A DNA stretch of 64,000 bases from Rhodoblastus acidophilus (lineage in GTDB: Bacteria > Pseudomonadota > Alphaproteobacteria > Rhizobiales > Beijerinckiaceae). The position numbers and the translations under genes were made by a program. The notes beneath the pieces were generated by a model. That model was not told where the DNA came from and did not search any database. It saw only the letters and a program-made list of their open reading frames with translations. The DNA is taken from the NCBI RefSeq assembly GCF_900187365.1, contig NZ_FYDG01000003.1, positions 62,001 to 126,000 of the forward strand, read 5' to 3'. Positions within the stretch are counted from its first letter, which is position 1, and each line of letters begins with the position of its first letter. This document shows positions 1 to 64,000 of the stretch, piece by piece.

Positions 1-62
1 GAACATTGCGGTATTGGCTTTGTCGCGGGATTCTTGTTTTTGTTTTGCGTCGCGCCGCCGGC

Positions 63-1493
63 CTATTCCGCCGATTGGCGCAATTCGGGTTCCGGCTCCA
101 AACCTTCGAGCACGGCCTCGCGCCATTCGCGTTTGATCGGCAGGATCGGTGGGTTGGGCGCGTGCTGCGTTTCCGGCGTGGCCGGCGCGATGCTCTCGAT
201 GTTTTCCGTCTTCGACGCCTTGCGCATGAACAGATTGTAAATCAGCCATTGCGCGCGGCTGCGCTTGCCGGTGAGCGGGAAGCGGCTGGCGATGGATTTG
301 ACCGAGTAGAAATCCTTGTAGGCGCCGTCGAGGCCAAGGCGCAGCGTGTCCGGCTCCATTTGCGCGGGGCGATAGACGACATGGCCCTGGTCGTACATGG
401 TCCAGTCGAACGAGACGATGCGGTTGGCCTTTTTCATCTCGTACCAAGTCAGCGTGCCCGGATAGGGGGTGAGGGCGGAAAAGGCGCAGGCGTCGAAGCC
501 GGCGTCGATGTTGAAATTGACGGTGTGGTCGAAGACGGTCGCGTCGTCGCCGTCGAAGCCGAACATGAACAGGCCGAACACCGAAATGCCGTAGCTTTGA
601 ATCTTCTGCACCAATGCGGCGAAATGGTCGGGCTGGTTGACGAATTTATGCACGCTTTTCAGCGTGTCGCGCGAAATCGATTCAAAGCCGATGCTGAGCA
701 TGGTGCAGCCGCTTTCCGCCGCCAGCTCAAGCATCCTGTCGTCTTCGGCGAGCTTCGAGGTGACGCCGGCCTGCCAGCGAAAGCCGCGTCCTTTCAGCGC
801 CCGCATCACCTCTTTCGGGCGCTCCGGCGTGCCGAAGAAATCGGCGTCGTTGATGGAGATGTTGCGCGAGCCGCAGGCCTCCATTTCCGCGATCACCTCG
901 TCCACCGGGCGGTAGCGGAATTTCAGGCCGTTCATCAGCGGTTCGGCGCAAAAGGTGCAGCCCGTGTGGCAGCCGCGCGAGGTCTGCACGAAGGTTTTGT
1001 TCACATAGCGGTTCTGTTTCAGCAGATCGTAGCGCGGCATTTTCATGCCGACCATCGGATGCAGCTGGTGCGAGCGGTAGATGCCGCGCATCGCGCCGCC
1101 GCGCAGATCGTCGAGCAGCCGGTCCATCACCAGCTCCGCCTCGCCCACCACCACGGCGTCGCAATGCGACAGCGCCTCCTGCGCCATAAAACTCGGATGC
1201 ACGCCGCCCATCACCACGGGCACGCCCTTTTGGCGGAAGGCGTCGGCGATTTCGTAGCCGCGATTGACATAGGAGGTCATGGCGGAAATGCCCACGAGAT
1301 CCGCCGTGAGGTCGAAATCGACGGGCTCGATGTTTTCGTCCGTCAGCACGACTTCATACTGGTCGCGCGGGATGCAGGCCGCCACCGCCAACAGACCGGC
1401 GAGCGGAGAATAGAGCGCGCGGTTGAAATAAATCGGGCGGGTGGTCAGGGAATCGGTCTTGGGATTGATCAGATGGATGCGGCGCGTGGGCAT
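63..1493 (-). CDS. Cobalamin-binding-type radical SAM protein
   Basis: 476 residues. The N-terminal half (about residues 5-140) has the Rossmann-like B12-binding fold pattern seen in radical SAM enzymes of the BchE/methyltransferase class, including the segment VVMGGVHPSFMAQEA near 93-107. The radical SAM cluster motif CxxxCxxC is C175, C179, C182 (GCHTGCTFC). The C-terminal part from about residue 380 looks like the helical tail common in this class. Such enzymes use [4Fe-4S] and often B12 for methylations or ring rearrangements on lipids, pigments or cofactors; the substrate cannot be read from sequence. The gene lies 78 bases downstream of an RsbQ-like hydrolase on the same strand, so the two may be cotranscribed. 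The ATG at 1493 is the only start that keeps the whole B12-binding domain. Confidence 0.85.
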   Translation of the reverse strand: MPTRRIHLINPKTDSLTTRPIYFNRALYSPLAGLLAVAACIPRDQYEVVLTDENIEPVDFDLTADLVGISAMTSYVNRGYEIADAFRQKGVPVVMGGVHPSFMAQEALSHCDAVVVGEAELVMDRLLDDLRGGAMRGIYRSHQLHPMVGMKMPRYDLLKQNRYVNKTFVQTSRGCHTGCTFCAEPLMNGLKFRYRPVDEVIAEMEACGSRNISINDADFFGTPERPKEVMRALKGRGFRWQAGVTSKLAEDDRMLELAAESGCTMLSIGFESISRDTLKSVHKFVNQPDHFAALVQKIQSYGISVFGLFMFGFDGDDATVFDHTVNFNIDAGFDACAFSALTPYPGTLTWYEMKKANRIVSFDWTMYDQGHVVYRPAQMEPDTLRLGLDGAYKDFYSVKSIASRFPLTGKRSRAQWLIYNLFMRKASKTENIESIAPATPETQHAPNPPILPIKREWREAVLEGLEPEPELRQSAE

Positions 1494-1571
1494 GGAGGGG
1501 TTCCGAACAGCCAGACAACAGGCTGAACGGCGGCGGCGGCGCGCGGTTCCCGAGCGGCAGCCAAAATACCC

Positions 1572-2369
1572 TCACGCCGCCACGCGCGCCAGAATCGCGG
1601 CGACCTGATCCGCCGCCGTCACATGGGGCAGGTGGCCGCTGCTTTCGACGATAACGAGTTCGGCCTGCGGCCACAGCCCGGCCAGATGGCGGCCCACCGC
1701 CACCGGCACGACGGGGTCGGCGCTGGGCTGGATGATGGTGGTGGGCGTGCGATAGGCTTGCAGCTGCGGGCGCAAATCAATGGTGAACAGCAGTTGCGCC
1801 ATGGACAGGGCGACGTCCGGCCGCAGCGCCCGCAGTCCTTCGCGGAAATCGTCGATCGCCACGGAATTCGGCGCGCCCCCGACCGCGATGGGCGCGAAGG
1901 CCTCGGTCCAGGCGAGGTAATCGTCGCTGACAGCGTCGAGCAAGGCGTCGAGCTCCTCGCGGGTGAATCCGGCTTCATAGCCTTGGTCGCGGATGAAGCA
2001 AGGCGCCGGCGCGATCATGACGATGTGGTGGAACCGCTCCGGTTCGCGCGTGGCGGCCAGCATGCCGATCATGGAGCTCATCGAATGGCCGATCAGCGTG
2101 CAGGGGCCTTGGACGGTGGCGGCGATAATGCCGAGCAGGTCCTCGACATAGCCGTCGAGCGTGGCGTAGCGCGCGGAGTCGTAATGCTTGGGCGAGACCG
2201 CCCAGTCGAATCGGACCACCCGGCTACGCGCTTCCAGCAGCGGCAGCAGCTGCGTCCAGCAATTCTGGCTGGTCCCGAAACCGTTGCCGAGCACGAGGAC
2301 GCGCTCGCCGGCGCCGCTTATGGTCACCGCGTGTTTGGTCAGGAAATTGCGAGTCTTGGCGAAAAGCAT
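1572..2369 (-). CDS. RsbQ-like alpha/beta hydrolase
   Basis: 265 residues from the ATG at 2369. The open frame extends upstream to 2525, but that extension overlaps the tetR end and has no family similarity, while residues from MLFAKTRNF onward match the RsbQ/KAI2/DAD2 family in length and sequence. The catalytic triad can be placed at S96 (GHSMSS), D218 (PSADPV) and H246 (SGHLPH). Characteristic family segments are GFGTSQNCW near 30-38 and the APAPCF segment near 120-125. RsbQ works with a PAS-phosphatase in Bacillus stress signalling; plant relatives are strigolactone/karrikin receptors. No RsbP-like partner lies here. Its same-strand neighbour is the radical SAM gene. Substrate unknown; a small hydrophobic ester or lactone is a family-based guess. 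Confidence 0.85.
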   Translation of the reverse strand: MLFAKTRNFLTKHAVTISGAGERVLVLGNGFGTSQNCWTQLLPLLEARSRVVRFDWAVSPKHYDSARYATLDGYVEDLLGIIAATVQGPCTLIGHSMSSMIGMLAATREPERFHHIVMIAPAPCFIRDQGYEAGFTREELDALLDAVSDDYLAWTEAFAPIAVGGAPNSVAIDDFREGLRALRPDVALSMAQLLFTIDLRPQLQAYRTPTTIIQPSADPVVPVAVGRHLAGLWPQAELVIVESSGHLPHVTAADQVAAILARVAA

Positions 2370-2505
2370 GGCGGCCGTGTTGTCTGGCGGGCTGGCGCGT
2401 CGCGGATGGGTCAACGCGCGCGGCGAAAAAACGTCGAAACCCGCGTAGGCTTTTTGCGCTTCAATCGGTGAAGGCCAAGCCGACGCTATTCTAGCGCATT
2501 CAGGC

Positions 2506-3201
2506 TCAGCTTGCGAGGCCGCCATTGCGGCACGCGGCGAGGAAGAAGGCGACGCGTCTGTCGGCCTCGTTGACGAATTCGGCGCGCAGGGCCTCCAGCG
2601 GCTCGCCCGCCAGCGCCCGTATCAACAGCGGCAGCAGGTTCAGGTCGATGAAATAGCGCGCCGCGCGGGCCTGCCGTTCCTCGTTGTCGCCGAGCGCCGC
2701 GTCGAGCTGGCCGCATTGCGAGGCGCCCGCCAGCAATTGCCCGATGATCTCGCCGCCGCGCCGCCGCGCCATCCGGCCGAGGCTGCGCACCAGGTCAGGA
2801 AAGCGTCGGGATTCCGAGAGGCACAGCCGGTAAAGCCCAACGAATTCCTCGGTCAGCGTTTCATTGACCAGGGTGACGGCGATGCCGGCGAGCCGCGCCT
2901 CCAGCGTGTCGCCGGCCGGCTTGTGATCGCCGACGCGCGCGTGCTTGAGCGCGATCCGATCGGCCAGGGCGGCGGCGAACAGCGCCTCCTTGTTGGGATA
3001 ACGCGCGTAGATCGTCGGCTTGCCCGAACGGGCCGTTTCCGCGATCAGGTCGATGGAAGCGCCCTCGAAGCCGCGGTCGAGAAATACGCGTGTGGCCGCA
3101 TTGAGGATGCGGGCGTCCACCTCGCCTGCGCGCTCCAGCGGCGGACGCCCGCATCTCGTCCGCGTCTCGCGCTCGCTCCTCGGTTTTCCAGTATCTTCCA
3201 T
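2506..3201 (-). CDS. TetR/AcrR family transcriptional repressor
   Basis: 231 residues from the ATG at 3201. The N-terminal helix-turn-helix occupies roughly residues 25-75, with the family pattern ILNAATRVFLDRGFEGAS followed by GKPTIYARYPNKEALF. The rest is the variable helical ligand-binding domain. The frame stays open far upstream (to 4452), but that part runs antisense to emrA and is not protein-like. The gene is divergent from the EmrAB-type pump starting at 3379, and two TetR-type palindromes lie in the 177-base gap, so it very probably represses both itself and the pump and is released by a pump substrate. Confidence 0.9.
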   Translation of the reverse strand: MEDTGKPRSERETRTRCGRPPLERAGEVDARILNAATRVFLDRGFEGASIDLIAETARSGKPTIYARYPNKEALFAAALADRIALKHARVGDHKPAGDTLEARLAGIAVTLVNETLTEEFVGLYRLCLSESRRFPDLVRSLGRMARRRGGEIIGQLLAGASQCGQLDAALGDNEERQARAARYFIDLNLLPLLIRALAGEPLEALRAEFVNEADRRVAFFLAACRNGGLAS

Positions 3202-3252
3202 CGCCTTCACCCTGCCGGGATATAGGCGCCTCACGTCCTCGTGTAAAGCGAA

Positions 3253-3270
3253 CGAAACGGTGTCGTTTCG
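3253..3270. promoter_or_regulatory. Candidate TetR operator 1
   Basis: Perfect 18-base inverted repeat with 7-base arms CGAAACG and CGTTTCG around GTGT. It lies 51 bases upstream of the tetR ATG. Its core AACGGTGTCGTT is shared, with one base change, by operator 2, which supports a common binding protein. Confidence 0.65.
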
Positions 3271-3309
3271 TATTGAACAATGAGACCCGTCAACCCATGT
3301 AGCGGAACT

Positions 3310-3323
3310 GAACGGCGTCGTTC
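3310..3323. promoter_or_regulatory. Candidate TetR operator 2
   Basis: Inverted repeat with arms GAACG and CGTTC around GCGT. The core AACGGCGTCGTT differs from operator 1 by one base. The two centres are 55 bases apart, about five helical turns. It lies 55 bases upstream of the emrA-like ATG. Confidence 0.6.
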
Positions 3324-3378
3324 CATTGTCGCGCTTGCGCCGCGTTTCGCGGCCGCGCGGTCCAGGCGGGAGCAGTGA

Positions 3379-4692
3379 ATGCTGAAAGACCAGGATTACA
3401 TCGAGGACAAGGAAGCGCAGAATTCCGCCGAAGCCGGACCCTCCATCAAATCTCGAAAGGTGAGAGTCGCGGAGAAGGGCGAGGCGCGTCCGGCTCGTCC
3501 ACCGGCGCCGGAAACAAAGCGCACCGCGCCTCCCGATGGTGATCGCCCGGCCGCCGATCAGACGGACGCGGGCGCCGCGCCATCCGACCACGATGACAAG
3601 CCAGGGCGCGGGTTCGTTCGCCGCCGCCCCGTCGCATCGGCGTTCGGCGCGCTGCTGATAGTGGGCGCGCTCGGGGCGGGCTACCTCTGGTGGGACGAAT
3701 CCAGCCATTTCCAGAGCACCGACGACGCCTTCATCGCCTCGCGGCCGGTCGCGCTGGCGCCGAAAGTTTCGGGCTATGTCACCGAGGTTCCCGTCACCGA
3801 CAACGAGCATCTCGGAAAGGGCGCCGTGATCGCGCGGATCGACCCGCGCGATTATCGCGTCGCGCTCGAACAGGCCGAGGCGCAGGTGGGCGCCGCCCAG
3901 GCGAACATCAAAAACATCGACGCGCAGATCGCCGTGCAGCAAGCGCAGATCGCGGCCAACGAGGCGCAGGTCGATCAGGCGCAGGCGACGCTCGTCTTCG
4001 CCCGGCAGCAGTCCGCCCGCTATGAGCAACTGGCGCAGCGCGGCGCCGGTTCTGTGCAGAATGCGCAGCAATTCAACGCGCAATCGGCGCAGCAGCAGGC
4101 GGCGCTCAAAACCGCGCAGGCGGGCGTCGAGGTGGCGCGGCGCCAGGTGGAGTCGCTTCGGGCGCAACGCCTCAGCGCGCAGGCGAGCCTCGCTCAGGCG
4201 CAGGCGCAGGCCGATCAGGCGCGGCTCAACCTCAGCTACACTACGGTCGCCGCCGCCGAACCGGGGCGGGTGGTCAACCTCACCGCCGAGCCCGGCGAGT
4301 TCGCCGCCACGGGCGCGAACCTCGCCATGTTCGTGCCCGACGAGATCTGGGTGACCGCCAATTTCAAGGAAAACCAGCTCGACGCCATGCGAGCCGGCCA
4401 GAAGGCGACCTTCGAGATCGACGCCTATCCCGGCCGCACGATCACCGGCCACGTCGAGAGCATTCAGCCTGGTTCCGGCACCGCTTTTTCGCTGCTGCCG
4501 GCGCAGAACGCCACCGGCAATTACGTGAAAATCGTGCAGCGCGTGCCCGTCAAGATCGTCATCGACGCCCCGCCGGCGGATGTGACGCTCGGTCCGGGCA
4601 TGTCGGTGGTCCCCAGCGTGCGCGTGGACGCGTCGCCCTCGCTCTACGAGCGCCTCGCCGGCGCTGTCGACAGGCTCTGGAGCAAGTCATGA
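3379..4692 (+). CDS. EmrA/HlyD-type membrane fusion protein
   Basis: 437 residues; periplasmic adaptor of a drug efflux pump. The first 80 residues are a cytoplasmic tail rich in Pro, Asp and Lys, longer than usual for EmrA. One membrane segment lies at about 86-106. Then come the first lipoyl half (VSGYVTEVPVTDNEHL), a long Ala/Gln-rich coiled-coil hairpin (about 160-285), the second lipoyl half, and a beta-barrel with the family signature WVTANFKENQL. A GGGAG ribosome site precedes the ATG. The stop overlaps the next start (ATGA), so translation is coupled to the permease. No outer-membrane TolC gene is adjacent. Probably controlled by the divergent TetR protein. Confidence 0.93.
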   Translation: MLKDQDYIEDKEAQNSAEAGPSIKSRKVRVAEKGEARPARPPAPETKRTAPPDGDRPAADQTDAGAAPSDHDDKPGRGFVRRRPVASAFGALLIVGALGAGYLWWDESSHFQSTDDAFIASRPVALAPKVSGYVTEVPVTDNEHLGKGAVIARIDPRDYRVALEQAEAQVGAAQANIKNIDAQIAVQQAQIAANEAQVDQAQATLVFARQQSARYEQLAQRGAGSVQNAQQFNAQSAQQQAALKTAQAGVEVARRQVESLRAQRLSAQASLAQAQAQADQARLNLSYTTVAAAEPGRVVNLTAEPGEFAATGANLAMFVPDEIWVTANFKENQLDAMRAGQKATFEIDAYPGRTITGHVESIQPGSGTAFSLLPAQNATGNYVKIVQRVPVKIVIDAPPADVTLGPGMSVVPSVRVDASPSLYERLAGAVDRLWSKS

Positions 4693-6257
4693 GCGAACGC
4701 GGCGCAGCGCCGCCCGTCGTCGCGGAGGGCGTGAATCCCTGGCTGATCGCGGTGGTCGTGGCGCTGGCCGCCTTCATGGAGGTGCTGGACACCACCATCG
4801 CCAATGTCGCCCTGCGCTATATCGCCGGCAGCCTCGGCGTCAGCGCCGACGAATCCTCCTGGGTGGTCACCACCTATCTCGTCTCCAACGCCATCATCGT
4901 CACGGCGACCAGTTTCTTCGCGCAAAAATTCGGCCGAAAGAGTTTTTTCCTGTTCTGCCTTGGCCTGTTCACCGTCAGTTCGGTGCTGTGCGGCTTCGCC
5001 TGGAATTTGAACTCCCTGCTGGCTTTTCGCCTGCTGCAAGGCCTGGCGGGCGGCGGCATGGTGCCGGTGGCGCAATCCATTCTCGCCGATTCCTTCCCGC
5101 CGCAGAAGCGCGGCCAGGCTTTCGCCCTGTTCGGCGTGGCCGTGGTGGTGGCGCCGGTGATCGGCCCGACGCTCGGCGGCTGGCTGTCCGACAATCTGTC
5201 GTGGCACTGGTGCTTTCTCATCAACGGCCCGGTCGGCCTGCTGTCGATGGCGCTGATCTACGCCCTGATCAACGAGACGCCGCCCACCGCGCGCGCCGCC
5301 CGTTTCGACTGGATCGGCTTCGTGCTGGTCGCCTGTTTCCTCGGCTCGCTCGAAGTCATTCTCGATCGCGGCCAGATCGAGGACTGGTTCGCCTCGCGCT
5401 TTATCGTCACCTTCGCCGCAATCGCGGCGCTCGCCTTCGTCGCGACGATCCCGTGGGAACTCAAGCACAAGTCTCCGTTGGTCGACCTGCGCATGCTCGC
5501 CAGCCGCCAGTTCGGCGCCTGTTTCGTGGTCATGCTGGCGACCGGCGCCATCCTGCTGGCGACGACGCAGTTCATGCCTCAGATGGTGCAGGAGGATTTC
5601 GGCTATACCGCGACCTGGGCGGGGCTGGCGCTGTCGCCGGGCGGCCTGGTGGCGATGGTCATGATGTTCACGGTCGGACAATTGTCGCGCCGCGTCCAGC
5701 CGAAATATCTGATCGCCGCGGGCTCGGCCGTCTGCGCCTTCTCCATGTACGGACTGACCGGCCTTAACGGCGACGTTGACTTCTGGTTCTTCGCCGATTG
5801 GCGCATGGTGGTGAGCGTCGGCCTGCCGCTGATCTTCATTCCGATCACCGCCGCCTCCTATGACGGCCTGCCCCCCGGCAAGACCGACATGGCCTCGGCG
5901 CTGCTCAACGCCGCCCGCAACACCGGCGGCTCCATCGGCGTGTCGCTGGCCTCGAACGTGCTCGCGCATCGCCAGCAGTTTCACCTCAGCCGTCTCGCCG
6001 AACAGAGCGTCCCGTCGAATCTTTCGTATCAGCAGACGATGCAGCAGGCGACCGACTATTTCGCGCAAAACGGTTCGGCCGCGCAGGCCAAGGCGCAAGC
6101 TTTCGCCTGGATCGGCCAGCAGGCGCAGGCGCAGGCGTCGCTGCTGGCGTATATCGATGTGTTCTGGACGTTGATGCTGGTGTCGCTGGCGGCGATCCCG
6201 CTCGCGTTGCTGCTGCGCAAAGTCAAACTGGGCGGCGCCGCGCCGGCGGGACATTGA
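4689..6257 (+). CDS. EmrB/QacA-type DHA2 multidrug MFS transporter
   Basis: 522 residues with about 14 predicted membrane helices, the usual layout of the DHA2 drug:H+ antiporter family. The start of helix 1 carries the conserved acidic motif EVLDTTIANVALRYIAGSL, and motif C appears as GVAVVVAPVIGPTLGGWL (about 150-167). It begins inside the stop of the adaptor gene, so the two form a pump unit that would export hydrophobic compounds across both membranes with a TolC partner encoded elsewhere. Substrate cannot be inferred. Confidence 0.93.
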   Translation: MSERGAAPPVVAEGVNPWLIAVVVALAAFMEVLDTTIANVALRYIAGSLGVSADESSWVVTTYLVSNAIIVTATSFFAQKFGRKSFFLFCLGLFTVSSVLCGFAWNLNSLLAFRLLQGLAGGGMVPVAQSILADSFPPQKRGQAFALFGVAVVVAPVIGPTLGGWLSDNLSWHWCFLINGPVGLLSMALIYALINETPPTARAARFDWIGFVLVACFLGSLEVILDRGQIEDWFASRFIVTFAAIAALAFVATIPWELKHKSPLVDLRMLASRQFGACFVVMLATGAILLATTQFMPQMVQEDFGYTATWAGLALSPGGLVAMVMMFTVGQLSRRVQPKYLIAAGSAVCAFSMYGLTGLNGDVDFWFFADWRMVVSVGLPLIFIPITAASYDGLPPGKTDMASALLNAARNTGGSIGVSLASNVLAHRQQFHLSRLAEQSVPSNLSYQQTMQQATDYFAQNGSAAQAKAQAFAWIGQQAQAQASLLAYIDVFWTLMLVSLAAIPLALLLRKVKLGGAAPAGH

Positions 6258-6371
6258 CGCGGCCGGCGCCGGCTCCACAACGAAAAACGCGAATCCAAAA
6301 GCGATTTTGGCGAAAAGTGAAAATGGAAAAGGCGTGGAGTCGGCTCATTGACGGCGCATATGTTCTTGTTT

Positions 6372-6387
6372 TGTTTCACGTGAAACG
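6372..6387. promoter_or_regulatory. parS: parS-like centromere site
   Basis: TGTTTCACGTGAAACG matches the bacterial chromosomal parS consensus TGTTTCACGTGAAACA at 15 of 16 positions. The inner 14 bases form a perfect palindrome. ParB/Spo0J binds such sites to nucleate the partition complex near the replication origin. Its position in a gap between two convergent genes is typical of a structural chromosomal site rather than a promoter element. Confidence 0.8.
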
Positions 6388-6632
6388 GGGCGGCGCGCGA
6401 AGAAAGCGGCCTCGTAATAAATTGATATAAAAAAGAAAATGACCGGGCTTATCGCCAGGCCCGACAGAAATCCCCCCCGATTTTTGTCCGGCCTCCGGCT
6501 GTGCAACCAAACGCGTGTAGGTGCGAAAACAGTCGGTTTTTTTCAAGAATCGCGCAGTTTTTTCACAAAATGGACGGTTTTCGACGTGTTTTGCGCAAAA
6601 CCGTTTCAACTCTAAATAGAAATTTCGAGAAA

Positions 6633-6651
6633 ATCGGCTTTTTCAGCCGAT
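6633..6651 (-). terminator. Rho-independent terminator of the hybrid kinase
   Basis: Read on the minus strand, a 7-base perfect stem (ATCGGCT/AGCCGAT) with a 5-base loop is followed by a short T-rich tract. It lies about 50 bases past the kinase stop codon. Confidence 0.55.
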
Positions 6652-6701
6652 CTGTGGGGCGCCAGAAAAACACCACGGCGACGCCCGCGCCGCCGTTCGC
6701 C

Positions 6702-9700
6702 TCAAGCCGGGCGACGCGCCGACCGGAGCGCCGCGATCAGCTCGTCCTGCCGGAACGGCTTGGCCAGCCGGGGCAGGCCGGGATCGCGGCCGGCGGGCAG
6801 CTCTGCGTAGCCGGTCGCGAGGATGATCGGCAGGTCCGGCCGGAGGCTTTGCAGCTTGCCGGCCAATTCGCAGCCGGTCATGCCGGGCATGGCGTGGTCG
6901 GTGATGACGAGGTCGAAGTCGGGATGCTGGTCCACGACGTCCAGCGCCTTGCGGCCGCTGTTCGCCTCGAACACGGCGTGCCCGAGATCTTCGAGCATCG
7001 CCACCGTCCCCATCGCGACCAGCGCATCGTCGTCGACGACCAGGATTTTCATCGGCGCTCCTTCATCCGCGTCGGCGTCCAGGGACGGCGCCGCCGGCGC
7101 CGCCGGCTGCATGCCGGCCGGCGCTTGCGGCAGCCAGAGATCCACCGTCGCGCCGCGCCCGATTTCGCTGTGAAGACGCAGCGCGCCGCCCGATTGCGCG
7201 GCGAGTCCCTGCACCATGGACAGGCCAAGCCCCGTGCCCTTGCCGACGCCCTTGGTCGTGAAGAACGGCTCGGTCGCCTTTCTGAGCGTTTCCGCGTCCA
7301 TGCCGCCGCCGGTGTCGACAATGCGGATGCGGACATAGTCGCCGGCGGCGAGATCGGGCGCATTGGCCTCCGCCGCCAGCGCCGCGGCCGACACGCTGAG
7401 GGTTCCGCCGCCCGGCATGGCGTCGCGCGCGTTGACCGCGAGATTGAGCAGCGCCAGTTCGAGCTGGTTGGCGTCAACCCGCACCGGCGGCAGCCGCGCC
7501 GGGAAGTCCGTGTCGATGCGGATCGACGGTCCCAGCGACCGCGACAACAGGTCGAGCATGTCGTCGAACAGCGCCGCCACGTCGACGGTGGCCACGTTCA
7601 GCTCCTGCCGGCGCGCGAAGGCGAGCAGCCGCTTCGACAGGGCGGCGCCGCGTTCGGCGCCCTTCACGGCGCCTTCGATCAGCGTGGCGGTCCTGAGATC
7701 GGGAATGCGCTTCTTGGCGAGATCGAGATTGGTGAGGATGGCGGCCAGCAGATTGTTGAAATCGTGGGCGACGCCGCCGGTGAGCTGGCCGATCGTCTCC
7801 ATCTTCTGCGCCTCGAACAGCTCCGCCTGCGCCTTGGCCAGCGCCTCCTGCTGCCGGATTTTCTGCGTCACCTCATAGGAAATATGCAGCGCGCCCATCA
7901 ACCGGCCGTCGGGATGGCGCAGCGGGCTGAACTTCATCTCGTACCAGCGTTTTTCCAGCGCGTCGTCGCCGTATTCGCCGGTTTCGACCACGATCTCGCC
8001 GTTCAGCGCGCGCGACCAGATCGCCATGGACGAGGCGAGTTGCTCGGGCCATTCCGCCAGAATCTCCAGCAGGCTGTCGCCGACGCGGGGCCGTTTGCCA
8101 AAGACGCGCACATATTCGTCGGCGTTGGCCCTGTTGATGGCGAGCAGGCGGAAATCCGGCGTGATGGCCTGGATAAACGCGTCATTGGCCTCGATGATGT
8201 CGCTCCAGAGGCGCCGGCCTTCGAGCGCCTCGGCCACCCGGCGCTCGAGGTCGGCGTTGAGATCGCGCAAGCGCTCCTCGTTGAGCCGGCGCGCCGTGAC
8301 ATCGTAGATCAGGCCGCGCACGGCGATGGGGGCGCCGTGCGGGCCGCGCACGATCTCATTATGCGCGGCGATCCAGCGGACGCCGGCCGGATGCGTCACC
8401 CGGAATTCGTTTTGGGAGTCGCTCGCGTCCGATCCGGCGGCCTTGAGCAGGTTCTGGCGCAGGGCGATGCGGTCCTCAGGATGCGTTCGCGCCAGCCAGT
8501 CGTCGATCCCGCGCGGCGCGTCGTCGCCAAAGCCGAACAGTTCGCGCGTGCGCGCCGCCGCCGTGATCTCGCCGGTTGCGAGGTCGAGCGAATATTCGCC
8601 CATCTTGCCGGCTTCGAGCGCCGCGCGCAGACGCGCCTGGCTGTCGAGGATTTCCTGCTCGGCCCGCTTGCGGTCGGTGATGTCGATCGAGGCGCCGATC
8701 AGCCCGACCACCTCGCCCGAAGCGTCGCGAAACGGCGCCTTGGTCGAAAACCAGATGGAGCGGCGCCCGTCGGGCGAGGACACTTCTTCCTCGAACGTCG
8801 CGGTCGTTCCGCTCATCATCACGTTCTGGTCGTTGGCCATCACCGCCTGCGCCTGCGCGCGGTCGCCGAGCAGATCGGCGTCGGTTCGGCCAAGGCAGGC
8901 CAGCAGCGGCTTGCCGATGAGATCGGTGGCGCCGCGATTGGCGAACACCATGCGGCCCTCGCGATCCTTGCAATAGACCACGCCGGGAATCGCGTCCATC
9001 AACGCCGCGAGCCGCGCCTTGACCTGATCGCGCTCCGCCTCCACCGCGCGGCGGGCCTCGATGTCGAGCAGCACGCCGGGAAAACGCATCGGCGTTCCGT
9101 CCGGCCCGCGATCGACGCGTCCGTTGGCCTCGACCCAATGATAAGCGCCATCGGCGCCGCGCACGCGATATTGCCGCGCAAAAGCGCCGCCGCTTCGGAT
9201 CGCCTCGTCCACCGCCGCCATCACGGCGGACCGGTCCGCCGGATGAATGTTGGCGACGGCCTCGTCAAGGCCGATCCCGGCGCGGCAGCGTTCGGGATCA
9301 AGCCCGAAGGCCTCGGCGAAGCGCGCGTCGGCGGTCAGGCGGTCGCGCGGCAAATTCCAGTCCCACACCCCGATGATCGCGCCGGCGTCGAGCGCGAGTT
9401 GAACCCGCTCCGACGTCTCGCGCAATTGCTCTTCCACGCGCTTGCGCGCCGTGATGTCGATCGCCGTGCCGATCACGCGCACACATCGTCCCTGGGCGTC
9501 GAACACGCCGCGCCCCTTGGCGGCCACCCAGCGCAGGACGCCGTCCTCCTTGCCCACGGTGCGGTATTCGACGTCGTAAAGCGCGCGGCGCCGCGGGTCG
9601 CAGGCCGCCGCATAGGCCGCGCTGACGCGATCGCGATCGTCCGGGTGCAGGCAGGCGTAGAAATCGGCCCGCATGGTCACGGGCGCATCGGCCGAGACGC

Positions 9701-11474
9701 CGAACATCGCCTTGACCCGGGGCGGCCAGACCAGCACGTCGTTCATGGGATCGACGTCCCAAAAGCCGATCTCCGCATGTTCGGTCGCCAGGCGCAGGCG
9801 CGTTTCGTTCTCCGCCAGCGCCCTGGCGCTGGCCTTGAGTTTCTCCTCATAGGCGACGCGTTCGGTCAGATCGTGGAAATAGCAGACCACCCCGAAGCGC
9901 CCGTCGGGCATGACGATCCGCTCGACATGCCAGTCGTAGGCTTCCTTGGCGTCGCGGTCGGCGCGCCGCTCGAACGTGTCCCTCGCCACGTAAGTTTCGC
10001 CGAGGTCCATGGCGCGGCGGAAGCGCAGCACCGCTTCGCTGGCGAACGGCTCCGGCCAGATCGTGCGCATCGCATGACCGAGCTCCTTGCCGATCAACGG
10101 GGCGAGCGCGCTGCCGAACGTGCGTTTCGCGCCTTCGCTGGCGTAGGCGATGCGGAAGTCGCCGTCCACGACGTAGATGCCGAAGGGATTGCCGGTGATG
10201 AGCCGGTCGAACGCGTCCACATTGGCCGCCAGACGCTGTTCGGCCTCGCGGCGCTCGTGAATGTCGGTGGCGACGCCCACCCATTCGGCTGCGGCGCCAT
10301 TGGCGACGCGCATCGGCGCCACCCGCGCCAGATGCCAGCGCCAGTCGGCTCCGTCCCGACCGCGAAAGCGGCATTCGGCCTCAAAAGGCTGGCAAAGGAC
10401 CTGGGCTTCGCGCCAAAGCCGCAGCGCCGCCTGCGCGTCGTCGGGATGCAGCAGATCGAACCAGCGCCGCCCGCGCAGCGCCGCCGCATCCCGCCCGGAC
10501 TGGGCGCACGCCTGTTCGTTGACGAAATGGATGGCGCCGTCGGCGTCGGCGGCGAAGACCAGGCCCGGCGCGGCCTCGACAATGGCGCGCCACCGTTCCT
10601 CGCCGCGCACCTGATCGGTGACGTCCCCGCCCTGCACGAAAACGCCGGAGACGCTTCCATCGGCGCCGCGCACCGGCTCATAGACAAAATCGACGAAAAC
10701 TTCCTCCAGCGTTTCCCGGTCTCTGCGCAGCAGGACGCGCTGTCGCCTGGCGACATGGCGGCGGCCTTGCGTCCGCACCGCGTCGAGCAGATCGAGAAAA
10801 CCCTGCGAGGCGATTTCGGGCAGGGCCTCGCGCACAGGACGGCCGATCAGCGGACGATCGCCGACGAGCCGCCGGTAGGATTCGTTGGCCAGATCGAACA
10901 CATGGTCGGGGCCGCGCAACATGCACGCGAAACCGGGAGTCTGCTCAAACATCTCCGTGAGGCGGCTCGCCGCGTCGCCGGCGTCGATCAGCGTCAGCGC
11001 GCCGCCCACCCCGCGAGGCGCGGCGGGATCGATGATCGGCGCGTGGCTGCACGCCAAACAACGCTCCGACGCCGCGGGGCCGCCCCGAACGACCAAGCCG
11101 CCGCGTTCGACGGCCTCGCCGCGCAGGATGGCGGCGATTTGCGGCGCCAGACCCGGCCATGATCCCAGCAGTTCGGAAGCGGGAAGCCCCAGCGCGCGCG
11201 TCCCGATGTCCCCCGCCAGAAGATCGCGCGCGACGCCGTTGCAAAACAACCGGCTGTCCGGCCCCCAGAACACCAGGATCGGCTGGCGCGACGCCAGAGC
11301 GGCGCGCAGCGCCACCAGCAAAGGCGCCGGCCAGGACTGCGGCGCGCCCAGATTGGAGGCCGGATCGACAAGGCTGGCCAGATGCGCGAAGTCGATCCCG
11401 CCCAGCGCCGAGGCCGGGGGATTGTCCTTGGTCGCAAGGTCGAAGCCGGCCCGACTCTCTCCGGTTCCCTCCAT
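6702..11474 (-). CDS. Multi-PAS hybrid sensor histidine kinase
   Basis: 1590 residues, no membrane segment visible, so probably a cytoplasmic sensor. At least eight consecutive PAS-like units span about residues 170-1210, several followed by the PAC-type ending (for example GVATDIHERREAEQRL and GASIDITDRKRAEQ). The kinase core follows: H-box with H1237 (GGVAHDFNN), N-box near 1344, G1 DTGGGMD near 1388 and G2 GTGLGL near 1424. A C-terminal receiver domain starts about 1475 with phospho-acceptor D1526 (VITDHAMPG). The H-box type is that of hybrid kinases that pass phosphate to their own receiver. There is no output regulator next door, so the partner is unknown. A candidate terminator follows. 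Confidence 0.92.
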   Translation of the reverse strand: MEGTGESRAGFDLATKDNPPASALGGIDFAHLASLVDPASNLGAPQSWPAPLLVALRAALASRQPILVFWGPDSRLFCNGVARDLLAGDIGTRALGLPASELLGSWPGLAPQIAAILRGEAVERGGLVVRGGPAASERCLACSHAPIIDPAAPRGVGGALTLIDAGDAASRLTEMFEQTPGFACMLRGPDHVFDLANESYRRLVGDRPLIGRPVREALPEIASQGFLDLLDAVRTQGRRHVARRQRVLLRRDRETLEEVFVDFVYEPVRGADGSVSGVFVQGGDVTDQVRGEERWRAIVEAAPGLVFAADADGAIHFVNEQACAQSGRDAAALRGRRWFDLLHPDDAQAALRLWREAQVLCQPFEAECRFRGRDGADWRWHLARVAPMRVANGAAAEWVGVATDIHERREAEQRLAANVDAFDRLITGNPFGIYVVDGDFRIAYASEGAKRTFGSALAPLIGKELGHAMRTIWPEPFASEAVLRFRRAMDLGETYVARDTFERRADRDAKEAYDWHVERIVMPDGRFGVVCYFHDLTERVAYEEKLKASARALAENETRLRLATEHAEIGFWDVDPMNDVLVWPPRVKAMFGVSADAPVTMRADFYACLHPDDRDRVSAAYAAACDPRRRALYDVEYRTVGKEDGVLRWVAAKGRGVFDAQGRCVRVIGTAIDITARKRVEEQLRETSERVQLALDAGAIIGVWDWNLPRDRLTADARFAEAFGLDPERCRAGIGLDEAVANIHPADRSAVMAAVDEAIRSGGAFARQYRVRGADGAYHWVEANGRVDRGPDGTPMRFPGVLLDIEARRAVEAERDQVKARLAALMDAIPGVVYCKDREGRMVFANRGATDLIGKPLLACLGRTDADLLGDRAQAQAVMANDQNVMMSGTTATFEEEVSSPDGRRSIWFSTKAPFRDASGEVVGLIGASIDITDRKRAEQEILDSQARLRAALEAGKMGEYSLDLATGEITAAARTRELFGFGDDAPRGIDDWLARTHPEDRIALRQNLLKAAGSDASDSQNEFRVTHPAGVRWIAAHNEIVRGPHGAPIAVRGLIYDVTARRLNEERLRDLNADLERRVAEALEGRRLWSDIIEANDAFIQAITPDFRLLAINRANADEYVRVFGKRPRVGDSLLEILAEWPEQLASSMAIWSRALNGEIVVETGEYGDDALEKRWYEMKFSPLRHPDGRLMGALHISYEVTQKIRQQEALAKAQAELFEAQKMETIGQLTGGVAHDFNNLLAAILTNLDLAKKRIPDLRTATLIEGAVKGAERGAALSKRLLAFARRQELNVATVDVAALFDDMLDLLSRSLGPSIRIDTDFPARLPPVRVDANQLELALLNLAVNARDAMPGGGTLSVSAAALAAEANAPDLAAGDYVRIRIVDTGGGMDAETLRKATEPFFTTKGVGKGTGLGLSMVQGLAAQSGGALRLHSEIGRGATVDLWLPQAPAGMQPAAPAAPSLDADADEGAPMKILVVDDDALVAMGTVAMLEDLGHAVFEANSGRKALDVVDQHPDFDLVITDHAMPGMTGCELAGKLQSLRPDLPIILATGYAELPAGRDPGLPRLAKPFRQDELIAALRSARRPA

Positions 11475-11645
11475 GATCGCCTCAACCTTTTTCGCCCGCC
11501 GCCGCGCCGGATCGTGGCCCGGACGTCTGATGCGCGGCCAGAATTTCGGCGAACCCGCCTCAACAACGCTCAGATCTAGTCAGGCGTTCCCTGGTTCCGG
11601 CGATCTTGGCCATTCGGTCAAATGAGGAGGACGACGGCTTCGCGC

Positions 11646-12074
11646 TCACGCTCCGAATTGCGCGGGCGGCTGCGGATTGTTGGCCGGGTTGGAATCGTAT
11701 TTGTTCACCTTGGTCACCAGCGGCCCGCCCACCAGCGGCAAGAGATCGGCCTCCAGCGCCTCGGCGGCGTTACGCGCGTAAACTTCCTCGCCATTGACGT
11801 AGAAGGTGACGATTTTCTTGTGCTTGGCCGCCTTGACCGGATCGTCGATGGTCACCCGGGTCCACTTGTACAGCGGCGTCTGCGTTTCGCCGTTGGCCTC
11901 GGCCTCGGCGACAAATTCCGCGAAGGCGTCATATTGGTTGCGAATCTGCGCCTGATGACGCTCGGCCACGGCGACCAGCGGGGCAAGCTCGGGCGCGGCG
12001 CCTCCCTCGCAAATCAGTTCCGCGGCGCGGTCGGTCAGTGTGGCGCGAATCTGAAAATCCCATTGTTCGCTCAT
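11646..12074 (-). CDS. Uncharacterised 142-residue protein
   Basis: I do not recognise the family. The protein is soluble, with no signal peptide or membrane segment. It begins MSEQWDFQIRATL, has a helical first half rich in Ala and Glu, a middle with beta-like stretches (VTFYVNGEEVYARN) and a Pro/Asn/Gln-rich tail. A good ribosome site (GGAG, 6 bases before ATG) supports the start. It lies 27 bases downstream of the GH15 gene on the same strand and may be cotranscribed with it. Confidence 0.7.
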   Translation of the reverse strand: MSEQWDFQIRATLTDRAAELICEGGAAPELAPLVAVAERHQAQIRNQYDAFAEFVAEAEANGETQTPLYKWTRVTIDDPVKAAKHKKIVTFYVNGEEVYARNAAEALEADLLPLVGGPLVTKVNKYDSNPANNPQPPAQFGA

Positions 12075-12101
12075 CGCTGTCTCCAGTTCAGCTTTCGGGG
12101 C

Positions 12102-13952
12102 CTATATAAAATCATTGGGCGGGGCGCCGACAAGCTCCTTTTCCGCGTGCGGGCCGAGCGGCCCGCGGCAGGGCTGGCGCGCCGGCCGGCACAGATTATG
12201 CGCCGTATTGACTAGGGCGATATGGGAAAAAGCCTGCGGGAAATTGCCGAGCTGGCGCCGGCTGCGCGGATCGTATTCCTCCGACAGAAGCCCCAGATCG
12301 TTGCGCAGCGCCAACAAACGCCGGAACAAAAGCTCCGCCTCCGCCCGCCGCCCGGTCAGCAGATAGGCGTCCGCCAGCCAGAAGCTGCACGCCAGAAACG
12401 CGCCTTCCCCCGGCGGCAGACCGTCGCCGGCCTCGCCGGTGTCATAGCGCAACACCAGCCCGTCGCGCATCAAATGCTGTTCGACCGCCGCAATCGTCCC
12501 GAGAACGCGCGGATCGGCCGCCGGCAGAAAACCCACGGCGGGAATGAGCAAGGCGCTGGCGTCGAGCGTTTGCGATCCATAGGCCTGGACGAAGGCGCCG
12601 AGGCGCGGATTGAACGCCTTTTCGCACACCTCGCGGTGGATTTTTTCGCGCAAGACGCGCCAGGCCGCCACCGGCCCGTCGAGCCCAAAGCGTTCCGCGC
12701 TTTTGATGGCGCGGTCGATCGCCACCCAGGCCATGACTTTGGAATGGGTGAAATGCCGCCGCCCGCCGCGCGTCTCCCAGATGCCCTCGTCCGGGCTGGC
12801 CCAGATCGTCTCCAGATGGCCGATCAGCGCGCGCTGGAAATCCCAGCCCTCGCGCGGATTGTGCAGGCTGCCGAGCCGCGCCTGGTGCAGCGCGTCCATC
12901 ACCTCGCCGAACACGTCGATCTGCAATTGTTCGGCGGCGGCGTTGCCGATCCGCACCGGCGACGACCCCTCATAGCCCGCAAGCCACGGAACCTCCCATT
13001 CCGTCAGCCGCTTCTCGCCCGCCAGCCCATACATGATCTGCATCTGTTCGGGGCTGCCCGCCGCCGCGCGCAACAGCCAGTCGCGCCAGTCGCGGGCCTC
13101 GTCGTAATAGCCGGCGTTCATGAAGGCGAGCAGGGTCAGCGTGGCGTCGCGCAGCCAGCAAATCCGGTAGTCCCAGTTGCGCGGCCCGCCGATCCGCTCG
13201 GGCAGCGAGGTGGTGGGCGCCGCGACGATGCCGCCCGTCGGCGTATAGATCAAAGCCTTGAGCGTGATCAGCGAGCGGGTCACGGCCTCCACATGCGGCT
13301 CGGCCATGTCGGGCTTGCGCTGTCCCGCCGCCCAGCCCTTCCAGAACGCCTCGGTGCGCCGCAGCGCCTCGCAGGCGTCGACCGGTCCGGGCGGCGGCAG
13401 GTGCGACGGCGCGTACATCAGCACGAAGGGCGAGGTCTGCCCGGCCGCGACGGTGAAATCGGCGACGGTGCTCAGCCCTTCGCCGCGCAGCTCGACCGGC
13501 GTGCGCAGCACGACCTGATCGGGGCCGGCCACCGCCAGCAAGGCGCCGTCCGCCGTTCGCCGCACCCATGGAACGGACGCGCCATAATTGAATCGCAGCG
13601 TCAGCTCGCATCGCATCCGAACGGCGCCGCGCAGGCCCACCGCCAGACGCGCCACCTGCGAGGCCTGGGCGCGCAAGGGAAAGAAATCGACCAGCATGAC
13701 CTCGCCGTCGGCGCAGGAAAAGGTCGTCTCCAGAATCAGCGTGTCCGGCCGGTAGCGCCGCACGATTTTTTGATCGCCGTCGGCGGGCGCGATGCGCCAG
13801 CGCCCGTTGCCGGCGTCCCCGAGCAGGGCGGCGAAACAGGCGTCGGAATCGAAGCGCGGCCAGCACAGCCAGTCGATCGAGCCGTCCCGCGACACCAGCG
13901 CGGCGGTTTCGCCATCGCCGATCAATCCGTAATCTTCGATGGCCGCCGGCAT
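12102..13952 (-). CDS. GH15 family glucoamylase/trehalase-like glycosidase
   Basis: 616 residues. The N-terminal beta-sandwich begins with the family signature IEDYGLIGDGETAALVSRDG and the WLCWPRFDSDACF segment. The (alpha/alpha)6 catalytic domain carries NWDYRICWLRDATLTL (about 260-275), the hallmark of bacterial GH15 enzymes. Members hydrolyse alpha-glucosidic bonds in trehalose, maltose or dextrins; the exact substrate cannot be told. No signal peptide, so intracellular. GAGG lies 5 bases before the ATG. It is divergent from the pentose phosphate operon (165-base gap), which would let released glucose feed that pathway. Confidence 0.9.
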   Translation of the reverse strand: MPAAIEDYGLIGDGETAALVSRDGSIDWLCWPRFDSDACFAALLGDAGNGRWRIAPADGDQKIVRRYRPDTLILETTFSCADGEVMLVDFFPLRAQASQVARLAVGLRGAVRMRCELTLRFNYGASVPWVRRTADGALLAVAGPDQVVLRTPVELRGEGLSTVADFTVAAGQTSPFVLMYAPSHLPPPGPVDACEALRRTEAFWKGWAAGQRKPDMAEPHVEAVTRSLITLKALIYTPTGGIVAAPTTSLPERIGGPRNWDYRICWLRDATLTLLAFMNAGYYDEARDWRDWLLRAAAGSPEQMQIMYGLAGEKRLTEWEVPWLAGYEGSSPVRIGNAAAEQLQIDVFGEVMDALHQARLGSLHNPREGWDFQRALIGHLETIWASPDEGIWETRGGRRHFTHSKVMAWVAIDRAIKSAERFGLDGPVAAWRVLREKIHREVCEKAFNPRLGAFVQAYGSQTLDASALLIPAVGFLPAADPRVLGTIAAVEQHLMRDGLVLRYDTGEAGDGLPPGEGAFLACSFWLADAYLLTGRRAEAELLFRRLLALRNDLGLLSEEYDPRSRRQLGNFPQAFSHIALVNTAHNLCRPARQPCRGPLGPHAEKELVGAPPNDFI

Positions 13953-14075
13953 GAGAACCTCGTCTTAGGGCGCGAAAAAAGCGAACCGCCGCGATCAATT
14001 TCGCCGCATGGGGCGTTAACCGTCAGCGCGCCGCCGTCTCCGCGAAACCGTCGCGGCCGTAAAGCGTTGCCTAGC

Positions 14076-14101
14076 CGCGGGCGAAAATCGTTCCGCCCGC
14101 G
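14076..14101. repeat. Inverted repeat in the tkt leader
   Basis: Perfect 8-base arms CGCGGGCG and CGCCCGCG separated by 10 bases. It ends 16 bases before the tkt ATG, just upstream of the GAGG ribosome site. It could be an operator for the operon or the divergent GH15 gene, or an mRNA hairpin; sequence alone does not decide. Confidence 0.4.
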
Positions 14102-14117
14102 AAAGCCGAGGACGTTC

Positions 14118-16313
14118 ATGCCCAATCGCAAGCGCGCGCCATCTCCCGCTCCCGGCAAAAGCGGCGCCCCCGGCAAAAGCGCCGCCGCAGGCGGCGCGGC
14201 CCAGCGCCCGCCGCAGACGTCGCGCGGCGTCGCCGCCCCCGCGCGCGAGACGCCGGCGAAGATCGCGCCCGCGCGCGACCTCGATCGCCTGTGCATCGAC
14301 ACGATGCGCACCCTGGCGATGGATGCGGTGCAGAAAGCCAATTCCGGCCATCCGGGCACGCCGATGGCGCTGGCGCCGGTGATGTATGCGCTATGGCGCA
14401 ACGTGCTGCGCTACGACCCCGAGGACGCCGCCTGGCTCAACCGCGACCGCTTCATCCTGTCGAACGGCCACGCCTCGATGCTGCTCTATGCGACGCTGCA
14501 TCTCGCCGGCGTGAAAAAACTCGACGCGTCGCAAAAGCCGACAGGCGCCCCCGCCGTGTCGCTCGACGACATCAAGGCCTTCCGCCAGCTCGACAGCGTG
14601 TGTCCCGGACATCCCGAGCATTACGCCACCACCGGCGTCGAGGCGACCACCGGGCCGCTCGGGCAGGGCTGCGGCATGTCCGTGGGCATGGCGATGGCCG
14701 AGCGCTGGCTGGCGCAGAATTTCAATCGCCCCGGTTTTGAAATTTTCGACTACGCCATTTACGCGCTGTGCAGCGACGGCGACATGATGGAGGGGATCAG
14801 CAATGAGGCGGCGTCGCTCGCCGGCCATCTGCGCCTCAGCAATCTGTGCTGGATCTACGACGACAATCAGGTGACCATCGAGGGCCACACCGGCCTCGCC
14901 TTCGACGACGACGTGGCGATGCGGTTCCGCGCCTATGGCTGGAACGTCGAGCGCGTCGCCGACGCCAACGACACCCAGGCCGTCGCCGCCGCGCTCAAGC
15001 GTTTCCGGGAGACGCAGGACGCGCCGACGCTCATCGTCGTCAAGAGCCACATCGGCTATGGCGCGCCGCACAAGCAGGACCATAGCGCCGCCCATGGCGA
15101 ACCGCTCGGGGAGGAGGAGGTCCGCCTCGCCAAGCGCGCCTATGGCTGGCCGGAAGACTCGTCCTTTCTGGTGCCCAGAGGCGTGTGCGAGCATTTCCAG
15201 CAGGGCATGCGCGGCGGCGCGCTGCGGCGCGACTGGCTCGAACGCATGCGCCAGTATCGCGCCGGCCATCCCGACCTCGCCGAGCGTCTCGACCTCATGC
15301 AGACCGGCGGATTGCCCGAGGGCTGGGACAGCGATCTGCCGGAATTTCCGCCCGACGCGAAGGGCCTCGCCACGCGCGAAGCCTCCGGACAGGCGCTCAA
15401 CGCCATCGCCAAAAAAGTCCCGTGGCTGGTTGGCGGCGCCGCCGATCTCGCCCCCTCGACCAAGAGCAACCTCACTTTCGACGGCGCCGGCGAATTCGAA
15501 CTCGGCTATTACGGCGGCCGCAACCTGCATTTCGGCATCCGCGAACATGCGATGGGCGCGGCGCTGAACGGGCTGGCGCTCAGCAAGTTGCGCGTCTACA
15601 GCTCGACCTTCCTGATCTTCTCCGACTATCTGAAGCCGGCGATCCGGCTGGGCGCTTTGATGGGCCTGCCGGTGATCCACATCTTCACGCACGATTCGAT
15701 CGGCTTGGGAGAGGACGGCCCGACCCACCAGCCGATCGAGCAACTGGCGGGCCTGCGGGCCATTCCCAACCTGCTCACGTTGCGGCCCGCCGACGCCAAC
15801 GAGACGGTGGAGGCGTGGCGCGTCATCATGCGGCAGGCGCAGCCCGCCTGCCTCGTCCTGAGCCGCCAGAAACTGCCGACGCTCGACCGCAGCCGCTACG
15901 CTTCCGCCGAAGGGGTTTCGCGCGGCGCTTATGTGCTGGCGGAGACCGGCGAAAACCCGGATGTGATCCTGATCGGAACGGGCGGCGAGGTCTCGCTCTG
16001 CCTCGAAGCCTTCGAAGAACTGGCGCGCGACGGCGTCGCCGTGCGGGTGGTCAGCATGCCCTCGTGGGATCTGTTCGAACGCCAGGACCGGGCCTATCGC
16101 GACGCCGTTCTGCCGCCGCAGGTGACGGCGCGGGTCTGCGTCGAGGCGGCCTCGCCGCTCGGCTGGGACCGCTATGTCGGGGCGACCGGCGCAAAGATCG
16201 CCATGTGCGGATTTGGCGCATCGGCGCCGGCGGGCGATCTCATGGTAAAATTCGGCTTCACCCGCGAGACGGTCGTGGCTGCGGCCCGACGTCAACTGGA
16301 GAACAGCCCATGA
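14118..16313 (+). CDS. tkt: Transketolase
   Basis: 731 residues. Thiamine-diphosphate enzyme moving two-carbon units between sugar phosphates in the pentose phosphate or Calvin cycle. The core starts near residue 55 (DRLCIDTMRTLAMDAVQKANSG is the family start). The ThDP/Mg motif CSDGDMMEG lies near 218. The pyrimidine domain includes GIREHAMGA and the THDSIGLGEDGPTHQP loop (residues about 478-545). The first 55 residues are an unusual Pro/Ala/Lys-rich extension not found in typical enzymes of about 665 residues; it is kept because the ATG at 14118 has GAGG at a 6-base spacing. First gene of a five-gene operon; its stop overlaps the tal start. Confidence 0.95.
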   Translation: MPNRKRAPSPAPGKSGAPGKSAAAGGAAQRPPQTSRGVAAPARETPAKIAPARDLDRLCIDTMRTLAMDAVQKANSGHPGTPMALAPVMYALWRNVLRYDPEDAAWLNRDRFILSNGHASMLLYATLHLAGVKKLDASQKPTGAPAVSLDDIKAFRQLDSVCPGHPEHYATTGVEATTGPLGQGCGMSVGMAMAERWLAQNFNRPGFEIFDYAIYALCSDGDMMEGISNEAASLAGHLRLSNLCWIYDDNQVTIEGHTGLAFDDDVAMRFRAYGWNVERVADANDTQAVAAALKRFRETQDAPTLIVVKSHIGYGAPHKQDHSAAHGEPLGEEEVRLAKRAYGWPEDSSFLVPRGVCEHFQQGMRGGALRRDWLERMRQYRAGHPDLAERLDLMQTGGLPEGWDSDLPEFPPDAKGLATREASGQALNAIAKKVPWLVGGAADLAPSTKSNLTFDGAGEFELGYYGGRNLHFGIREHAMGAALNGLALSKLRVYSSTFLIFSDYLKPAIRLGALMGLPVIHIFTHDSIGLGEDGPTHQPIEQLAGLRAIPNLLTLRPADANETVEAWRVIMRQAQPACLVLSRQKLPTLDRSRYASAEGVSRGAYVLAETGENPDVILIGTGGEVSLCLEAFEELARDGVAVRVVSMPSWDLFERQDRAYRDAVLPPQVTARVCVEAASPLGWDRYVGATGAKIAMCGFGASAPAGDLMVKFGFTRETVVAAARRQLENSP

Positions 16314-17428
16314 ACCCACTGCATAGACTGCAAGCCTGCGGCCAGGCGCCCTGGCTCGACTATCTCAGGCGCAACTTCGTGCTGCAGGGCGATCTGCAGG
16401 AGTTGATCGCGCGCGACGGCCTGAAGGGGGTCACGTCCAACCCCTCGATCTTTGAAAAGGCCATCGGCCAATCCGACGAATATGCCGAAGCCATCGCGCA
16501 GTTTCTCGCGAACGGCGACCGCGACGAAGGCGAGATTTACGAACATCTGGCCATCGCCGACATTCAGGCCGCCGCCGACGTTCTCGCGCCGGTCTATGCG
16601 GAAACGCAAGCGCGCGACGGCTATGTCAGCCTGGAATGTTCGCCCTATCTCGCCAATGACACGGAGGCGACGGTGGCCGAGGCGCAACGGCTGTGGGGCG
16701 CCGTCGACCGCCCCAATCTGATGGTCAAAATCCCCGCGACGCCCGCCGGTCTTCCGGCCATCGAACGGTTGATCGGCATGGGCGTGAACATCAACATCAC
16801 CCTGCTGTTCTCGACCGACGTGTACGAGCAGGTCGCGCAAGCCTATCTCGCCGGGCTGGAGGAATTTTCGCGCGCGGGCGGCGACCTGTCCCATGTCGCG
16901 AGCGTCGCCAGTTTCTTCGTCAGCCGCATCGACACGGAGGTGGACAAGCGGCTCGACGCGCTCGACGATCCCTCGGCGCAAGAGCTGCGCGGCAAGGCGG
17001 CCATCGCCAACGCCAAGATCGCCTATGCGCGTTATCAGGCCCTGTTCGACGGACCGAGCTGGGAAAGCCTCGCCGACGCCGGCGCACGCCCGCAACGCCT
17101 GCTCTGGGCCTCCACCAGCACGAAAAACCCCGACTACCGAGACACGATTTACGTCGAGGAGCTGATCGGCGCCGACACGGTGAACACCATGCCGCCCGCG
17201 ACCATGGCCGCCTTCCGCGACCACGGCGAGATCAAGCCGGATGCGATCGCGCAAGATGTCGACGGCGCCCGTGCAATCCTGGATCAATTGGCGGCGCGCG
17301 GCGTTTCGCTTCACGAAATCACCAACGCTCTGGTCGAGGACGGCGTGAAGCAATTTACCGATGCGTTCGACCAATTGTTCGACACGCTTGCGAAACGCCG
17401 CGCGGCGCCGCGCCAGCGCGTGGGGTGA
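16310..17428 (+). CDS. tal: Transaldolase
   Basis: 372 residues, the longer bacterial type rather than the 220-residue form. It transfers a dihydroxyacetone unit between sugar phosphates through a Schiff base on K140 ([10 protein letters not shown]). Other family segments are [13 protein letters not shown] (40-52) and NINITLLFS. The ATG overlaps the transketolase stop (ATGA), indicating coupled translation. It is followed by gnd after 20 bases. Confidence 0.96.
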
Positions 17429-17448
17429 GCGCGGACGGAGGGAAGCGC

Positions 17449-18426
17449 ATGCAGATTGGAATGGTCGGACTCGGGCGGATGGGCGGCGCCATGGCCCGGC
17501 GTCTGATCAAGGCGGGACATGATTGCGTGGTCTACGATCACGACCCGCAGGCGCGCGCGGCTTTGGCCGGCGAGGCCGCCGCCGTCGCCTCGCTGGCCGC
17601 GCTGGCGCAAAAGCTCTCCGCCCCCCGGGCGGTGTGGCTGATGCTGCCCGCCGGCGCCATCACCGAGCAGGCGGTGGACGATCTCGCCGCGCTGCTGTCG
17701 CCGGGCGATATCATCGTTGACGGCGGCAACGCCTTCTACAAGGACGATATCGCCCGCGCCGAAAAACTGGCGGCGCAAAACATCGCCTATGTCGATTGCG
17801 GCGTCTCCGGCGGAGTCTGGGGTTTGACGCGCGGCTATTGTCTCATGATCGGCGGCCCGAAACAGGCGGTGGATCATCTCGATCCCATCTTCGCCGCGCT
17901 CGCGCCGGGGCGCGGCGACATCGCGCCAACCCCGGGCCGTCAAGGCGATCCGCGCGCCGAGCGCGGCTACATCCATGCGGGGCCGACAGGCGCCGGCCAT
18001 TTCGTGAAAATGGTGCACAACGGCATCGAATACGGCCTGATGCAGGCCTATGCCGAAGGCTTCGACATCCTGCGCCATCGCAACGCGCCCGCCCTGCCGG
18101 AAGCCGAACGCTTCGACCTCAATCTCGCCGATATCGCCGAAGTCTGGCGGCGCGGCAGCGTGGTGTCGTCCTGGCTGCTCGATCTCTGCGCCTTGGCTCT
18201 GGCCGGCGATGGGGCGCTGGAGAAATTCACCGGCGCCGTCGCCGATTCCGGCGAGGGCCGCTGGACCGTCGAGGCCGCCATCGAGGAAGCCGTTCCCGCC
18301 AACGTGATCGCCGCCGCTTTGTTCACCCGGTTCCGCTCCCGCGACGCGCACAGTTTCGCGGAGAAGCTTCTCTCGGCGATGCGGTTCGGTTTCGGCGGCC
18401 ATATCGAACCGCGCGAAGCGAGGTAA
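17449..18426 (+). CDS. gnd: 6-phosphogluconate dehydrogenase, short decarboxylating type
   Basis: 325 residues; oxidises 6-phosphogluconate to ribulose 5-phosphate and CO2. The Rossmann motif [10 protein letters not shown] is at 7-16, the substrate-binding segment GVSGGVWGL near 118-126 and the catalytic HNGIEYG near 189-195. The length and the D in VVYDHD after beta2 fit the short, usually NAD-preferring class (YqeC/GntZ type) rather than the 470-residue NADP enzyme. The frame stays open upstream inside tal, but the ATG at 17449 with GGAGG-like Shine-Dalgarno sequence and the start MQIGMVGLG fix the N-terminus. Confidence 0.94.
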
Positions 18427-18429
18427 GGC

Positions 18430-19998
18430 ATGGGCGATTCCCCCCCCTGCCGGACCGCGCAAGCCAGAATGATGCAGGCGCCGCCGCGCCAGCCGCTCCA
18501 CGCGGCGGAGCCATGCGCGCTGGTGCTGTTCGGCGCCACCGGCGACCTCACGCACCGGCTCGTGGTTCCCGCGTTGTACAATCTTTCGCGCACCGGCAGC
18601 TTGCCGGAGTCGTTCGCATTGATCGGCGTCGCGCGCACGCCCATGACCACGCAGGCCTGGCGCGACAATCTGCGCGCCTCGCTGGCGAAGCGCATGGGCG
18701 ACGACATTGACGCGGAGGCGTGGCGTCGTCTCGCCGACACAATGACCTATCTTCCCGGCGACCTGTCCCACCCCGATTTTTACCGCCAGTTGCGCGCGAC
18801 CCTCGATGCGGCCGAACGCGACCATGGCACGCGCGGCAATGCGATTTTCTATCTCGCCGTCGCCGCGCAATTGTTCGATGTCGTGACTGGGCGACTGTGC
18901 GAGGCGCGGCTGCTGGAACAGCCGCCCGGCGACGACGGAAAGAACCGATATTGGCGCCGCGTGGTGATCGAAAAGCCGTTCGGCCACGACCTCGCCTCGG
19001 CGCGCGCCTTGAACGCGCGGTTGCAGCGGATTCTGAAGGAAGACCAGATCTTCCGCATCGACCATTTCCTCGGCAAGGATACGGTGCGCAGCATTATGGC
19101 GTTCCGTTTCGGCAATGGCCTGTTCGAGCCGATCTGGAACCGCGACCGCATCGACCACGTCCAGATCACCGCCGCCGAAACCTTGGGCGTGGAGACGCGC
19201 GGAAAATTCTACGAGGCCACCGGCGCGCTGCGCGACATGCTGCCCAACCATCTGTTGACGTTGATGTCGATGGTGGCGATGGAGCCGCCCGTCAGTTTCG
19301 ACGCCGCCCATATCCTGTCGAAAAAGGCCGAGGTGCTCGCCGCCATTCCCGAAGTGACGCCGGCCTGCGCGGTGCGCGGCCAATATGGCGCCGGCGAGGT
19401 GGCCGGCCAGCAGGCGCGGCCCTATCGCGAGGAGCCGAATGTCGCGGCCGACTCGGCGGTGGAGACGTATGTCGCGATGCGGCTGGAGATCGACAACTGG
19501 CGCTGGGCCGGCGTGCCGTTCTACCTGCGCACCGGCAAGCATCTTTCAAACCGCGTCACCGAAATCGCCATCCGGTTCAAGCCGGCGCCGGCCACGCCGT
19601 TCCGCGACAGCAAGGTCGACTCGCTCAGGCCGAACTGGCTGCTGTTGCGCATCGCGCCCGATGAGGGCATCGCGCTGCAATTCGAGATCAAGCGCCCCGG
19701 GCCCGCCATGGATCTCGCCACAGTGGCGATGGAGTTCTGCTACAACGACTGGTTCCCGAAAGAGCCCAATGTCGGTTACGAGACGCTGATCCGCGACGTG
19801 ATGACGGGCGACCAGACCCTGTTCATGCGCGCCGATATGGTCGAGCAAACCTGGCGCATCGTGCAGCCGACGCTCGACGCCTGGCGCGGCGACGCGCGCT
19901 TGCCCCAATATCCCTCCGGCGGCGCCGGCCCCGGCGAAGCCGTCGCGCTGCTGGCGCGCGACGGGCGCTTTTGGCGCCCCATTGACGCCGCAGGCTGA
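18430..19998 (+). CDS. zwf: Glucose-6-phosphate 1-dehydrogenase
   Basis: 522 residues. Committing step of the oxidative pentose phosphate pathway. Nucleotide-binding GATGDL is at 35-40, EKPFGHDL at 181-188 and the active-site signature RIDHFLGK at 209-216. The C-terminal domain is complete and of normal length. The ATG lies 3 bases after the gnd stop, with GAGG inside the end of gnd. A second ATG at codon 14 would remove only a non-conserved tail. Coenzyme preference is not evident. Confidence 0.96.
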   Translation: MGDSPPCRTAQARMMQAPPRQPLHAAEPCALVLFGATGDLTHRLVVPALYNLSRTGSLPESFALIGVARTPMTTQAWRDNLRASLAKRMGDDIDAEAWRRLADTMTYLPGDLSHPDFYRQLRATLDAAERDHGTRGNAIFYLAVAAQLFDVVTGRLCEARLLEQPPGDDGKNRYWRRVVIEKPFGHDLASARALNARLQRILKEDQIFRIDHFLGKDTVRSIMAFRFGNGLFEPIWNRDRIDHVQITAAETLGVETRGKFYEATGALRDMLPNHLLTLMSMVAMEPPVSFDAAHILSKKAEVLAAIPEVTPACAVRGQYGAGEVAGQQARPYREEPNVAADSAVETYVAMRLEIDNWRWAGVPFYLRTGKHLSNRVTEIAIRFKPAPATPFRDSKVDSLRPNWLLLRIAPDEGIALQFEIKRPGPAMDLATVAMEFCYNDWFPKEPNVGYETLIRDVMTGDQTLFMRADMVEQTWRIVQPTLDAWRGDARLPQYPSGGAGPGEAVALLARDGRFWRPIDAAG

Positions 19999-19999
19999 A

Positions 20000-20746
20000 A
20001 TGAGCGGCGCGGGCGCGGCGGTCGCGCGGCAGATGCTGCGCCTCAGCAATCCCGAGGACGTGGCCGAGCAGGCGGCGCAATGGCTGCTCGCGGTCGCTTT
20101 GGGGACCGAAGGCCCTTTCGTTCTGTGCCTGTCCGGCGGCGAGACGCCCCGGCCGCTCTACCAGCGTCTCGCGGCGCCGCCCTATCGCGCCGCCTTTCCC
20201 TGGGAGCGGACGCATGTGTTCTGGGGCGACGAACGCTTCGTGCCGCACGACGACCCGCGCAGCAATTTCCGCATGGCGCGCGATACGCTGCTGTCGCGCG
20301 CGCCGCTGCCTTCGCAGAACATTCATCCGGTCCCGTCGGCCGCGAGCGCGCGGGCGGCGGCGATCGCCTACCAGCGCGAACTGGCGCTGTTTTACGGGTC
20401 GGAAATTCTGACCCGCGCGCGTCCATTGTTCGACGTCACGCTGCTCGGCCTGGGCGCCGACGGCCACATGGGATCGCTGTTTCCCGGCGACGAGGCGCTC
20501 TGCCAGCGCGAGGGCTGGACGGCGGCTGTCGTCGGCCCCGACGGCCTTGAGCGGGTCGCGCTGACCTATCCCGCGCTCGACAACAGCCGGCGCATCGCGT
20601 TTCTGGTGACGGGCGCGCAAAAGAGCGCCGCGCTGGCGCGCCTCATGCGCGGCGACCGCGCGCTGCCGGCGACCTATTTGCGCCCGGCCGGGGAGATCCG
20701 TCTGTTCGTGGACGCCGCCGCCGCGCAGGAACTCGAAACGCTTTAA
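20000..20746 (+). CDS. pgl: 6-phosphogluconolactonase
   Basis: 248 residues, DevB/SOL family. It hydrolyses 6-phosphogluconolactone made by Zwf. The family motif LGLGADGHMGSLFPG lies near 150-164, and VFWGDERFVP near 73-82. The ATG at 20000 sits 1 base after the zwf stop; an in-frame TTG at 19982 inside zwf is a less likely start. Last gene of the operon. Its 3' end overlaps the convergent norD gene by 4 bases, leaving no room for a bidirectional terminator. Confidence 0.94.
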   Translation: MSGAGAAVARQMLRLSNPEDVAEQAAQWLLAVALGTEGPFVLCLSGGETPRPLYQRLAAPPYRAAFPWERTHVFWGDERFVPHDDPRSNFRMARDTLLSRAPLPSQNIHPVPSAASARAAAIAYQRELALFYGSEILTRARPLFDVTLLGLGADGHMGSLFPGDEALCQREGWTAAVVGPDGLERVALTYPALDNSRRIAFLVTGAQKSAALARLMRGDRALPATYLRPAGEIRLFVDAAAAQELETL

Positions 20747-22689
20747 CGCACCAGATGCCGATAGATCGCCGGAAGCGCGGTCGCGAGCTTCTCCGGCTGC
20801 GATACAAGAGCGAAACCCGCCGGCCCGAATAGATGCTGCAGGCTGGCGCGCCGCTGGCTGTCGATGGCGACGCAGAACACGGATTGCCCGAGCCGTCGCG
20901 CCTCCATCACCGCGCGCCGCGTGTCCTCGACGCCGTAGCGACCTTCGTAATGGTCGAGATCGTTCGGCTTGCCGTCGCTGATCAGCAGCAGCAGTTTGCG
21001 CGCATTGGGCCGCCGCGAAAGTTTGAACGACGCATGGCGCAGCGCCGCGCCGATGCGCGTATAAAACCCCGGCTTCAACCCGGCGATGCGCGCATCCACG
21101 CGCGGCCCGAACGGCTCGTCGAACTGCTTGCAGATGTCGAAGAAAACCTTTTCGCGTTTTAGTGAGGAAAACGCATAGATCGCGAGGTCGTCGTCGCACG
21201 CGTCGAGTCCGCGCGCCAGCGCCACCAAAGCCTCGCGCGCCACCGCGATCACCGGACGCCCCTGGACGGCGCTCTCGGTCGAGCGCGAGCCGTCGAACAG
21301 AACGGCCACCGCAAGATCGCGCTCGTCGTTGCGCGCGTCGCGATACAGCCGGTCGCTCGACGCGCCGCAAGCGCGCCTGTCGGCGCGCGCGCGCAAAATT
21401 TCGTCGAGATCGAGTTCGCTTCCCTCGATCTGCCGCCCGAGCACGCGCCGTTTCGGCCGAAGCGTCTCGAACTGCTTTTTCACGGCGTTGATGCGCTTCC
21501 GTGCGGCGGCGTCGAGCACGAGGCCCTGGGGCGCTTCCTCCGCGACATTTTCGAGAATGCGCGCCTGACCGGGAACGAGAGTTTCCTTCTTCCAGTCCCA
21601 TTCGGGATAGATGAACTTGCCCGAAAATTTCTCGCGGTCGCCGTCCTCCGGCGCGAGATCGAGATCGAATTTCAGCCGCGTCCTCGGCTTCTTGCTGTGC
21701 TGCGCGACGTCGATACGTTCGGCGTCTTGCGCGGCCTTTTTCGCATTGTCCTCGTCCTCATCCTCGACATGGCGATTGAGGTTGAGAAAATCGCCGAACG
21801 ACAACAGCGACTCGAAGCGGTACAGCAGCAGCGAATCTTTCCGCTCCGCCTGATCGCTCTTTTGCCGCCTCGCCTTCTTGGTTTCCTCGGCGCCTTCCGC
21901 GCCGCCGCCGCCCGGCTCTTGCGACTCCGCGCTGCGGCGCCCGCTTGGCGCGGGCGGGGGCGCGCGCTCGCCCCACAGCAACACCGGACGACAGGGCCGG
22001 TATTTCGGCGGCGCGGTCAGTGCGGCGAAGGACTCATAGTCGCCGGCCAGCGCGCGGCGCAGCGGCGTGTCGATGGCGGCGGGCTCCTGTGCGAGCCGCG
22101 CACAGATCCAGTTTTCCAACTCGGCTTCGACCGGCGGCGCGGACAGTTTCGCACGGGCCGTCAGCGTGGCGGCGTAAAGGTCGTTGCGAATTGCGCGCAG
22201 CCCGGCGAAGGCCGCGACCACTTTTTCGCTGTCGCGATGCGCGCAGCGCAGCCGCACGATGTCGCGTTGCAGCGGATCTTCGAACACGAGGTTGGGCGGC
22301 GTCGCAACCACCGCCAGCGCCGCCAGCCAGAGGTAGAGTTGGCGGTTGAGTCCGGCGTCGGGAAACACGTCCAGCTCGCGCGGCAGAAACAGCGTGACGC
22401 CATCGAACCGCGCCGACTTCACCCGCTCTGTGTCGCGCGCCAGCCGCCGCCGCCACGAGCGGCGATGCTCGGAAACCTCGTCGCCGCACGCCTTGATCTC
22501 GACGCCCGCTTCGCCGCCGAGGCCGCGAAACAGCACGCCCAGCGATCCCTTCACCGAAGCCAGCGCGACTGCGGCTTCGGAGTGGCGCGGCTCGGCGTCG
22601 AGCTTTTGCACGGCGCGGTCCCAAAAGGTCCCGACCGCCTCCTCCGGCTCCCAGAATTTTGAGTCTTTTAGCGCGCGCAAGAATGACAT
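20743..22689 (-). CDS. norD: NorD, nitric oxide reductase activation protein
   Basis: 648 residues. Required for assembly or activation of cytochrome c-dependent NO reductase together with the NorQ ATPase. The C-terminal von Willebrand A domain (about 465-640) has the metal-site motif DGSRSTES. The centre (about 255-330) is a charged, low-complexity stretch with an acidic run (VEDEDEDNAKK). No membrane segments. Start ATG is 5 bases after the norQ stop. Last gene of the norEFCBQD operon. Confidence 0.93.
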   Translation of the reverse strand: MSFLRALKDSKFWEPEEAVGTFWDRAVQKLDAEPRHSEAAVALASVKGSLGVLFRGLGGEAGVEIKACGDEVSEHRRSWRRRLARDTERVKSARFDGVTLFLPRELDVFPDAGLNRQLYLWLAALAVVATPPNLVFEDPLQRDIVRLRCAHRDSEKVVAAFAGLRAIRNDLYAATLTARAKLSAPPVEAELENWICARLAQEPAAIDTPLRRALAGDYESFAALTAPPKYRPCRPVLLWGERAPPPAPSGRRSAESQEPGGGGAEGAEETKKARRQKSDQAERKDSLLLYRFESLLSFGDFLNLNRHVEDEDEDNAKKAAQDAERIDVAQHSKKPRTRLKFDLDLAPEDGDREKFSGKFIYPEWDWKKETLVPGQARILENVAEEAPQGLVLDAAARKRINAVKKQFETLRPKRRVLGRQIEGSELDLDEILRARADRRACGASSDRLYRDARNDERDLAVAVLFDGSRSTESAVQGRPVIAVAREALVALARGLDACDDDLAIYAFSSLKREKVFFDICKQFDEPFGPRVDARIAGLKPGFYTRIGAALRHASFKLSRRPNARKLLLLISDGKPNDLDHYEGRYGVEDTRRAVMEARRLGQSVFCVAIDSQRRASLQHLFGPAGFALVSQPEKLATALPAIYRHLVR

Positions 22690-22694
22690 GGACT

Positions 22695-23498
22695 TTATCC
22701 CAGCGTGACTTGCGCCAGATCGCGCAACCCCGCGCGCACGTCAAAATCGTCGGTGAGCGGCTCGATCAGCGTCGCCTCGATCGCCTCATCGCGCTTCATG
22801 CCATCGGCCATAAGCGAAGCGCAGGCGACCAGCAGGCGGGTGGAGGCGCCTTCCTCCAGATCCTGCCCCTTCAAGGCCCGCAACCGTCCCGCCAGCCGCA
22901 CCAGTTGCGCGCAAGCCCCCGCCGCCAGCCCGCTCTCGCGCGCGACGATTTCGGTTTCGGCCTCGGCGTTGGGATAGTCGAACGAAATGGCGACAAACCG
23001 CTGCCGCGTCGAGGGTTTTAGCGTTTTCAGCACCGACTGGTAGCCGGGGTTGTACGAGATCACCAGCATGAAATCGTCGGGCGCGTGCAGCGTTTCCCCT
23101 GTGCGGTCGAGCGGCAGAATGCGGCGGTCGTCGGTGAGCGGATGCAGCACCACGGTGACGTCCTTGCGCGCCTCCACGACTTCATCGAGGTAACAAATTC
23201 CCCCTCGACGAACAGCGCGGGTCAGCGGCCCGTCGCTCCAGACGGTTTCGTCATTCTTGATGAGATAGCGGCCGGTGAGATCGGCGGCGGCGAGATCGTC
23301 ATGGCAGGCGATGGTGTCGAGCGGGAGATTCAACTTTGCCGCCATATGCGCGACGAAGCGGGTCTTGCCGCAGCCGGTCGGCCCCTTGAGCAGCACGGGC
23401 AAACGGCGCCGGAACGCGGCTTCAAAAATTTCGCATTCGCGGCCTTGCGGCTGGTAGAACGGGACTTCCTTATGCGCGGCGACGGCGGCGAGATGCAT
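22695..23498 (-). CDS. norQ: NorQ, MoxR-type AAA ATPase for NO reductase
   Basis: 267 residues from the ATG at 23498, which has GGAG six bases upstream; an in-frame TTG at 23510 is less likely. Walker A is GPTGCGKT (39-46). The Walker B-type segment ICYLDEVVEARKD follows near 100-112, as in CbbQ/NorQ proteins. With NorD it forms a chaperone that probably inserts the non-haem iron of NorB. It is separated from norB by 73 bases containing a stable hairpin repeat. Confidence 0.95.
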   Translation of the reverse strand: MHLAAVAAHKEVPFYQPQGRECEIFEAAFRRRLPVLLKGPTGCGKTRFVAHMAAKLNLPLDTIACHDDLAAADLTGRYLIKNDETVWSDGPLTRAVRRGGICYLDEVVEARKDVTVVLHPLTDDRRILPLDRTGETLHAPDDFMLVISYNPGYQSVLKTLKPSTRQRFVAISFDYPNAEAETEIVARESGLAAGACAQLVRLAGRLRALKGQDLEEGASTRLLVACASLMADGMKRDEAIEATLIEPLTDDFDVRAGLRDLAQVTLG

Positions 23499-23534
23499 TG
23501 TAAGCTCCAAGAATCTTGAGAGGCCACGGGCCGG

Positions 23535-23562
23535 TCCCTCTCCCCGCTCGCGGGGAGAGGGA
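23535..23562. repeat. Hairpin repeat between norB and norQ
   Basis: Perfect 12-base stem (TCCCTCTCCCCG and its complement) with a 4-base CTCG loop. It is one of four related dispersed copies in this window (others at 57362, 60375 and 60492). There is no T-run, so it is not a standard terminator; inside an operon it could stabilise the upstream norCB mRNA. Confidence 0.75.
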
Positions 23563-23571
23563 GCGGATGCG

Positions 23572-24930
23572 TCACTCAGCTGCTGCGGGAACCGCGCCGG
23601 CGACTGGCGCCGTCTTCGTGCGCGGCATCAGCAGCAGCGAGGCAATGAACAGCAGGGCGCCCAGCACCGTCACCGCGCCGCCGCCGAAGCGCAGCAGGTA
23701 GAACAGGCCGATCTGGTCCTGCGCGTCCATGTAGCTCAGGCCCTGCACGCGCTCGAGGTGCGATTGCAGCACGCCCGCGAAGGTCAGCGACACCGTCATG
23801 AACACCACGCCCGCCGAGGTGATCCAGAACGAGGCGATGTTCAGGATCTGGTTATACGGCGCGCGGTTGAACAGATACGGGAAGGCGTAGGTCATGATCG
23901 CCAGGTTCAGGCAGACATAGGCGCCGTAGAAGGCGAGATGTCCGTGAGCGGCGGTGACTTGCGTGCCGTGGGTGTAGAAGTTCACGCCGTGCAACGTGTG
24001 CAGGAAGCCCCACACGCCCGCGCCGAAGAAGGCGAGAACCGAGCAGCCCAGCGACCAGATCATCGCGGCCTTGTTCGGATGGTCGCGGCGACCCTTCCAC
24101 GCCATGGCGAAGCAGAAGATCATCATGCCGAAGAAGGGGACGACTTCGAGCGAGGAGAACACCGAGCCGATCCACTGCCAGTAGCCGGGTGCGCCGATCC
24201 AGTAATAATGGTGGCCGGTGCCGAGGATGCCCGAGAACAGGGCGGTGGCGATGATGATGTACAGCCACTTCTCGATCACTTCACGATCGACGCCGGTGAT
24301 CTTCAGCATCAGGAAGGCGAGCACCGAGGCCATCACCAGCTCCCACGTGCCTTCCACCCACAGATGCACCACATACCACCAGAACATCTTGTCTTCCGAG
24401 GTGTTGTGCGGAACGTAGAGCGAGAACAGGAAGAAGACGGCGATGCCCCACAGGCCCAGCAGCAGCACGTTGGTGATCGCGGTCTTGCGGCCCTGCAGCA
24501 CGGTCATGGAGATGTTGAACAGGAAGATCAACGCCGCCACGATGATGCCGAGCTTGATCCATAGCGGCTGTTCCAGATAGGAGCGGGCGTGATCCGCGTA
24601 GATGTGGAACAGATAGCCGACCACCGCCGAAAGGCCGCCGAGGAAGAAGATCGCGAACTGGATGTAGGCGAGCTTGGGCGAGTAAATCTCGCGCTCGGAT
24701 TCTTCGGGAACGAGATAATAGGCGGCGCCGAAAAAGCCCAGCAGCAGCCAGACGATCAGGGCGTTGGTGTGGATCATGCGCACCATGTTGAACGGAAAAT
24801 ATTCAACCGGCAGCAGGTTGGGCATGATGTAGATGAGTCCGCCGACCAGGCCGAACGAGACCTGTACGGCGAAGATGAGCAGCGCGCCAAGCCAATAGGT
24901 CTTGGCTATATTCTGTGTCTGATATTGCAT
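23572..24930 (-). CDS. norB: Nitric oxide reductase subunit B (cNorB)
   Basis: 452 residues, about 12 membrane helices. Catalytic subunit that reduces two NO to N2O. The length and lack of an N-terminal quinol-oxidase extension fit the short cytochrome c-dependent type. Haem and iron ligands are visible in MIHTNALIVWLL (near 52-63), HLWVEGTWE (near 194-202), GHHYYWIG (near 244-251) and the AAHGHLAFYG segment. Strong GGAGG lies 5 bases before the ATG. It follows norC by 15 bases. Confidence 0.97.
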   Translation of the reverse strand: MQYQTQNIAKTYWLGALLIFAVQVSFGLVGGLIYIMPNLLPVEYFPFNMVRMIHTNALIVWLLLGFFGAAYYLVPEESEREIYSPKLAYIQFAIFFLGGLSAVVGYLFHIYADHARSYLEQPLWIKLGIIVAALIFLFNISMTVLQGRKTAITNVLLLGLWGIAVFFLFSLYVPHNTSEDKMFWWYVVHLWVEGTWELVMASVLAFLMLKITGVDREVIEKWLYIIIATALFSGILGTGHHYYWIGAPGYWQWIGSVFSSLEVVPFFGMMIFCFAMAWKGRRDHPNKAAMIWSLGCSVLAFFGAGVWGFLHTLHGVNFYTHGTQVTAAHGHLAFYGAYVCLNLAIMTYAFPYLFNRAPYNQILNIASFWITSAGVVFMTVSLTFAGVLQSHLERVQGLSYMDAQDQIGLFYLLRFGGGAVTVLGALLFIASLLLMPRTKTAPVAGAVPAAAE

Positions 24931-24945
24931 TCAAACCTCCGGAGA

Positions 24946-25401
24946 TCAGTTGGCCTTGGGCCGCGGCGGCCAGCCTTGCGTGTTGGTGCGGGACACCCAG
25001 GCGAGGTAATCGGCGAGATCGTCGAGTTGGGCTTCGGTCAGGTGGAAGTTGGGCATCTGGCGGCGCCCCTGCGCGCCGGATGGCTGCGACTTCATCCAGT
25101 CCTTGATCATCTGGTGCGCGCCGGCCGGATCGGTCTCGCCGCCCCAGCGCTTGAACACGTCGCCGACTTCCGGCGCGAAGCGTGCGCCTTCGCCATGCAG
25201 CGTGTGGCAATCGAAGCAGGCGTTGCGTTCCCACACGCCCTTGCCGCGCACCACCGATTCCGTGAGATGCGCTTCATCCGTGCCCTTCGTCAGGATGTAG
25301 TTGCGGCTCTGCGCCGTCAGCCCCACGAAGATCGCGAAGAAGAACAGCGACCCGCCGTAGAAAATATTTCGGGCCGTGGATTTGGTCAGGACTTCACTCA
25401 T
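24946..25401 (-). CDS. norC: Nitric oxide reductase subunit C
   Basis: 151 residues, membrane-anchored monohaem cytochrome c delivering electrons to NorB. One N-terminal helix (about 14-30), haem-binding C62-x-x-C65-H66 and likely distal ligand M116 (RQMPNF). A GGGAG site precedes the ATG. The start overlaps the norF stop by 4 bases. Confidence 0.96.
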   Translation of the reverse strand: MSEVLTKSTARNIFYGGSLFFFAIFVGLTAQSRNYILTKGTDEAHLTESVVRGKGVWERNACFDCHTLHGEGARFAPEVGDVFKRWGGETDPAGAHQMIKDWMKSQPSGAQGRRQMPNFHLTEAQLDDLADYLAWVSRTNTQGWPPRPKAN

Positions 25402-25724
25402 TCATTTGCTCCCGGTGCTCCTGTTGTTGCGACGAGATGTGCGTTCCCGCGCGCCTGATGGATCGGCGTGGGAAAGACGAGGATCGAGCCGGCGACCAGG
25501 GCCAGCACGAGAAAGGTTGCGGCGAAGAAGCCGGCGAGCGCGCCGGGCGCGGCGTCGAGGCCGAGATAGCGTGCGAGAACGATGCGGGTTTTGAGCGCGG
25601 CGGCGAGCGTGACGGCCGCCAGCCAGAGCGCGCTCGCCTGCGCTTCGGCGGCGAAGGCGAGCGCGAGCGACAGCGTCAGCAGAAGCAGGAAGGCTTGGAC
25701 GAGGCTGGAGAATGTCCTGCGCAT
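25398..25724 (-). CDS. norF: NorF-like small membrane protein
   Basis: 108 residues with three predicted hydrophobic helices (about 10-28, 30-50 and 62-84), the size and position expected of NorF or a cytochrome oxidase subunit IV-like protein. Sequence similarity is weak, so the name rests mainly on location between norE and norC. An overlapping frame on the same strand (25402-25731) is Arg/Ala-rich and not membrane-like; this frame is chosen because of its helices and the 4-base overlap with norC. Confidence 0.75.
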   Translation of the reverse strand: MRRTFSSLVQAFLLLLTLSLALAFAAEAQASALWLAAVTLAAALKTRIVLARYLGLDAAPGALAGFFAATFLVLALVAGSILVFPTPIHQARGNAHLVATTGAPGANE

Positions 25725-25727
25725 GGC

Positions 25728-26315
25728 TCACCGCATCAGATAGAGGCAGGGGAAGACGACGAGCCAGATCAGGTCGACCATGTGCCAGAAGGCGGTCCCG
25801 GTCTCGACGGCTGCGGGGGTGGCGAGGCGCGCGACAATGCCGAGAATGATCAGCCCGAGCACGACATGCAGCGCGTGAAATCCGGTCACCAGAAAATACA
25901 GGGTGAAGAAGGGCGAGCTGTCGATGTCATGGCCGGCCGCGATTTCGCCGGAATATTCAAACCCCTTCACGCCCAGAAAGCCGAGGCCGAGCAAGGCGGC
26001 GGCGGCGAGCCAGCCGCGCGCCGGGGCGGCCTCGCCGGCGTGCGCGGCGCGATTGGCCAAGGCCGCGAAAAAGCCGCTGGCGAGCAGCAGCGCGGTGTTG
26101 GCGACGCCGGCGAGCCGGTCGAGATTGTCCTGCGCCAGCGCGAAGCCGAGCGGGTCGCGCGCCCGCGCTCCGGCATAGCCGAGCAGGGCGAGGCCGAAGA
26201 CGGCGAGTTCAGAGCCGATCAGCACCCACATCAGCGGGTGGCCGGGCAGGGCGGAGAGCGGCCCCCAATCGGAATCGGCGGTCGCAACGGGGGCGGGGGT
26301 GTCGGCGGCGTTCAT
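25728..26315 (-). CDS. norE: NorE, cytochrome c oxidase subunit III-like protein
   Basis: 195 residues with five predicted helices. Heme-copper oxidase subunit III family; NorE is an accessory of NO reductase operons, not essential for catalysis. Family segments are WVLIGSELAVFGLALLGY near 30-47 and TGFHALHVVLGL near 143-154. The ATG at 26315 fits the family; the frame extends upstream to 26564 with non-conserved sequence. First gene of norEFCBQD. A TTG-N8-CAA box lies just upstream. Confidence 0.88.
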   Translation of the reverse strand: MNAADTPAPVATADSDWGPLSALPGHPLMWVLIGSELAVFGLALLGYAGARARDPLGFALAQDNLDRLAGVANTALLLASGFFAALANRAAHAGEAAPARGWLAAAALLGLGFLGVKGFEYSGEIAAGHDIDSSPFFTLYFLVTGFHALHVVLGLIILGIVARLATPAAVETGTAFWHMVDLIWLVVFPCLYLMR

Positions 26316-26349
26316 GCGGCAGTGATGCGGCAGACGGTCGCGGTCCACT

Positions 26350-26363
26350 TTGCCCATCCGCAA
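26350..26363. promoter_or_regulatory. Candidate FNR/NnrR-type binding site
   Basis: TTGCCCATCCGCAA fits the TTG-N8-CAA pattern used by FNR/NnrR regulators of denitrification genes. Its centre is 42 bases upstream of the norE ATG, so activation from the usual -41.5 position would imply an almost leaderless transcript. That geometry lowers confidence. Confidence 0.45.
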
Positions 26364-26433
26364 GTTGCGGCGGGAAAGTGGAAAAATCTGTCGCGCGGCG
26401 CATAATGCCGCCGCCAACCGCAGCGGGAACGCA

Positions 26434-26964
26434 ATGAAAAAACAGCTCTGCCTGCTTCGCCACGCCAAATCTTCGTGGGACGATCCCGATCTCGCCGACG
26501 CCGACCGCCCGCTGGCCAAGCGCGGCCGCAAGGCCTGCGCGCTGCTGCGCGATTGGTTCCGCAAGGAGGCTGTCCGCCCCGACCTCGTGCTGGTCTCAAG
26601 CGCGGTTCGCGCGCGCGAAACCTTGCACGGGCTGGAGCCGTGGCCGGCGCCGCCACAGGTCGAGATCTTGCTGGCGCTCTACCACGCCGCGCCGGCAAAA
26701 ATTCTCGACATCGTTCGCGCCGCGCCCGAAACCGCCGGCGCGATCCTCGTCATCGGCCACAATCCGGGCCTGCAGGACTTCGTCCTGCGCCTGTCGTCCC
26801 TGCGCGACGATCCGTGCGTCCGCAGCATGGCCGCAAGCTTTCCCACCGGCGCGCTGGCGCAATTCGCATGGGACGGTCCGTGGGCGGAGCTGGAATTCGG
26901 CCGCGCCGCGCCGATCCGCTTCATCACGCCGCGCGAACTGAAGCCACGGGAACACGCGCGCTAA
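26434..26964 (+). CDS. SixA-type histidine phosphatase
   Basis: 176 residues, histidine phosphatase superfamily. The catalytic motif LLRHAKSSW (RHx) lies at residues 6-14, and the second histidine is in VIGHNPGLQDF near 107-117, the SixA pattern. Such proteins remove phosphate from phosphohistidine in phosphorelay or PTS proteins. The ATG at 26434 with GGGAA upstream is preferred over an earlier ATG at 26350 whose extension is not conserved. It is divergent from norE. Confidence 0.88.
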   Translation: MKKQLCLLRHAKSSWDDPDLADADRPLAKRGRKACALLRDWFRKEAVRPDLVLVSSAVRARETLHGLEPWPAPPQVEILLALYHAAPAKILDIVRAAPETAGAILVIGHNPGLQDFVLRLSSLRDDPCVRSMAASFPTGALAQFAWDGPWAELEFGRAAPIRFITPRELKPREHAR

Positions 26965-27010
26965 CGGGGCGTTTCCAGTCCACACGCGCGAAAAAAACCG
27001 GGTGGACTTC

Positions 27011-28759
27011 ATGACCGATGTTGCGACCATTCCGCTGTTGCGGCGCCCTCTGTTTCGGCCGCTGGCGCATTTCGCGGCGGCCTGCCTGATCGGGACGCTG
27101 GCGACGGATCTCGTCTATTGGCGCACGGCCGACATGTTCTGGGCCGACGCCTCCTCCTGGCTGGTGACGATCGGTTTTATGCTGGGGATGTTGGCCTTTG
27201 CGGTCGGCCTGATTGAAGTCGTCGCGCGAAGGCCGCTGCTCGACCCGCCGAACTGGGTTTACGTGTTCGTCGCCGTGCTGACGCTGATCGCCGTTTTTCT
27301 CAACGTCATGACGCATACGCGCGACGGTTGGACTTCGGTCGCGCCCGAGGGGCTGGGGCTGTCGGCGATGACGGTCGCGCTGATGCTGTTCTTTCCGCGC
27401 GGCCGCGCGCTGGCCCGCCGTCCCCCCGGCATGGTGTTGGCGATGCTCACGGTTTTGGCGACGTCGGCCCCGTTCGCCTTCGCGCTCAAGCACGCCGACG
27501 CCGCCTTCGATCTCTCCAGCCAGATCGGCCCGAACCCGGCCCTGCCGGAGCCGGAGCCTTCGCTGTTGCCGCACATGCGCTTAGCGAAAGTGGTGGGGTG
27601 GGGCGAAGGCGAAAAGCCCGAGGTCGCGCCGGGCCTCGCCATCGCGCCGCTGGCGCAGAACCTGCAGCACCCGCGCTCGCTCGCCGTGTTGCCGAACGGC
27701 GACATTCTCGTGGTCGAAGCCGTCGCGCCGAAAGGCCATCCCATCCACCGGCCCAAGGATCTGGTGATGGGCCTGATCGAAAGCTGGGCGACCAATGGCG
27801 GCTCCACCGGCCCCAGCAACCGCATCACCCTGCTGCGCGTCGGCCCGGACGGCAAGGCGCAGCAAAGCCTGTTTCTCGACCATCTGACCTCGCCCTTCGG
27901 CGTCGCCCTGGTGGGAGGCGACCTCTATGTCGCCAATACGGACGCGCTGATGCGCTATCCCTACAAGACCGGCGACCTGCGGATCGAGTCGCCGGGCGAG
28001 GTTCTGGCGCCGCTGCCGGGCGGTCCCATCGACCATCACTGGACCAAGAGCCTCGTCGCCAGCAAGGACGGATCGCTGCTCTATGTCGGCGTCGGCTCCA
28101 ACAGCAATGTCGGCGAAAACGGCCTGGAGGCGGAGAAGAACCGCGCCGCCATTCTGGAGGTGGAGCGCGCCACCGGGCGCTGGCGCGTCTTCGCCAGCGG
28201 TCTGCGCAACCCCAACGGCCTGTCGTTCGAGCCGGAAACGGGCGCGCTGTGGACCGTGGTCAACGAACGCGACGAACTCGGCCCCAATCTCGTCCCGGAT
28301 TACCTGACCTCGGTGAAGGACGGCGGATTTTACGGCTGGCCCTATAGCTACTGGGGCGCGCATGTCGATCCGCGCGTCGCGCCGCCGCGCCCCGATCTGG
28401 TCGCGCGCGCGCTCATGCCGGATTATTCCCTCAGCTCCCATGTGGCGCCGCTCGGTCTGGCGTTCTCCAACGGCGCGGGGCTGCCGGAACGCTATCGCAA
28501 AGGCGCTTTCGTCGGCGAACACGGCAGCTGGAACCGTGGCGAGCTGAACGGCTACAAGGTGGCGTTCGTCCCGTTCAATGGCGGGCGGCCCAGCGGCAAG
28601 GCGGAGGATGTCGTCACCGGCTTCCTCAATGCGCAGGGCGAAGCTCGGGGCCGGCCTGTGGGCGTGGCCGTGGACGGCGGCGGCGCGCTGCTGATCGCGG
28701 ACGATGTCGGCAATACGGTCTGGCGCGTCGCCGCCGCGTCGCAACAGGCGTCGCCCTGA
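27011..28759 (+). CDS. DUF2231 membrane domain fused to sorbosone dehydrogenase-like beta-propeller
   Basis: 582 residues. The first 165 residues hold four hydrophobic helices resembling DUF2231. The rest (about 200-580) is a six-bladed propeller of the soluble glucose/L-sorbosone dehydrogenase type, with repeated blade segments such as HPRSLAVLPNGDILVVE, GLRNPNGLSFEPETGALWT and GEHGSWNRGELNGYK. Relatives bind PQQ and oxidise sugars or aldehydes; PQQ dependence and substrate are inferred from family only. The membrane domain probably anchors the propeller in the periplasm. A GTG at 27002 is a possible alternative start. Confidence 0.85.
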   Translation: MTDVATIPLLRRPLFRPLAHFAAACLIGTLATDLVYWRTADMFWADASSWLVTIGFMLGMLAFAVGLIEVVARRPLLDPPNWVYVFVAVLTLIAVFLNVMTHTRDGWTSVAPEGLGLSAMTVALMLFFPRGRALARRPPGMVLAMLTVLATSAPFAFALKHADAAFDLSSQIGPNPALPEPEPSLLPHMRLAKVVGWGEGEKPEVAPGLAIAPLAQNLQHPRSLAVLPNGDILVVEAVAPKGHPIHRPKDLVMGLIESWATNGGSTGPSNRITLLRVGPDGKAQQSLFLDHLTSPFGVALVGGDLYVANTDALMRYPYKTGDLRIESPGEVLAPLPGGPIDHHWTKSLVASKDGSLLYVGVGSNSNVGENGLEAEKNRAAILEVERATGRWRVFASGLRNPNGLSFEPETGALWTVVNERDELGPNLVPDYLTSVKDGGFYGWPYSYWGAHVDPRVAPPRPDLVARALMPDYSLSSHVAPLGLAFSNGAGLPERYRKGAFVGEHGSWNRGELNGYKVAFVPFNGGRPSGKAEDVVTGFLNAQGEARGRPVGVAVDGGGALLIADDVGNTVWRVAAASQQASP

Positions 28760-28773
28760 TCGCCCAAGCCGGC

Positions 28774-28806
28774 AAGGCGGAAGTCTGACTTCGCCTTGAT
28801 TTGTCT
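28774..28806 (+). terminator. Candidate terminator after the sorbosone dehydrogenase-like gene
   Basis: Stem AAGGCG-AAGT/ACTT-CGCCTT with a one-base bulge and a short loop, followed by a T-rich stretch. It starts 15 bases after the stop codon. Confidence 0.5.
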
Positions 28807-28859
28807 TGTGCCCTAAAGTAACTTAGCCCCTGACGACGCTTTCATTTTTCAGGTGTCTC

Positions 28860-29075
28860 ATGGAAGTATCCTTACAGCAGGCGATTGAAATTTACGCCAA
28901 GGCTTTACGCGCTCAACGTGGCGCCCGCGCGCCAGGCGACGCGAGAGAACGAGCCGGACAGCTCGCCCGGACCGGAGATTACGAAGGGCAGGACGTCTGG
29001 CGGCAGGTGGCCGCCGTCGCGGAAACTCTGCCGATGCCTTATCCGCCGGACGAGCCGACGTTCCACGCCCCCTGA
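28860..29075 (+). CDS. Small uncharacterised protein, 71 residues
   Basis: Not assigned to a family. The first 50 residues look like two amphipathic helices (SLQQAIEIYAKALRAQRGAR, then ARERAGQLARTGDYEGQDVW), followed by a Pro-rich end. It resembles the short helical soluble proteins of unknown role common in Hyphomicrobiales. The ribosome site is weak. It lies downstream of a probable terminator and 35 bases before the next small gene. Confidence 0.5.
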   Translation: MEVSLQQAIEIYAKALRAQRGARAPGDARERAGQLARTGDYEGQDVWRQVAAVAETLPMPYPPDEPTFHAP

Positions 29076-29110
29076 ACAGCTCAGGCCTCCGCGCCGGCAA
29101 GGAGCCTTTT

Positions 29111-29524
29111 ATGCGCGCTGTCGCCGCCGCCCGGAAAGCCTTGCCGGCCTTGGCTTTGGCCGTCGTCGCCATGGGCCTCGCCGTGGTCCTCCCGCCTGCG
29201 CTGGCGCGGGCCGCGCCCGCGTCAAGCCTGCGCGAGCTGTTCGCCCAGTTCGGCGCCTGCCTGAAACAGCCCGCCGACATGCCGTCGGGGGAAATCACCT
29301 TGCGCTTCAGCCTGCGCCGCGACGGCGCGCTGGTCGGCCGCCCCCATATTTCCTTCGCCCGCGTGTCGGGCGACGATGTGCAAAGGCAGGCGGCGCTCGC
29401 CGCTGTCGCCGCCGCGCTCGACCGATGCCTGCCGGCGCAAATGACCGACAGCCTCGGCGGCGCCGTCGCCGGACGGCCGCTGACGCTGCGCCTGATTTCC
29501 CACCCGCCCGACCGGGAGATCTGA
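29111..29524 (+). CDS. Secreted protein with TonB/TolA C-terminal-like domain
   Basis: 137 residues. A signal peptide occupies about 1-36, ending PALARAAPA. The mature part has the pattern of a TonB/TolA C-terminal domain (GEITLRFSLRRDGALVG, then AALAAVAAALDRCLP) with two cysteines that could pair. A strong AGGAG site lies 6 bases before the ATG. Probably periplasmic; no partner genes identify its role. Confidence 0.7.
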   Translation: MRAVAAARKALPALALAVVAMGLAVVLPPALARAAPASSLRELFAQFGACLKQPADMPSGEITLRFSLRRDGALVGRPHISFARVSGDDVQRQAALAAVAAALDRCLPAQMTDSLGGAVAGRPLTLRLISHPPDREI

Positions 29525-29536
29525 CTCGCCAGGCCG

Positions 29537-30877
29537 TCAGACCGCTTTCGCCTGAGCGACGAAGCGGCCCAAGTCCTCGTTGAGCCGGGTCGTTTCGCGA
29601 GACAGGGACGCGGCGGCGTCGATGACCTGATGCGCCGATACATCCGTATCCTCGGCGGCCTTGTTCACGCCGGCGACGCTGCAGGCGATCTCTCGCGCGC
29701 CGGCGGCCGCTTCCTGCACGCTTCGGGCGATCTCCTGCGTCGCCTCGCCCTGCTGCTCGACGCTCTGGGCGATGATTTCAGCGTTGCCGCTGAGGTCGCC
29801 GATGCGCGCGGCGATGGCTTCGATCGCCTCGGTGGCGCGGCGGCTGGCGTTCTGGATTTCCCCGATGGCGGCGGTGATCTCGTCCGTCGCGCGCGCCGTC
29901 TGATTGGCGAGGGTCTTGACCTCATTGGCGACGACGGCGAATCCCTTGCCGGCCTCACCCGCGCGCGCCGCCTCGATGGTCGCGTTCAGCGCCAGCAGGT
30001 TGGTCTGCCCGGCGATGGTCTGAATCAGCTGGACGATGGCGCTGATCTTCTCGGCGTTGTCGCGCAGAGTCCTGACCAGGTCGTGGACCGCCTGGGACTC
30101 GGCGACCGCGCGGCCGGCCGCCTCGGAGGAGTGATTGACCTGCGCCAGAATCTCCGCGATCGAGCGCGACAATTGCTCGGCGGCGGACGCGACGCTCTGA
30201 ATATTGACGCTCGCCTGTTCCGACGCCGAAGCCACGGTCGAGGAGCGGGCGCGCGTCTGCATCGCGGTTTCGGTCATGCCGCCGGCGGTCGCCTGCAACT
30301 GGTGGGCCGCGCTCGCAAGCCCGGAAAGCGCCTCGCGCGTTTTGGTTTCCAGAGCCGTCAGCAAGCCGTCGAGATCCCGACACCGCTGCTCGCGTTGCCC
30401 CAGCAACTCATCCTGATAGACCGAAATCGCTATTTCCATGTCCAGCATGACGGCGGTGGAGATCGCCCGCAGCACATCCTTGATTTTTCGCGGCGACCAT
30501 CGCGCGGAATCCACGGCGATGTCGAACAGGCGCGTCAGGATGAACTGGTAGCCGCCGACGTACCAGCGCGGTTCGAGGCCGATGCGGAAATGCACCTTGC
30601 CGATCTCGCGGACGGCGTTGAAATAGGCGTCGTCGAACCGTCCCGAGAACAGTTGCAGCCAATGTCCGGTCTGGGCCCGCTTGAGATGGGGGCACTTGCC
30701 CGCGATCATGCCGTCGAGGTGCGGCACGTCGGCGGCGTGCGCGTAAAATCCGTCGATGATCTCCGGAAGCTTCGGCTCGACCGCCTTCCAGATTTCCGGC
30801 AGCACGCGCCGTTCCTCGGGACGAATAACGAAAAATTTCAGGCGTCCGCTTAAGTCCGCCGCACGTTCAAGCGCCAT
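29537..30877 (-). CDS. Globin-coupled methyl-accepting chemotaxis sensor
   Basis: 446 residues. The N-terminal globin-sensor domain (about 10-165) has the proximal haem histidine H96 in [17 protein letters not shown]. The C-terminal half is a chemoreceptor signalling domain with the hairpin tip [18 protein letters not shown] near 318-335. No membrane segments, so soluble like HemAT, and expected to sense O2 or another haem ligand for aerotaxis. The ATG at 30877 has GAGG at 6 bases; the frame extends to 30991 without globin similarity. It lies 3 kb from the nor operon, though not in it. Confidence 0.92.
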
Positions 30878-31086
30878 GCTCAACCTCAAAAAAATGACGC
30901 GAAGCCACGCTCGCTCAGGGGGCGCGTGGTGCGATGCAAAGCATTTTCTTGATTTTGTTGGAGCTGTTCTAATCATCTTAGCTTGCGCCACGCTGGAGCG
31001 GCTGAGACGGCGCCGACCGAAGCCCGCGATCTCATGCGGCCATTCGGCGCCTGCAATCGTCGCTGAATTGCGCTAGAACTCCAGAT

Positions 31087-31890
31087 ATGGACGACTCGAC
31101 AATCATCGGCGCCGACCGACTCACCGCCCGCGCATTGCTGCTGGGCGACCGCATCGATCTCGCGGGGCTGGAGCGTTCCGACACCATCTCGTTGATGCCG
31201 CTCGCCTTTCAGGTCGGGCCCGCCGGCCGCGTCGTGCTGTATCGCTATGGCGTGGCCGTGCTGCTGGGCCTCAGCCCGCTGGAGGAGGACGACATCATCT
31301 CCAAGCTGAAGGGCCGAATCGTCGGCGCCCGGCTGCTGAAGGAGGATGAAACCGCGCAGCTCGTGCTCGATACCGACGACCGGATCGCGCCGGGCGGCTC
31401 CATTGGCGTCAAGGACTTTTCCAACCCGCGCTTCCTGGTGTTCTCCGACGCCCTGGCCAAAAGCGTGGCGCTGGGCCGCGACGAACGCGAGGTCAGCGGC
31501 GTGTTCGACGAGATCGAGCCGTTGGCCGTCAGTCTGGCGAGGCATGGCCGTCCGATGCGCGGCCGCCGCGAAATGCTCAAGCTGATCGGCCGCGCGCTCC
31601 GCGTCCAGCACCGCGTCTCCGGCCGCGTCGCGGTTGAGGAAAAGCCCGACGTGCTGTGGGATCGCCCCGATCTCGAACGCCTTTATGCGCGGCTTGAGGA
31701 CGAATACGAGCTGAAGGAGCGGGCGCAGACGCTCCAGAGAAAGCTGGATGTGATCGTCGAAACCGCCCGCGCGCTCGCCGATCTGATCGACGCCGACCGC
31801 TCCAGCCGGATGGAGGCGGCGATCGTCGTGCTGATCGTGCTGGAGCTGGCGGTTTCCCTGTTCCAGATCGTGTTCATGTCCGGGCATTGA
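31087..31890 (+). CDS. RMD1/YagE (DUF155) family protein
   Basis: 267 residues. Family features are the segment VVLYRYGVAVLLGLSPLEED near 53-72, the charged helical region DLERLYARLEDEYELKER and a single C-terminal membrane segment (about 243-262). Eukaryotic relatives Rmd1/RMND1 act in mitochondrial translation and membrane organisation; bacterial members are uncharacterised. The tail anchor suggests an inner-membrane protein facing the cytoplasm. Confidence 0.85.
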   Translation: MDDSTIIGADRLTARALLLGDRIDLAGLERSDTISLMPLAFQVGPAGRVVLYRYGVAVLLGLSPLEEDDIISKLKGRIVGARLLKEDETAQLVLDTDDRIAPGGSIGVKDFSNPRFLVFSDALAKSVALGRDEREVSGVFDEIEPLAVSLARHGRPMRGRREMLKLIGRALRVQHRVSGRVAVEEKPDVLWDRPDLERLYARLEDEYELKERAQTLQRKLDVIVETARALADLIDADRSSRMEAAIVVLIVLELAVSLFQIVFMSGH

Positions 31891-32027
31891 AGCGGGGCGG
31901 GGGAGGCGGCGGCAGGACCGCCGCATTGACAGGACCGGCTTTAACCCTCATCAAGGCGCGGTTTTCCCGCGCTCCCGCGGCCGGAGCGCGTCGGATATGG
32001 TTGTGGCTCGCTTGCGGAAGTCCTTGA

Positions 32028-33829
<1,802 letters not shown>

Positions 33830-33833
<4 letters not shown>

Positions 33834-34282
33834 GCGCGGCGGCGCGCCCGCCGGTGATGTCCGTCGCGGCGGTCGAGGCGTTCCTCGCCGCCGAATTTCC
33901 GCAATTGCGCCACGGCGGCCGCAGCGTGACGGTGGAATCGGTGGGGCCGCTCACCGCGCGCCTGCGCCTGCATGTGGACGAGCGCCACCTGCGCCCGGGC
34001 GGCACGGTGTCCGGCCCGTCGCTGTTCATGCTGGCCGATGTCGGGCTTTACGTGGCGATTCTCGCCCAGATCGGTCCGGTCGCCCTGGCCGTGACCACCA
34101 ATCTCAACATCAATTTCCTGCGCAAGCCGCCGCCGGGCGACGTGATCGCGGAGATTCGCCTGCTCAAGCTCGGCAAGCGTCTGGCGGTGGGCGAGGCGAC
34201 CCTGTTCGCGGACGGCGACGACGCGCCGGTGGCCCATGCGGTGGGAACCTATTCAATTCCGCCACAAAACACGGTATTATAA
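33830..34282 (+). CDS. PaaI/hotdog-fold thioesterase
   Basis: 150 residues from a GTG that overlaps the exporter stop (GTGA); an ATG at 33857 is the alternative. The hotdog fold is shown by HLRPGGTVSGPSLFMLADVG near 63-82 and the NINFLRKPPPGD segment. Such enzymes hydrolyse acyl-CoA; the substrate is unknown. It sits between the exporter and the L13-S9 operon, a neighbourhood I associate with Hyphomicrobiales. Confidence 0.85.
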
Positions 34283-34333
34283 TACCCACAAGCGGAAACG
34301 CCCGCGTTTTCTTGGCTTTCACGCGAAACGCCG

Positions 34334-34362
34334 TTGACAGAAACGTGGCGCGCCCCTACAAG
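34334..34362 (+). promoter_or_regulatory. Sigma-70-type promoter of rplM-rpsI
   Basis: TTGACA at 34334-34339, a 17-base spacer, then TACAAG at 34357-34362. It lies 50 bases upstream of the rplM ATG in the correct direction, as expected for a housekeeping ribosomal operon. Confidence 0.7.
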
Positions 34363-34412
34363 CGCGCATCGTCCCGCCGGGTTTTTCGCCCGCGCTGCAA
34401 CGGAAAAGAGAC

Positions 34413-34883
34413 ATGTACGGCAAGACCTATTCGGCCAAGGCCGCCGAAATCGAGAAGAAATGGGTGCTGATCGACGCCAAGGGATTGGTGGTCGGTCGTC
34501 TCGCCTCGATTATCGCGCTGCGCCTTCGCGGCAAGCATAAGGCGACCTTCACCCCCCACATGGACGATGGCGACAACATCATCGTCATCAACGCCGACAA
34601 GGTGGTGTTCACCGGCCGCAAGCGCGACCAGAAGGTGTACCACCATCACACCGGTTTCCCGGGCGGCATCAAGGAGCGTTCCGCCAAGTTCATTCTTGAG
34701 GGCCGTTTCCCCGAGCGCATCGTCGAGAAGGCCGTGCAGCGCATGATCCCCGAGGGTCCGCTCGGCCGCAAGCAGCTCGGCAACCTGCGCGTCTACAAGG
34801 GCGCCGAACACCCCCACGCGGCGCAGAACCCCGTCGTGCTGGACGTCGCCGCCCTGAACACCAAGAACACCCGGGAAGACTGA
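34413..34883 (+). CDS. rplM: 50S ribosomal protein L13
   Basis: 156 residues, full length. Recognised by [17 protein letters not shown] near 12-28, the [18 protein letters not shown] segment and [20 protein letters not shown] near 111-130. An early assembly protein of the large subunit. It is followed after 2 bases by rpsI, as in most bacteria. Confidence 0.99.
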
Positions 34884-34885
34884 CC

Positions 34886-35365
34886 ATGAGCGAGACCCTC
34901 TCCTCCCTGCAGGACCTGAAGGCCGCCACCGCCGCCCCCGCGCCGGAAGCTCCCGTCCATGTGCAGAAGCTGGACAAGTTCGGCCGCGCCTACGCCACCG
35001 GCAAGCGCAAGAACGCCGTCGCCCGCGTCTGGATCAAGCCCGGCGCCGGCAAGATCACGGTGAACGGCCGCGAGCTCGCGGTTTATTTCGCCCGCCCGGT
35101 GCTGCAGATGATCGTGCGCCAGCCGCTCGGCGTCACCGCGCGCGTCGACCAGTTCGACATTCTGATCACGGTGGCCGGCGGCGGTCTGTCCGGCCAGGCC
35201 GGCGCGGTGCGCCACGGCCTGTCCAAGGCGCTGACCTATTACGAGCCCGGCCTGCGTCCGGCGCTCAAGAAGGAAGGCTTCCTCACCCGCGACTCGCGCG
35301 TGGTCGAGCGTAAGAAATACGGCAAGCGCAAGGCCCGCCGCAGCTTCCAGTTCTCGAAGCGCTGA
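34886..35365 (+). CDS. rpsI: 30S ribosomal protein S9
   Basis: 159 residues. The core begins at [18 protein letters not shown] (near 33-50) and ends with the basic tail [17 protein letters not shown] that reaches the P-site tRNA. An extra 30-residue Ala/Pro-rich N-terminus is common in alphaproteobacterial S9. The operon ends with a strong terminator. Confidence 0.99.
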
Positions 35366-35423
35366 TTTCACGCTTTTGGACATGCGAGGGCGGACCTCGG
35401 TCCGTTCTCAGCAATTCCCACAA

Positions 35424-35448
35424 CCCCGCCGGTCCCGGCGGGGTTTTT
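35424..35448 (+). terminator. Rho-independent terminator of rplM-rpsI
   Basis: Perfect 7-base stem CCCCGCC/GGCGGGG with a 6-base loop followed by five T. It lies 58 bases after the rpsI stop. Confidence 0.9.
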
Positions 35449-35604
35449 GTTTGCGCGGACGACTTCGCGCGCGCCCCCGCCGCCGCCCCTGACCTATGGT
35501 CAAACATTCCGAAACGGCTGTTGCATTAACCACTGATTAATCAAAGGCTTCTGCTCGGGCTTAAGAATTGGTAAACCTTCCTGACAGTTTCAGGACAGGT
35601 GACG

Positions 35605-37020
35605 ATGGATTGCTCGAGACGCCATATCCTTCAGGGCATCATGCTGGGCGGCGCGGGATTGGGCGCGATCTGTTTTTCGCAAAGCCGGACGGTATTGCAG
35701 ACGACGGGAGCGGAAACCTCGCCTCCGGCGTCGCCGCTGCAGGCGCCGCAACGCCAGTCGCTGGCGCTGGCGAGATTTGCGCCCGCCCTGGTCGACCCCG
35801 ACGCGGCGCAAGGCCCGCTGATCGTGAACGCCGTGGCGGAGAAAGTCGCGCATGACGGCTATGTCCGCCAGGGCCAACCGGGCGACGCCGTGTTCCACGA
35901 TCCCGCGCGCGGGCGGCCGATCCTTCCGTGGGCCCCGCTGTTTCCGCGCAACCCCGATATTTTGCAGCTGCCCGCAAGGATCAACCGGCAAATCGGCTGC
36001 GACCGGCTGCTGGTGATGAACGAAAGCAGCGCGCTCCAGCCGTTCTACGGCAACAAGGCCCGCAAATACGAGTTTCTGCTGCCCAATCTGCATTGGTCCG
36101 GCGTCCGCCGCGTCGCCACCGTCGGCGCGGTCTCCAGCAACCATGCGCTGCACTTCGCCTTGGCCAACCGCCTCGCGGACCTGACCGGGACGGGTCAGCC
36201 GCTGAACAGCGATCTCGACCTGCTGCTGTTCGAGGCGCCGGGCATGCCGAACGACGATCAGCGGCTTGGCCTGCTCCGCCTGCTGTCGCAGCGCGTCGTG
36301 CTGGCCAGCAACACGTTCGGCCTGGCGGGCGAAGCCGCCTGTGAAATGGCCAAGCAAAAGCTCACCCCGCAAGCCGAGGCGCTTGTGCCGCCGGGCGGGT
36401 CGAACGCCTTGAGCGTGCTCGGCCATATGAACGCCATCGCGGATTTCGCGCTTTTGCTCGAAGCGTCGAAGGCCTGGGACGCGCCGCCCGACATGATTTT
36501 CGTCGCCATGGGCAGCGGTTCGACGGTGCTGGGCCTGCTGCTGGGCGTCTATCTGCTCGGGTGGCCCACGCAGATCGTCGGCGTCGCCGATCAGGACCGG
36601 TCCTATCTGTCGCGTTTCGTCGCCAACCAGCAGCCGTCGATCCCCTTCGTGGAGGGCAATGTGACCCGGTTGGCCGGGCGCGCCGTCGCATGGCTGAACG
36701 CGCTGGGTTTCCCCGGCGTCCCGGCCAGCGCCGAGCGCTTGCTGCGCCGCGAGGCGTTTTTGCCGGATTCGCAGCATTGGAGCCCGGGCTACGGCTTGAT
36801 TAGCGCGGAGGATGCGGCCTGGCGCGACCAACTGGCGGGCGAGGGGCTCAAGCTCGATCCGGTCTTCACGCTCAAGGCCTGGCGATCCCTGGCGGCCTTT
36901 GGCAAGTCGGGGGCGTTGCGGGACAAGCGGGTTCTGTTCTGGAACACCTATCATTCCTATGATTACGCCGCCCATGCGCGGTCCCTCCTGTCCGCGTCGG
37001 CGGCGTCTCATGCGCTCTAA
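35605..37020 (+). CDS. PLP-dependent D-cysteine desulfhydrase/ACC deaminase-like protein with Tat-like leader
   Basis: 471 residues. The PLP-binding lysine is probably K151 in FYGNKARKYEFLLP, the pattern of ACC deaminase/D-cysteine desulfhydrase (fold-type II) enzymes. Other fold segments are VGAVSSNHALHFALA and the phosphate loop MGSGSTVLGLLLG. Unlike typical members of about 330 residues, it has a long N-terminus starting with SRRHILQG and a hydrophobic stretch (IMLGGAGLGAICF), which looks like a twin-arginine export signal, then about 90 extra residues. If real, a cofactor-loaded PLP enzyme would be exported folded. Substrate unknown. Its end overlaps the next gene by 11 bases. Confidence 0.75.
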   Translation: MDCSRRHILQGIMLGGAGLGAICFSQSRTVLQTTGAETSPPASPLQAPQRQSLALARFAPALVDPDAAQGPLIVNAVAEKVAHDGYVRQGQPGDAVFHDPARGRPILPWAPLFPRNPDILQLPARINRQIGCDRLLVMNESSALQPFYGNKARKYEFLLPNLHWSGVRRVATVGAVSSNHALHFALANRLADLTGTGQPLNSDLDLLLFEAPGMPNDDQRLGLLRLLSQRVVLASNTFGLAGEAACEMAKQKLTPQAEALVPPGGSNALSVLGHMNAIADFALLLEASKAWDAPPDMIFVAMGSGSTVLGLLLGVYLLGWPTQIVGVADQDRSYLSRFVANQQPSIPFVEGNVTRLAGRAVAWLNALGFPGVPASAERLLRREAFLPDSQHWSPGYGLISAEDAAWRDQLAGEGLKLDPVFTLKAWRSLAAFGKSGALRDKRVLFWNTYHSYDYAAHARSLLSASAASHAL

Positions 37021-37747
37021 CGGCCTGCTGCTCTATCTGGGCGCGGTCGCGGCGGCGCTGCTCGGCTGGTGCTGCTGTCCGCTCTCCGGCGATGACCTGC
37101 TGCATGAATTGAGCGCCTTCGACACGCGGAGCGAGGACAATATCGTCGCGAGCGCGCTGGTGTTTTTCGTGCTGTCGGTCGTGCTGTCCTTTTTGGCGTT
37201 TCCGTCCATGCCGCTGGTTTGCGTGGCGGCCGGCTATTGCCTGACCCCGCTGTGGGGCGGCGTCGTCGTCGTGGTGGGGAGCGCGCTTGGCGGCCTCGGC
37301 GCTTTCCTGTTGTACCGGAAGCACATTCCGCACAGGCTGCGCGCGCCGGCGTCGCGGCGGCGATCGCTGAGCCTGTGGCTGTCCCTGCTCGGTCTGCGCC
37401 TGTCGCCGCTCGTTCCCGCGCCGCTGGTGACGTTTTTCGCGGCGTTCTTCGGCGCTTCGGCGCTGCAATTCCTGGTCACCACCTTGCTCGCCAGCGCGCC
37501 GCTGATCGTGTTCTATGGCGTCGTCGGCCAGCAGGGCCACAATTACCGCGATGGCGCGCCGATCGAATGGTGGGTCTTCCCCGGCTACATCGCCCTCATC
37601 GCCGCCAGCACCCTGTTGAGCCTGCTGGGGCCGTGGCGGTCGTTCCTCAACGCGATCAAGAAATTGCGGCGCGAGGCCGGCGCGGCGTCGCGCCAAGGCG
37701 TCGCCGCGGGCGCGGCCGTCATGGCGACCTGGCCGTTGCGCGATTGA
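37010..37747 (+). CDS. TVP38/DedA-type (SNARE-associated) membrane protein
   Basis: 245 residues with about five or six hydrophobic helices. The VTT-domain-like core has FPSMPLVCVAAGYCLTPLWG near 63-82 followed by a Gly-rich helix (GSALGGLGAFLLYRK), and the RLSPLVPAPLVTFFAAFFGA segment, as in TVP38/DedA proteins implicated in lipid scrambling. The N-terminal helix ends in a WCCCPLSG cluster of three cysteines, which is unusual. The ATG lies inside the end of the PLP gene, so the two are translationally linked. Confidence 0.75.
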   Translation: MRSNGLLLYLGAVAAALLGWCCCPLSGDDLLHELSAFDTRSEDNIVASALVFFVLSVVLSFLAFPSMPLVCVAAGYCLTPLWGGVVVVVGSALGGLGAFLLYRKHIPHRLRAPASRRRSLSLWLSLLGLRLSPLVPAPLVTFFAAFFGASALQFLVTTLLASAPLIVFYGVVGQQGHNYRDGAPIEWWVFPGYIALIAASTLLSLLGPWRSFLNAIKKLRREAGAASRQGVAAGAAVMATWPLRD

Positions 37748-37881
37748 CCGGCGCGAGGGCCTTGGCGCGGCCGAATCGTTAAAATTGCGCGGGTGCGCCT
37801 GACGGGCGCTTAAGCTGGGCGTGGCAAAGCTGCCGAGACAGGAACGGCGACCGGGCCGATCCGTTTTCAAGGTGGCGGCCG

Positions 37882-38019
37882 ATGAACTTCGCCTTTTCAA
37901 TTCCGCAGCGCGCCGTCAAGATCGCGACGTCGGGATACGTCCTGTCGGCCCTGCCGCTGCTGTTGCTGGTGATCGCTTTCGCGCCCGTGCTGCGATCGGG
38001 TCTGCTCGTCATGGAATGA
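37882..38019 (+). CDS. Candidate 45-residue membrane peptide
   Basis: Small frame MNFAFSIPQ... with a basic start (QRAVK) and one hydrophobic helix (about 20-36). It lies in a 317-base gap between the TVP38-like gene and the GGDEF-EAL gene, which ends at 38065 on the other strand. There is no strong ribosome site, only AAGGTGG about 10 bases upstream. The rest of the gap shows nothing recognisable. Confidence 0.35.
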   Translation: MNFAFSIPQRAVKIATSGYVLSALPLLLLVIAFAPVLRSGLLVME

Positions 38020-38064
38020 GGCGGCGACCGCGTCGCCGTCTGTCTGAACCGCCGCGCCGCCGGT

Positions 38065-40947
38065 TTAGGCGCTGTGCGCCTGGAGGTCCAAACCCTCGGG
38101 CGGGACGCCCGGACGGGCGAACAGCTTGGCGAACTGGACGAATTGCTTCGACGACATAGGCCGGGCGAACAGATAGCCCTGATAAACCCGACAGCCGCGC
38201 GCCGCGAGGAAGGCGCGCTGTTCTTCGGTCTCCACGCCTTCGGCGATGACGGAAAGCCCGAGGATTTCGCCGAGCGCGATGATCGTCTCGGCGATGGCGG
38301 CGTCGTTGGGGTCGGTGGTGATATCCCTGACGAAACTCTGGTCGATCTTGAGCTGGTCGAGCGGAAGCCGCTTCAAATAGGACAGCGACGAATAGCCGGT
38401 GCCGAAGTCGTCGAGCGAAAACCGGATGCCGATGTCGCGCAGCGCGGTCATTTTGGCGATGACCTCGTCGATTTTCGCGATTTCGAAACTCTCGGTGACT
38501 TCGAGCTTCAGCCGGCGCGGATCGGCGCCGGTCTGTTCGACGATGGATTTCACGCGATCGACAAAGGTCGGCTGGTGCAGTTGCACCCCGCTGACGTTGA
38601 CCGCGACGGTCAGATTCGCCAGCGCCGGATCGCGCGCCCATTCGGCCAGTTGGACGCAGGCGGTTTCCAGCACGCCATTGCCGAGCGCGACGATCAGCCC
38701 CGAGCTTTCCGCAATCGGGATGAATTCGCCGGGGGAGGGCGGCTTGGCCACGGGCCGGGGCCAGCGCACCAGCGCCTCGGCGCCGACCAGCCGGCCTTCG
38801 TGATCGACCTGGGCCTGATAATGCAGCTGGAAGTTTTTCTGCGCGATATCCTCGCGCAGTTCAGCCTCGATCTTGGCGCGCGATTCGATCAGCATCTGCA
38901 TGGCCGGGTCGAAGAACCGCACGTCGTTGCGCCCGGCGGTCTTGGCCTCGTACATGGCCATATCGGCCCATTTGAGCAGATCCTCCATGCTTTGCCGCTC
39001 GTCGCAGAACAGGGCGACGCCGATGCTCGCCGTGCAGCGATAGGTGTGTCCGTCGAGATCCTGCGGTTCGGCGATGCTGGCGATGATGCTTTCGGCGACC
39101 GTTTCGGCGTGAAGCGCCGCGCCCTCGGCTTCCGAAGCTTGGAGATCGGCGAGCAGGACCACGAATTCGTCGCCGCCGAAACGCGAGACCGTGTCGCGCT
39201 TGCCAATGCATTTTTGCAGGCGCGCGGCGGAATGTTTCAGCAGCAGGTCGCCCTTGTGATGGCCGAGCGTGTCGTTCAGCCGCTTGAAATGATCGAGATC
39301 GATGAACAGCAGCGCCCCATAGGTCTGCGTCGTCCGGCAATTGGCCATCGCCTGGCGCGCGCTCACGATCAGCGAGGCGCGGTTCGGCAGGCCCGTGAGC
39401 TGGTCGTAAAACGCCAGCGTGCGAATCTTCGCCTCGGCCGCCTTCTGGTCCGACAGGTCGTAATAGGTGCGGACATAATGCGACGGCGCGCCCGTCTCGT
39501 CCTGGACCGCCGACAGCGCCAGCCAGCGCTCGACGATCTCGCCTTCCTTGGTGCGCAGCTGGATTTCGCCCTGCCAGCGGCCGCTCGCCTCGATGGCGGC
39601 GGCTTGCTGCTCGGCGGGGTCGGCGTCGTCCTGTTCGGCGTGCAGGATCGCGATCGACCGGCCCACCAGCTCCTCGGCTTGATAGCCGGACATCTCGCCA
39701 AAAGTCTTGTTGATCTTGAGAATGATATGGTTGGCGTCGGTGACGATCATCTCCTCCTGGGATTCGAACGTCGTCGCCGCGATGCGCAATTCGGCGTTGG
39801 TCTCCTTCAGCGCCCGCGTCTTGCGGCGCAAATCCTCCTCCAGGCGTTTGCGCAGGGCGATTTCTTTGGAAAGCGAGCTGTTGTGGCGCGACAGTTCGTG
39901 GCGGCGGCGGTCGGCTTCGACGACGTCGTTCTCCAGCTGAACGGCGCGGCGGCGCTGCCGTTCGAACCCGATGGCCATCACGAACAGGGCGGCGGGAAAG
40001 GCGGCGAGATAGAGCGCATAGGCCGGCGTCGAGCCGGCGCCGTAAGCCGTCGCTTCGGAGGTGAGGGTCATCAGCGACAGCGGCGCCCGCTCGATCGGCG
40101 TGCGCAGGGCGAGCATCCGGTTGCCGTTGGGGGAGCCGGCGACCGTGGGGATGGGACGGTCGGCCGGAATATTGGCGAGGGATCGGTCGACCAGATCGAA
40201 ATTCACGCTCGCGCGCGTGGCGGAAAGGGCGCGGGCTCCATCGCCGATCAGCAGGAACTCGTGATATCCGCCCTCGGAATCGTCGGCTTCGATCAGCAGC
40301 CGCGACAGAACCTTCAGATCGGCGGTGGTCGCGATCGCGCCGACCAGAACATCCTTGAAAAACACCGGCGCGACCACCTCGATCGTCCAGGCCTGCGGAT
40401 CGATGCGCGGCGCGGCGACATAGCCGGGAATGGAGTCGATCGCCGGGTTGGCGCCGACGCCGGCGGAGGCGACCTCGACCCTGTTCTTGTCGATGAAGCG
40501 GATGCGGCGCACATAGGCTTCCCCGCGCAACGTCGTGCGCGCCATGAACCGCTGAAATGCGTGCTCGATGAAGCCGATATTGGCGTTCAGCCCGTAGCGC
40601 GGCGACATGCCGAGCGCGGCGTTCGCCAGATAGTCCTCGACCTCGTGGGCGCCCGCGATCTGCGTCGCGAGTTTCGTCTGGTCCGTGAGGAAGTCGGCGA
40701 CGACGGCCGCCCGCCGCGCGCTGTCCGCGAGCAGCCGGGAGTCGGTCGCCGCGCGGAGCTGCATGCGGGTCGAATACAAGCTCCAGGCCAGGTAAAGAAC
40801 GAACAGCAGAAACCCGCTCGCCATGACGAGCGGCCAGTTCAGAAGCAGGCGATGCCAGCGTGGCGGCAATGGATCACGCCTTCTTCTCGAAGAAGGCGGG
40901 GAAAAAACGCCTGATGCCGGGATAATATTTGTCGACGAGCCGGTCAT
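38065..40947 (-). CDS. Membrane GGDEF-EAL protein with Cache-like sensor and PAS
   Basis: 960 residues. TM1 at about 40-60, a periplasmic Cache-like domain to about 290, TM2 at about 300-318, a coiled coil, a PAS domain (about 375-495), a GGDEF domain with intact RFGGDEFVV, and an EAL domain with GAEALVRW, DDFGTGYSS and KIDQSFVRD. Both catalytic sets look intact, so it may make and degrade cyclic di-GMP. The ATG at 40947 is supported by AGAGGG five bases upstream even though it overlaps the preceding gene by 74 bases; a later ATG at 40824 would avoid the overlap but has no ribosome site. Confidence 0.9.
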   Translation of the reverse strand: MTGSSTNIIPASGVFSPPSSRRRRDPLPPRWHRLLLNWPLVMASGFLLFVLYLAWSLYSTRMQLRAATDSRLLADSARRAAVVADFLTDQTKLATQIAGAHEVEDYLANAALGMSPRYGLNANIGFIEHAFQRFMARTTLRGEAYVRRIRFIDKNRVEVASAGVGANPAIDSIPGYVAAPRIDPQAWTIEVVAPVFFKDVLVGAIATTADLKVLSRLLIEADDSEGGYHEFLLIGDGARALSATRASVNFDLVDRSLANIPADRPIPTVAGSPNGNRMLALRTPIERAPLSLMTLTSEATAYGAGSTPAYALYLAAFPAALFVMAIGFERQRRRAVQLENDVVEADRRRHELSRHNSSLSKEIALRKRLEEDLRRKTRALKETNAELRIAATTFESQEEMIVTDANHIILKINKTFGEMSGYQAEELVGRSIAILHAEQDDADPAEQQAAAIEASGRWQGEIQLRTKEGEIVERWLALSAVQDETGAPSHYVRTYYDLSDQKAAEAKIRTLAFYDQLTGLPNRASLIVSARQAMANCRTTQTYGALLFIDLDHFKRLNDTLGHHKGDLLLKHSAARLQKCIGKRDTVSRFGGDEFVVLLADLQASEAEGAALHAETVAESIIASIAEPQDLDGHTYRCTASIGVALFCDERQSMEDLLKWADMAMYEAKTAGRNDVRFFDPAMQMLIESRAKIEAELREDIAQKNFQLHYQAQVDHEGRLVGAEALVRWPRPVAKPPSPGEFIPIAESSGLIVALGNGVLETACVQLAEWARDPALANLTVAVNVSGVQLHQPTFVDRVKSIVEQTGADPRRLKLEVTESFEIAKIDEVIAKMTALRDIGIRFSLDDFGTGYSSLSYLKRLPLDQLKIDQSFVRDITTDPNDAAIAETIIALGEILGLSVIAEGVETEEQRAFLAARGCRVYQGYLFARPMSSKQFVQFAKLFARPGVPPEGLDLQAHSA

Positions 40948-41767
40948 AGGTTCCCTCTGCCTTGATGTCGCGCAGATAGACATTGAAGGCGTCGCGCAAC
41001 GCGCCGGCGTCTTTCGGAAATGCGACCGCCAGTGTCTGCCGCTCGGACACCGGCCCGAGCACCTTGATCTGGCCCGCCCATTTGCGCAGGTCGAGCACGG
41101 CGTCGGGAACGTCGAGCAGCGTGAGTTGCGCCTCGCCGTTGAGCAGCGCCGGAACCATCTCGTTCAGATTGGCGCTTTTGGTGTATTTCTTGAGATCGAC
41201 GCCCAAACCCGTCAGCCCGTAATTGGCCGGATCGAGGCAGGTCCGCTCCATCACCAGCAGGCTTTGGCTGCCGATCAGGCTTTTGGTGGCTGCGACGTCG
41301 TCCGCCAGCGTCGTTCCCTCCTTGATCGGCTGGATCGCCGACGCCGACGGCGCGATCAGCAGCACCTGCGATGGAAACGTGGGGTCGGAATAGATCAGAA
41401 TCTGCTCGCGCCACGGCAGAACGGTGAAGCCCGAGGCGATGACGTCGCCCTTGACCGGAAATTCGCCCGCCAACTGGACATCGCCGCCCCGGCGCACGGC
41501 GTCCTTACCCAGGAGGTCGCGGACGACGCTGTAGAAATCCGAATAGACCAGCTTGTATTTCACGCCGAGCCGCCGGGCGAACCCCTGCATGATCTCGACG
41601 TCGAGACCGTCGCCCGAACCGGTGACGAAATTGGCGTAGCGGATGCCGATATGCCGCAATTCCCCGCGCGCCTTGATGGCGTCGAGGTCGGCCGCCGCCG
41701 CCGAGGCCGCGACCGTGAACAACAGGGCGCACACGCCAAGAACCTGTCTCAAGAGAACATGCCTCAA
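40874..41767 (-). CDS. Periplasmic solute-binding protein, family 3 (amino-acid type)
   Basis: 297 residues. A signal peptide covers about 1-26 (cleavage near AAAA-DLDA). The mature protein has the SBP_bac_3 two-lobe pattern: GELRHIGIRYANFV near 35-48, GLDVEIMQGFARRLGVKYK near 54-72 and the C-terminal VAFPKDAGALRDAFNVYL near 247-264. Start is a TTG with GAGG seven bases upstream. No permease or ATPase genes accompany it. The downstream GGDEF-EAL gene begins inside its last 74 bases, which suggests a sensor role rather than uptake. Confidence 0.88.
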   Translation of the reverse strand: MRHVLLRQVLGVCALLFTVAASAAAADLDAIKARGELRHIGIRYANFVTGSGDGLDVEIMQGFARRLGVKYKLVYSDFYSVVRDLLGKDAVRRGGDVQLAGEFPVKGDVIASGFTVLPWREQILIYSDPTFPSQVLLIAPSASAIQPIKEGTTLADDVAATKSLIGSQSLLVMERTCLDPANYGLTGLGVDLKKYTKSANLNEMVPALLNGEAQLTLLDVPDAVLDLRKWAGQIKVLGPVSERQTLAVAFPKDAGALRDAFNVYLRDIKAEGTYDRLVDKYYPGIRRFFPAFFEKKA

Positions 41768-42015
41768 GATGCGACCTCGACCATTTGGCTTGCTCCAGCC
41801 GTTGCGGACGGCCCCCGCGTCGATGAAGACTGGCGGCCGGACGTCGCTGTTCTTTGCGCAAGGGCAGGTTGTGCTCGGCGCGCAAAAGTCAGCCGCGCTG
41901 AACCGATCGCGCGCCGTCTATGCTACCTTAGGTTGAAAATCTTGAAGTTTCGTTGCTTTCTCTGGCCTCGGGACTCCGCCGCCGCGCAGCGCCTGCGGTC
42001 CCTCAACCGCTTGAA

Positions 42016-43203
42016 TCAGCGATCGGACTCGCCTCCGCGCACGCGGCGCCCGTCCGGTTGCGACAGGGCGAAAACCAGCGGCAGCGCCAATCCCGCCATC
42101 GCCGCCATCGCCCAGAACGCGGCGCCGCCATAGCGGCCGAATAACACGCCGGAGACGAGCGACAGGGCCGCCGTCGCCGCGCCGACGCCCAGTGCGCCAT
42201 AGAGGCTTTGCGCCAGAGCGGCCGACGCGGCGGGAACGGCGCGGCCGATCACCCCCATGGCGGTCAGATGCAGCAGGGCGAAACTCAGGCCGTGCAGCGG
42301 TTCGACCAGCGCCATCGCGGACGGGGCCGCGGTCGACGCCATCACGCTCCAGCGCAGGACCGCCGCGCCGATCGCCAGCGCGAAGGCGCCGCGCTCGCCG
42401 AAGCGCCGCAGCAGCGCCGGCCCGATCGCCATGAAAACCAGCACTTCCGCCGCCACGCTTTCGGACCACAGCACGCTGGCGACAAAGGGCGACGCCCCCG
42501 CCTGCGTCCAGTAAATCATGGCGAACCCATCGTGCAGGGCGTGGCTGCCCAGCGCGAGCGCGGCGATGCCGACCACGACGCGGAAGTCGCCGAGGGCGAA
42601 AAGCTCCGTCCAACGCATCGTTCCCTGTTCGGCCGGCGCTCGCGCCGCCGGTTCGGGCGCGTAGAGCGCGGCCAGCGCCGCCGCCGCGAGCAGCGCCGCC
42701 TGCGCCAGCGCCGGCGCCGTCGCGCCGAAGCGCGCCGCCAGCGCGCCGCCCGCCAGCGAGCCGAGGATGAAGGCCGCCGAGCCCAGCCCTCGGATGTGGC
42801 CATAGGAGAAGTTTTCGCGCGCGGCGGCGGAGACAGCCGAGGCGTCGGCGAAAGGCGCGGTCGGCGCCTGGGCGGCCGCCTGCGCCAGGGCGAGGGCGAC
42901 CAGCGCCGTTCCGGCCAGCGGCGCGGCATAGAGCGCCGCCGCAACCGCCGAACAGGCGCAGGCGCCGGCGAGCGCCCGGCATACGGCGCGGCGGGCGTCG
43001 GCGGCGTGGCCCAGAATCGGCGCGACCGCCATGCGCGCGACCACGCCGGCGCCGATGACGGCGCCGATGGTTTCAGGCGGAAGGCCGCGCGCCTGAAGCA
43101 GCGGCGGCAAGAAGGGCGAAAGCGCGCCAAACCCGCCATAAAGCAGCGTGAACAGAAGAGTCAGGCGCGCGGCGCTTCCCTTGCGCCAGCCCCTACCGCT
43201 CAC
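42016..43203 (-). CDS. MFS transporter (3-phenylpropionate/nucleoside permease-like)
   Basis: 395 residues, about 12 helices, strongly Ala-rich. It resembles the MFS_1-like group that includes HcaT: YGGFGALSPFLPPLLQARGL near 22-41 and ENFSYGHIRGLGSAAFILG near 130-148. The GTG at 43203 overlaps the crtW stop (GTGA); the frame stays open to another GTG at 43245 inside crtW, which is less likely. Third gene of the crtY-crtW-MFS operon. Substrate unknown. Confidence 0.82.
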   Translation of the reverse strand: MSGRGWRKGSAARLTLLFTLLYGGFGALSPFLPPLLQARGLPPETIGAVIGAGVVARMAVAPILGHAADARRAVCRALAGACACSAVAAALYAAPLAGTALVALALAQAAAQAPTAPFADASAVSAAARENFSYGHIRGLGSAAFILGSLAGGALAARFGATAPALAQAALLAAAALAALYAPEPAARAPAEQGTMRWTELFALGDFRVVVGIAALALGSHALHDGFAMIYWTQAGASPFVASVLWSESVAAEVLVFMAIGPALLRRFGERGAFALAIGAAVLRWSVMASTAAPSAMALVEPLHGLSFALLHLTAMGVIGRAVPAASAALAQSLYGALGVGAATAALSLVSGVLFGRYGGAAFWAMAAMAGLALPLVFALSQPDGRRVRGGESDR

Positions 43204-43919
43204 GCGCGCGTCCGCTCGGCGGGCGCGGCGGGCAGGCGCCACCACGGCAGGCCCGGAAACAAGTGGTGTTCATGATGGCGGCCGCCAAAATGGAAACAGG
43301 TCACCAGCGACGCTCCCGCGCTCATGCGCGGCGAACGCGCGTTGTGGCGGTCCACGAACGGCTCCGGTCCCGGGCGATGCGGCAGGTATGTGCCGAACCA
43401 GAACAGTTGGAACGAGGCGAGAATGGAGGGGATTGACCAGAACGCTACGTAAGGCCAGCGGTCGCCGAGCAGCCATTGATAGGCGATCACCGCCGCCGTC
43501 ACGGTCAAAAATTCGCGCCAGCCGAAATAGCGGCGCATGAAGGCGAGATACCAAAGAAACGGGCCGGCGCGGGCGAAATCGGGATCGTCGTCGGTTCCGG
43601 GCGCGAGATGATGCAACCGATGCTTCACGACGAGGCGCCGGAAGGAAAATCCGGCGTAAAGCCGCAGCGCCAGCGCGCCGACCGCCACATTGATTTTGGG
43701 CCAGGCCGGCGCGAGCGAGCCGTGCATCGCGTCATGGGCGACGATGAACAGACCGGTGGACAGCCAGGTCAGGCCGAGCAGGCAGGCCAGCGCCGTGAAG
43801 GGATGGCCCACGGCGTCGAGCCGCCACACCGCGAAAACATGCAGGGCGACCCAGGCCGCGATAAGCGCCCCGGCCAGCGTCAGGCCGATCCAGCTCTGCC
43901 GCGCGAAATCCTTTGACAT
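43200..43919 (-). CDS. crtW: Beta-carotene ketolase, CrtW type
   Basis: 239 residues, integral membrane di-iron oxygenase adding 4-keto groups to beta-ring carotenoids. Iron-binding histidine motifs are HDAMH (62-66), HRLHH (100-104) and HHEHH (215-219). The diagnostic segments FWFGTYLPHR and FVDRHNARS separate it from hydroxylases and desaturases. Downstream of crtY after 91 bases. Expected products are echinenone/canthaxanthin-type ketocarotenoids. Confidence 0.93.
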   Translation of the reverse strand: MSKDFARQSWIGLTLAGALIAAWVALHVFAVWRLDAVGHPFTALACLLGLTWLSTGLFIVAHDAMHGSLAPAWPKINVAVGALALRLYAGFSFRRLVVKHRLHHLAPGTDDDPDFARAGPFLWYLAFMRRYFGWREFLTVTAAVIAYQWLLGDRWPYVAFWSIPSILASFQLFWFGTYLPHRPGPEPFVDRHNARSPRMSAGASLVTCFHFGGRHHEHHLFPGLPWWRLPAAPAERTRA

Positions 43920-44010
43920 GAAAAACCCTCACAGGGGCGGGGCCGGACGGCTCCCGCTCTGCGCAACGGAACCGCGCCGCAAAGGGTTCCCGTCCCGGAG
44001 GAGGATTCGC

Positions 44011-45213
44011 CTAAACCCCTTCCGCATTGGCCCCCAGCAGCGCCTCCTCGCCCAGGCGCTTGCGGCGCGCCGCTTTGAGCAGCGGCCGCTCGCTCAGGCA
44101 GGCGAGGGCGCGCGGGATCGGCACGGGCGGCTTGCCGATCAGGATGCGCGCCCGATCGGCGAGGGTGAGGCGGCCGGCGTAGAACCGCTCGATCAGCGGT
44201 TCGGACAGGCGATAGAAATGTTCCAGGATCCTGCGGCGCTGCTCCGGTTCGGCCGCGCGGAACAGCAGGCGGCTGAGGAAACGCGAGTAGGTCTGCCGCC
44301 GCGCCTCTTGCAGCGCGAACCGCCGCACCGCCGCGAACGCCTCTCGCGTGTCGCAGGCGTGGGCCGCCGCAACGTCGGCCACCCGCGCCGCCAGCGGCAG
44401 CGAATAGCCGGTGACCGGATGGAAAAGCCCGGCGCGCATGCCCACGGGAACGGCGCCGCCGGCCGCGTCGGCCCAGAAGGCGGCGGCGTCGAAGGCCATC
44501 ACCACGGGCAGCACGCCGCGCTCCCGCCGCGCCTCCGCCCCCTCCCAGCCGCGTTTGGCGGCGTAATCGTGGATCGCCGCCAGACAATCGGCCTCGTCGA
44601 GCACGGAGCCGTCGGTGTAGCGCGTATCCTCGATCAGAATGCGGCGGTCGGTGAAGGGCAAGGTGTAGACGAAGCGATAGCCGTCGTTCTGCGCGACCTG
44701 CGCGTCCATGATGATGGGAACGTCGCGACCGTGCGGCGCGGCGCAGTCCAGTTCGACACCGACGAACACCTGCCAGCCCAGCGCCATATAGGCTTCGGGA
44801 ATCCGGCCGGTTCCGTCGATGACGCAGGGCGCGCGCCACGCTTGCCCGTCGATGTGAACGCGCTTGGCCGAAATCCGCTCCGCCCGCGCCGGAATACGGA
44901 TCACGGACGGGCAGGCGGCGAGCGCGGCGGCGAGAGAGGCGCTGGTCAGGCTGGCGTAGCCGGTGCGCAGCCGCCGCGCATAGCGGGAAAAGCGCACTTC
45001 CTGGCCGGGCCAGGCGCAGGCGATGGCCGGGGCGAGCCATTGGCGTTGCCTGTCGTTGAGGTCGGTCTGGTGAAAAGACCATGTGTGGCCGCCGGCCTGC
45101 GCGCCGGCGTCGACGAGAAGGATGCGCCGGGCGGGATCGCGGGCGGCCACGGCGAGCGCGATCAGGCTGTTGGCGAGTCCCCCGCCAACCAGGATCAGAT
45201 CGGCGTCCCTCAT
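44011..45213 (-). CDS. crtY: Lycopene beta-cyclase, CrtY type
   Basis: 400 residues from the ATG at 45213. The FAD-binding start ADLILVGGGLANSLIALAV (4-22) and GGHTWSFHQTDL (about 41-52) are family signatures; the C-terminal part carries FHPVTGYSLPLAARVAD. It converts lycopene to beta-carotene. An upstream ATG at 45276 would add 21 residues before the nucleotide-binding strand. First gene of the operon; crtE, crtB and crtI are not in the window. Confidence 0.93.
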   Translation of the reverse strand: MRDADLILVGGGLANSLIALAVAARDPARRILLVDAGAQAGGHTWSFHQTDLNDRQRQWLAPAIACAWPGQEVRFSRYARRLRTGYASLTSASLAAALAACPSVIRIPARAERISAKRVHIDGQAWRAPCVIDGTGRIPEAYMALGWQVFVGVELDCAAPHGRDVPIIMDAQVAQNDGYRFVYTLPFTDRRILIEDTRYTDGSVLDEADCLAAIHDYAAKRGWEGAEARRERGVLPVVMAFDAAAFWADAAGGAVPVGMRAGLFHPVTGYSLPLAARVADVAAAHACDTREAFAAVRRFALQEARRQTYSRFLSRLLFRAAEPEQRRRILEHFYRLSEPLIERFYAGRLTLADRARILIGKPPVPIPRALACLSERPLLKAARRKRLGEEALLGANAEGV

Positions 45214-45379
45214 TCGCAAACGCCGTGCGACCCGACGACATAAAGCCAGTCCGTCATGAACGTCTTCCCAAGGCATGAATCGAAGGCAAACTCTGCAAGA
45301 CTAATCGTCTTGCGCGACATTCCGTTCCCGCGCGTCCCGCAAATGAGCCGGGGCGCGCCTTGCGCGACGACGCGCGGGG

Positions 45380-46477
45380 TCAGCCGCGACGCTCCCGCAG
45401 CAGAAAAGCCCAGGCGAGGGTCGCGCTCGCGACGCCAAAGCCGACGAGCAGGGCGGCGTAAAGCGCGATCCGTCCGGCGTCCGACCCGCGCCAGAGCAGA
45501 TCCTGATAGGCTTCGATGGCCCAGGCGTTGGGCGTCAACAGGCTGACGTCCTGCAGCCAGCGCGGCATCAGGTAGCGCGGGATCATCGACCCGCCGACGG
45601 CGGACAGGATCATCACCAGAAAGGCCGAAAGGGTCTGCGCCTGCTGCCGGGTGCGGCAGACGGCGCAGAGCAGCAGGGCGGCGCCGGCCGCCATCGCCGC
45701 CGCGGCGAGGGTGACGAGGCTCCAGCCCGCCAGCCGGTCCATGACGGCGACGCCATAGAGCGCCGCCGCGACCACGAAGATGATGCCGACCTGCAGCGTT
45801 CCCTGCAAGGTCAGAAACAGGAATTTGCCGCTCACCGCCTTGGCCAGCCCACCCGCGCTCGACGTGAGACGGTCGAGAATTGCGTTGCGCCGCTCGTCGA
45901 TCAGCAGCATGGCGCCCTGGCTGGCGGAAATCAGCAGGAACAGAATCCCGACCGCGCCGGCGTAATAAACGGTGGGGGCGTCGGCGTGGGCGGCGCGCGC
46001 GATCTGCGCCAACTCCACCAGCGGCGCCGCGCCGGTCCTGTCGGCCGCGCCGGCTTGATTATCCCCAAGCAGTTTCTGCACGCGCCCGACCACCACGGGC
46101 GCCGCCACCGGGCGGCTGGCGTCGCCCAGCACGACGACGGGCGCGTCGGCGGAGGGCAGGGCGGGATCGCTGCGAATGACCACGCCGGCGTCCACGTCGC
46201 CGCGCCGCACCGCCTGCTCCAGCCCGGCGCGGCTGGCGGGGCGCAGCGCCACGACCAGCCGGTCGTCGCCCGCGATCGCTGAAACGATCCGGCGCGATCC
46301 CGCGGTTTCGGCCTGATCGAACAAAGCGACGCTCAGTTGCAGCTTGTCCCCGGCGGTTCCCGAGAAAATGGAGGCGAAGATGAGATAGATGGCGGCGGGC
46401 AGGGCGAAGGCCATCACCAGCGCGCCGCGGTCGCGCAGCAGATCGAGCGCCATCACGCGCATCATGGCGACGATCAT
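45380..46477 (-). CDS. ABC-2 type exporter permease
   Basis: 365 residues. One helix near 20-40, an extracellular domain of about 130 residues, then five helices from about 170, the layout of ABC-2 permeases of the YhhJ/CcmB-like drug or lipid export class. Signatures are FLLISASQGAMLLIDERRN near 175-193 and GGSMIPRYLMPRWLQ near 290-304. The ATG overlaps the ATPase stop by 4 bases. Confidence 0.88.
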   Translation of the reverse strand: MIVAMMRVMALDLLRDRGALVMAFALPAAIYLIFASIFSGTAGDKLQLSVALFDQAETAGSRRIVSAIAGDDRLVVALRPASRAGLEQAVRRGDVDAGVVIRSDPALPSADAPVVVLGDASRPVAAPVVVGRVQKLLGDNQAGAADRTGAAPLVELAQIARAAHADAPTVYYAGAVGILFLLISASQGAMLLIDERRNAILDRLTSSAGGLAKAVSGKFLFLTLQGTLQVGIIFVVAAALYGVAVMDRLAGWSLVTLAAAAMAAGAALLLCAVCRTRQQAQTLSAFLVMILSAVGGSMIPRYLMPRWLQDVSLLTPNAWAIEAYQDLLWRGSDAGRIALYAALLVGFGVASATLAWAFLLRERRG

Positions 46478-47463
46478 GGCGCCGTCTCCTGTTGCGTCCC
46501 GCGCAGGAACAGGCTGGACAGGTCGGGCTCGCGCACCCGGATTTCCCGAACGCGCAAACCGCTGTGGCTCAGCCGCCGTTGCAGATCCGCGACGTCGACG
46601 GCGTCGGCGGCGTCGTAACGCACCCATTGCGTTTCCGACACATGCGGCGCGAAGCCGTCGGCCTCCAGCGCGGCGCGTTGCGGCGCGTCGGCGGGCGCGC
46701 GCAGCTCCGCCACCACTTCGAGCCGATCCCCGAACGCCTCGCGGACCAGCGCCTCGGGGCGCCCCTCAAGGCCGATGCGCCCGTTCTGGACGAGGCCGAC
46801 GCGGCTGCAAAGACGCTGCGCCTGGTCGAGGTCATGGGTCGAGACCAAAATGGCCGCGCCCTTGCGCCTCAAATCGTCGAGCAGGCGATGAATCGCCTCG
46901 CGCGCGTCAATGTCGATGCCGACGGTCGGCTCGTCGAGCAGCAGCACGCGCGGACGCTTGAGCAGCGCGACGCAGATGTTGACCCGCCGCTGATAGCCGC
47001 CCGACAGCGTCGCGCAAATCTGGTCGGCGCGCGCCGCGAGGCCGGTTTCGTCCATCAGGATGCGGATCAGATCCGCCGCCTGGGGCACGCCGGCGGCGCC
47101 GGCGAACACTTGGAGGTTCTCCTTCACCGTCAGATGGTGATAGAGCGAAATTTCCTGCGGCGCGAAGCCGATCGCCGACAGCCGCGACGGTTCGCGCAGA
47201 ATATCGGCGCCCTCGATCAGGATCTCGCCGCCGTTCAGCCTGACGCGGCCGGAGATCGCCTTCATCAGGGTGGTCTTGCCGACGCCGTTCGGCCCGAGCA
47301 GGCCGTAAATCTCTCCCTTGAACAGATCGAGATCGAGACCGGAGAAAACCCCGCGGCCCTTGAAGGCGTGAACGGCGTTGCGCACCCGCACCACCGGCGC
47401 GGCGCCGTTCCCGTCGAGAGCCTTGCGGGCTTCCGGTTTCGTCATCGTCGCAGCATCGGTCAT
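46474..47463 (-). CDS. ABC exporter ATP-binding protein
   Basis: 329 residues. Walker A GPNGVGKTT (about 58-66), signature LSGGYQRR (about 155-162), Walker B VLLLDEPTVGID and the H-loop STHDLDQ follow the drug/polyketide exporter type. About 75 C-terminal residues form an extra regulatory region. GAGG four bases before the ATG at 47463 supports this start over one 27 bases upstream. It forms a two-gene transporter with the following permease; no membrane fusion protein is nearby. Confidence 0.9.
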   Translation of the reverse strand: MTDAATMTKPEARKALDGNGAAPVVRVRNAVHAFKGRGVFSGLDLDLFKGEIYGLLGPNGVGKTTLMKAISGRVRLNGGEILIEGADILREPSRLSAIGFAPQEISLYHHLTVKENLQVFAGAAGVPQAADLIRILMDETGLAARADQICATLSGGYQRRVNICVALLKRPRVLLLDEPTVGIDIDAREAIHRLLDDLRRKGAAILVSTHDLDQAQRLCSRVGLVQNGRIGLEGRPEALVREAFGDRLEVVAELRAPADAPQRAALEADGFAPHVSETQWVRYDAADAVDVADLQRRLSHSGLRVREIRVREPDLSSLFLRGTQQETAP

Positions 47464-47544
47464 GGCGCCTCGGCGGGGAGCATCGTCCATCCGTCAACCG
47501 CAAGCCCGCCCGTAAAGTTCCCGCTTGCCGGCTCGGGCGCGCGA

Positions 47545-47793
47545 TCAAGCGCTTTCTTGCGCCGCCACCAGCATCAGATTGGGCGTGTTGCGCACCGCGC
47601 GCAGGTCGGCGGCGCGGTCCTGCATGGCGCCGATCAGATGTTCGACGCCGCGATCCAGCGATTCCGGCCGCAGCCCCGAGGCGGTCAGCGCATCCACCGC
47701 GCGCTCCGCCAGCATGAAGGCGATGGCTTCCGGCCCGCAGCCGTCGAGCCGCATCGCGGCGACGCAGGTGTTGAGAAGAATTTCTGCACGCAT
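47545..47793 (-). CDS. Uncharacterised 82-residue protein near the nif module
   Basis: Begins MRAEILLNTCVAAMRLDGCG and is mostly helical with two cysteines (9 and 19); no known domain recognised. The ATG at 47793 has AGGAG six bases upstream; the frame extends to 47844 but without a ribosome site. It lies 255 bases downstream of the A-type carrier gene and 81 bases upstream of the ABC ATPase, all on the minus strand. Membership in the nif operon is uncertain. Confidence 0.65.
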   Translation of the reverse strand: MRAEILLNTCVAAMRLDGCGPEAIAFMLAERAVDALTASGLRPESLDRGVEHLIGAMQDRAADLRAVRNTPNLMLVAAQESA

Positions 47794-48048
47794 GAGGGTC
47801 TCCTGTGTGACGGGATCGTCAATCCCTTCGGGGAAACGGCTCATGCCGCATCGGACGCCAAGGCGTCGGGCGAAAGAAGCGCCGGCGCCGCGTCAGGGGC
47901 GCCTGGACCTGTTGTTGCAAAAGCTGGGCCAGAGTTTTGGCGCGGAAATCCGCGAAATCCTGCGGCCCAGGCGTTCATCTGCGAACTTTTCGCGTGGAAA
48001 TTGACCTCCGGGGGAAATTCCACACGCCAAGTTCAGCGCGCGTCCCCG

Positions 48049-48399
48049 TCAGGCGGGTTTCGCGCAGGAACAGGCGCCCGCCGGTTTCGACGCGCAATTG
48101 GCGGCCTGCTCCTCGGTGGGCAGAGCCAGCGCGAAATTGAAGCCGAAATTGTCCGGGTCTTCCGAATAATCGACGGTGGCGCCGGCGAGAATGGCGGCGG
48201 AGTCCTGATCCATGAACACGCGGACGTCGCGGATTTCCACCACCGTGTCGTTCGGCGCCGGGTCCGGCTCGATCCGCATGGAATATTTCGGGCCGGAGCA
48301 GCCGGCTTCGGCCGTGATGCGCACGCCCTGGCCGCGTTTGTCGTTGGCGACAAGCGAGGCTTCGATGGCGGCGATGGCCGGACGGGTCAGAATCAGCAT
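48049..48399 (-). CDS. A-type Fe-S carrier (HesB/IscA family, nif-associated)
   Basis: 116 residues. The three cysteines of the family are C34 (EAGCSGPKYSM) and the C-terminal C110-x-C112; C102 is extra. They bind iron or a [2Fe-2S]/[4Fe-4S] cluster for transfer to targets such as NifB. The spacing between strands and the Cys-rich tail differs from housekeeping IscA, as in nif-linked versions. The ATG at 48399 has GGA at 7 bases; one at 48411 does not. Downstream of the ferredoxin by 43 bases. Confidence 0.88.
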   Translation of the reverse strand: MLILTRPAIAAIEASLVANDKRGQGVRITAEAGCSGPKYSMRIEPDPAPNDTVVEIRDVRVFMDQDSAAILAGATVDYSEDPDNFGFNFALALPTEEQAANCASKPAGACSCAKPA

Positions 48400-48442
48400 G
48401 TCGTCTTCCATCCTTGTTCGGGCGGTGTCGGGCGCCCTGGCT

Positions 48443-48631
48443 TCAGGCTTTGATGATGGTCTTCTCGACCGGGCAGACGCCGATGCAGCGCGGCTCCTCG
48501 CCCTCGCATTCCGTGCATTTGGCGGCGGCGATGGCGAAATTGTCGCCCTTCATGGCGATGGCGGCGTTGGGGCATTCGAATTCGCAAGCGCCGCAGGCGG
48601 AGCATTGCGAGGCGACAATTTTAAAGGCCAT
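48443..48631 (-). CDS. 2[4Fe-4S] ferredoxin, nif-associated
   Basis: 62 residues. Cluster 1: C10-x2-C13-x2-C16-x3-C20; cluster 2: C39-x2-C42-x6-C49-x3-C53. The longer loop in the second motif is typical of FdxN/FdxB-type ferredoxins near nifB, which donate electrons to nitrogenase or supply NifB. AGGAG lies 8 bases before the ATG. It is 24 bases downstream of nifB. Confidence 0.95.
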
Positions 48632-48655
48632 GGGGGGCTCTCCTTGGTTTGAACT

Positions 48656-50086
48656 TCATGCGTCGGCGTCGGCCTCGGCGCAGCGCGCGGCGTAAAGCGC
48701 GGCGATGGACGGCTCGATGTATTCGTGGGCGTAGGCGTCGCTCGGCTCGATGCCGGCCGCCTTGAGTTCGCCGCGCGGGCAGCCGCCGATTTTGGCGCAC
48801 AGCATCACGTCGCAATCCCGGATCAGCTCGACGATCCGCGACAGCGAGGAGTCCTCGCCCAGCCCGCCCTGGCAGTACTGATCGTCAATTTTCCGCGCGC
48901 CGAGAAATTTCACGCCCAAGGCGTCGGCGCGATAGATCAAGAACTCTTTCGCATGGCCGAAATGCAGGTTGATCAGCGCGTCGCCCTTGCTGGCGACCGC
49001 GACGGTCAGCACGCGCCCCGGCTTGGTTTCGGCAGGCTTCACCGCCATGCGGGCGAAGGCCGCAAGCTCGCGTTTGGCCTCGATCTGCCGGCGATAGGCC
49101 TCGCGCTTGGCGGGATTGACCTCGATCGTCTCCGGCAGCTTGTCGAGGGTGAATTCCTGGCCGCGATCCTCGCCCAGCATGCCCACGGCGTCGGCGCGGC
49201 ACTGGCGGCAATGCCGCATCAATTTCGCTCCGCCCTCGCAGGCGTCCTGAACCTTCTTCAGCTCCTCGGCGGTCGGGCCGCGCTGGCCGGTCAGGCCGAA
49301 ATGCGTCCCATGGGCGGGATCGGAAATCAGCGGCATGACATTGTGCAGGAAGGCGCCGCGCTTTTTGACCTCGCGGTTGACCGCGATCAGATGTTCGTCG
49401 TTGATTCCGGGGATCAGCACCGAATTGACCTTCACCAGCACGCCGCGCGCGACCAGCATGTCCAGGCCGAGCATCTGCCGCTCATGCAGGATTTTGGCGG
49501 CCTCCAGCCCCTCGTAACGCTTGTGCTTGTAGAAGATCCACGGATAGATTTTCGCGCCGATTTCGGGGTCGATCATGTTGATGGTGATGGTGACGTGGTC
49601 GATATTCATGGCGACGATCTCGTCGACATGATCGGGCAAAGCGAGGCCGTTGGTGGACAGGCACAGTTTGATGTCCGGCAGGTCCGTGGCCACCGCCGCG
49701 AACGTCGCCTTGGTCTTGCGCCAGTCGTAGAGGGCGTCGCCGGGGCCGGCGATTCCCAGCACGGAGAGTTGCGGCACGCTCGCGGCCACCGCCAGAACCT
49801 TTTTCGCCCCCTGTTCCGGCGTCAGCCGCTCGGAGACGACGCCGGGGCGGCTCTCGTTGGCGCAATCATATTTGCGATTGCAGTAATTGCACTGGATGTT
49901 GCACGCGGGCGCGACCGCGACATGCATCCGGGCGAAATAATGATGCGCTTCCTCGGAATAGCAGGGGTGATCCTTGACCTTGGCCCAGACCTCCGGGGCC
50001 ATGTCTTCGGGCGCGGCGGAGGACCCGCAAGCGGAGGCCGAACACCCGCCGGAGGGGAGCGCGTCGATCAGGGGTTTGGCGATCAT
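48656..50086 (-). CDS. nifB: NifB, nitrogenase cofactor radical SAM enzyme
   Basis: 476 residues. It fuses two [4Fe-4S] clusters with carbide insertion to make NifB-co, the precursor of all nitrogenase cofactors. The radical SAM motif is C62-x3-C66-x2-C69 (ACNIQCNYCN). HCRQCRADAVGMLGEDRG lies near 298-315, and the C-terminal NifX-like domain starts near 345 (VLTVAVASKGDALINLHFGH). GAGG lies 8 bases before the ATG, which overlaps the nifA-like stop by 4 bases; the longer upstream frame is inside that gene. Confidence 0.98.
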   Translation of the reverse strand: MIAKPLIDALPSGGCSASACGSSAAPEDMAPEVWAKVKDHPCYSEEAHHYFARMHVAVAPACNIQCNYCNRKYDCANESRPGVVSERLTPEQGAKKVLAVAASVPQLSVLGIAGPGDALYDWRKTKATFAAVATDLPDIKLCLSTNGLALPDHVDEIVAMNIDHVTITINMIDPEIGAKIYPWIFYKHKRYEGLEAAKILHERQMLGLDMLVARGVLVKVNSVLIPGINDEHLIAVNREVKKRGAFLHNVMPLISDPAHGTHFGLTGQRGPTAEELKKVQDACEGGAKLMRHCRQCRADAVGMLGEDRGQEFTLDKLPETIEVNPAKREAYRRQIEAKRELAAFARMAVKPAETKPGRVLTVAVASKGDALINLHFGHAKEFLIYRADALGVKFLGARKIDDQYCQGGLGEDSSLSRIVELIRDCDVMLCAKIGGCPRGELKAAGIEPSDAYAHEYIEPSIAALYAARCAEADADA

Positions 50087-51399
50087 GTCTTTGTCCTCAC
50101 GACGCGTTCTCCAAATGACTCCTTGCGCCGCAGCGCCAGCCGCGCGCGCCGCAATTGGGCGGAAAAACAGCGACCCTGCCGGCAGGCGAAATCGCTTTCG
50201 CAAATTTCCTCGCCCGTCGTCAGCGCGGCGGCGTTGCGCAGGCAGTTTTCCAACTCACGAATGTTGCCGGGATAGGCGCAGCGCCCGATCATGGTTTTCG
50301 CACGGGGGTTCAGCGCCAAGGCCCGACCGTTTTCCGCGTTGAATCGCGCCAAAAAATGCTCGGCCAGCGCCGGAATGTCCTCGCGCCGCTCGCGCAGGGC
50401 CGGCAGGCGCACCGGCGCCGCGCACAGCCGGTAATAGAGGTCGGCGCGAAACTTTTTCGCGCGCACCGCCGCTTCGAGATCGCTGGCCGTGGCGGCGATC
50501 ACCCGCACATCGACCCGCAGCGTCCGTTCGCCCCCGACGCGCTCGAACTCCCCGGACTGCAACACCCGCAGCAGTTTTGATTGAAACGCCGGGGAAACCT
50601 CGCCGATCTCGTCGAGCAGCAGCGTTCCGCCACGCGCCTGTTCAAACCGCCCCTTGCGCCGCTTATCGGCGCCGGTGAACGCGCCGCGCTCATGGCCGAA
50701 CAGCTCCGCTTCCAGCAGCGGTTCGGGCAGGGCGGCGCAATTCACCTTCACGAACGCCCTGGCGGCGCGGGGGGAATGGTCGTGGATCAATTGCGCGACC
50801 AGCTCTTTGCCGACGCCGCTCTCGCCGCGCAGCAGCACGGGCAGAGAGGTGGGCGCGACCCGCCGCGCGTGGTCGAGCGCCGCGCGCAAGGCCGGGCTTT
50901 CGCCAATGATCCGCTTGCCGCCGACGCTCCCCTCAGCGCAGGACGCGCTCCCGTCTCGCGCCGTCTTGACGGCGGCGCCGAGCAGATTGGCGACCAGCGC
51001 CAGCGCCGTCAGCTCGTCGCCGCGCACGACGGGGCCGGCGACCCGCGCCGCCAACAGCCCGATCAGCGCGCCGCCGAGTCGGATCGGCGCGCCGATCGTC
51101 GGCGAGCGCTCGTTGCGCAGCACGCCGGCTTCGCCCCGGGCCAAAAATGTCTCCAGCCTGGGCGTCATCGGCAGGGCGGGCGCGTCGGCGGCGCGCCCGG
51201 CGAGGCCGCGCAGGCTATGGCCTTCGACCAGCGCGATCCCGGCGTCGGTCAGGCCGATCTCGCCCAGCAGCGCCACCACCCTGCGCAGCGATGGCAGCGC
51301 CGGCCCCGGCAGCGCCAGCGTCGCGGCGATGTCGCCAATCGTCGCCAGCGGCGACGTCAGCGCCAAAGGCGGGGCGGTGAGACGGGCGTGCGCGTTCAT
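50083..51399 (-). CDS. nifA: NifA-like sigma-54 activator lacking the C-terminal HTH
   Basis: 438 residues. A GAF-like N-terminal domain (about 20-147) is followed by a complete sigma-54 AAA+ domain: Walker A GESGVGKE (192-199), GAFTGA (239-244), Walker B LLLDE (260-264). The redox/metal cysteine motif of alphaproteobacterial NifA is perfect: C374-X11-C386-X19-C406-X4-C411. Only 27 residues follow C411, and no Fis-type helix-turn-helix is present; the stop overlaps the nifB start. NifA proteins normally have 520-600 residues. It may activate without a DNA site, or be a degraded copy. It starts 4 bases after the Nfu gene. Confidence 0.85.
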   Translation of the reverse strand: MNAHARLTAPPLALTSPLATIGDIAATLALPGPALPSLRRVVALLGEIGLTDAGIALVEGHSLRGLAGRAADAPALPMTPRLETFLARGEAGVLRNERSPTIGAPIRLGGALIGLLAARVAGPVVRGDELTALALVANLLGAAVKTARDGSASCAEGSVGGKRIIGESPALRAALDHARRVAPTSLPVLLRGESGVGKELVAQLIHDHSPRAARAFVKVNCAALPEPLLEAELFGHERGAFTGADKRRKGRFEQARGGTLLLDEIGEVSPAFQSKLLRVLQSGEFERVGGERTLRVDVRVIAATASDLEAAVRAKKFRADLYYRLCAAPVRLPALRERREDIPALAEHFLARFNAENGRALALNPRAKTMIGRCAYPGNIRELENCLRNAAALTTGEEICESDFACRQGRCFSAQLRRARLALRRKESFGERVVRTKT

Positions 51400-51403
51400 G
51401 GGA

Positions 51404-51640
51404 TTACGCCATCACCGGAACGACCATAAGCGGGCGGTCGATCCGCTGCATGATCTTCTTGCGCAGGGCGCCGAGCGTCTGCCCGGCCAGCGCGCAGGTC
51501 AGGCATTTGCCGGTGAGCTTCACTTCGATGCGCTGGCCTTTGACGCCGAGCAAGGCGATATCGCCGCCATCCGCCTGAATTCCCGGCCGCGCCTCGTCGA
51601 TGCATTGAGCAATCACACTCAGCATTTCGTCGTCAGACAT
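51404..51640 (-). CDS. NifU C-terminal (Nfu) domain protein
   Basis: 78 residues, a stand-alone Nfu domain. The cluster-binding C46-x2-C49 lies in TGKCLTCALAGQTLGAL, preceded by RPGIQADGGDIALLGV. Such proteins carry a [4Fe-4S] cluster between subunits and deliver it to apo-proteins, here probably nitrogenase assembly proteins. AGGAGG lies 7 bases before the ATG; a longer frame to 51685 lacks a ribosome site. First gene behind the sigma-54 promoter. Confidence 0.9.
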   Translation of the reverse strand: MSDDEMLSVIAQCIDEARPGIQADGGDIALLGVKGQRIEVKLTGKCLTCALAGQTLGALRKKIMQRIDRPLMVVPVMA

Positions 51641-51728
51641 GGGACAGCCTCCTGCTGCGGAAATTCGGGCGGGGATGGCGGTCAAGCCAGCTTGACGCTA
51701 TCTTCCGCGAGAAACGCATCGTTCATGC

Positions 51729-51744
51729 AGCAAATGACGGGCCA
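51729..51744 (-). promoter_or_regulatory. Sigma-54 (-24/-12) promoter of the nif module
   Basis: On the minus strand TGGCCCGTCATTTGCT matches TGGCACG-N4-TTGCW with one change, with GG and GC at the exact spacing required. Transcription would start near 51718, giving a leader of about 78 bases before the Nfu gene. It would drive nfu-nifA-nifB-fdx-iscA-like genes. Confidence 0.8.
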
Positions 51745-51872
51745 GTTTTCGCAAAAAGTGAAAAATTTCTCCAGTCGCCCACGTTATCTGCTGAAGGGTC
51801 AAGCCAAACGCCGAGGCGATCCTGCAAAGAGCCGCCGTATTTTGTAAAAAACGCCACTGAAATAGCACCTAT

Positions 51873-51889
51873 ATGTAAAGTGATTACAT
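51873..51889. promoter_or_regulatory. Inverted repeat upstream of the nif promoter, possible activator site
   Basis: ATGTAA-N5-TTACAT, perfect 6-base arms. It contains TGT-N9-ACA, one base short of the NifA site TGT-N10-ACA. Its centre is about 145 bases upstream of the -24/-12 element, a normal distance for an enhancer. It could instead bind an unrelated regulator; the argC start lies about 220 bases away on the other side. Confidence 0.45.
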
Positions 51890-52108
51890 CGTGAATGTTC
51901 GTGAATGAGCGAGGCTGCGCCATGAATAAGGAGGGGGTGCGATTGCGGTACAGCGCGCTGTCGGGCGTGCCGGTTCGACAAAAAAGACATGAAAGCGAAA
52001 TCGCGGCAGGCTATAGGGTCAGGCGCATGTCGCGGCGCCAAAAAGTCTGCGCCGGCCCGAAAGGGTTGGCGAAGGACATTCGGCGCCGCATCCACGGAAA
52101 GACCCGCC

Positions 52109-53020
52109 ATGGCCAGAATTTTCATCGACGGCGAAGCCGGCACCACGGGATTGCAGATTCGCGAGCGCCTCGACGGCCGCGCCGATGTGACGCTGGTTTC
52201 GATCGCGCCGGAAGACCGCAAGAATCCCGCCGCCAAGGCCGAACTGTTCAAGACCGTGGATTTGGTCATTCTGTGCCTGCCCGACGCCGCCGCGAAGGAA
52301 AGCGTGGCGCTGGCCGACACGCTCGGCGACAAGGCCCCGAAAATTCTCGACGCCTCCACGGCGCATCGCGTCGCGCCGGGCTGGACCTATGGCTTTCCCG
52401 AACTCTGCGCCGGCCAGGGCGAGGCCATCGCCGCGGCGAAACGGGTCGGCAACCCCGGCTGCTACGCCACCGGCGCCATCGCCATGCTGCGCCCGCTGAT
52501 CGACGCGGGCCTGCTGGCGCCCGACGCGCCGCACGCGCTCAACGCGGTGTCCGGCTATTCCGGCGGCGGCAAGGCGATGATCGCGGCCTATGAAGCGGGG
52601 CAGGCGGCGCCGTTCGAGCTTTACGCGCTCGGTCTCGAACACAAGCACATCCCGGAAATCATGGCCTATGGCCGGCTGACGCGCCGGCCGCTTTTCGTGC
52701 CTTCGGTCGGAAATTTCCGCCAGGGCATGCTGGTCAGCCTGCCGCTGGCGCTCGACGCCCTGCCCGGAAAACCCTCCGCCGCCGATCTCGAAGCGGCGCT
52801 GCGACACCACTATGCCGGCGCGAAATATGTGCGGGTGATGGCGCCGGAGCCCGACGGCAAGCTGGAGCCGCAGGCGCTGAACGACACCAACGATCTGGAA
52901 ATCCGCGTCTATGCCCATCCCGCGCATCGGCAGGCGGTGATCGTCGCCCGGCTCGACAATCTCGGCAAGGGCGCGTCCGGCGCGGCGGTGCAAAACCTTG
53001 AACTGATGCTGGGCCTTTAG
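52109..53020 (+). CDS. argC: N-acetyl-gamma-glutamyl-phosphate reductase, type 2
   Basis: 303 residues, the shorter AgpA/ArgC2 class. NADPH-dependent third step of arginine synthesis. The start [20 protein letters not shown] contains the nucleotide-binding loop; the catalytic cysteine is C118 in [11 protein letters not shown]. The ATG at 52109 fits the family; the frame extends to 51989 with non-conserved sequence. In many Hyphomicrobiales argC follows rpsI; here it lies 17 kb away, behind the nif promoter region on the opposite strand. Confidence 0.95.
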
Positions 53021-53036
53021 CGCCCGCGACCCGTCT

Positions 53037-53052
53037 CGCCCCGCAAGGGGCG
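53037..53052. repeat. Hairpin between convergent genes
   Basis: CGCCCC-GCAA-GGGGCG, a 6-base stem with a stable GCAA loop and no T-run. It lies between the 3' ends of argC and the His-rich gene and resembles the core of the longer CCCTCTCCCC repeats. Confidence 0.45.
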
Positions 53053-53059
53053 AAGCGGC

Positions 53060-53497
53060 CTATTCCTCGGTCATCGTCCCGCGCCGCACCACGAAAATCG
53101 GCGCGCGATGCTTGGTTTTGCCGAGCTGGATGATGTGCGGCGGCTCCCGGAACACCACCGGCTTGTCCTCCAACACCTGGACGTGCGGCGGGCGCGGCCG
53201 GAACGGTCCGGGATAGATGAAATCGTGGGTGACGAACTCGGGGCCGGACGCGGCGGGCGGCGCCATGAACACGGGCCAGCCGATCCCCGCCCCATTGACG
53301 CGGGGATGATGATGATGGCCGGGATGATGCGCCAGTCCCTGTCCATGAACATGAGGCCCCGGCCCATGCCGCCGGGCCGGCGCGGCCGGACGCTGCACGC
53401 CCCCGGCGGGTGAAAAACCCTGGGCCGAAGCGGCCAGCGCCGCGCCGGACGACGCCAGCGCGGCCGTTGTCGCGAGCAATAGGGCGATCTGTCTCAT
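53060..53497 (-). CDS. Secreted histidine-rich protein
   Basis: 145 residues. A clear signal peptide MRQIALLLATTAALASSGAA (1-20) is cleaved near ALA-AS. The mature protein has a His/Pro/Gly-rich stretch at about 47-67 (HGPGPHVHGQGLAHHPGHHH) and then a Pro-rich segment ending TKHRAPIFVVRRGTMTEE. No known domain; the histidines suggest metal binding in the periplasm. GGGGAG precedes the ATG. The frame runs 119 codons further upstream, antisense-like and Arg-rich, which I exclude. It lies 91 bases downstream of phaC. Confidence 0.7.
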   Translation of the reverse strand: MRQIALLLATTAALASSGAALAASAQGFSPAGGVQRPAAPARRHGPGPHVHGQGLAHHPGHHHHPRVNGAGIGWPVFMAPPAASGPEFVTHDFIYPGPFRPRPPHVQVLEDKPVVFREPPHIIQLGKTKHRAPIFVVRRGTMTEE

Positions 53498-53588
53498 TTT
53501 GCGGCTCCCCGCCGGCGAAAACGTCCCGGAACGGAACGTCGAACGGTCTTGTTCGCCAAAGGGGCAAGACAGGCGCCGCGCGGACGCG

Positions 53589-55421
53589 TCAGCCCTTGAT
53601 CCGCACATAGTCGCCGGGCGCGTCGCCGAGCGTCTTGCACCGGCCGCCCGGCTTGCGGGCTTTGACCTTCTCGGGCGCCTGCGCGACGACCCAGGCCAGC
53701 CAGTCCGGCCACCACGAACCCGGATGGGATTCCGCCTTGGCGAACCAGTCCTCGAACGCGCCCTCGGGGCGCGATCCCGTCCAGTACTGGTATTTCGGCT
53801 TGGGGCCGGGCGGGTTGACCACGCCGGCGATATGGCCGGAGCCGCCCAGCACATAGCGCATTTCGCCGCCGAACAGCTTGGCGCCCAAAAACACCGATTT
53901 GGCCGGCGCGATATGATCTTCCTTGGTCGCGAGATTATAGACGGGAATGGTGATCTTGCCCAAATCGAGCTTTTCGTCGCCCAAAACCATCTCGCCCTGC
54001 GCCAGCCGGTTCTCCAGATAGCAATTGCGCAGGTAATAGGAATGATTGGCCCGGGGCATGCGGGTGGAATCGCCGTTCCAGGTCAACAGGTCGAAGGCCA
54101 TCGGCTCGATGCCCTTGAGGTAATTGTTCACGACATAGGACCAGATCATGTCGTTGGGGCGCAGCATGTTGAAGGCGTTGGCCATACTGCGGCCTTCGAG
54201 ATAGCCCGACAGCTTCATTTCCGCTTCGATGTTCTTGATGCGGTCCTCGTCCGCGAACACTTTGAGGTCGCCCGAATAGGTGAAATCGACCTGAGTGGTG
54301 AACAAGGTGGCGGAGGCGATGCGGTCGTCGCCCTTGGCGGCCATATACGCCAGCGCCGAAGCCGTCAGCGTGCCGCCGACGCAATAGCCGATGGCGGTCA
54401 CCTTCGGCTCGGCGGTGATTTTCTTGATCCGGTCGAGCGCGGCGAAAATTCCTTCGTTCATATAGGCGAAGAAATCCTTGTCGGCGTGCCGGGCGTCCGG
54501 GTTGACCCAGGAAATGCAGAACACCGTCAGGCCTTGCGACACGGCCCAGCGGATGAAGCTCTTGTCCGGGTTGAGGTCGAGGATATAGAATTTGTTGATC
54601 CAGGGCGGAACGATCAGCAGCGGCCGCTTGTAGACCTGCTCCGTCGTCGGCGCATATTGCAGCAGTTCGATCAGGTCGTTGCGGAACACCACCTTGCCCG
54701 GCGTGGTCGCGAGATTGACGCCCAGCTTGAAATTGTCGCCGGAGGTCTGGCGGATGCGCAAGGTGCCGTCGCCGGCCTCGATGTCCTCGGCCAGCATTTT
54801 CATGCCGCGCGCGAGATTCTCCCCCTCCGCCTTCCAGGTGGCGCGCAGAACTTCCGGATTGGTCAGCAGAAAATTGGACGGCGCCAGCGCCGCCGCGATC
54901 TGCTTGACGTAGAACGCCGCCTTGTCATGCGTGCGTTTGTCCAGCTCCGCGCCCTCCACCATATGCTCGGCCCAATGGGTCGAAATGCTGTAAGCTTGGC
55001 GCAGGAAGTCGAACACCGGATAGGTCTGCCAGTCTTCCGAGGCGAAGCGCTTGTCGCGCGGATCGACGGGAATCAGCGGCTTTTCCTCCTCGCCGGCGAG
55101 GCGGCGCAGGGTGTTGGACCACAAATCGAGAAAATTGGCGGACAGTTCGGTCTGCGCCTCAAGCGTGCGGGCGGGATCGGTCAGCCAGTATTCGGCCACA
55201 TGGCCGAAGGTCTTGATCGCGTCGGCGACATCTTCGGCGAAGGCGGTCTTGACCTTGCCTTCCTCCACCGGCTTCACCATGGCGGCGAGCGCCTTGCCGC
55301 CTTGCTCAAGCGCCTTGGCGATATTATCGGCCAGGCGCTCGAAATCGGGAAGGTTGGAGGGCTCGGCGTCGTCAGAGGCCGCGCCGGCGCGATCGAATTG
55401 TCTGCCCGGACTTACGTTCAT
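53589..55421 (-). CDS. phaC: Poly(3-hydroxyalkanoate) synthase, class I
   Basis: 610 residues; polymerises hydroxyacyl-CoA into storage granules. The modified lipase box GYCVGG gives nucleophile C347, with D502 (TKEDHIAP) and H530 (GGSGHIAG) completing the triad. The N-terminal 200 residues are the class I region. Length and the absence of PhaE/PhaR nearby fit class I with short-chain substrates. phaA, phaB and phasin genes are not in the window. Confidence 0.97.
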   Translation of the reverse strand: MNVSPGRQFDRAGAASDDAEPSNLPDFERLADNIAKALEQGGKALAAMVKPVEEGKVKTAFAEDVADAIKTFGHVAEYWLTDPARTLEAQTELSANFLDLWSNTLRRLAGEEEKPLIPVDPRDKRFASEDWQTYPVFDFLRQAYSISTHWAEHMVEGAELDKRTHDKAAFYVKQIAAALAPSNFLLTNPEVLRATWKAEGENLARGMKMLAEDIEAGDGTLRIRQTSGDNFKLGVNLATTPGKVVFRNDLIELLQYAPTTEQVYKRPLLIVPPWINKFYILDLNPDKSFIRWAVSQGLTVFCISWVNPDARHADKDFFAYMNEGIFAALDRIKKITAEPKVTAIGYCVGGTLTASALAYMAAKGDDRIASATLFTTQVDFTYSGDLKVFADEDRIKNIEAEMKLSGYLEGRSMANAFNMLRPNDMIWSYVVNNYLKGIEPMAFDLLTWNGDSTRMPRANHSYYLRNCYLENRLAQGEMVLGDEKLDLGKITIPVYNLATKEDHIAPAKSVFLGAKLFGGEMRYVLGGSGHIAGVVNPPGPKPKYQYWTGSRPEGAFEDWFAKAESHPGSWWPDWLAWVVAQAPEKVKARKPGGRCKTLGDAPGDYVRIKG

Positions 55422-55560
55422 CGGGTTTCCTCACCTGTTGCTCGGGCTCTTTTGACGGCCCTCGTAGCGCTCGTCCCGTTTCGGACATAATAAGCTTTTA
55501 TGTGACAATATGCGGTAGGTCCGATGGGCTTGCGCCTTTCGGTAAGGTTATACCGCCTGA

Positions 55561-56010
55561 ATGGAAAACCAAGGTCCCATGCCGCATTTTTTCGCCTCTT
55601 TCGCCCCGGCGCGACGCCGTATTTTCCGCAAGCGCGCGAGCTTGGCCGTGCGGCCGGCCGCCGCGCTTCTGGCCGCCGCCGCTTTCGCCGCGCCGCTTCC
55701 GGCGGGGGCGCAGGAGAATCCGCTGCGCTCGGTGTCCAACGCCATCGGCCTGACGACGTCGACGACGGAGGAGCGGCCCGATTTCGTGCGCGCCAGCCGG
55801 CCCGACGACGAGAAGATGGACTTCATTCCCTTCGTCGGCCCGGAGAAAAAGCGCATTCCGTTGAAAACGGCGGAGCAGGCGGCGGCCGACGACGCCGCCC
55901 TGGTCGCGGACAAGTCCAAGGCGCAGGCCCGGCTGAAGAAGCTGCAGGCGCAGCCGGTCGAGAAATTGGCCCCCGCGCCCAAGCCGCCGGCCGTCACCGA
56001 CCAATTCTGA
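55561..56010 (+). CDS. Secreted/periplasmic protein of unknown function
   Basis: 149 residues. A basic N-terminus followed by a hydrophobic stretch (AALLAAAAFAAPLPAGAQ, about 33-50) is a likely signal peptide. The mature part has DFIPFVGPEKKRIPLKTAEQ near 87-106 and a Lys/Ala/Pro-rich tail, which looks flexible. No family recognised. An alternative ATG at codon 7 (55579) has AAGG close by. It is divergent from phaC. Confidence 0.6.
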   Translation: MENQGPMPHFFASFAPARRRIFRKRASLAVRPAAALLAAAAFAAPLPAGAQENPLRSVSNAIGLTTSTTEERPDFVRASRPDDEKMDFIPFVGPEKKRIPLKTAEQAAADDAALVADKSKAQARLKKLQAQPVEKLAPAPKPPAVTDQF

Positions 56011-56135
56011 GCCGTTTTTCCCGAAAAAGCGCCTGACACCAGTCAATTCGGGTGCTAATCAGCGGCTTCCCGATCCAAGATTTCCGCGTGCAAGACCAAG
56101 AACGCCGGACGGGCCAAAGCATAAGGACCAGATTG

Positions 56136-57350
56136 ATGAGCGATTTCTATCGCGTGCGGCGATTGCCGCCCTATGTGTTCGAACAGGTCAATCGTCTCAA
56201 GGCCAAGGCCCGCGCCGCCGGCGCCGACATCATCGACCTCGGCATGGGCAATCCGGACCTGCCCGCCCCCAAGCATGTGGTGGACAAGCTGGTGGAGACG
56301 GCGGGCAAGCCGCGCACCGACCGTTATTCCGCCTCCAAGGGCATCGCGGGCCTGCGCCGCGCCCAGGCGGGCTATTACGAGCGCCGCTTCGGCGTCAAGC
56401 TCGACCCCGATACGGAAGTTGTCGCCACGCTCGGCTCCAAGGAAGGTTTCGCCAATATGGCGCAGGCGATCACCGCGCCTGGCGACGTGGTGCTGGTGCC
56501 GAACCCGTCCTATCCGATTCACGCCTTCGGCTTCCTGATGGCGGGCGGCGTGATCCGCTCGGTGCCGATCGAGCCGAATGAGGAATTCTTCCGCGCCGCC
56601 GAGCGCGCCATCATGCATTCCATTCCCAAGCCGATCGCCGTGGTGGTGTGCTATCCGTCCAACCCGACGGCCACGGTGGCCTCGCTCGACTTCTATCGCG
56701 ATCTCGTCACGTTTGCGAAAAAGCACGATGTTTACGTGCTGTCGGACATCGCCTACGCCGAGGTCTATTTCGACGACAATCCGCCGCCCTCCATGCTGCA
56801 AATCCCCGGCGCCAAGGACGTGTGCGTCGAATTTTCCTCGCTGTCGAAAACCTTCTCGATGGCCGGTTGGCGCATGGGCTTCGCCGTGGGCAACCAGCGC
56901 CTGCTCGCCGCGCTCGGCCGCGTGAAAAGCTATCTCGATTACGGCGCCTACACCCCGATCCAGGTGGCGGCGGCGGCCGCGCTCAACGGCCCGGACGATT
57001 GCATCCGCGAAATGCGCGCGGTCTACAAGAAGCGCCGCGACGTGATGGTGGAGAGCTTCGCCCAGGCCGGCTGGAAGATTCCCTCGCCGGCGGCCTCGAT
57101 GTTCGCCTGGGTGCCGGTGCCGGAGAAATATCGCGCGCTCGGCAGTCTGGAATTTTCCAAGCTGCTGATTGAAAAGGCCGATGTGGCCGTGGCGCCGGGC
57201 GTGGGCTTCGGCGAGCATGGCGACGGATATGTCCGTCTCGCCCTGGTCGAGAACGAGCAGCGCATCCGTCAGGCGGCGCGCGGCATTCGCCGCTTCTTCG
57301 AGGGCGACGACACGCTGCACAATGTGATTCCGGCCCAAGCGCAGGCTTGA
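56136..57350 (+). CDS. AlaC/LL-diaminopimelate-type aminotransferase (class I/II)
   Basis: 404 residues, fold-type I PLP enzyme. PLP lysine K238 lies in SSLSKTFSMAGWRMGF. Other features are LGMGNPDLPAP near 35-45 and CYPSNPTATV near 172-181. The sequence closely follows the AlaC (glutamate-pyruvate) group, which also includes enzymes annotated as LL-diaminopimelate aminotransferase, so the in vivo substrate is open. The ATG at 56136 fits; the frame extends to 56052. A hairpin repeat follows the stop. Confidence 0.88.
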   Translation: MSDFYRVRRLPPYVFEQVNRLKAKARAAGADIIDLGMGNPDLPAPKHVVDKLVETAGKPRTDRYSASKGIAGLRRAQAGYYERRFGVKLDPDTEVVATLGSKEGFANMAQAITAPGDVVLVPNPSYPIHAFGFLMAGGVIRSVPIEPNEEFFRAAERAIMHSIPKPIAVVVCYPSNPTATVASLDFYRDLVTFAKKHDVYVLSDIAYAEVYFDDNPPPSMLQIPGAKDVCVEFSSLSKTFSMAGWRMGFAVGNQRLLAALGRVKSYLDYGAYTPIQVAAAAALNGPDDCIREMRAVYKKRRDVMVESFAQAGWKIPSPAASMFAWVPVPEKYRALGSLEFSKLLIEKADVAVAPGVGFGEHGDGYVRLALVENEQRIRQAARGIRRFFEGDDTLHNVIPAQAQA

Positions 57351-57361
57351 ACCGACAGAGT

Positions 57362-57384
57362 CCCTCTCCCTGACCGGGAGAGGG
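57362..57384. repeat. Hairpin repeat after the aminotransferase gene
   Basis: CCCTCTCCC and GGGAGAGGG around TGACC, a perfect 9-base stem. It lies 11 bases after the stop codon and belongs to the dispersed family described at 23535 and 60375. No T-run follows. Confidence 0.7.
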
Positions 57385-57445
57385 GCCAGCCTCGCGCAAG
57401 CGAATTCGGAGAAACTGCGGCAAATCCATAGGGATAAGACCGCAT

Positions 57446-59140
57446 ATGGCCAGCTCGCCTCTCCGCTTTTCGCTTTCGATCACGCAAATGGTGCTGGCTC
57501 TGGCGCTGGCGGCCCTGTCCACCATGGCGCTGGGCACGGGCATCGCCTTTGTCAGCTTTTACAATGAGACGCTTGAGCATCGTCGCGCGGAATTGCGGGC
57601 CGAAGTCGACATGGCCACGCAAATCCTCAAGCTGACGGTGCGGGAGGCCGGCGGCGATCGCGAGGCGGCGATCCGCGCCGGCATCGAACGGCTGCGTCCG
57701 CTCCGCTTCGGCCAGTCCGGCTATATTTTCGCCATCGCTTCCGACGGCGTCTCGTTGCTGTCGCCGCTCTCGCCGCAGGTCGAGGGCAAGGATCTGCTCA
57801 ACATCACCGACAAGAACGGCGGCCATCCGTTCAAAACCCTGACCGAACTCGCCCGCACCCAGGGCGGCGGCTTCACCACCTATAGTTGGCTCAAGCCGGG
57901 GCAGTCGGTCCCTTCGGAGAAGCTGGCCTACGTCCAGCCCATCCCCGAACTCGGCCTGATGCTCGGCAGCGGCGTCTATCTCGACGACAATTTCGCGCAG
58001 GTCGCCAATCTGGCCACGCGGGTCGCTTTTTACGTGACGCCCCTCGTCGTGCTGTTCATCGCGCTCGCCTATGGCGTCGGCCGCTTCATCGCCGGCCGGA
58101 TGACCGGCCTGACCGGCGCGCTGCGGCAGATGGCGCAAGGGCAATATGACGCGGCGCTGCCCGGCCTGCAGAATTCGGACGAATTGGGCGCCATGGCGCG
58201 CGAAGTCGCGGCGTTCAGGCAAAGTCTCGAGGCCAGCAACCGGGCCGCCAGCGCGCAACGCGCCGAAGCCCGCCACGAGGCGGAGCAAGCGCGCGCCCAC
58301 GATATGCACGCGCTGGCCGAACGGTTCGAGGCTGCGGTCGGCGGCGTGGTCGGGGCGGTGGCGGGCGCCGCGCATCGGCTGGAGACGGCGGCCCGGTCGC
58401 TGGCCCAGGAGTCCGGCTACACCGGCCAGCAGGCGGAGGTCGGCGCGCGCGCGGCGGAAACGGCCGCGGCCAATATCCGCTCGGTGGCCGCCGCCGCCGA
58501 GCAGCTCGCACATTCGGTGGAGGAAATCGGCGGTCAGGCCACACGGTCGCAAGGCGTGTCCTCCAACGCCGAGTTGGAAGCCGACAAGACGCAGGGCCGC
58601 ATGGGGGAATTGGGCGGCGCCATCCAACGTATCGGCGGCATTGTCGAGCTGATCACCAGCATCGCCCAGCAGACCAACATGCTGGCGCTCAACGCCACGA
58701 TCGAGGCCGCGCGTGCGGGCGAAATGGGCCGGGGCTTTGCGGTGGTGGCGCAGGAGGTCAAGTCGCTGGCCGAACAGACCACCCGCGCCACGGCTGAAAT
58801 CGCCGACCAGATCGGCAATGTCCAGCGCGCCTCGGACGGGGCCGCCGGCTGCATCGGCGCGATGACCGAAGCGACGCATGAGGTCAATTCCATCGCCTCG
58901 GCCATCGCCGCCTCCGTCACATCGCAGGGCGAAGCGACACGCGAAATCGCGCAGAACGTCCATGAGTCCGCGGCCCGCACCGCGGAATTGACCAAGGTGA
59001 TGGACGAGGTGCGCAACGCCTCGCGGCAATCGGGCCAGTCTGCCAATCAGGTGCTGGAGTCGGTGATGGATCTGTCGCGCCAGACCCAGAAACTGCGCGA
59101 GGAATGCAACGCTTTCCTGGCTCAGGTGAAGACCGCCTGA
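57446..59140 (+). CDS. Methyl-accepting chemotaxis protein with periplasmic Cache domain
   Basis: 564 residues. TM1 about 12-36, a single-Cache-type periplasmic domain (about 40-190, with [14 protein letters not shown] and [11 protein letters not shown]), TM2 about 191-215, HAMP, and a signalling domain with the hairpin tip [20 protein letters not shown] near 411-430. A membrane receptor for a small organic ligand; none can be named. No CheW-binding or che genes are adjacent, so it is an orphan receptor. Confidence 0.93.
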
Positions 59141-59198
59141 CGCCTCTTGCGCCCGGCGCGGACGTCGTGAGAGCATGGCTCCATCCGGGAGCCGAACC

Positions 59199-60005
59199 AT
59201 GCCTCTTTCCGCCGTTCGCGGCCTGCTGCTCGATCTCGACGGCGTGGTTTACGTCGGCGGCGAACCGCTGTCCGGCGCGCTGGAGGCCATCGCGCGGCTG
59301 CGCGCGGCGGGCGTGCCGCTGCGTTTTGTCACCAACACCACGACCAAACCGCGCCGCCGGCTGATCGCCGACCTCGCCGCGCTCGGCCTCGCGCTCGATC
59401 CGGCCGATCTGTTCACCCCGGCGATCCTCGCCCGCGACGCGCTGATCGCGGCGGGCCGCAAGCCGTTCCTGCTGATTCACCCCGATCTGCAAGAGGATTT
59501 CGCCGGTCTCGAACCCGGCGAGGAGGCGGTGGTGATCGGCGACGCCCGCGAGGCGTTTTCCTACGCCAACCTCAACGCGGCGTTCCGCCTGATCCACGCC
59601 GGCGCGGATTTCCTCGCGCTGGCGCGCAACCGCAATTTTCTTGACCGCGACCAGGCCCTGAGCCTCGATGTGGGCGGCTTCGTCGCCGCGCTGGAATATG
59701 CCTCGGACCGGACCGCGCATGTGTTCGGCAAGCCGTCGGGCGATTTCTTCCTCGGCGCGGTGCGCGCGATGGGGCTGAATCCGGCCGAGTCGGCGATGAT
59801 CGGGGACGACGCCGAAGCCGACGTCGGCGGGGCCATGACGGCGGGATTGTCGGGCGTTCTGGTCCGCACCGGAAAATATCGCGCCGAACACGAAAACCGC
59901 CTCGCCGCGCCGCCGACGCTGATCGCCGACGATCTGGCGCAGGCGGTGGATCTGCTGCTGGCTCAGACCTCGGAAAGCCGTCCGTCCGGCAAAACCGCGC
60001 GATAA
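59199..60005 (+). CDS. HAD-IIA family phosphatase (LHPP-like)
   Basis: 268 residues. The HAD nucleophile motif LLLDLDGVVYVGG lies at about 9-21, TNTTTKPRRRL (motif II) near 46-56 and the Mg-binding motif MIGDDAEADVGGAM near 200-213, with the HAD-IIA cap between. Relatives hydrolyse phosphohistidine/phospholysine or pyrophosphate (LHPP) or small sugar phosphates. GGGAG precedes the ATG. Its last 43 bases overlap the convergent hisI gene. Confidence 0.87.
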   Translation: MPLSAVRGLLLDLDGVVYVGGEPLSGALEAIARLRAAGVPLRFVTNTTTKPRRRLIADLAALGLALDPADLFTPAILARDALIAAGRKPFLLIHPDLQEDFAGLEPGEEAVVIGDAREAFSYANLNAAFRLIHAGADFLALARNRNFLDRDQALSLDVGGFVAALEYASDRTAHVFGKPSGDFFLGAVRAMGLNPAESAMIGDDAEADVGGAMTAGLSGVLVRTGKYRAEHENRLAAPPTLIADDLAQAVDLLLAQTSESRPSGKTAR

Positions 60006-60355
60006 AAGCACGATTTGCGGCCGGTGTGGCAGGCCTTGCCGTCGCCGCCGGCTTTGACGCGCAACAGCAACGCGTCCTGGTCGCAATCGACGCGCATGTC
60101 CACCAGCTCCTGCACCTGACCGGAGGTGTCGCCCTTGCGCCACAGCGCGTTGCGCGAGCGCGACCAGTAATGCACGACGCCCGTCTCCAGCGTCTTCTCC
60201 AGCGCCAGCGCGTTCATATAGGCCAGCATCAGGATCTCGCCGGTCGCCGCCTCCTGCGTGACGCAGGTGATCAAGCCGTTGGCGTCGAATTTCGGCGTGA
60301 AGGCGGCGCCTTCTTCGAGATCATGCTTGTCGGCGGAAGGGGGGGCGAAAGGCAT
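59963..60355 (-). CDS. hisI: Phosphoribosyl-AMP cyclohydrolase
   Basis: 130 residues, single-domain HisI without a HisE fusion. Third step of histidine synthesis. Metal-binding residues lie in the VDMRVDCDQDALLLRV segment (about 87-102) and CHTGRKSCFYR (about 109-119), and the core includes MLAYMNALALEKTLETG near 43-59. Downstream of folE, a linkage common in Hyphomicrobiales. The C-terminal codons overlap the HAD gene on the other strand. Confidence 0.97.
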   Translation of the reverse strand: MPFAPPSADKHDLEEGAAFTPKFDANGLITCVTQEAATGEILMLAYMNALALEKTLETGVVHYWSRSRNALWRKGDTSGQVQELVDMRVDCDQDALLLRVKAGGDGKACHTGRKSCFYRAVLPDGRLSEV

Positions 60356-60374
60356 AGGAAGCGCTCGATTGGCT

Positions 60375-60400
60375 CCCTCTCCCCGTTGACGGGGAGAGGG
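60375..60400. repeat. REP-like hairpin, copy 1 of an inverted pair
   Basis: CCCTCTCCCCGT and its perfect complement around TG. With the following TGAGGGGC (60401-60408), 18 bases from 60391 recur in inverted orientation at 60484-60501. It lies between hisI and folE. Confidence 0.75.
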
Positions 60401-60491
60401 TGAGGGGCAGGGTCGTTAGCCTCGGCGTCCTCAGGAAAGCATTTTGGCGAAACAGGCCGGACGACATTGAAGCCAATGCCCCAGCCCCTCA

Positions 60492-60517
60492 CCCTCTCCC
60501 CGCAAGCGGGGCGAGGG
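60492..60517. repeat. REP-like hairpin, copy 2 of an inverted pair
   Basis: CCCTCTCCCCGC and GCGGGGCGAGGG around AA, a 12-base stem with one mismatch. The preceding GCCCCTCA completes an 18-base inverted copy of 60391-60408. It lies 10 bases beyond the folE stop. Confidence 0.7.
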
Positions 60518-60527
60518 GAAAGGTTCG

Positions 60528-61160
60528 TCACCGCCTCCGCACCAGACTCAAAAACCGCGCCTGCTCGGCGGGATCGGTCTTGAACGGGCCGGAGAACTGC
60601 ATGGTCACGGTGGTCGCGCCCGGCTTGCGCACGCCGCGCATCGACATGCACATATGCTCGGCCTCGATCATCACCGCCGCGCCGCGCGAATTGAGCCGGG
60701 CGTCGAGCGCGGCCAGAATCTGCGCGGTCATGGTTTCCTGGGTTTGCAGCCGCCGCGCGTAAATATCGACGAGCCGCCCGAATTTCGACAGGCCGAACAC
60801 GCCGCCGGCAGGATAATAGGCGATATGGGCGTGGCCGAAGAACGGAGCCATATGGTGTTCGCAGTGCGAATAGAACGGGATGTCCTTCACCAGCACCATT
60901 TCGCCGTAGCCGCCGACATCCTCGAACACGGTGTCGAGCACGTCGGACGGGTCCTGCGCGTAGCCGGCGAACACTTCCAGATAGGCCTTGGCGACGCGCG
61001 CAGGCGTCTCGCGCAGGCCCTCGCGGCTTGGGTCGTCCCCGGCCCAGGCCAGAAGCGTCGCAACGGCGGCCTCGGCCTCCTCGCGGGTCGGCTTGCGCCC
61101 GATCGCATTTTTCTTGGCGCGCTCGCGATGCGGGCGGGCAGACTTGACCATGTCGTCCAA
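60528..61160 (-). CDS. folE: GTP cyclohydrolase I
   Basis: 210 residues from a TTG at 61160 that has GGAG seven bases upstream; an ATG three codons later lacks a ribosome site. First step of folate synthesis from GTP. Zinc-binding and catalytic residues lie in [19 protein letters not shown] (about 97-115) and the zinc cysteine in [14 protein letters not shown]. Upstream of hisI on the same strand, with the repeat pair between. Confidence 0.96.
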
Positions 61161-61251
61161 GGATCGTCTCCGTCAGGCGGAACCTACGATTCAGATATAG
61201 GCTATGGCGCGGCGATTGCCAGCTTACGCAAGCATTTTACGCCACCTAAAG

Positions 61252-63063
61252 CTAAACAGAGTGTGTCGCGGCCTTCAGCCAGCCGCGCTCTTGCGCGGAA
61301 AGCCGCGGCGACAGGGTTTTTCGCACCCGGGCGTGAAAAGCGTTGAGCCAGGCTTTTTCCTCCGCGTCGAGCATCTTGACGTCCACCGGCCGCAGGTCGA
61401 TCGGCGCCAGCGTCAGGGTCTCGAAGCCGAGCATGTCGCGCTCGCCGCCGGCGATCTTGCGCGGCTCCACCGCCACCAGATTCTCGATGCGGATGCCGAA
61501 CGCGCCCTCGCGGTAAAAACCCGGCTCGTTGGACAGGATCATGCCCGGCTCCAGCGCCACATTGCCCATTTTGGAGATGCGCGCGGGCCCCTCATGCACG
61601 GACAGATAGGAGCCGACTCCATGGCCGACGCCATGATCGAAATCGAGCCCCGCCCGCCACAGCGGCAGCCGCGCCAGCGCGTCGAGCTGCGCGCCTACGG
61701 TTCCGTGCGGGAACACGGCGCGGGCGATGGCGATATGCCCCTTCAGCACCCGCGTATAGGCGTCGACAAAGGCTTTGGACGGGGCGCCCACCGTCACCGT
61801 GCGGGTGACGTCGGTGGTGCCGTCGAGATATTGCGCCCCGGAATCCACGAGATAGACGCCCTTGCCGATCCGCGCGTCGGATTTTTCGGTGACGCGATAA
61901 TGCGGCAGCGCGGCATGGGGGCCGAAGGCGGAAATGGTGGGGAATGACAGATCCTTCAGCGCCCCGGTCTCCCGGCGGAAGTTTTCCAGCGCCAGCGCGG
62001 CGGAGATTTCGGTCAGCTTGCCCTTGGGCGCCTCGGCGTCGAACCAGCACAGGAATTTGGTCAGCGCCACGCCGTCGCGCAAATGCGCGGCGCGGGCGCC
62101 GTCGAGTTCGGCCGCATTCTTCTGCGCCTTCATCGCCGCGATCGGGCTGGGCGCCAGCTCGACCTCCGCGCCGGCCGCGCGCGCGATTTGGGTCAGCGCC
62201 GCCGCCGCCGTGCCGGAATCGAACTGGATTTTGCGTTTTTTTCCGCCCAGCTCGGCCAAAGCCTGCGGCAGATCCTCGGGCGCCGCCAGATCGGCCAGGG
62301 CGCCCAGCGTCGCGCCCGCCCGCGCGTTGAGCTTGTCGGCGGCGAGGAACAGCTTCGGCTTGCCGGTTTGGAACACCAGCGCGAAGCCGAGCGCGATCGG
62401 CGTATGGCCGAGATCGGCGCCGCGCAGGTTGAAGGCCCAGGCCAGATCATGCGGATCGCTGATGAGAAAGGCGTCGGCGGAAAACGCCTCGCGGATGCGG
62501 GCGAGCTTCTTGTCGGCCTTCTCGCCGGCGTTTTTCAGCGGATGCAGCGCCACGGCGCCGCAGGGCGGGGCGGGGCGGTCGCGCCACAGCGCGTCGATGG
62601 GATTGGCCTCGACGGCGACGAGCTCCGCGCCGGCGCGCTGGGCCGCCGCCTCGTAGCGCGCCGCCTGAGCCGGCGTGTGCAGCCAGGGATCGTAGCCGAT
62701 CCGCGCCTTCTTTTTGGCGTTCTGCGCCAGCCATTCCGCCGGCGGGGTCCGGTCGAGAGGAACCACGGCGAACGCCTCTGCGTCCACCTGTTCGCGCGCC
62801 TGAATCGTGTAGCGTCCGTCCACGAACAAAGCCGCCTTGTCGCGCAGCGCGATGGCGAAGCCGGCGCTGCCGGTAAACCCGGTCAGCCAGGCCAGCCGCT
62901 CCTCGCAGGGGGCGACATATTCGTTCTGGTGCGCGTCGGCGCGCGGAACGAGAAAGCCGTCGAGTTTTTGCGCCCGCAGCTTGCCGCGCAAAGCCTTCAG
63001 CCGGGGCGCGCCGAGCGAGGGGTCGGCGGTTTCGCTGAAGTCCTGATAAAGAGAGTCGAACAT
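61252..63063 (-). CDS. Xaa-Pro aminopeptidase (aminopeptidase P, M24 family)
   Basis: 603 residues, the long three-domain form similar to eukaryotic APP1. Two creatinase-like N-terminal domains (about 1-300) precede the pita-bread catalytic domain. Metal-binding residues are in YLVDSGAQYLDGTTDVTRT near 427-445, HGVGHGVGSYLSVHEGP near 509-525 and the two later glutamates (SNEPGFYREG and FGIRIENLV). It removes N-terminal residues before proline in the cytoplasm. The ATG at 63063 starts the conserved N-domain; the frame extends to 63177. Confidence 0.93.
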   Translation of the reverse strand: MFDSLYQDFSETADPSLGAPRLKALRGKLRAQKLDGFLVPRADAHQNEYVAPCEERLAWLTGFTGSAGFAIALRDKAALFVDGRYTIQAREQVDAEAFAVVPLDRTPPAEWLAQNAKKKARIGYDPWLHTPAQAARYEAAAQRAGAELVAVEANPIDALWRDRPAPPCGAVALHPLKNAGEKADKKLARIREAFSADAFLISDPHDLAWAFNLRGADLGHTPIALGFALVFQTGKPKLFLAADKLNARAGATLGALADLAAPEDLPQALAELGGKKRKIQFDSGTAAAALTQIARAAGAEVELAPSPIAAMKAQKNAAELDGARAAHLRDGVALTKFLCWFDAEAPKGKLTEISAALALENFRRETGALKDLSFPTISAFGPHAALPHYRVTEKSDARIGKGVYLVDSGAQYLDGTTDVTRTVTVGAPSKAFVDAYTRVLKGHIAIARAVFPHGTVGAQLDALARLPLWRAGLDFDHGVGHGVGSYLSVHEGPARISKMGNVALEPGMILSNEPGFYREGAFGIRIENLVAVEPRKIAGGERDMLGFETLTLAPIDLRPVDVKMLDAEEKAWLNAFHARVRKTLSPRLSAQERGWLKAATHSV

Positions 63064-63166
63064 TTCGACAGTTAATCTCTTTTGCCGGCGCAAAGGAAGG
63101 GCGCCCGGCTGCGCAACGCCGTAAAAACCGCTAGAGATAGCCGATTCGCACCGTCTGGGGCCGCCG

Positions 63167-63997
63167 ATGAACCGCAATTACTTCCATCTTCACCTTGTGT
63201 CCGATTCCACCGGCGAAACGCTGATCGCCGTCAGCCGCGCGGTGGCGGCGCAATATCAGGGCACGGTGTCGATCGAGCATGTCTATCCGCTGGTGCGCAA
63301 CGCCGAGCAATTGGGGCGCGTCATCAACGAGATTCAGTCGGCGCCGGGCATCGTGCTCTATACGCTGGTCGATCAGGAGCTCAGCGACGAATTGCAGGCC
63401 TCCTGCGCGGAATTCGGCGCGGTGACGCTGTCGGTGCTCGAACCGATCGTCGAGCTGTTCCATTCCTATCTCGGCCCGGCGCAAAGCCCGCGTCCGGGCG
63501 CGCAGCACATGCTCAATTCGGAATATTTCCGCCGCATCGAGGCGCTGAACTATACGATGGCCCATGACGACGGCCAGGCGGTGGACGATTTCGAGGAGGC
63601 CGACGTGGTGCTGCTGGGCGTCAGCCGCACCTCCAAAACCCCGACCAGCATCTATCTCGCCAATCGCGGCATCAAGACGGCGAATTATCCGCTGGTGCCC
63701 GGCGCGCCGATTCCTCCCGCGCTGTTCTCGCTGCAGCGCCCGCTGGTGGTCGGCTTGTTCGCCTCGCCCGAGCGCATCGTGCAGATTCGCGAGAACCGGC
63801 TGCTGTCGCTCAACGCCAGCGACAACACCAGCTATGTCGACCGCCAGATGGTGTCGGACGAGGTCAACCAGTCCAAGCGCCTGTTCCATGAACGCAAATG
63901 GCCGGTGATCGACGTCACGCGGCGCTCAATCGAAGAAACCGCGGCGGCGATCATGGACCTGCATCGCTCGCATCAGCTCAAGTTCATCGCGGACTGA
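63167..63997 (+). CDS. PEP synthase/pyruvate phosphate dikinase regulatory protein
   Basis: 276 residues, DUF299/PPSR family, bifunctional kinase and pyrophosphorylase. It begins [16 protein letters not shown] and has the P-loop-like [10 protein letters not shown] (151-160) and NYPLVPG near 174-180. It inactivates PPDK or PEP synthase by ADP-dependent phosphorylation and reactivates by phosphorolysis, controlling gluconeogenic flux. In Agrobacterium and relatives this gene is among the first chromosomal genes beside oriC, followed by maf and aroE; what follows here is outside the window. The stop is 3 bases before the end. Confidence 0.95.
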
Positions 63998-64000
63998 GCA

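Follow-up and report, generated by a model that had tools for sequence, protein, structure and literature searches.

A review of the bEBPs names three sigma-54 activators without an HTH, FlgR, CtcC and FleT, and gives the GAF/NifA group as HTH-bearing (PMC7175178). FlgR and CtcC are assigned there to group 5 (for CtcC also PMC7482065), while FleT is described as devoid of both the regulatory and the DNA-binding domains (PMC7175178). FleT, reported likewise to have no DNA-binding domain, is said not to activate alone and to work with FleQ (PMC11999139), and its expression is reported to depend on FleQ and RpoN2 (PMC11999139, PMC7277832). In Azotobacter vinelandii, VnfA paralogues are reported to hetero-oligomerise in the control of the alternative nitrogenases; VnfA1 and VnfA3 are described as having similar DNA-binding recognition helices, and therefore carry DNA-binding domains (PMC9542535).

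The window, i.e., the whole stretch of 64,000 nucleotides of Rhodoblastus acidophilus DNA that was analysed, encodes a short NifA-like activator which compares with each of these systems. With alphaproteobacterial NifA (TIGR01817, bEBP group 3) it shares the AAA+ domain, GAFTGA, the cysteine set and the place before nifB; unlike NifA, it has no HTH, a shorter N-terminus, two added cysteines and no sensor-I Asn. It resembles FleT of Cereibacter (Rhodobacter) sphaeroides in the missing DNA-binding domain and in the presence of HTH-bearing paralogues in the same cell, and as FleT is itself under FleQ/RpoN2, so the short nifA operon, which has a sigma-54-like promoter, may be under comparable control. 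However, FleT is flagellar and described as having no regulatory domain, whereas the short protein keeps a partial GAF-like region and a cysteine sensor, and its hetero-oligomers are putative. FlgR and CtcC also lack an HTH, but possess response-regulator receiver domains which the short protein does not have, and they are not known to carry the NifA cysteine set. Like VnfA1, VnfA2 and VnfA3, it would be an extra bEBP paralogue tied to the control of V/Fe nitrogenases; unlike VnfA1 and VnfA3, it carries no DNA-binding domain. It groups with NifA rather than with the VnfA-type proteins of its own genome.

Domain organization of the short protein

The translated sequence includes GESGVGKE at position 192, GAFTGA at 239, LLLDEIGE at 260, FRADLYYR at 317 and GNIREL at 378, and the sigma-54 AAA+ domain of NifA is present with its GAFTGA loop, Walker A and B motifs and arginine fingers. 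A Pfam scan returned Sigma54_activat and the AAA lid, with no HTH and no receiver domain; the GAF model reached 14.1 bits, below the cut-off of 22.4. Profile comparison aligns the N-terminus to that of NifA, with approximately 50 residues fewer, and the NifA equivalog model (TIGR01817) gives 434.4 bits, below its cut-off of 528.85. The motif C-X11-C-X19-C-X4-C (C374, C386, C406, and C411), which the earlier note had read together with Walker A and GAFTGA and which the translation confirms, is conserved in all four short forms now identified and in 44 of the 44 full-length NifAs compared. Two added cysteines, C326 and C400, occur in 4/4 short forms and in 0/44 full-length NifAs. The sensor-I Asn, present in all 44 full-length NifAs, is replaced with Ala or His in the four short forms; a His at this place is also found in ZraR in the alignment. 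Loss of this Asn may alter the coupling of ATPase activity to sigma-54. The short forms also have an Arg-rich tail, LRRAR, and a Trp common to the 44 full-length NifAs is changed to Arg in all four.

The same note had stated that 27 residues follow the last Cys, with no Fis-type HTH, and that no HTH remnant lies in other frames. The count of 27 is confirmed, and the Pfam scan agrees on the missing HTH. A profile of the NifA HTH, constructed from 45 tails, was run on stop-free stretches of at least 15 aa in all six frames, both of the window and of the three sister loci, and bears out the absence of an HTH in this and in the other frames. Near the short gene the profile found nothing convincing in any of the six frames (best match E value 0.7), while full-length NifA, the positive control, was matched with an E value of 1.8e-31; the other four matches below 0.01 were the HTHs of VnfA-like proteins. 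In contrast, the frame-broken NifA at locus L191, from another family, has its HTH in a second frame (E value 6.6e-27), and was rejected as a second HTH-less NifA.

Conservation, phylogeny and distribution

Orthologues sharing 72-75% identity are encoded in three other genomes of the genus (G001, G005, and G006), each running on for 16-18 residues beyond the fourth Cys. All four cysteines, the main catalytic motifs and GAFTGA are invariant in 4/4 short forms. Because the ends are conserved in three congeners, within 2 residues of one another after the fourth Cys, and no HTH is present in any nearby frame, a sequencing error or a recent truncation is rejected; the HTH loss, which the earlier note had proposed to follow in related genomes, is kept in all three sisters and is thus neither an error nor restricted to this strain. 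A "1 TGA" flag on the G005 match proved to be the protein's own stop, past which the match had been read; the core is free of stops. The short gene product is a NifA-derived HTH-less sigma-54 activator, real and settled.

In a tree rebuilt with 10 further NifAs, the four short forms fall together in a single clade (100/100), separate from the genus's full-length NifAs. The stem leading to this clade is long (1.05-1.66 changes per column), and the tree gave no settled placing of it among NifAs. The short proteins group with NifAs and not with the VnfA-type proteins of their own genome; judged by sequence, the short protein is a diverged NifA paralogue. For the six pairs of short genes, dN/dS is 0.13-0.19 from the AAA+ domain to the fourth Cys, 0.39-0.68 in the N-terminus, and 0.24-0.50 in the tail, with no frame break in the core of any of the four. 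Purifying selection acts on the AAA+/Cys core, and constraint is relaxed in the shortened N-terminal region.

A full-length NifA is also encoded in each of the four carrier genomes, and the short protein shares 55-57% identity with these over the AAA+ core. That in the window genome, the second nifA which had been suggested as a check, excludes the short protein as the only NifA of the cell, and eight other places in this genome match its AAA+ core.

Searches of the family (347 genomes) and the class (385 genomes), both including the window genome and scoring the top 4-5 candidates per genome, recovered the short form only in genomes of the genus (four and one, respectively). A single-query contig scan kept 80 of 588 loci, with best-segment identities of at most 58%, nearly all in the AAA+ part, and a plasmid scan gave 228 records, in none of which a single place covered 80% of the query. 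Ten class NifAs were opened, and nine have an in-frame HTH. A phylum scan with TIGR01817 (398 genomes, 3 candidates scored per genome) says little on short paralogues, because the window's own short gene was not listed; in four rows over the cut-off the match breaks off at profile position 442-449, and no adjoining match is listed for them.

Gene neighbourhood and upstream elements

Table 1. Features of the short nifA locus in the window
Feature	Position	Strand	Remarks
HesB/IscA-like Fe-S assembly accessory protein	48049..48411	-	TIGR00049, 61.5 bits, above cut-off 58.8
4Fe-4S dicluster ferredoxin-like protein	48443..48631	-	downstream of nifB'
nifB' (second nifB copy)	48656..50086	-	start overlaps short nifA stop (ATGA)
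Short NifA-like activator, 438 aa	50083..51399	-	shortened GAF-like region, AAA+, four redox cysteines
NifU C-terminal-domain-like protein, 78 aa	51404..51640	-	first gene of presumed operon
Sigma-54 -24/-12-like promoter, TGGCCCGTCATTTGCT	51729..51744	-	about 90 bp ahead of NifU-like start
Palindrome ATGTAA-N5-TTACAT	51873..51889	.	candidate activator site, putatively VnfA-type

The identity of nifB' to the nifB next to each of the three sister short nifA genes is 89-92%; with the other nifB copy in each of these four genomes it is 64-66%. The fused stop and start of short nifA and nifB' had been taken as a sign that the ending is settled. The overlap is real and the ending is settled, but the one is not the reason for the other: the overlap is peculiar to this genome, and it is the conservation of the short form in the sisters that argues for a settled rather than a freshly broken gene. 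In the three sisters the stop reads TGAGGAG and looks merged with the nifB ribosome-binding site, the ATG of nifB following within a few bases. The NifU-like neighbour (TIGR02000, 58 bits over residues 7-76, far under the cut-off of 273.3) adjoins short nifA in the sister sequences as well, and the ferredoxin-like protein matches the YfhL-type ferredoxin model with 57.4 bits, below the cut-off of 86.

The promoter-like site, a consensus match only, obtained 14/15 in our own scoring and is one of three in the 64 kb. The exact palindrome occurs twice in the 4.7-Mb genome, where approximately 0.009 sites are expected from base composition, and the second site is located before vnfA. The distance from the palindrome to the sigma-54-like site is 145 bp in the window genome; in the sister genomes it is 142 bp upstream of the sigma-54-like site of nifE, which is there the first gene of the same-strand run holding short nifA. 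Both elements are upstream of the short nifA run in 4/4 genomes. Degenerate palindromes (1-3 mismatches; raw matches, uncorrected for chance) lie at -145 or -146 relative to vnfD in three genomes, the script having located no vnfD start in the fourth. The palindrome is unlike the published VnfA and AnfA motifs; an AnfA-type TAC-N6-GTA overlaps it in three genomes and not in the window genome, and a NifA-type TGT-N10-ACA is absent before the operon in three of the four, with two sites in G005. In the palindrome search the reversed pattern, used as a control, was matched in one genome (G006). The palindrome is therefore described here as a putative VnfA site.

Among the 11 genomes of the genus, VnfD exceeds the cut-off in 4/4 carriers of the short form and in 0/7 non-carriers, and all four carriers encode a second, Anf-like alternative nitrogenase too. 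In three carriers the short gene is in a run with nifH-like, VnfA-like, nifE and nifN genes. VnfD is encoded within 10 kb of it in G005 and G006 and on another contig in G001, while in the window genome the vnfDGK-like genes are approximately 135 kb from the short nifA module, which is intact. Because the four carriers group together in the tree of full-length NifAs, the link with vnf within the genus is phylogenetically one event. No short form was found in five of the nine alternative-nitrogenase genomes of the family sample or in one of the two of the class sample, and the short form is therefore not generally needed. A search for pMMO (PF02461) gave no match in the 11 genus genomes, which proves little, since the controls also gave none anywhere.

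Possible roles of the short form

Starting from the architecture, conservation, selection, gene content and promoter-like elements seen in the sequence, we propose an oxygen-gated, HTH-less subunit of the alternative-nitrogenase regulon that forms mixed hexamers with an HTH-bearing paralogue in the manner of FleT, a reading to which we give an even chance. Short nifA would be made together with the second nifB and the Fe-S proteins from the sigma-54 promoter, presumably as one operon, and VnfA may control it through the palindrome common to the vnfA upstream region. The product, which has kept the sigma-54-contacting loop and the oxygen-sensing cysteines along with an AAA+ engine that looks functional, would then join mixed hexamers with full-length NifA or with VnfA/AnfA. 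These might be gated by oxygen via the cysteines, and could change the choice of promoters or the strength of activation, in whichever direction, as FleT does with FleQ.

It is rather unlikely that the protein is instead an autonomous activator, forming its own hexamer and acting from solution, oxygen-gated and with no upstream site, on the sigma-54 holoenzyme at its own or at strong vnf/nif promoters. The main catalytic motifs and GAFTGA are intact in 4/4, and the LRRAR tail might provide weak nucleic-acid contact, but the sensor-I Asn is lost, and an untargeted activator risks poor specificity in a cell with eight other matches to the AAA+ core. The group-5 proteins FlgR and CtcC, described as similarly lacking an HTH (PMC7175178; PMC7482065), have receiver domains, and the short protein has none. 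Less probable again, and in our view decidedly unlikely, is an oxygen-gated brake or decoy which enters NifA or VnfA/AnfA rings, or occupies the holoenzyme, and lowers activation, for example keeping the Mo-nif genes shut while alternative systems run. Loss of the HTH with retention of the AAA+ and sigma-54-contact motifs would suit such a role, as would the absence of the sensor-I Asn in 4/4, and Azotobacter VnfA1 is reported to repress anfA, with complexes with AnfA suggested (PMC9542535); a pure decoy, however, would not need Walker A/B, the arginine fingers, GAFTGA or a core dN/dS of 0.13-0.19. That the gene is a decaying relic of an old nifA, retained through its position in the nifB operon, would fit the lost HTH, the shortened N-terminus, the higher dN/dS of N-terminus and tail and the long stem branch, but is very improbable given the selection on the core, its unbroken frame in all four genomes and a module intact at a distance from the vnfDGK-like genes.

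Building on the mixed-hexamer reading, we tentatively suggest, as possible rather than probable, a new class of HTH-less NifA: a six-cysteine AAA+ subunit (C326, C374, C386, C400, C406, and C411), made under the vnf regulon, that re-targets or re-tunes NifA or VnfA rings and would make the choice among Mo, V and Fe nitrogenases depend on oxygen and possibly also on metal status.

Sigma-54 activators lacking an HTH are few, and here a conserved NifA-type example is tied to the genes of the vanadium and iron-only nitrogenases. In four related bacteria the short form is apparently working, probably paired with an intact relative. If the proposal is true, cells with three nitrogenases would split the work of activation between DNA-bound and free subunits. 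With its small size and extra cysteines, the protein would be practical for studying how NifA senses oxygen, and if these cysteines complete a metal site, it may provide a compact handle on the NifA redox cluster.

Architecture of the short protein and conservation of its ending

The short nifA-like gene lies directly upstream of nifB', a second nifB copy. Among NCBIfam models its product is best matched by TIGR01817 (nifA), at 434.4 bits (cut-off 528.85) and over profile positions 194–453 of 534. The Pfam search returned a sub-threshold GAF match and no HTH. By profile alignment, the N-terminal region is related to its NifA counterpart and is about 50 residues shorter. Walker A, GAFTGA and the C-X11-C-X19-C-X4-C set (374, 386, 406 and 411), reported in the earlier note, proved exact on re-check, and 27 residues separate the fourth Cys from the C-terminal end. 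A NifA-HTH profile built from 45 NifA tails detected no HTH in the vicinity of the gene, whatever the frame; as a positive control, it recovered the full-length NifA of the same genome (E value 1.8e-31).

This second NifA, for which the earlier note had advised a search, is encoded on contig 47 and has 602 aa, the four cysteines and an HTH. Two further NifA-related activators are located at C38:243.8 kb and C39:73.3 kb; because vnfDGK-like and anfHDGK-like genes, respectively, adjoin them, they were named VnfA-like and AnfA-like from these neighbours, a family model being absent here. The former scores 490 bits with the nifA model, below the cut-off. The VnfD of this genome is above its curated cut-off. 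A second alternative-nitrogenase alpha subunit reaches about 700 bits with the VnfD model and 848 bits, above cut-off, with the alternative-nitrogenase alpha model; together with gene order, these scores led to the putative name Anf. Another contig begins with a nifB fragment (G000:C60:1–591; L150:28–594), residues 280–476, that has 98% identity to the window's nifB and is either a further copy of the gene or a repeat in the assembly.

Among 60 genomes searched, including the window's, orthologues of the short gene were found in three congeneric genomes (G001, G005 and G006), sharing 72–75% identity across positions 1–423 or more. The truncation is conserved in these relatives, a point the earlier note had left to be checked: all three lack the HTH, with 18, 17 and 16 residues, respectively, past the fourth Cys. 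The 44 full-length NifAs with the Cys motif that were opened from the family and order all have 90–202 residues past the motif and an HTH signature. Ten more from the class include nine with an in-frame HTH by profile. In the tenth, from another family (L191; G421:C1, ~1764852–1766057), a frame break separates the AAA+ part from an HTH detected in a different frame; whether real or a sequencing error, this break stands in contrast to the clean HTH loss seen for the short gene. Among the four carriers, the longer tail and the ATGA overlap with the nifB start are confined to the window genome, and the stop context in the sisters is TGAGGAG, just upstream of nifB.

Features of the window and of the short protein
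Feature	Position	Strand	Remark
Short nifA-like gene	50083-51399	-	438 aa by translation of the window
nifB'	48656-50086	-	
Sigma54_activat	residues 164-330		short protein, Pfam
AAA+ lid	residues 336-404		short protein, Pfam
-24/-12-like site	51744-51729	-	one of 3 at that score in 64 kb
Palindrome ATGTAA-N5-TTACAT	51873-51889		
Second strong -24/-12-like site, TGGCCCAGCTTTTGCA	47916-47931	-	just before the 99-aa ORF
ORF, 99 aa	47545-47844		no NCBIfam match
ORF pair	45380-47490		ABC-2 transporter-like by eye
norCBQD, nitric-oxide reductase-like cluster	20743-25401		recognised by eye from ORF starts

Association with alternative nitrogenases and the control region

VnfD is above cut-off in four of 11 genus genomes (including the window's), exactly the four carriers of the short gene. 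Both the second alternative-nitrogenase alpha subunit and a short-gene-type nifB (89–92% identical), alongside another nifB, are present in all four and in none of the other seven. Since the carriers form one clade in the tree of their full-length NifAs, this link represents one evolutionary event, not four. In five further genomes of the family sample and one of the class sample, all from other genera and all with an alternative nitrogenase, the short form was not detected. Five VnfD-less congeners, G002 (L160), G004 (L161), G007 (L153), G009 (L164) and G010 (L162), carry an additional full-length NifA from a distinct clade; in four gene maps (L160, L161, L162, L164) it stands upstream of nifB in an apparent Mo-nif cluster.

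In the three sisters, nifE, nifN, a TIM-barrel-like gene, a NifU-like gene and the short gene follow one another on a single strand, adjoined by a divergent VnfA-like activator and a nifH-like gene. Scores exceed the cut-off for nifE and nifN in G001 and for nifH in G005, where the locus also includes a NifX-like gene below cut-off. Strand and spacing suggest that nifE to nifB form one operon in these genomes. VnfD is less than 10 kb from the short gene in G005 and G006, and on a separate contig in G001. In the window genome, the module of NifU-like gene, short nifA, nifB' and Fe-S genes is intact but separate; vnfD is on the same contig, at a distance of about 135 kb.

The exact palindrome occurs twice in the window genome, at the presumed short-gene operon and before vnfA, versus about 0.009 copies expected from base composition. 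G001 and G006 have one copy each and G005 two; in each sister one copy is situated in the stretch separating the VnfA-like gene from nifE, 142 bp ahead of nifE's sigma-54-like site, and the further G005 copy is at G005:C39:38769–38785. Six of the seven other genus genomes have none and G009 has one (G009:C150:53944–53960). A reversed-pattern control matched in G006 only. Three genomes have degenerate palindromes at -145 or -146 relative to vnfD, an observation with no chance control. The palindrome fits a candidate VnfA-type site. It is unlike the motifs given in the available portions of the literature for A. vinelandii VnfA, GT(T/A)C-N6-GTAC (PMC9542535), and alpha-proteobacterial AnfA, TAC-N6-GTA (PMC7294313), and thus a different regulator is possible. 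In G005, alone among the carriers, the vnfA-nifE intergenic region contains two NifA-type sites (TGT-N10-ACA; L147:4505–4537), which suggests direct NifA input into the operon. Elsewhere in the window, the 99-aa ORF and the ABC-2-like pair may also be under sigma-54 control.

Proposed role of the short protein

FleT, which lacks an HTH, does not activate alone and teams with FleQ to switch promoter class (PMC11999139, PMC7277832), and VnfA paralogues hetero-oligomerise in alternative-nitrogenase control (PMC9542535). The short protein matches this pattern, being an AAA+ subunit in a cell with HTH-bearing paralogues. By analogy, we give an even chance to its being a FleT-like partner subunit of such a paralogue. 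Activation from solution appears less likely than this, and a role as a brake somewhat less likely again.

The available part of one review lists NifA as HTH-bearing, groups FlgR with CtcC as HTH-less activators, and presents FleT as the sole activator without both regulatory and DNA-binding domains (PMC7175178). No HTH-less NifA was described in the titles and abstract openings of the matches listed, most subscription journals being outside coverage. In older work, isolated NifA central domains are reported to activate transcription.

At least 92% of the 44 full-length NifAs agree at 133 columns; 101 of these columns are conserved across the four short proteins and 15 differ in every one of them. 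The latter include the sensor-I place, position 305, which is Asn in 44/44 full-length NifAs and Ala or His in the short proteins. ZraR also aligns a His at this place, so the change by itself is no proof of inactivity. Trp 417, likewise one of the 15 and invariant in the full-length set, is Arg in every short protein, within a conserved LRRAR tail. Cys 326 and Cys 400 occur in 4/4 short proteins and 0/44 full-length NifAs.

The four short proteins form one clade (100/100), distinct from the full-length NifAs of the genus, with a stem of 1.66 changes per column in a first tree and 1.05 in a second (corrected boundaries, 61 rows); the clade falls somewhere among NifAs. Pairwise Nei-Gojobori dN/dS (own script, 6 pairs) is 0.13–0.19 from AAA+ to the fourth Cys, 0.39–0.68 in the N-terminus and 0.24–0.50 in the short tail, versus 0.04–0.12 (core) and 0.04–0.16 (N-terminus) for full-length NifAs of the same genomes. 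Engine and sensor are therefore retained, under weaker constraint than those of ordinary NifA, and the N-terminus is drifting. That the gene is a relic is very improbable.

As a partner subunit, the short protein would be an active-looking AAA+ protein, probably a product of the vnf regulon, that would join HTH-bearing paralogues in the same cell in the manner of FleT or the VnfA paralogues. Because its cysteine set is linked to redox sensing in alpha- and beta-proteobacterial NifA, according to the portion of the source available (PMC10590331), these cysteines may subject it to oxygen gating.
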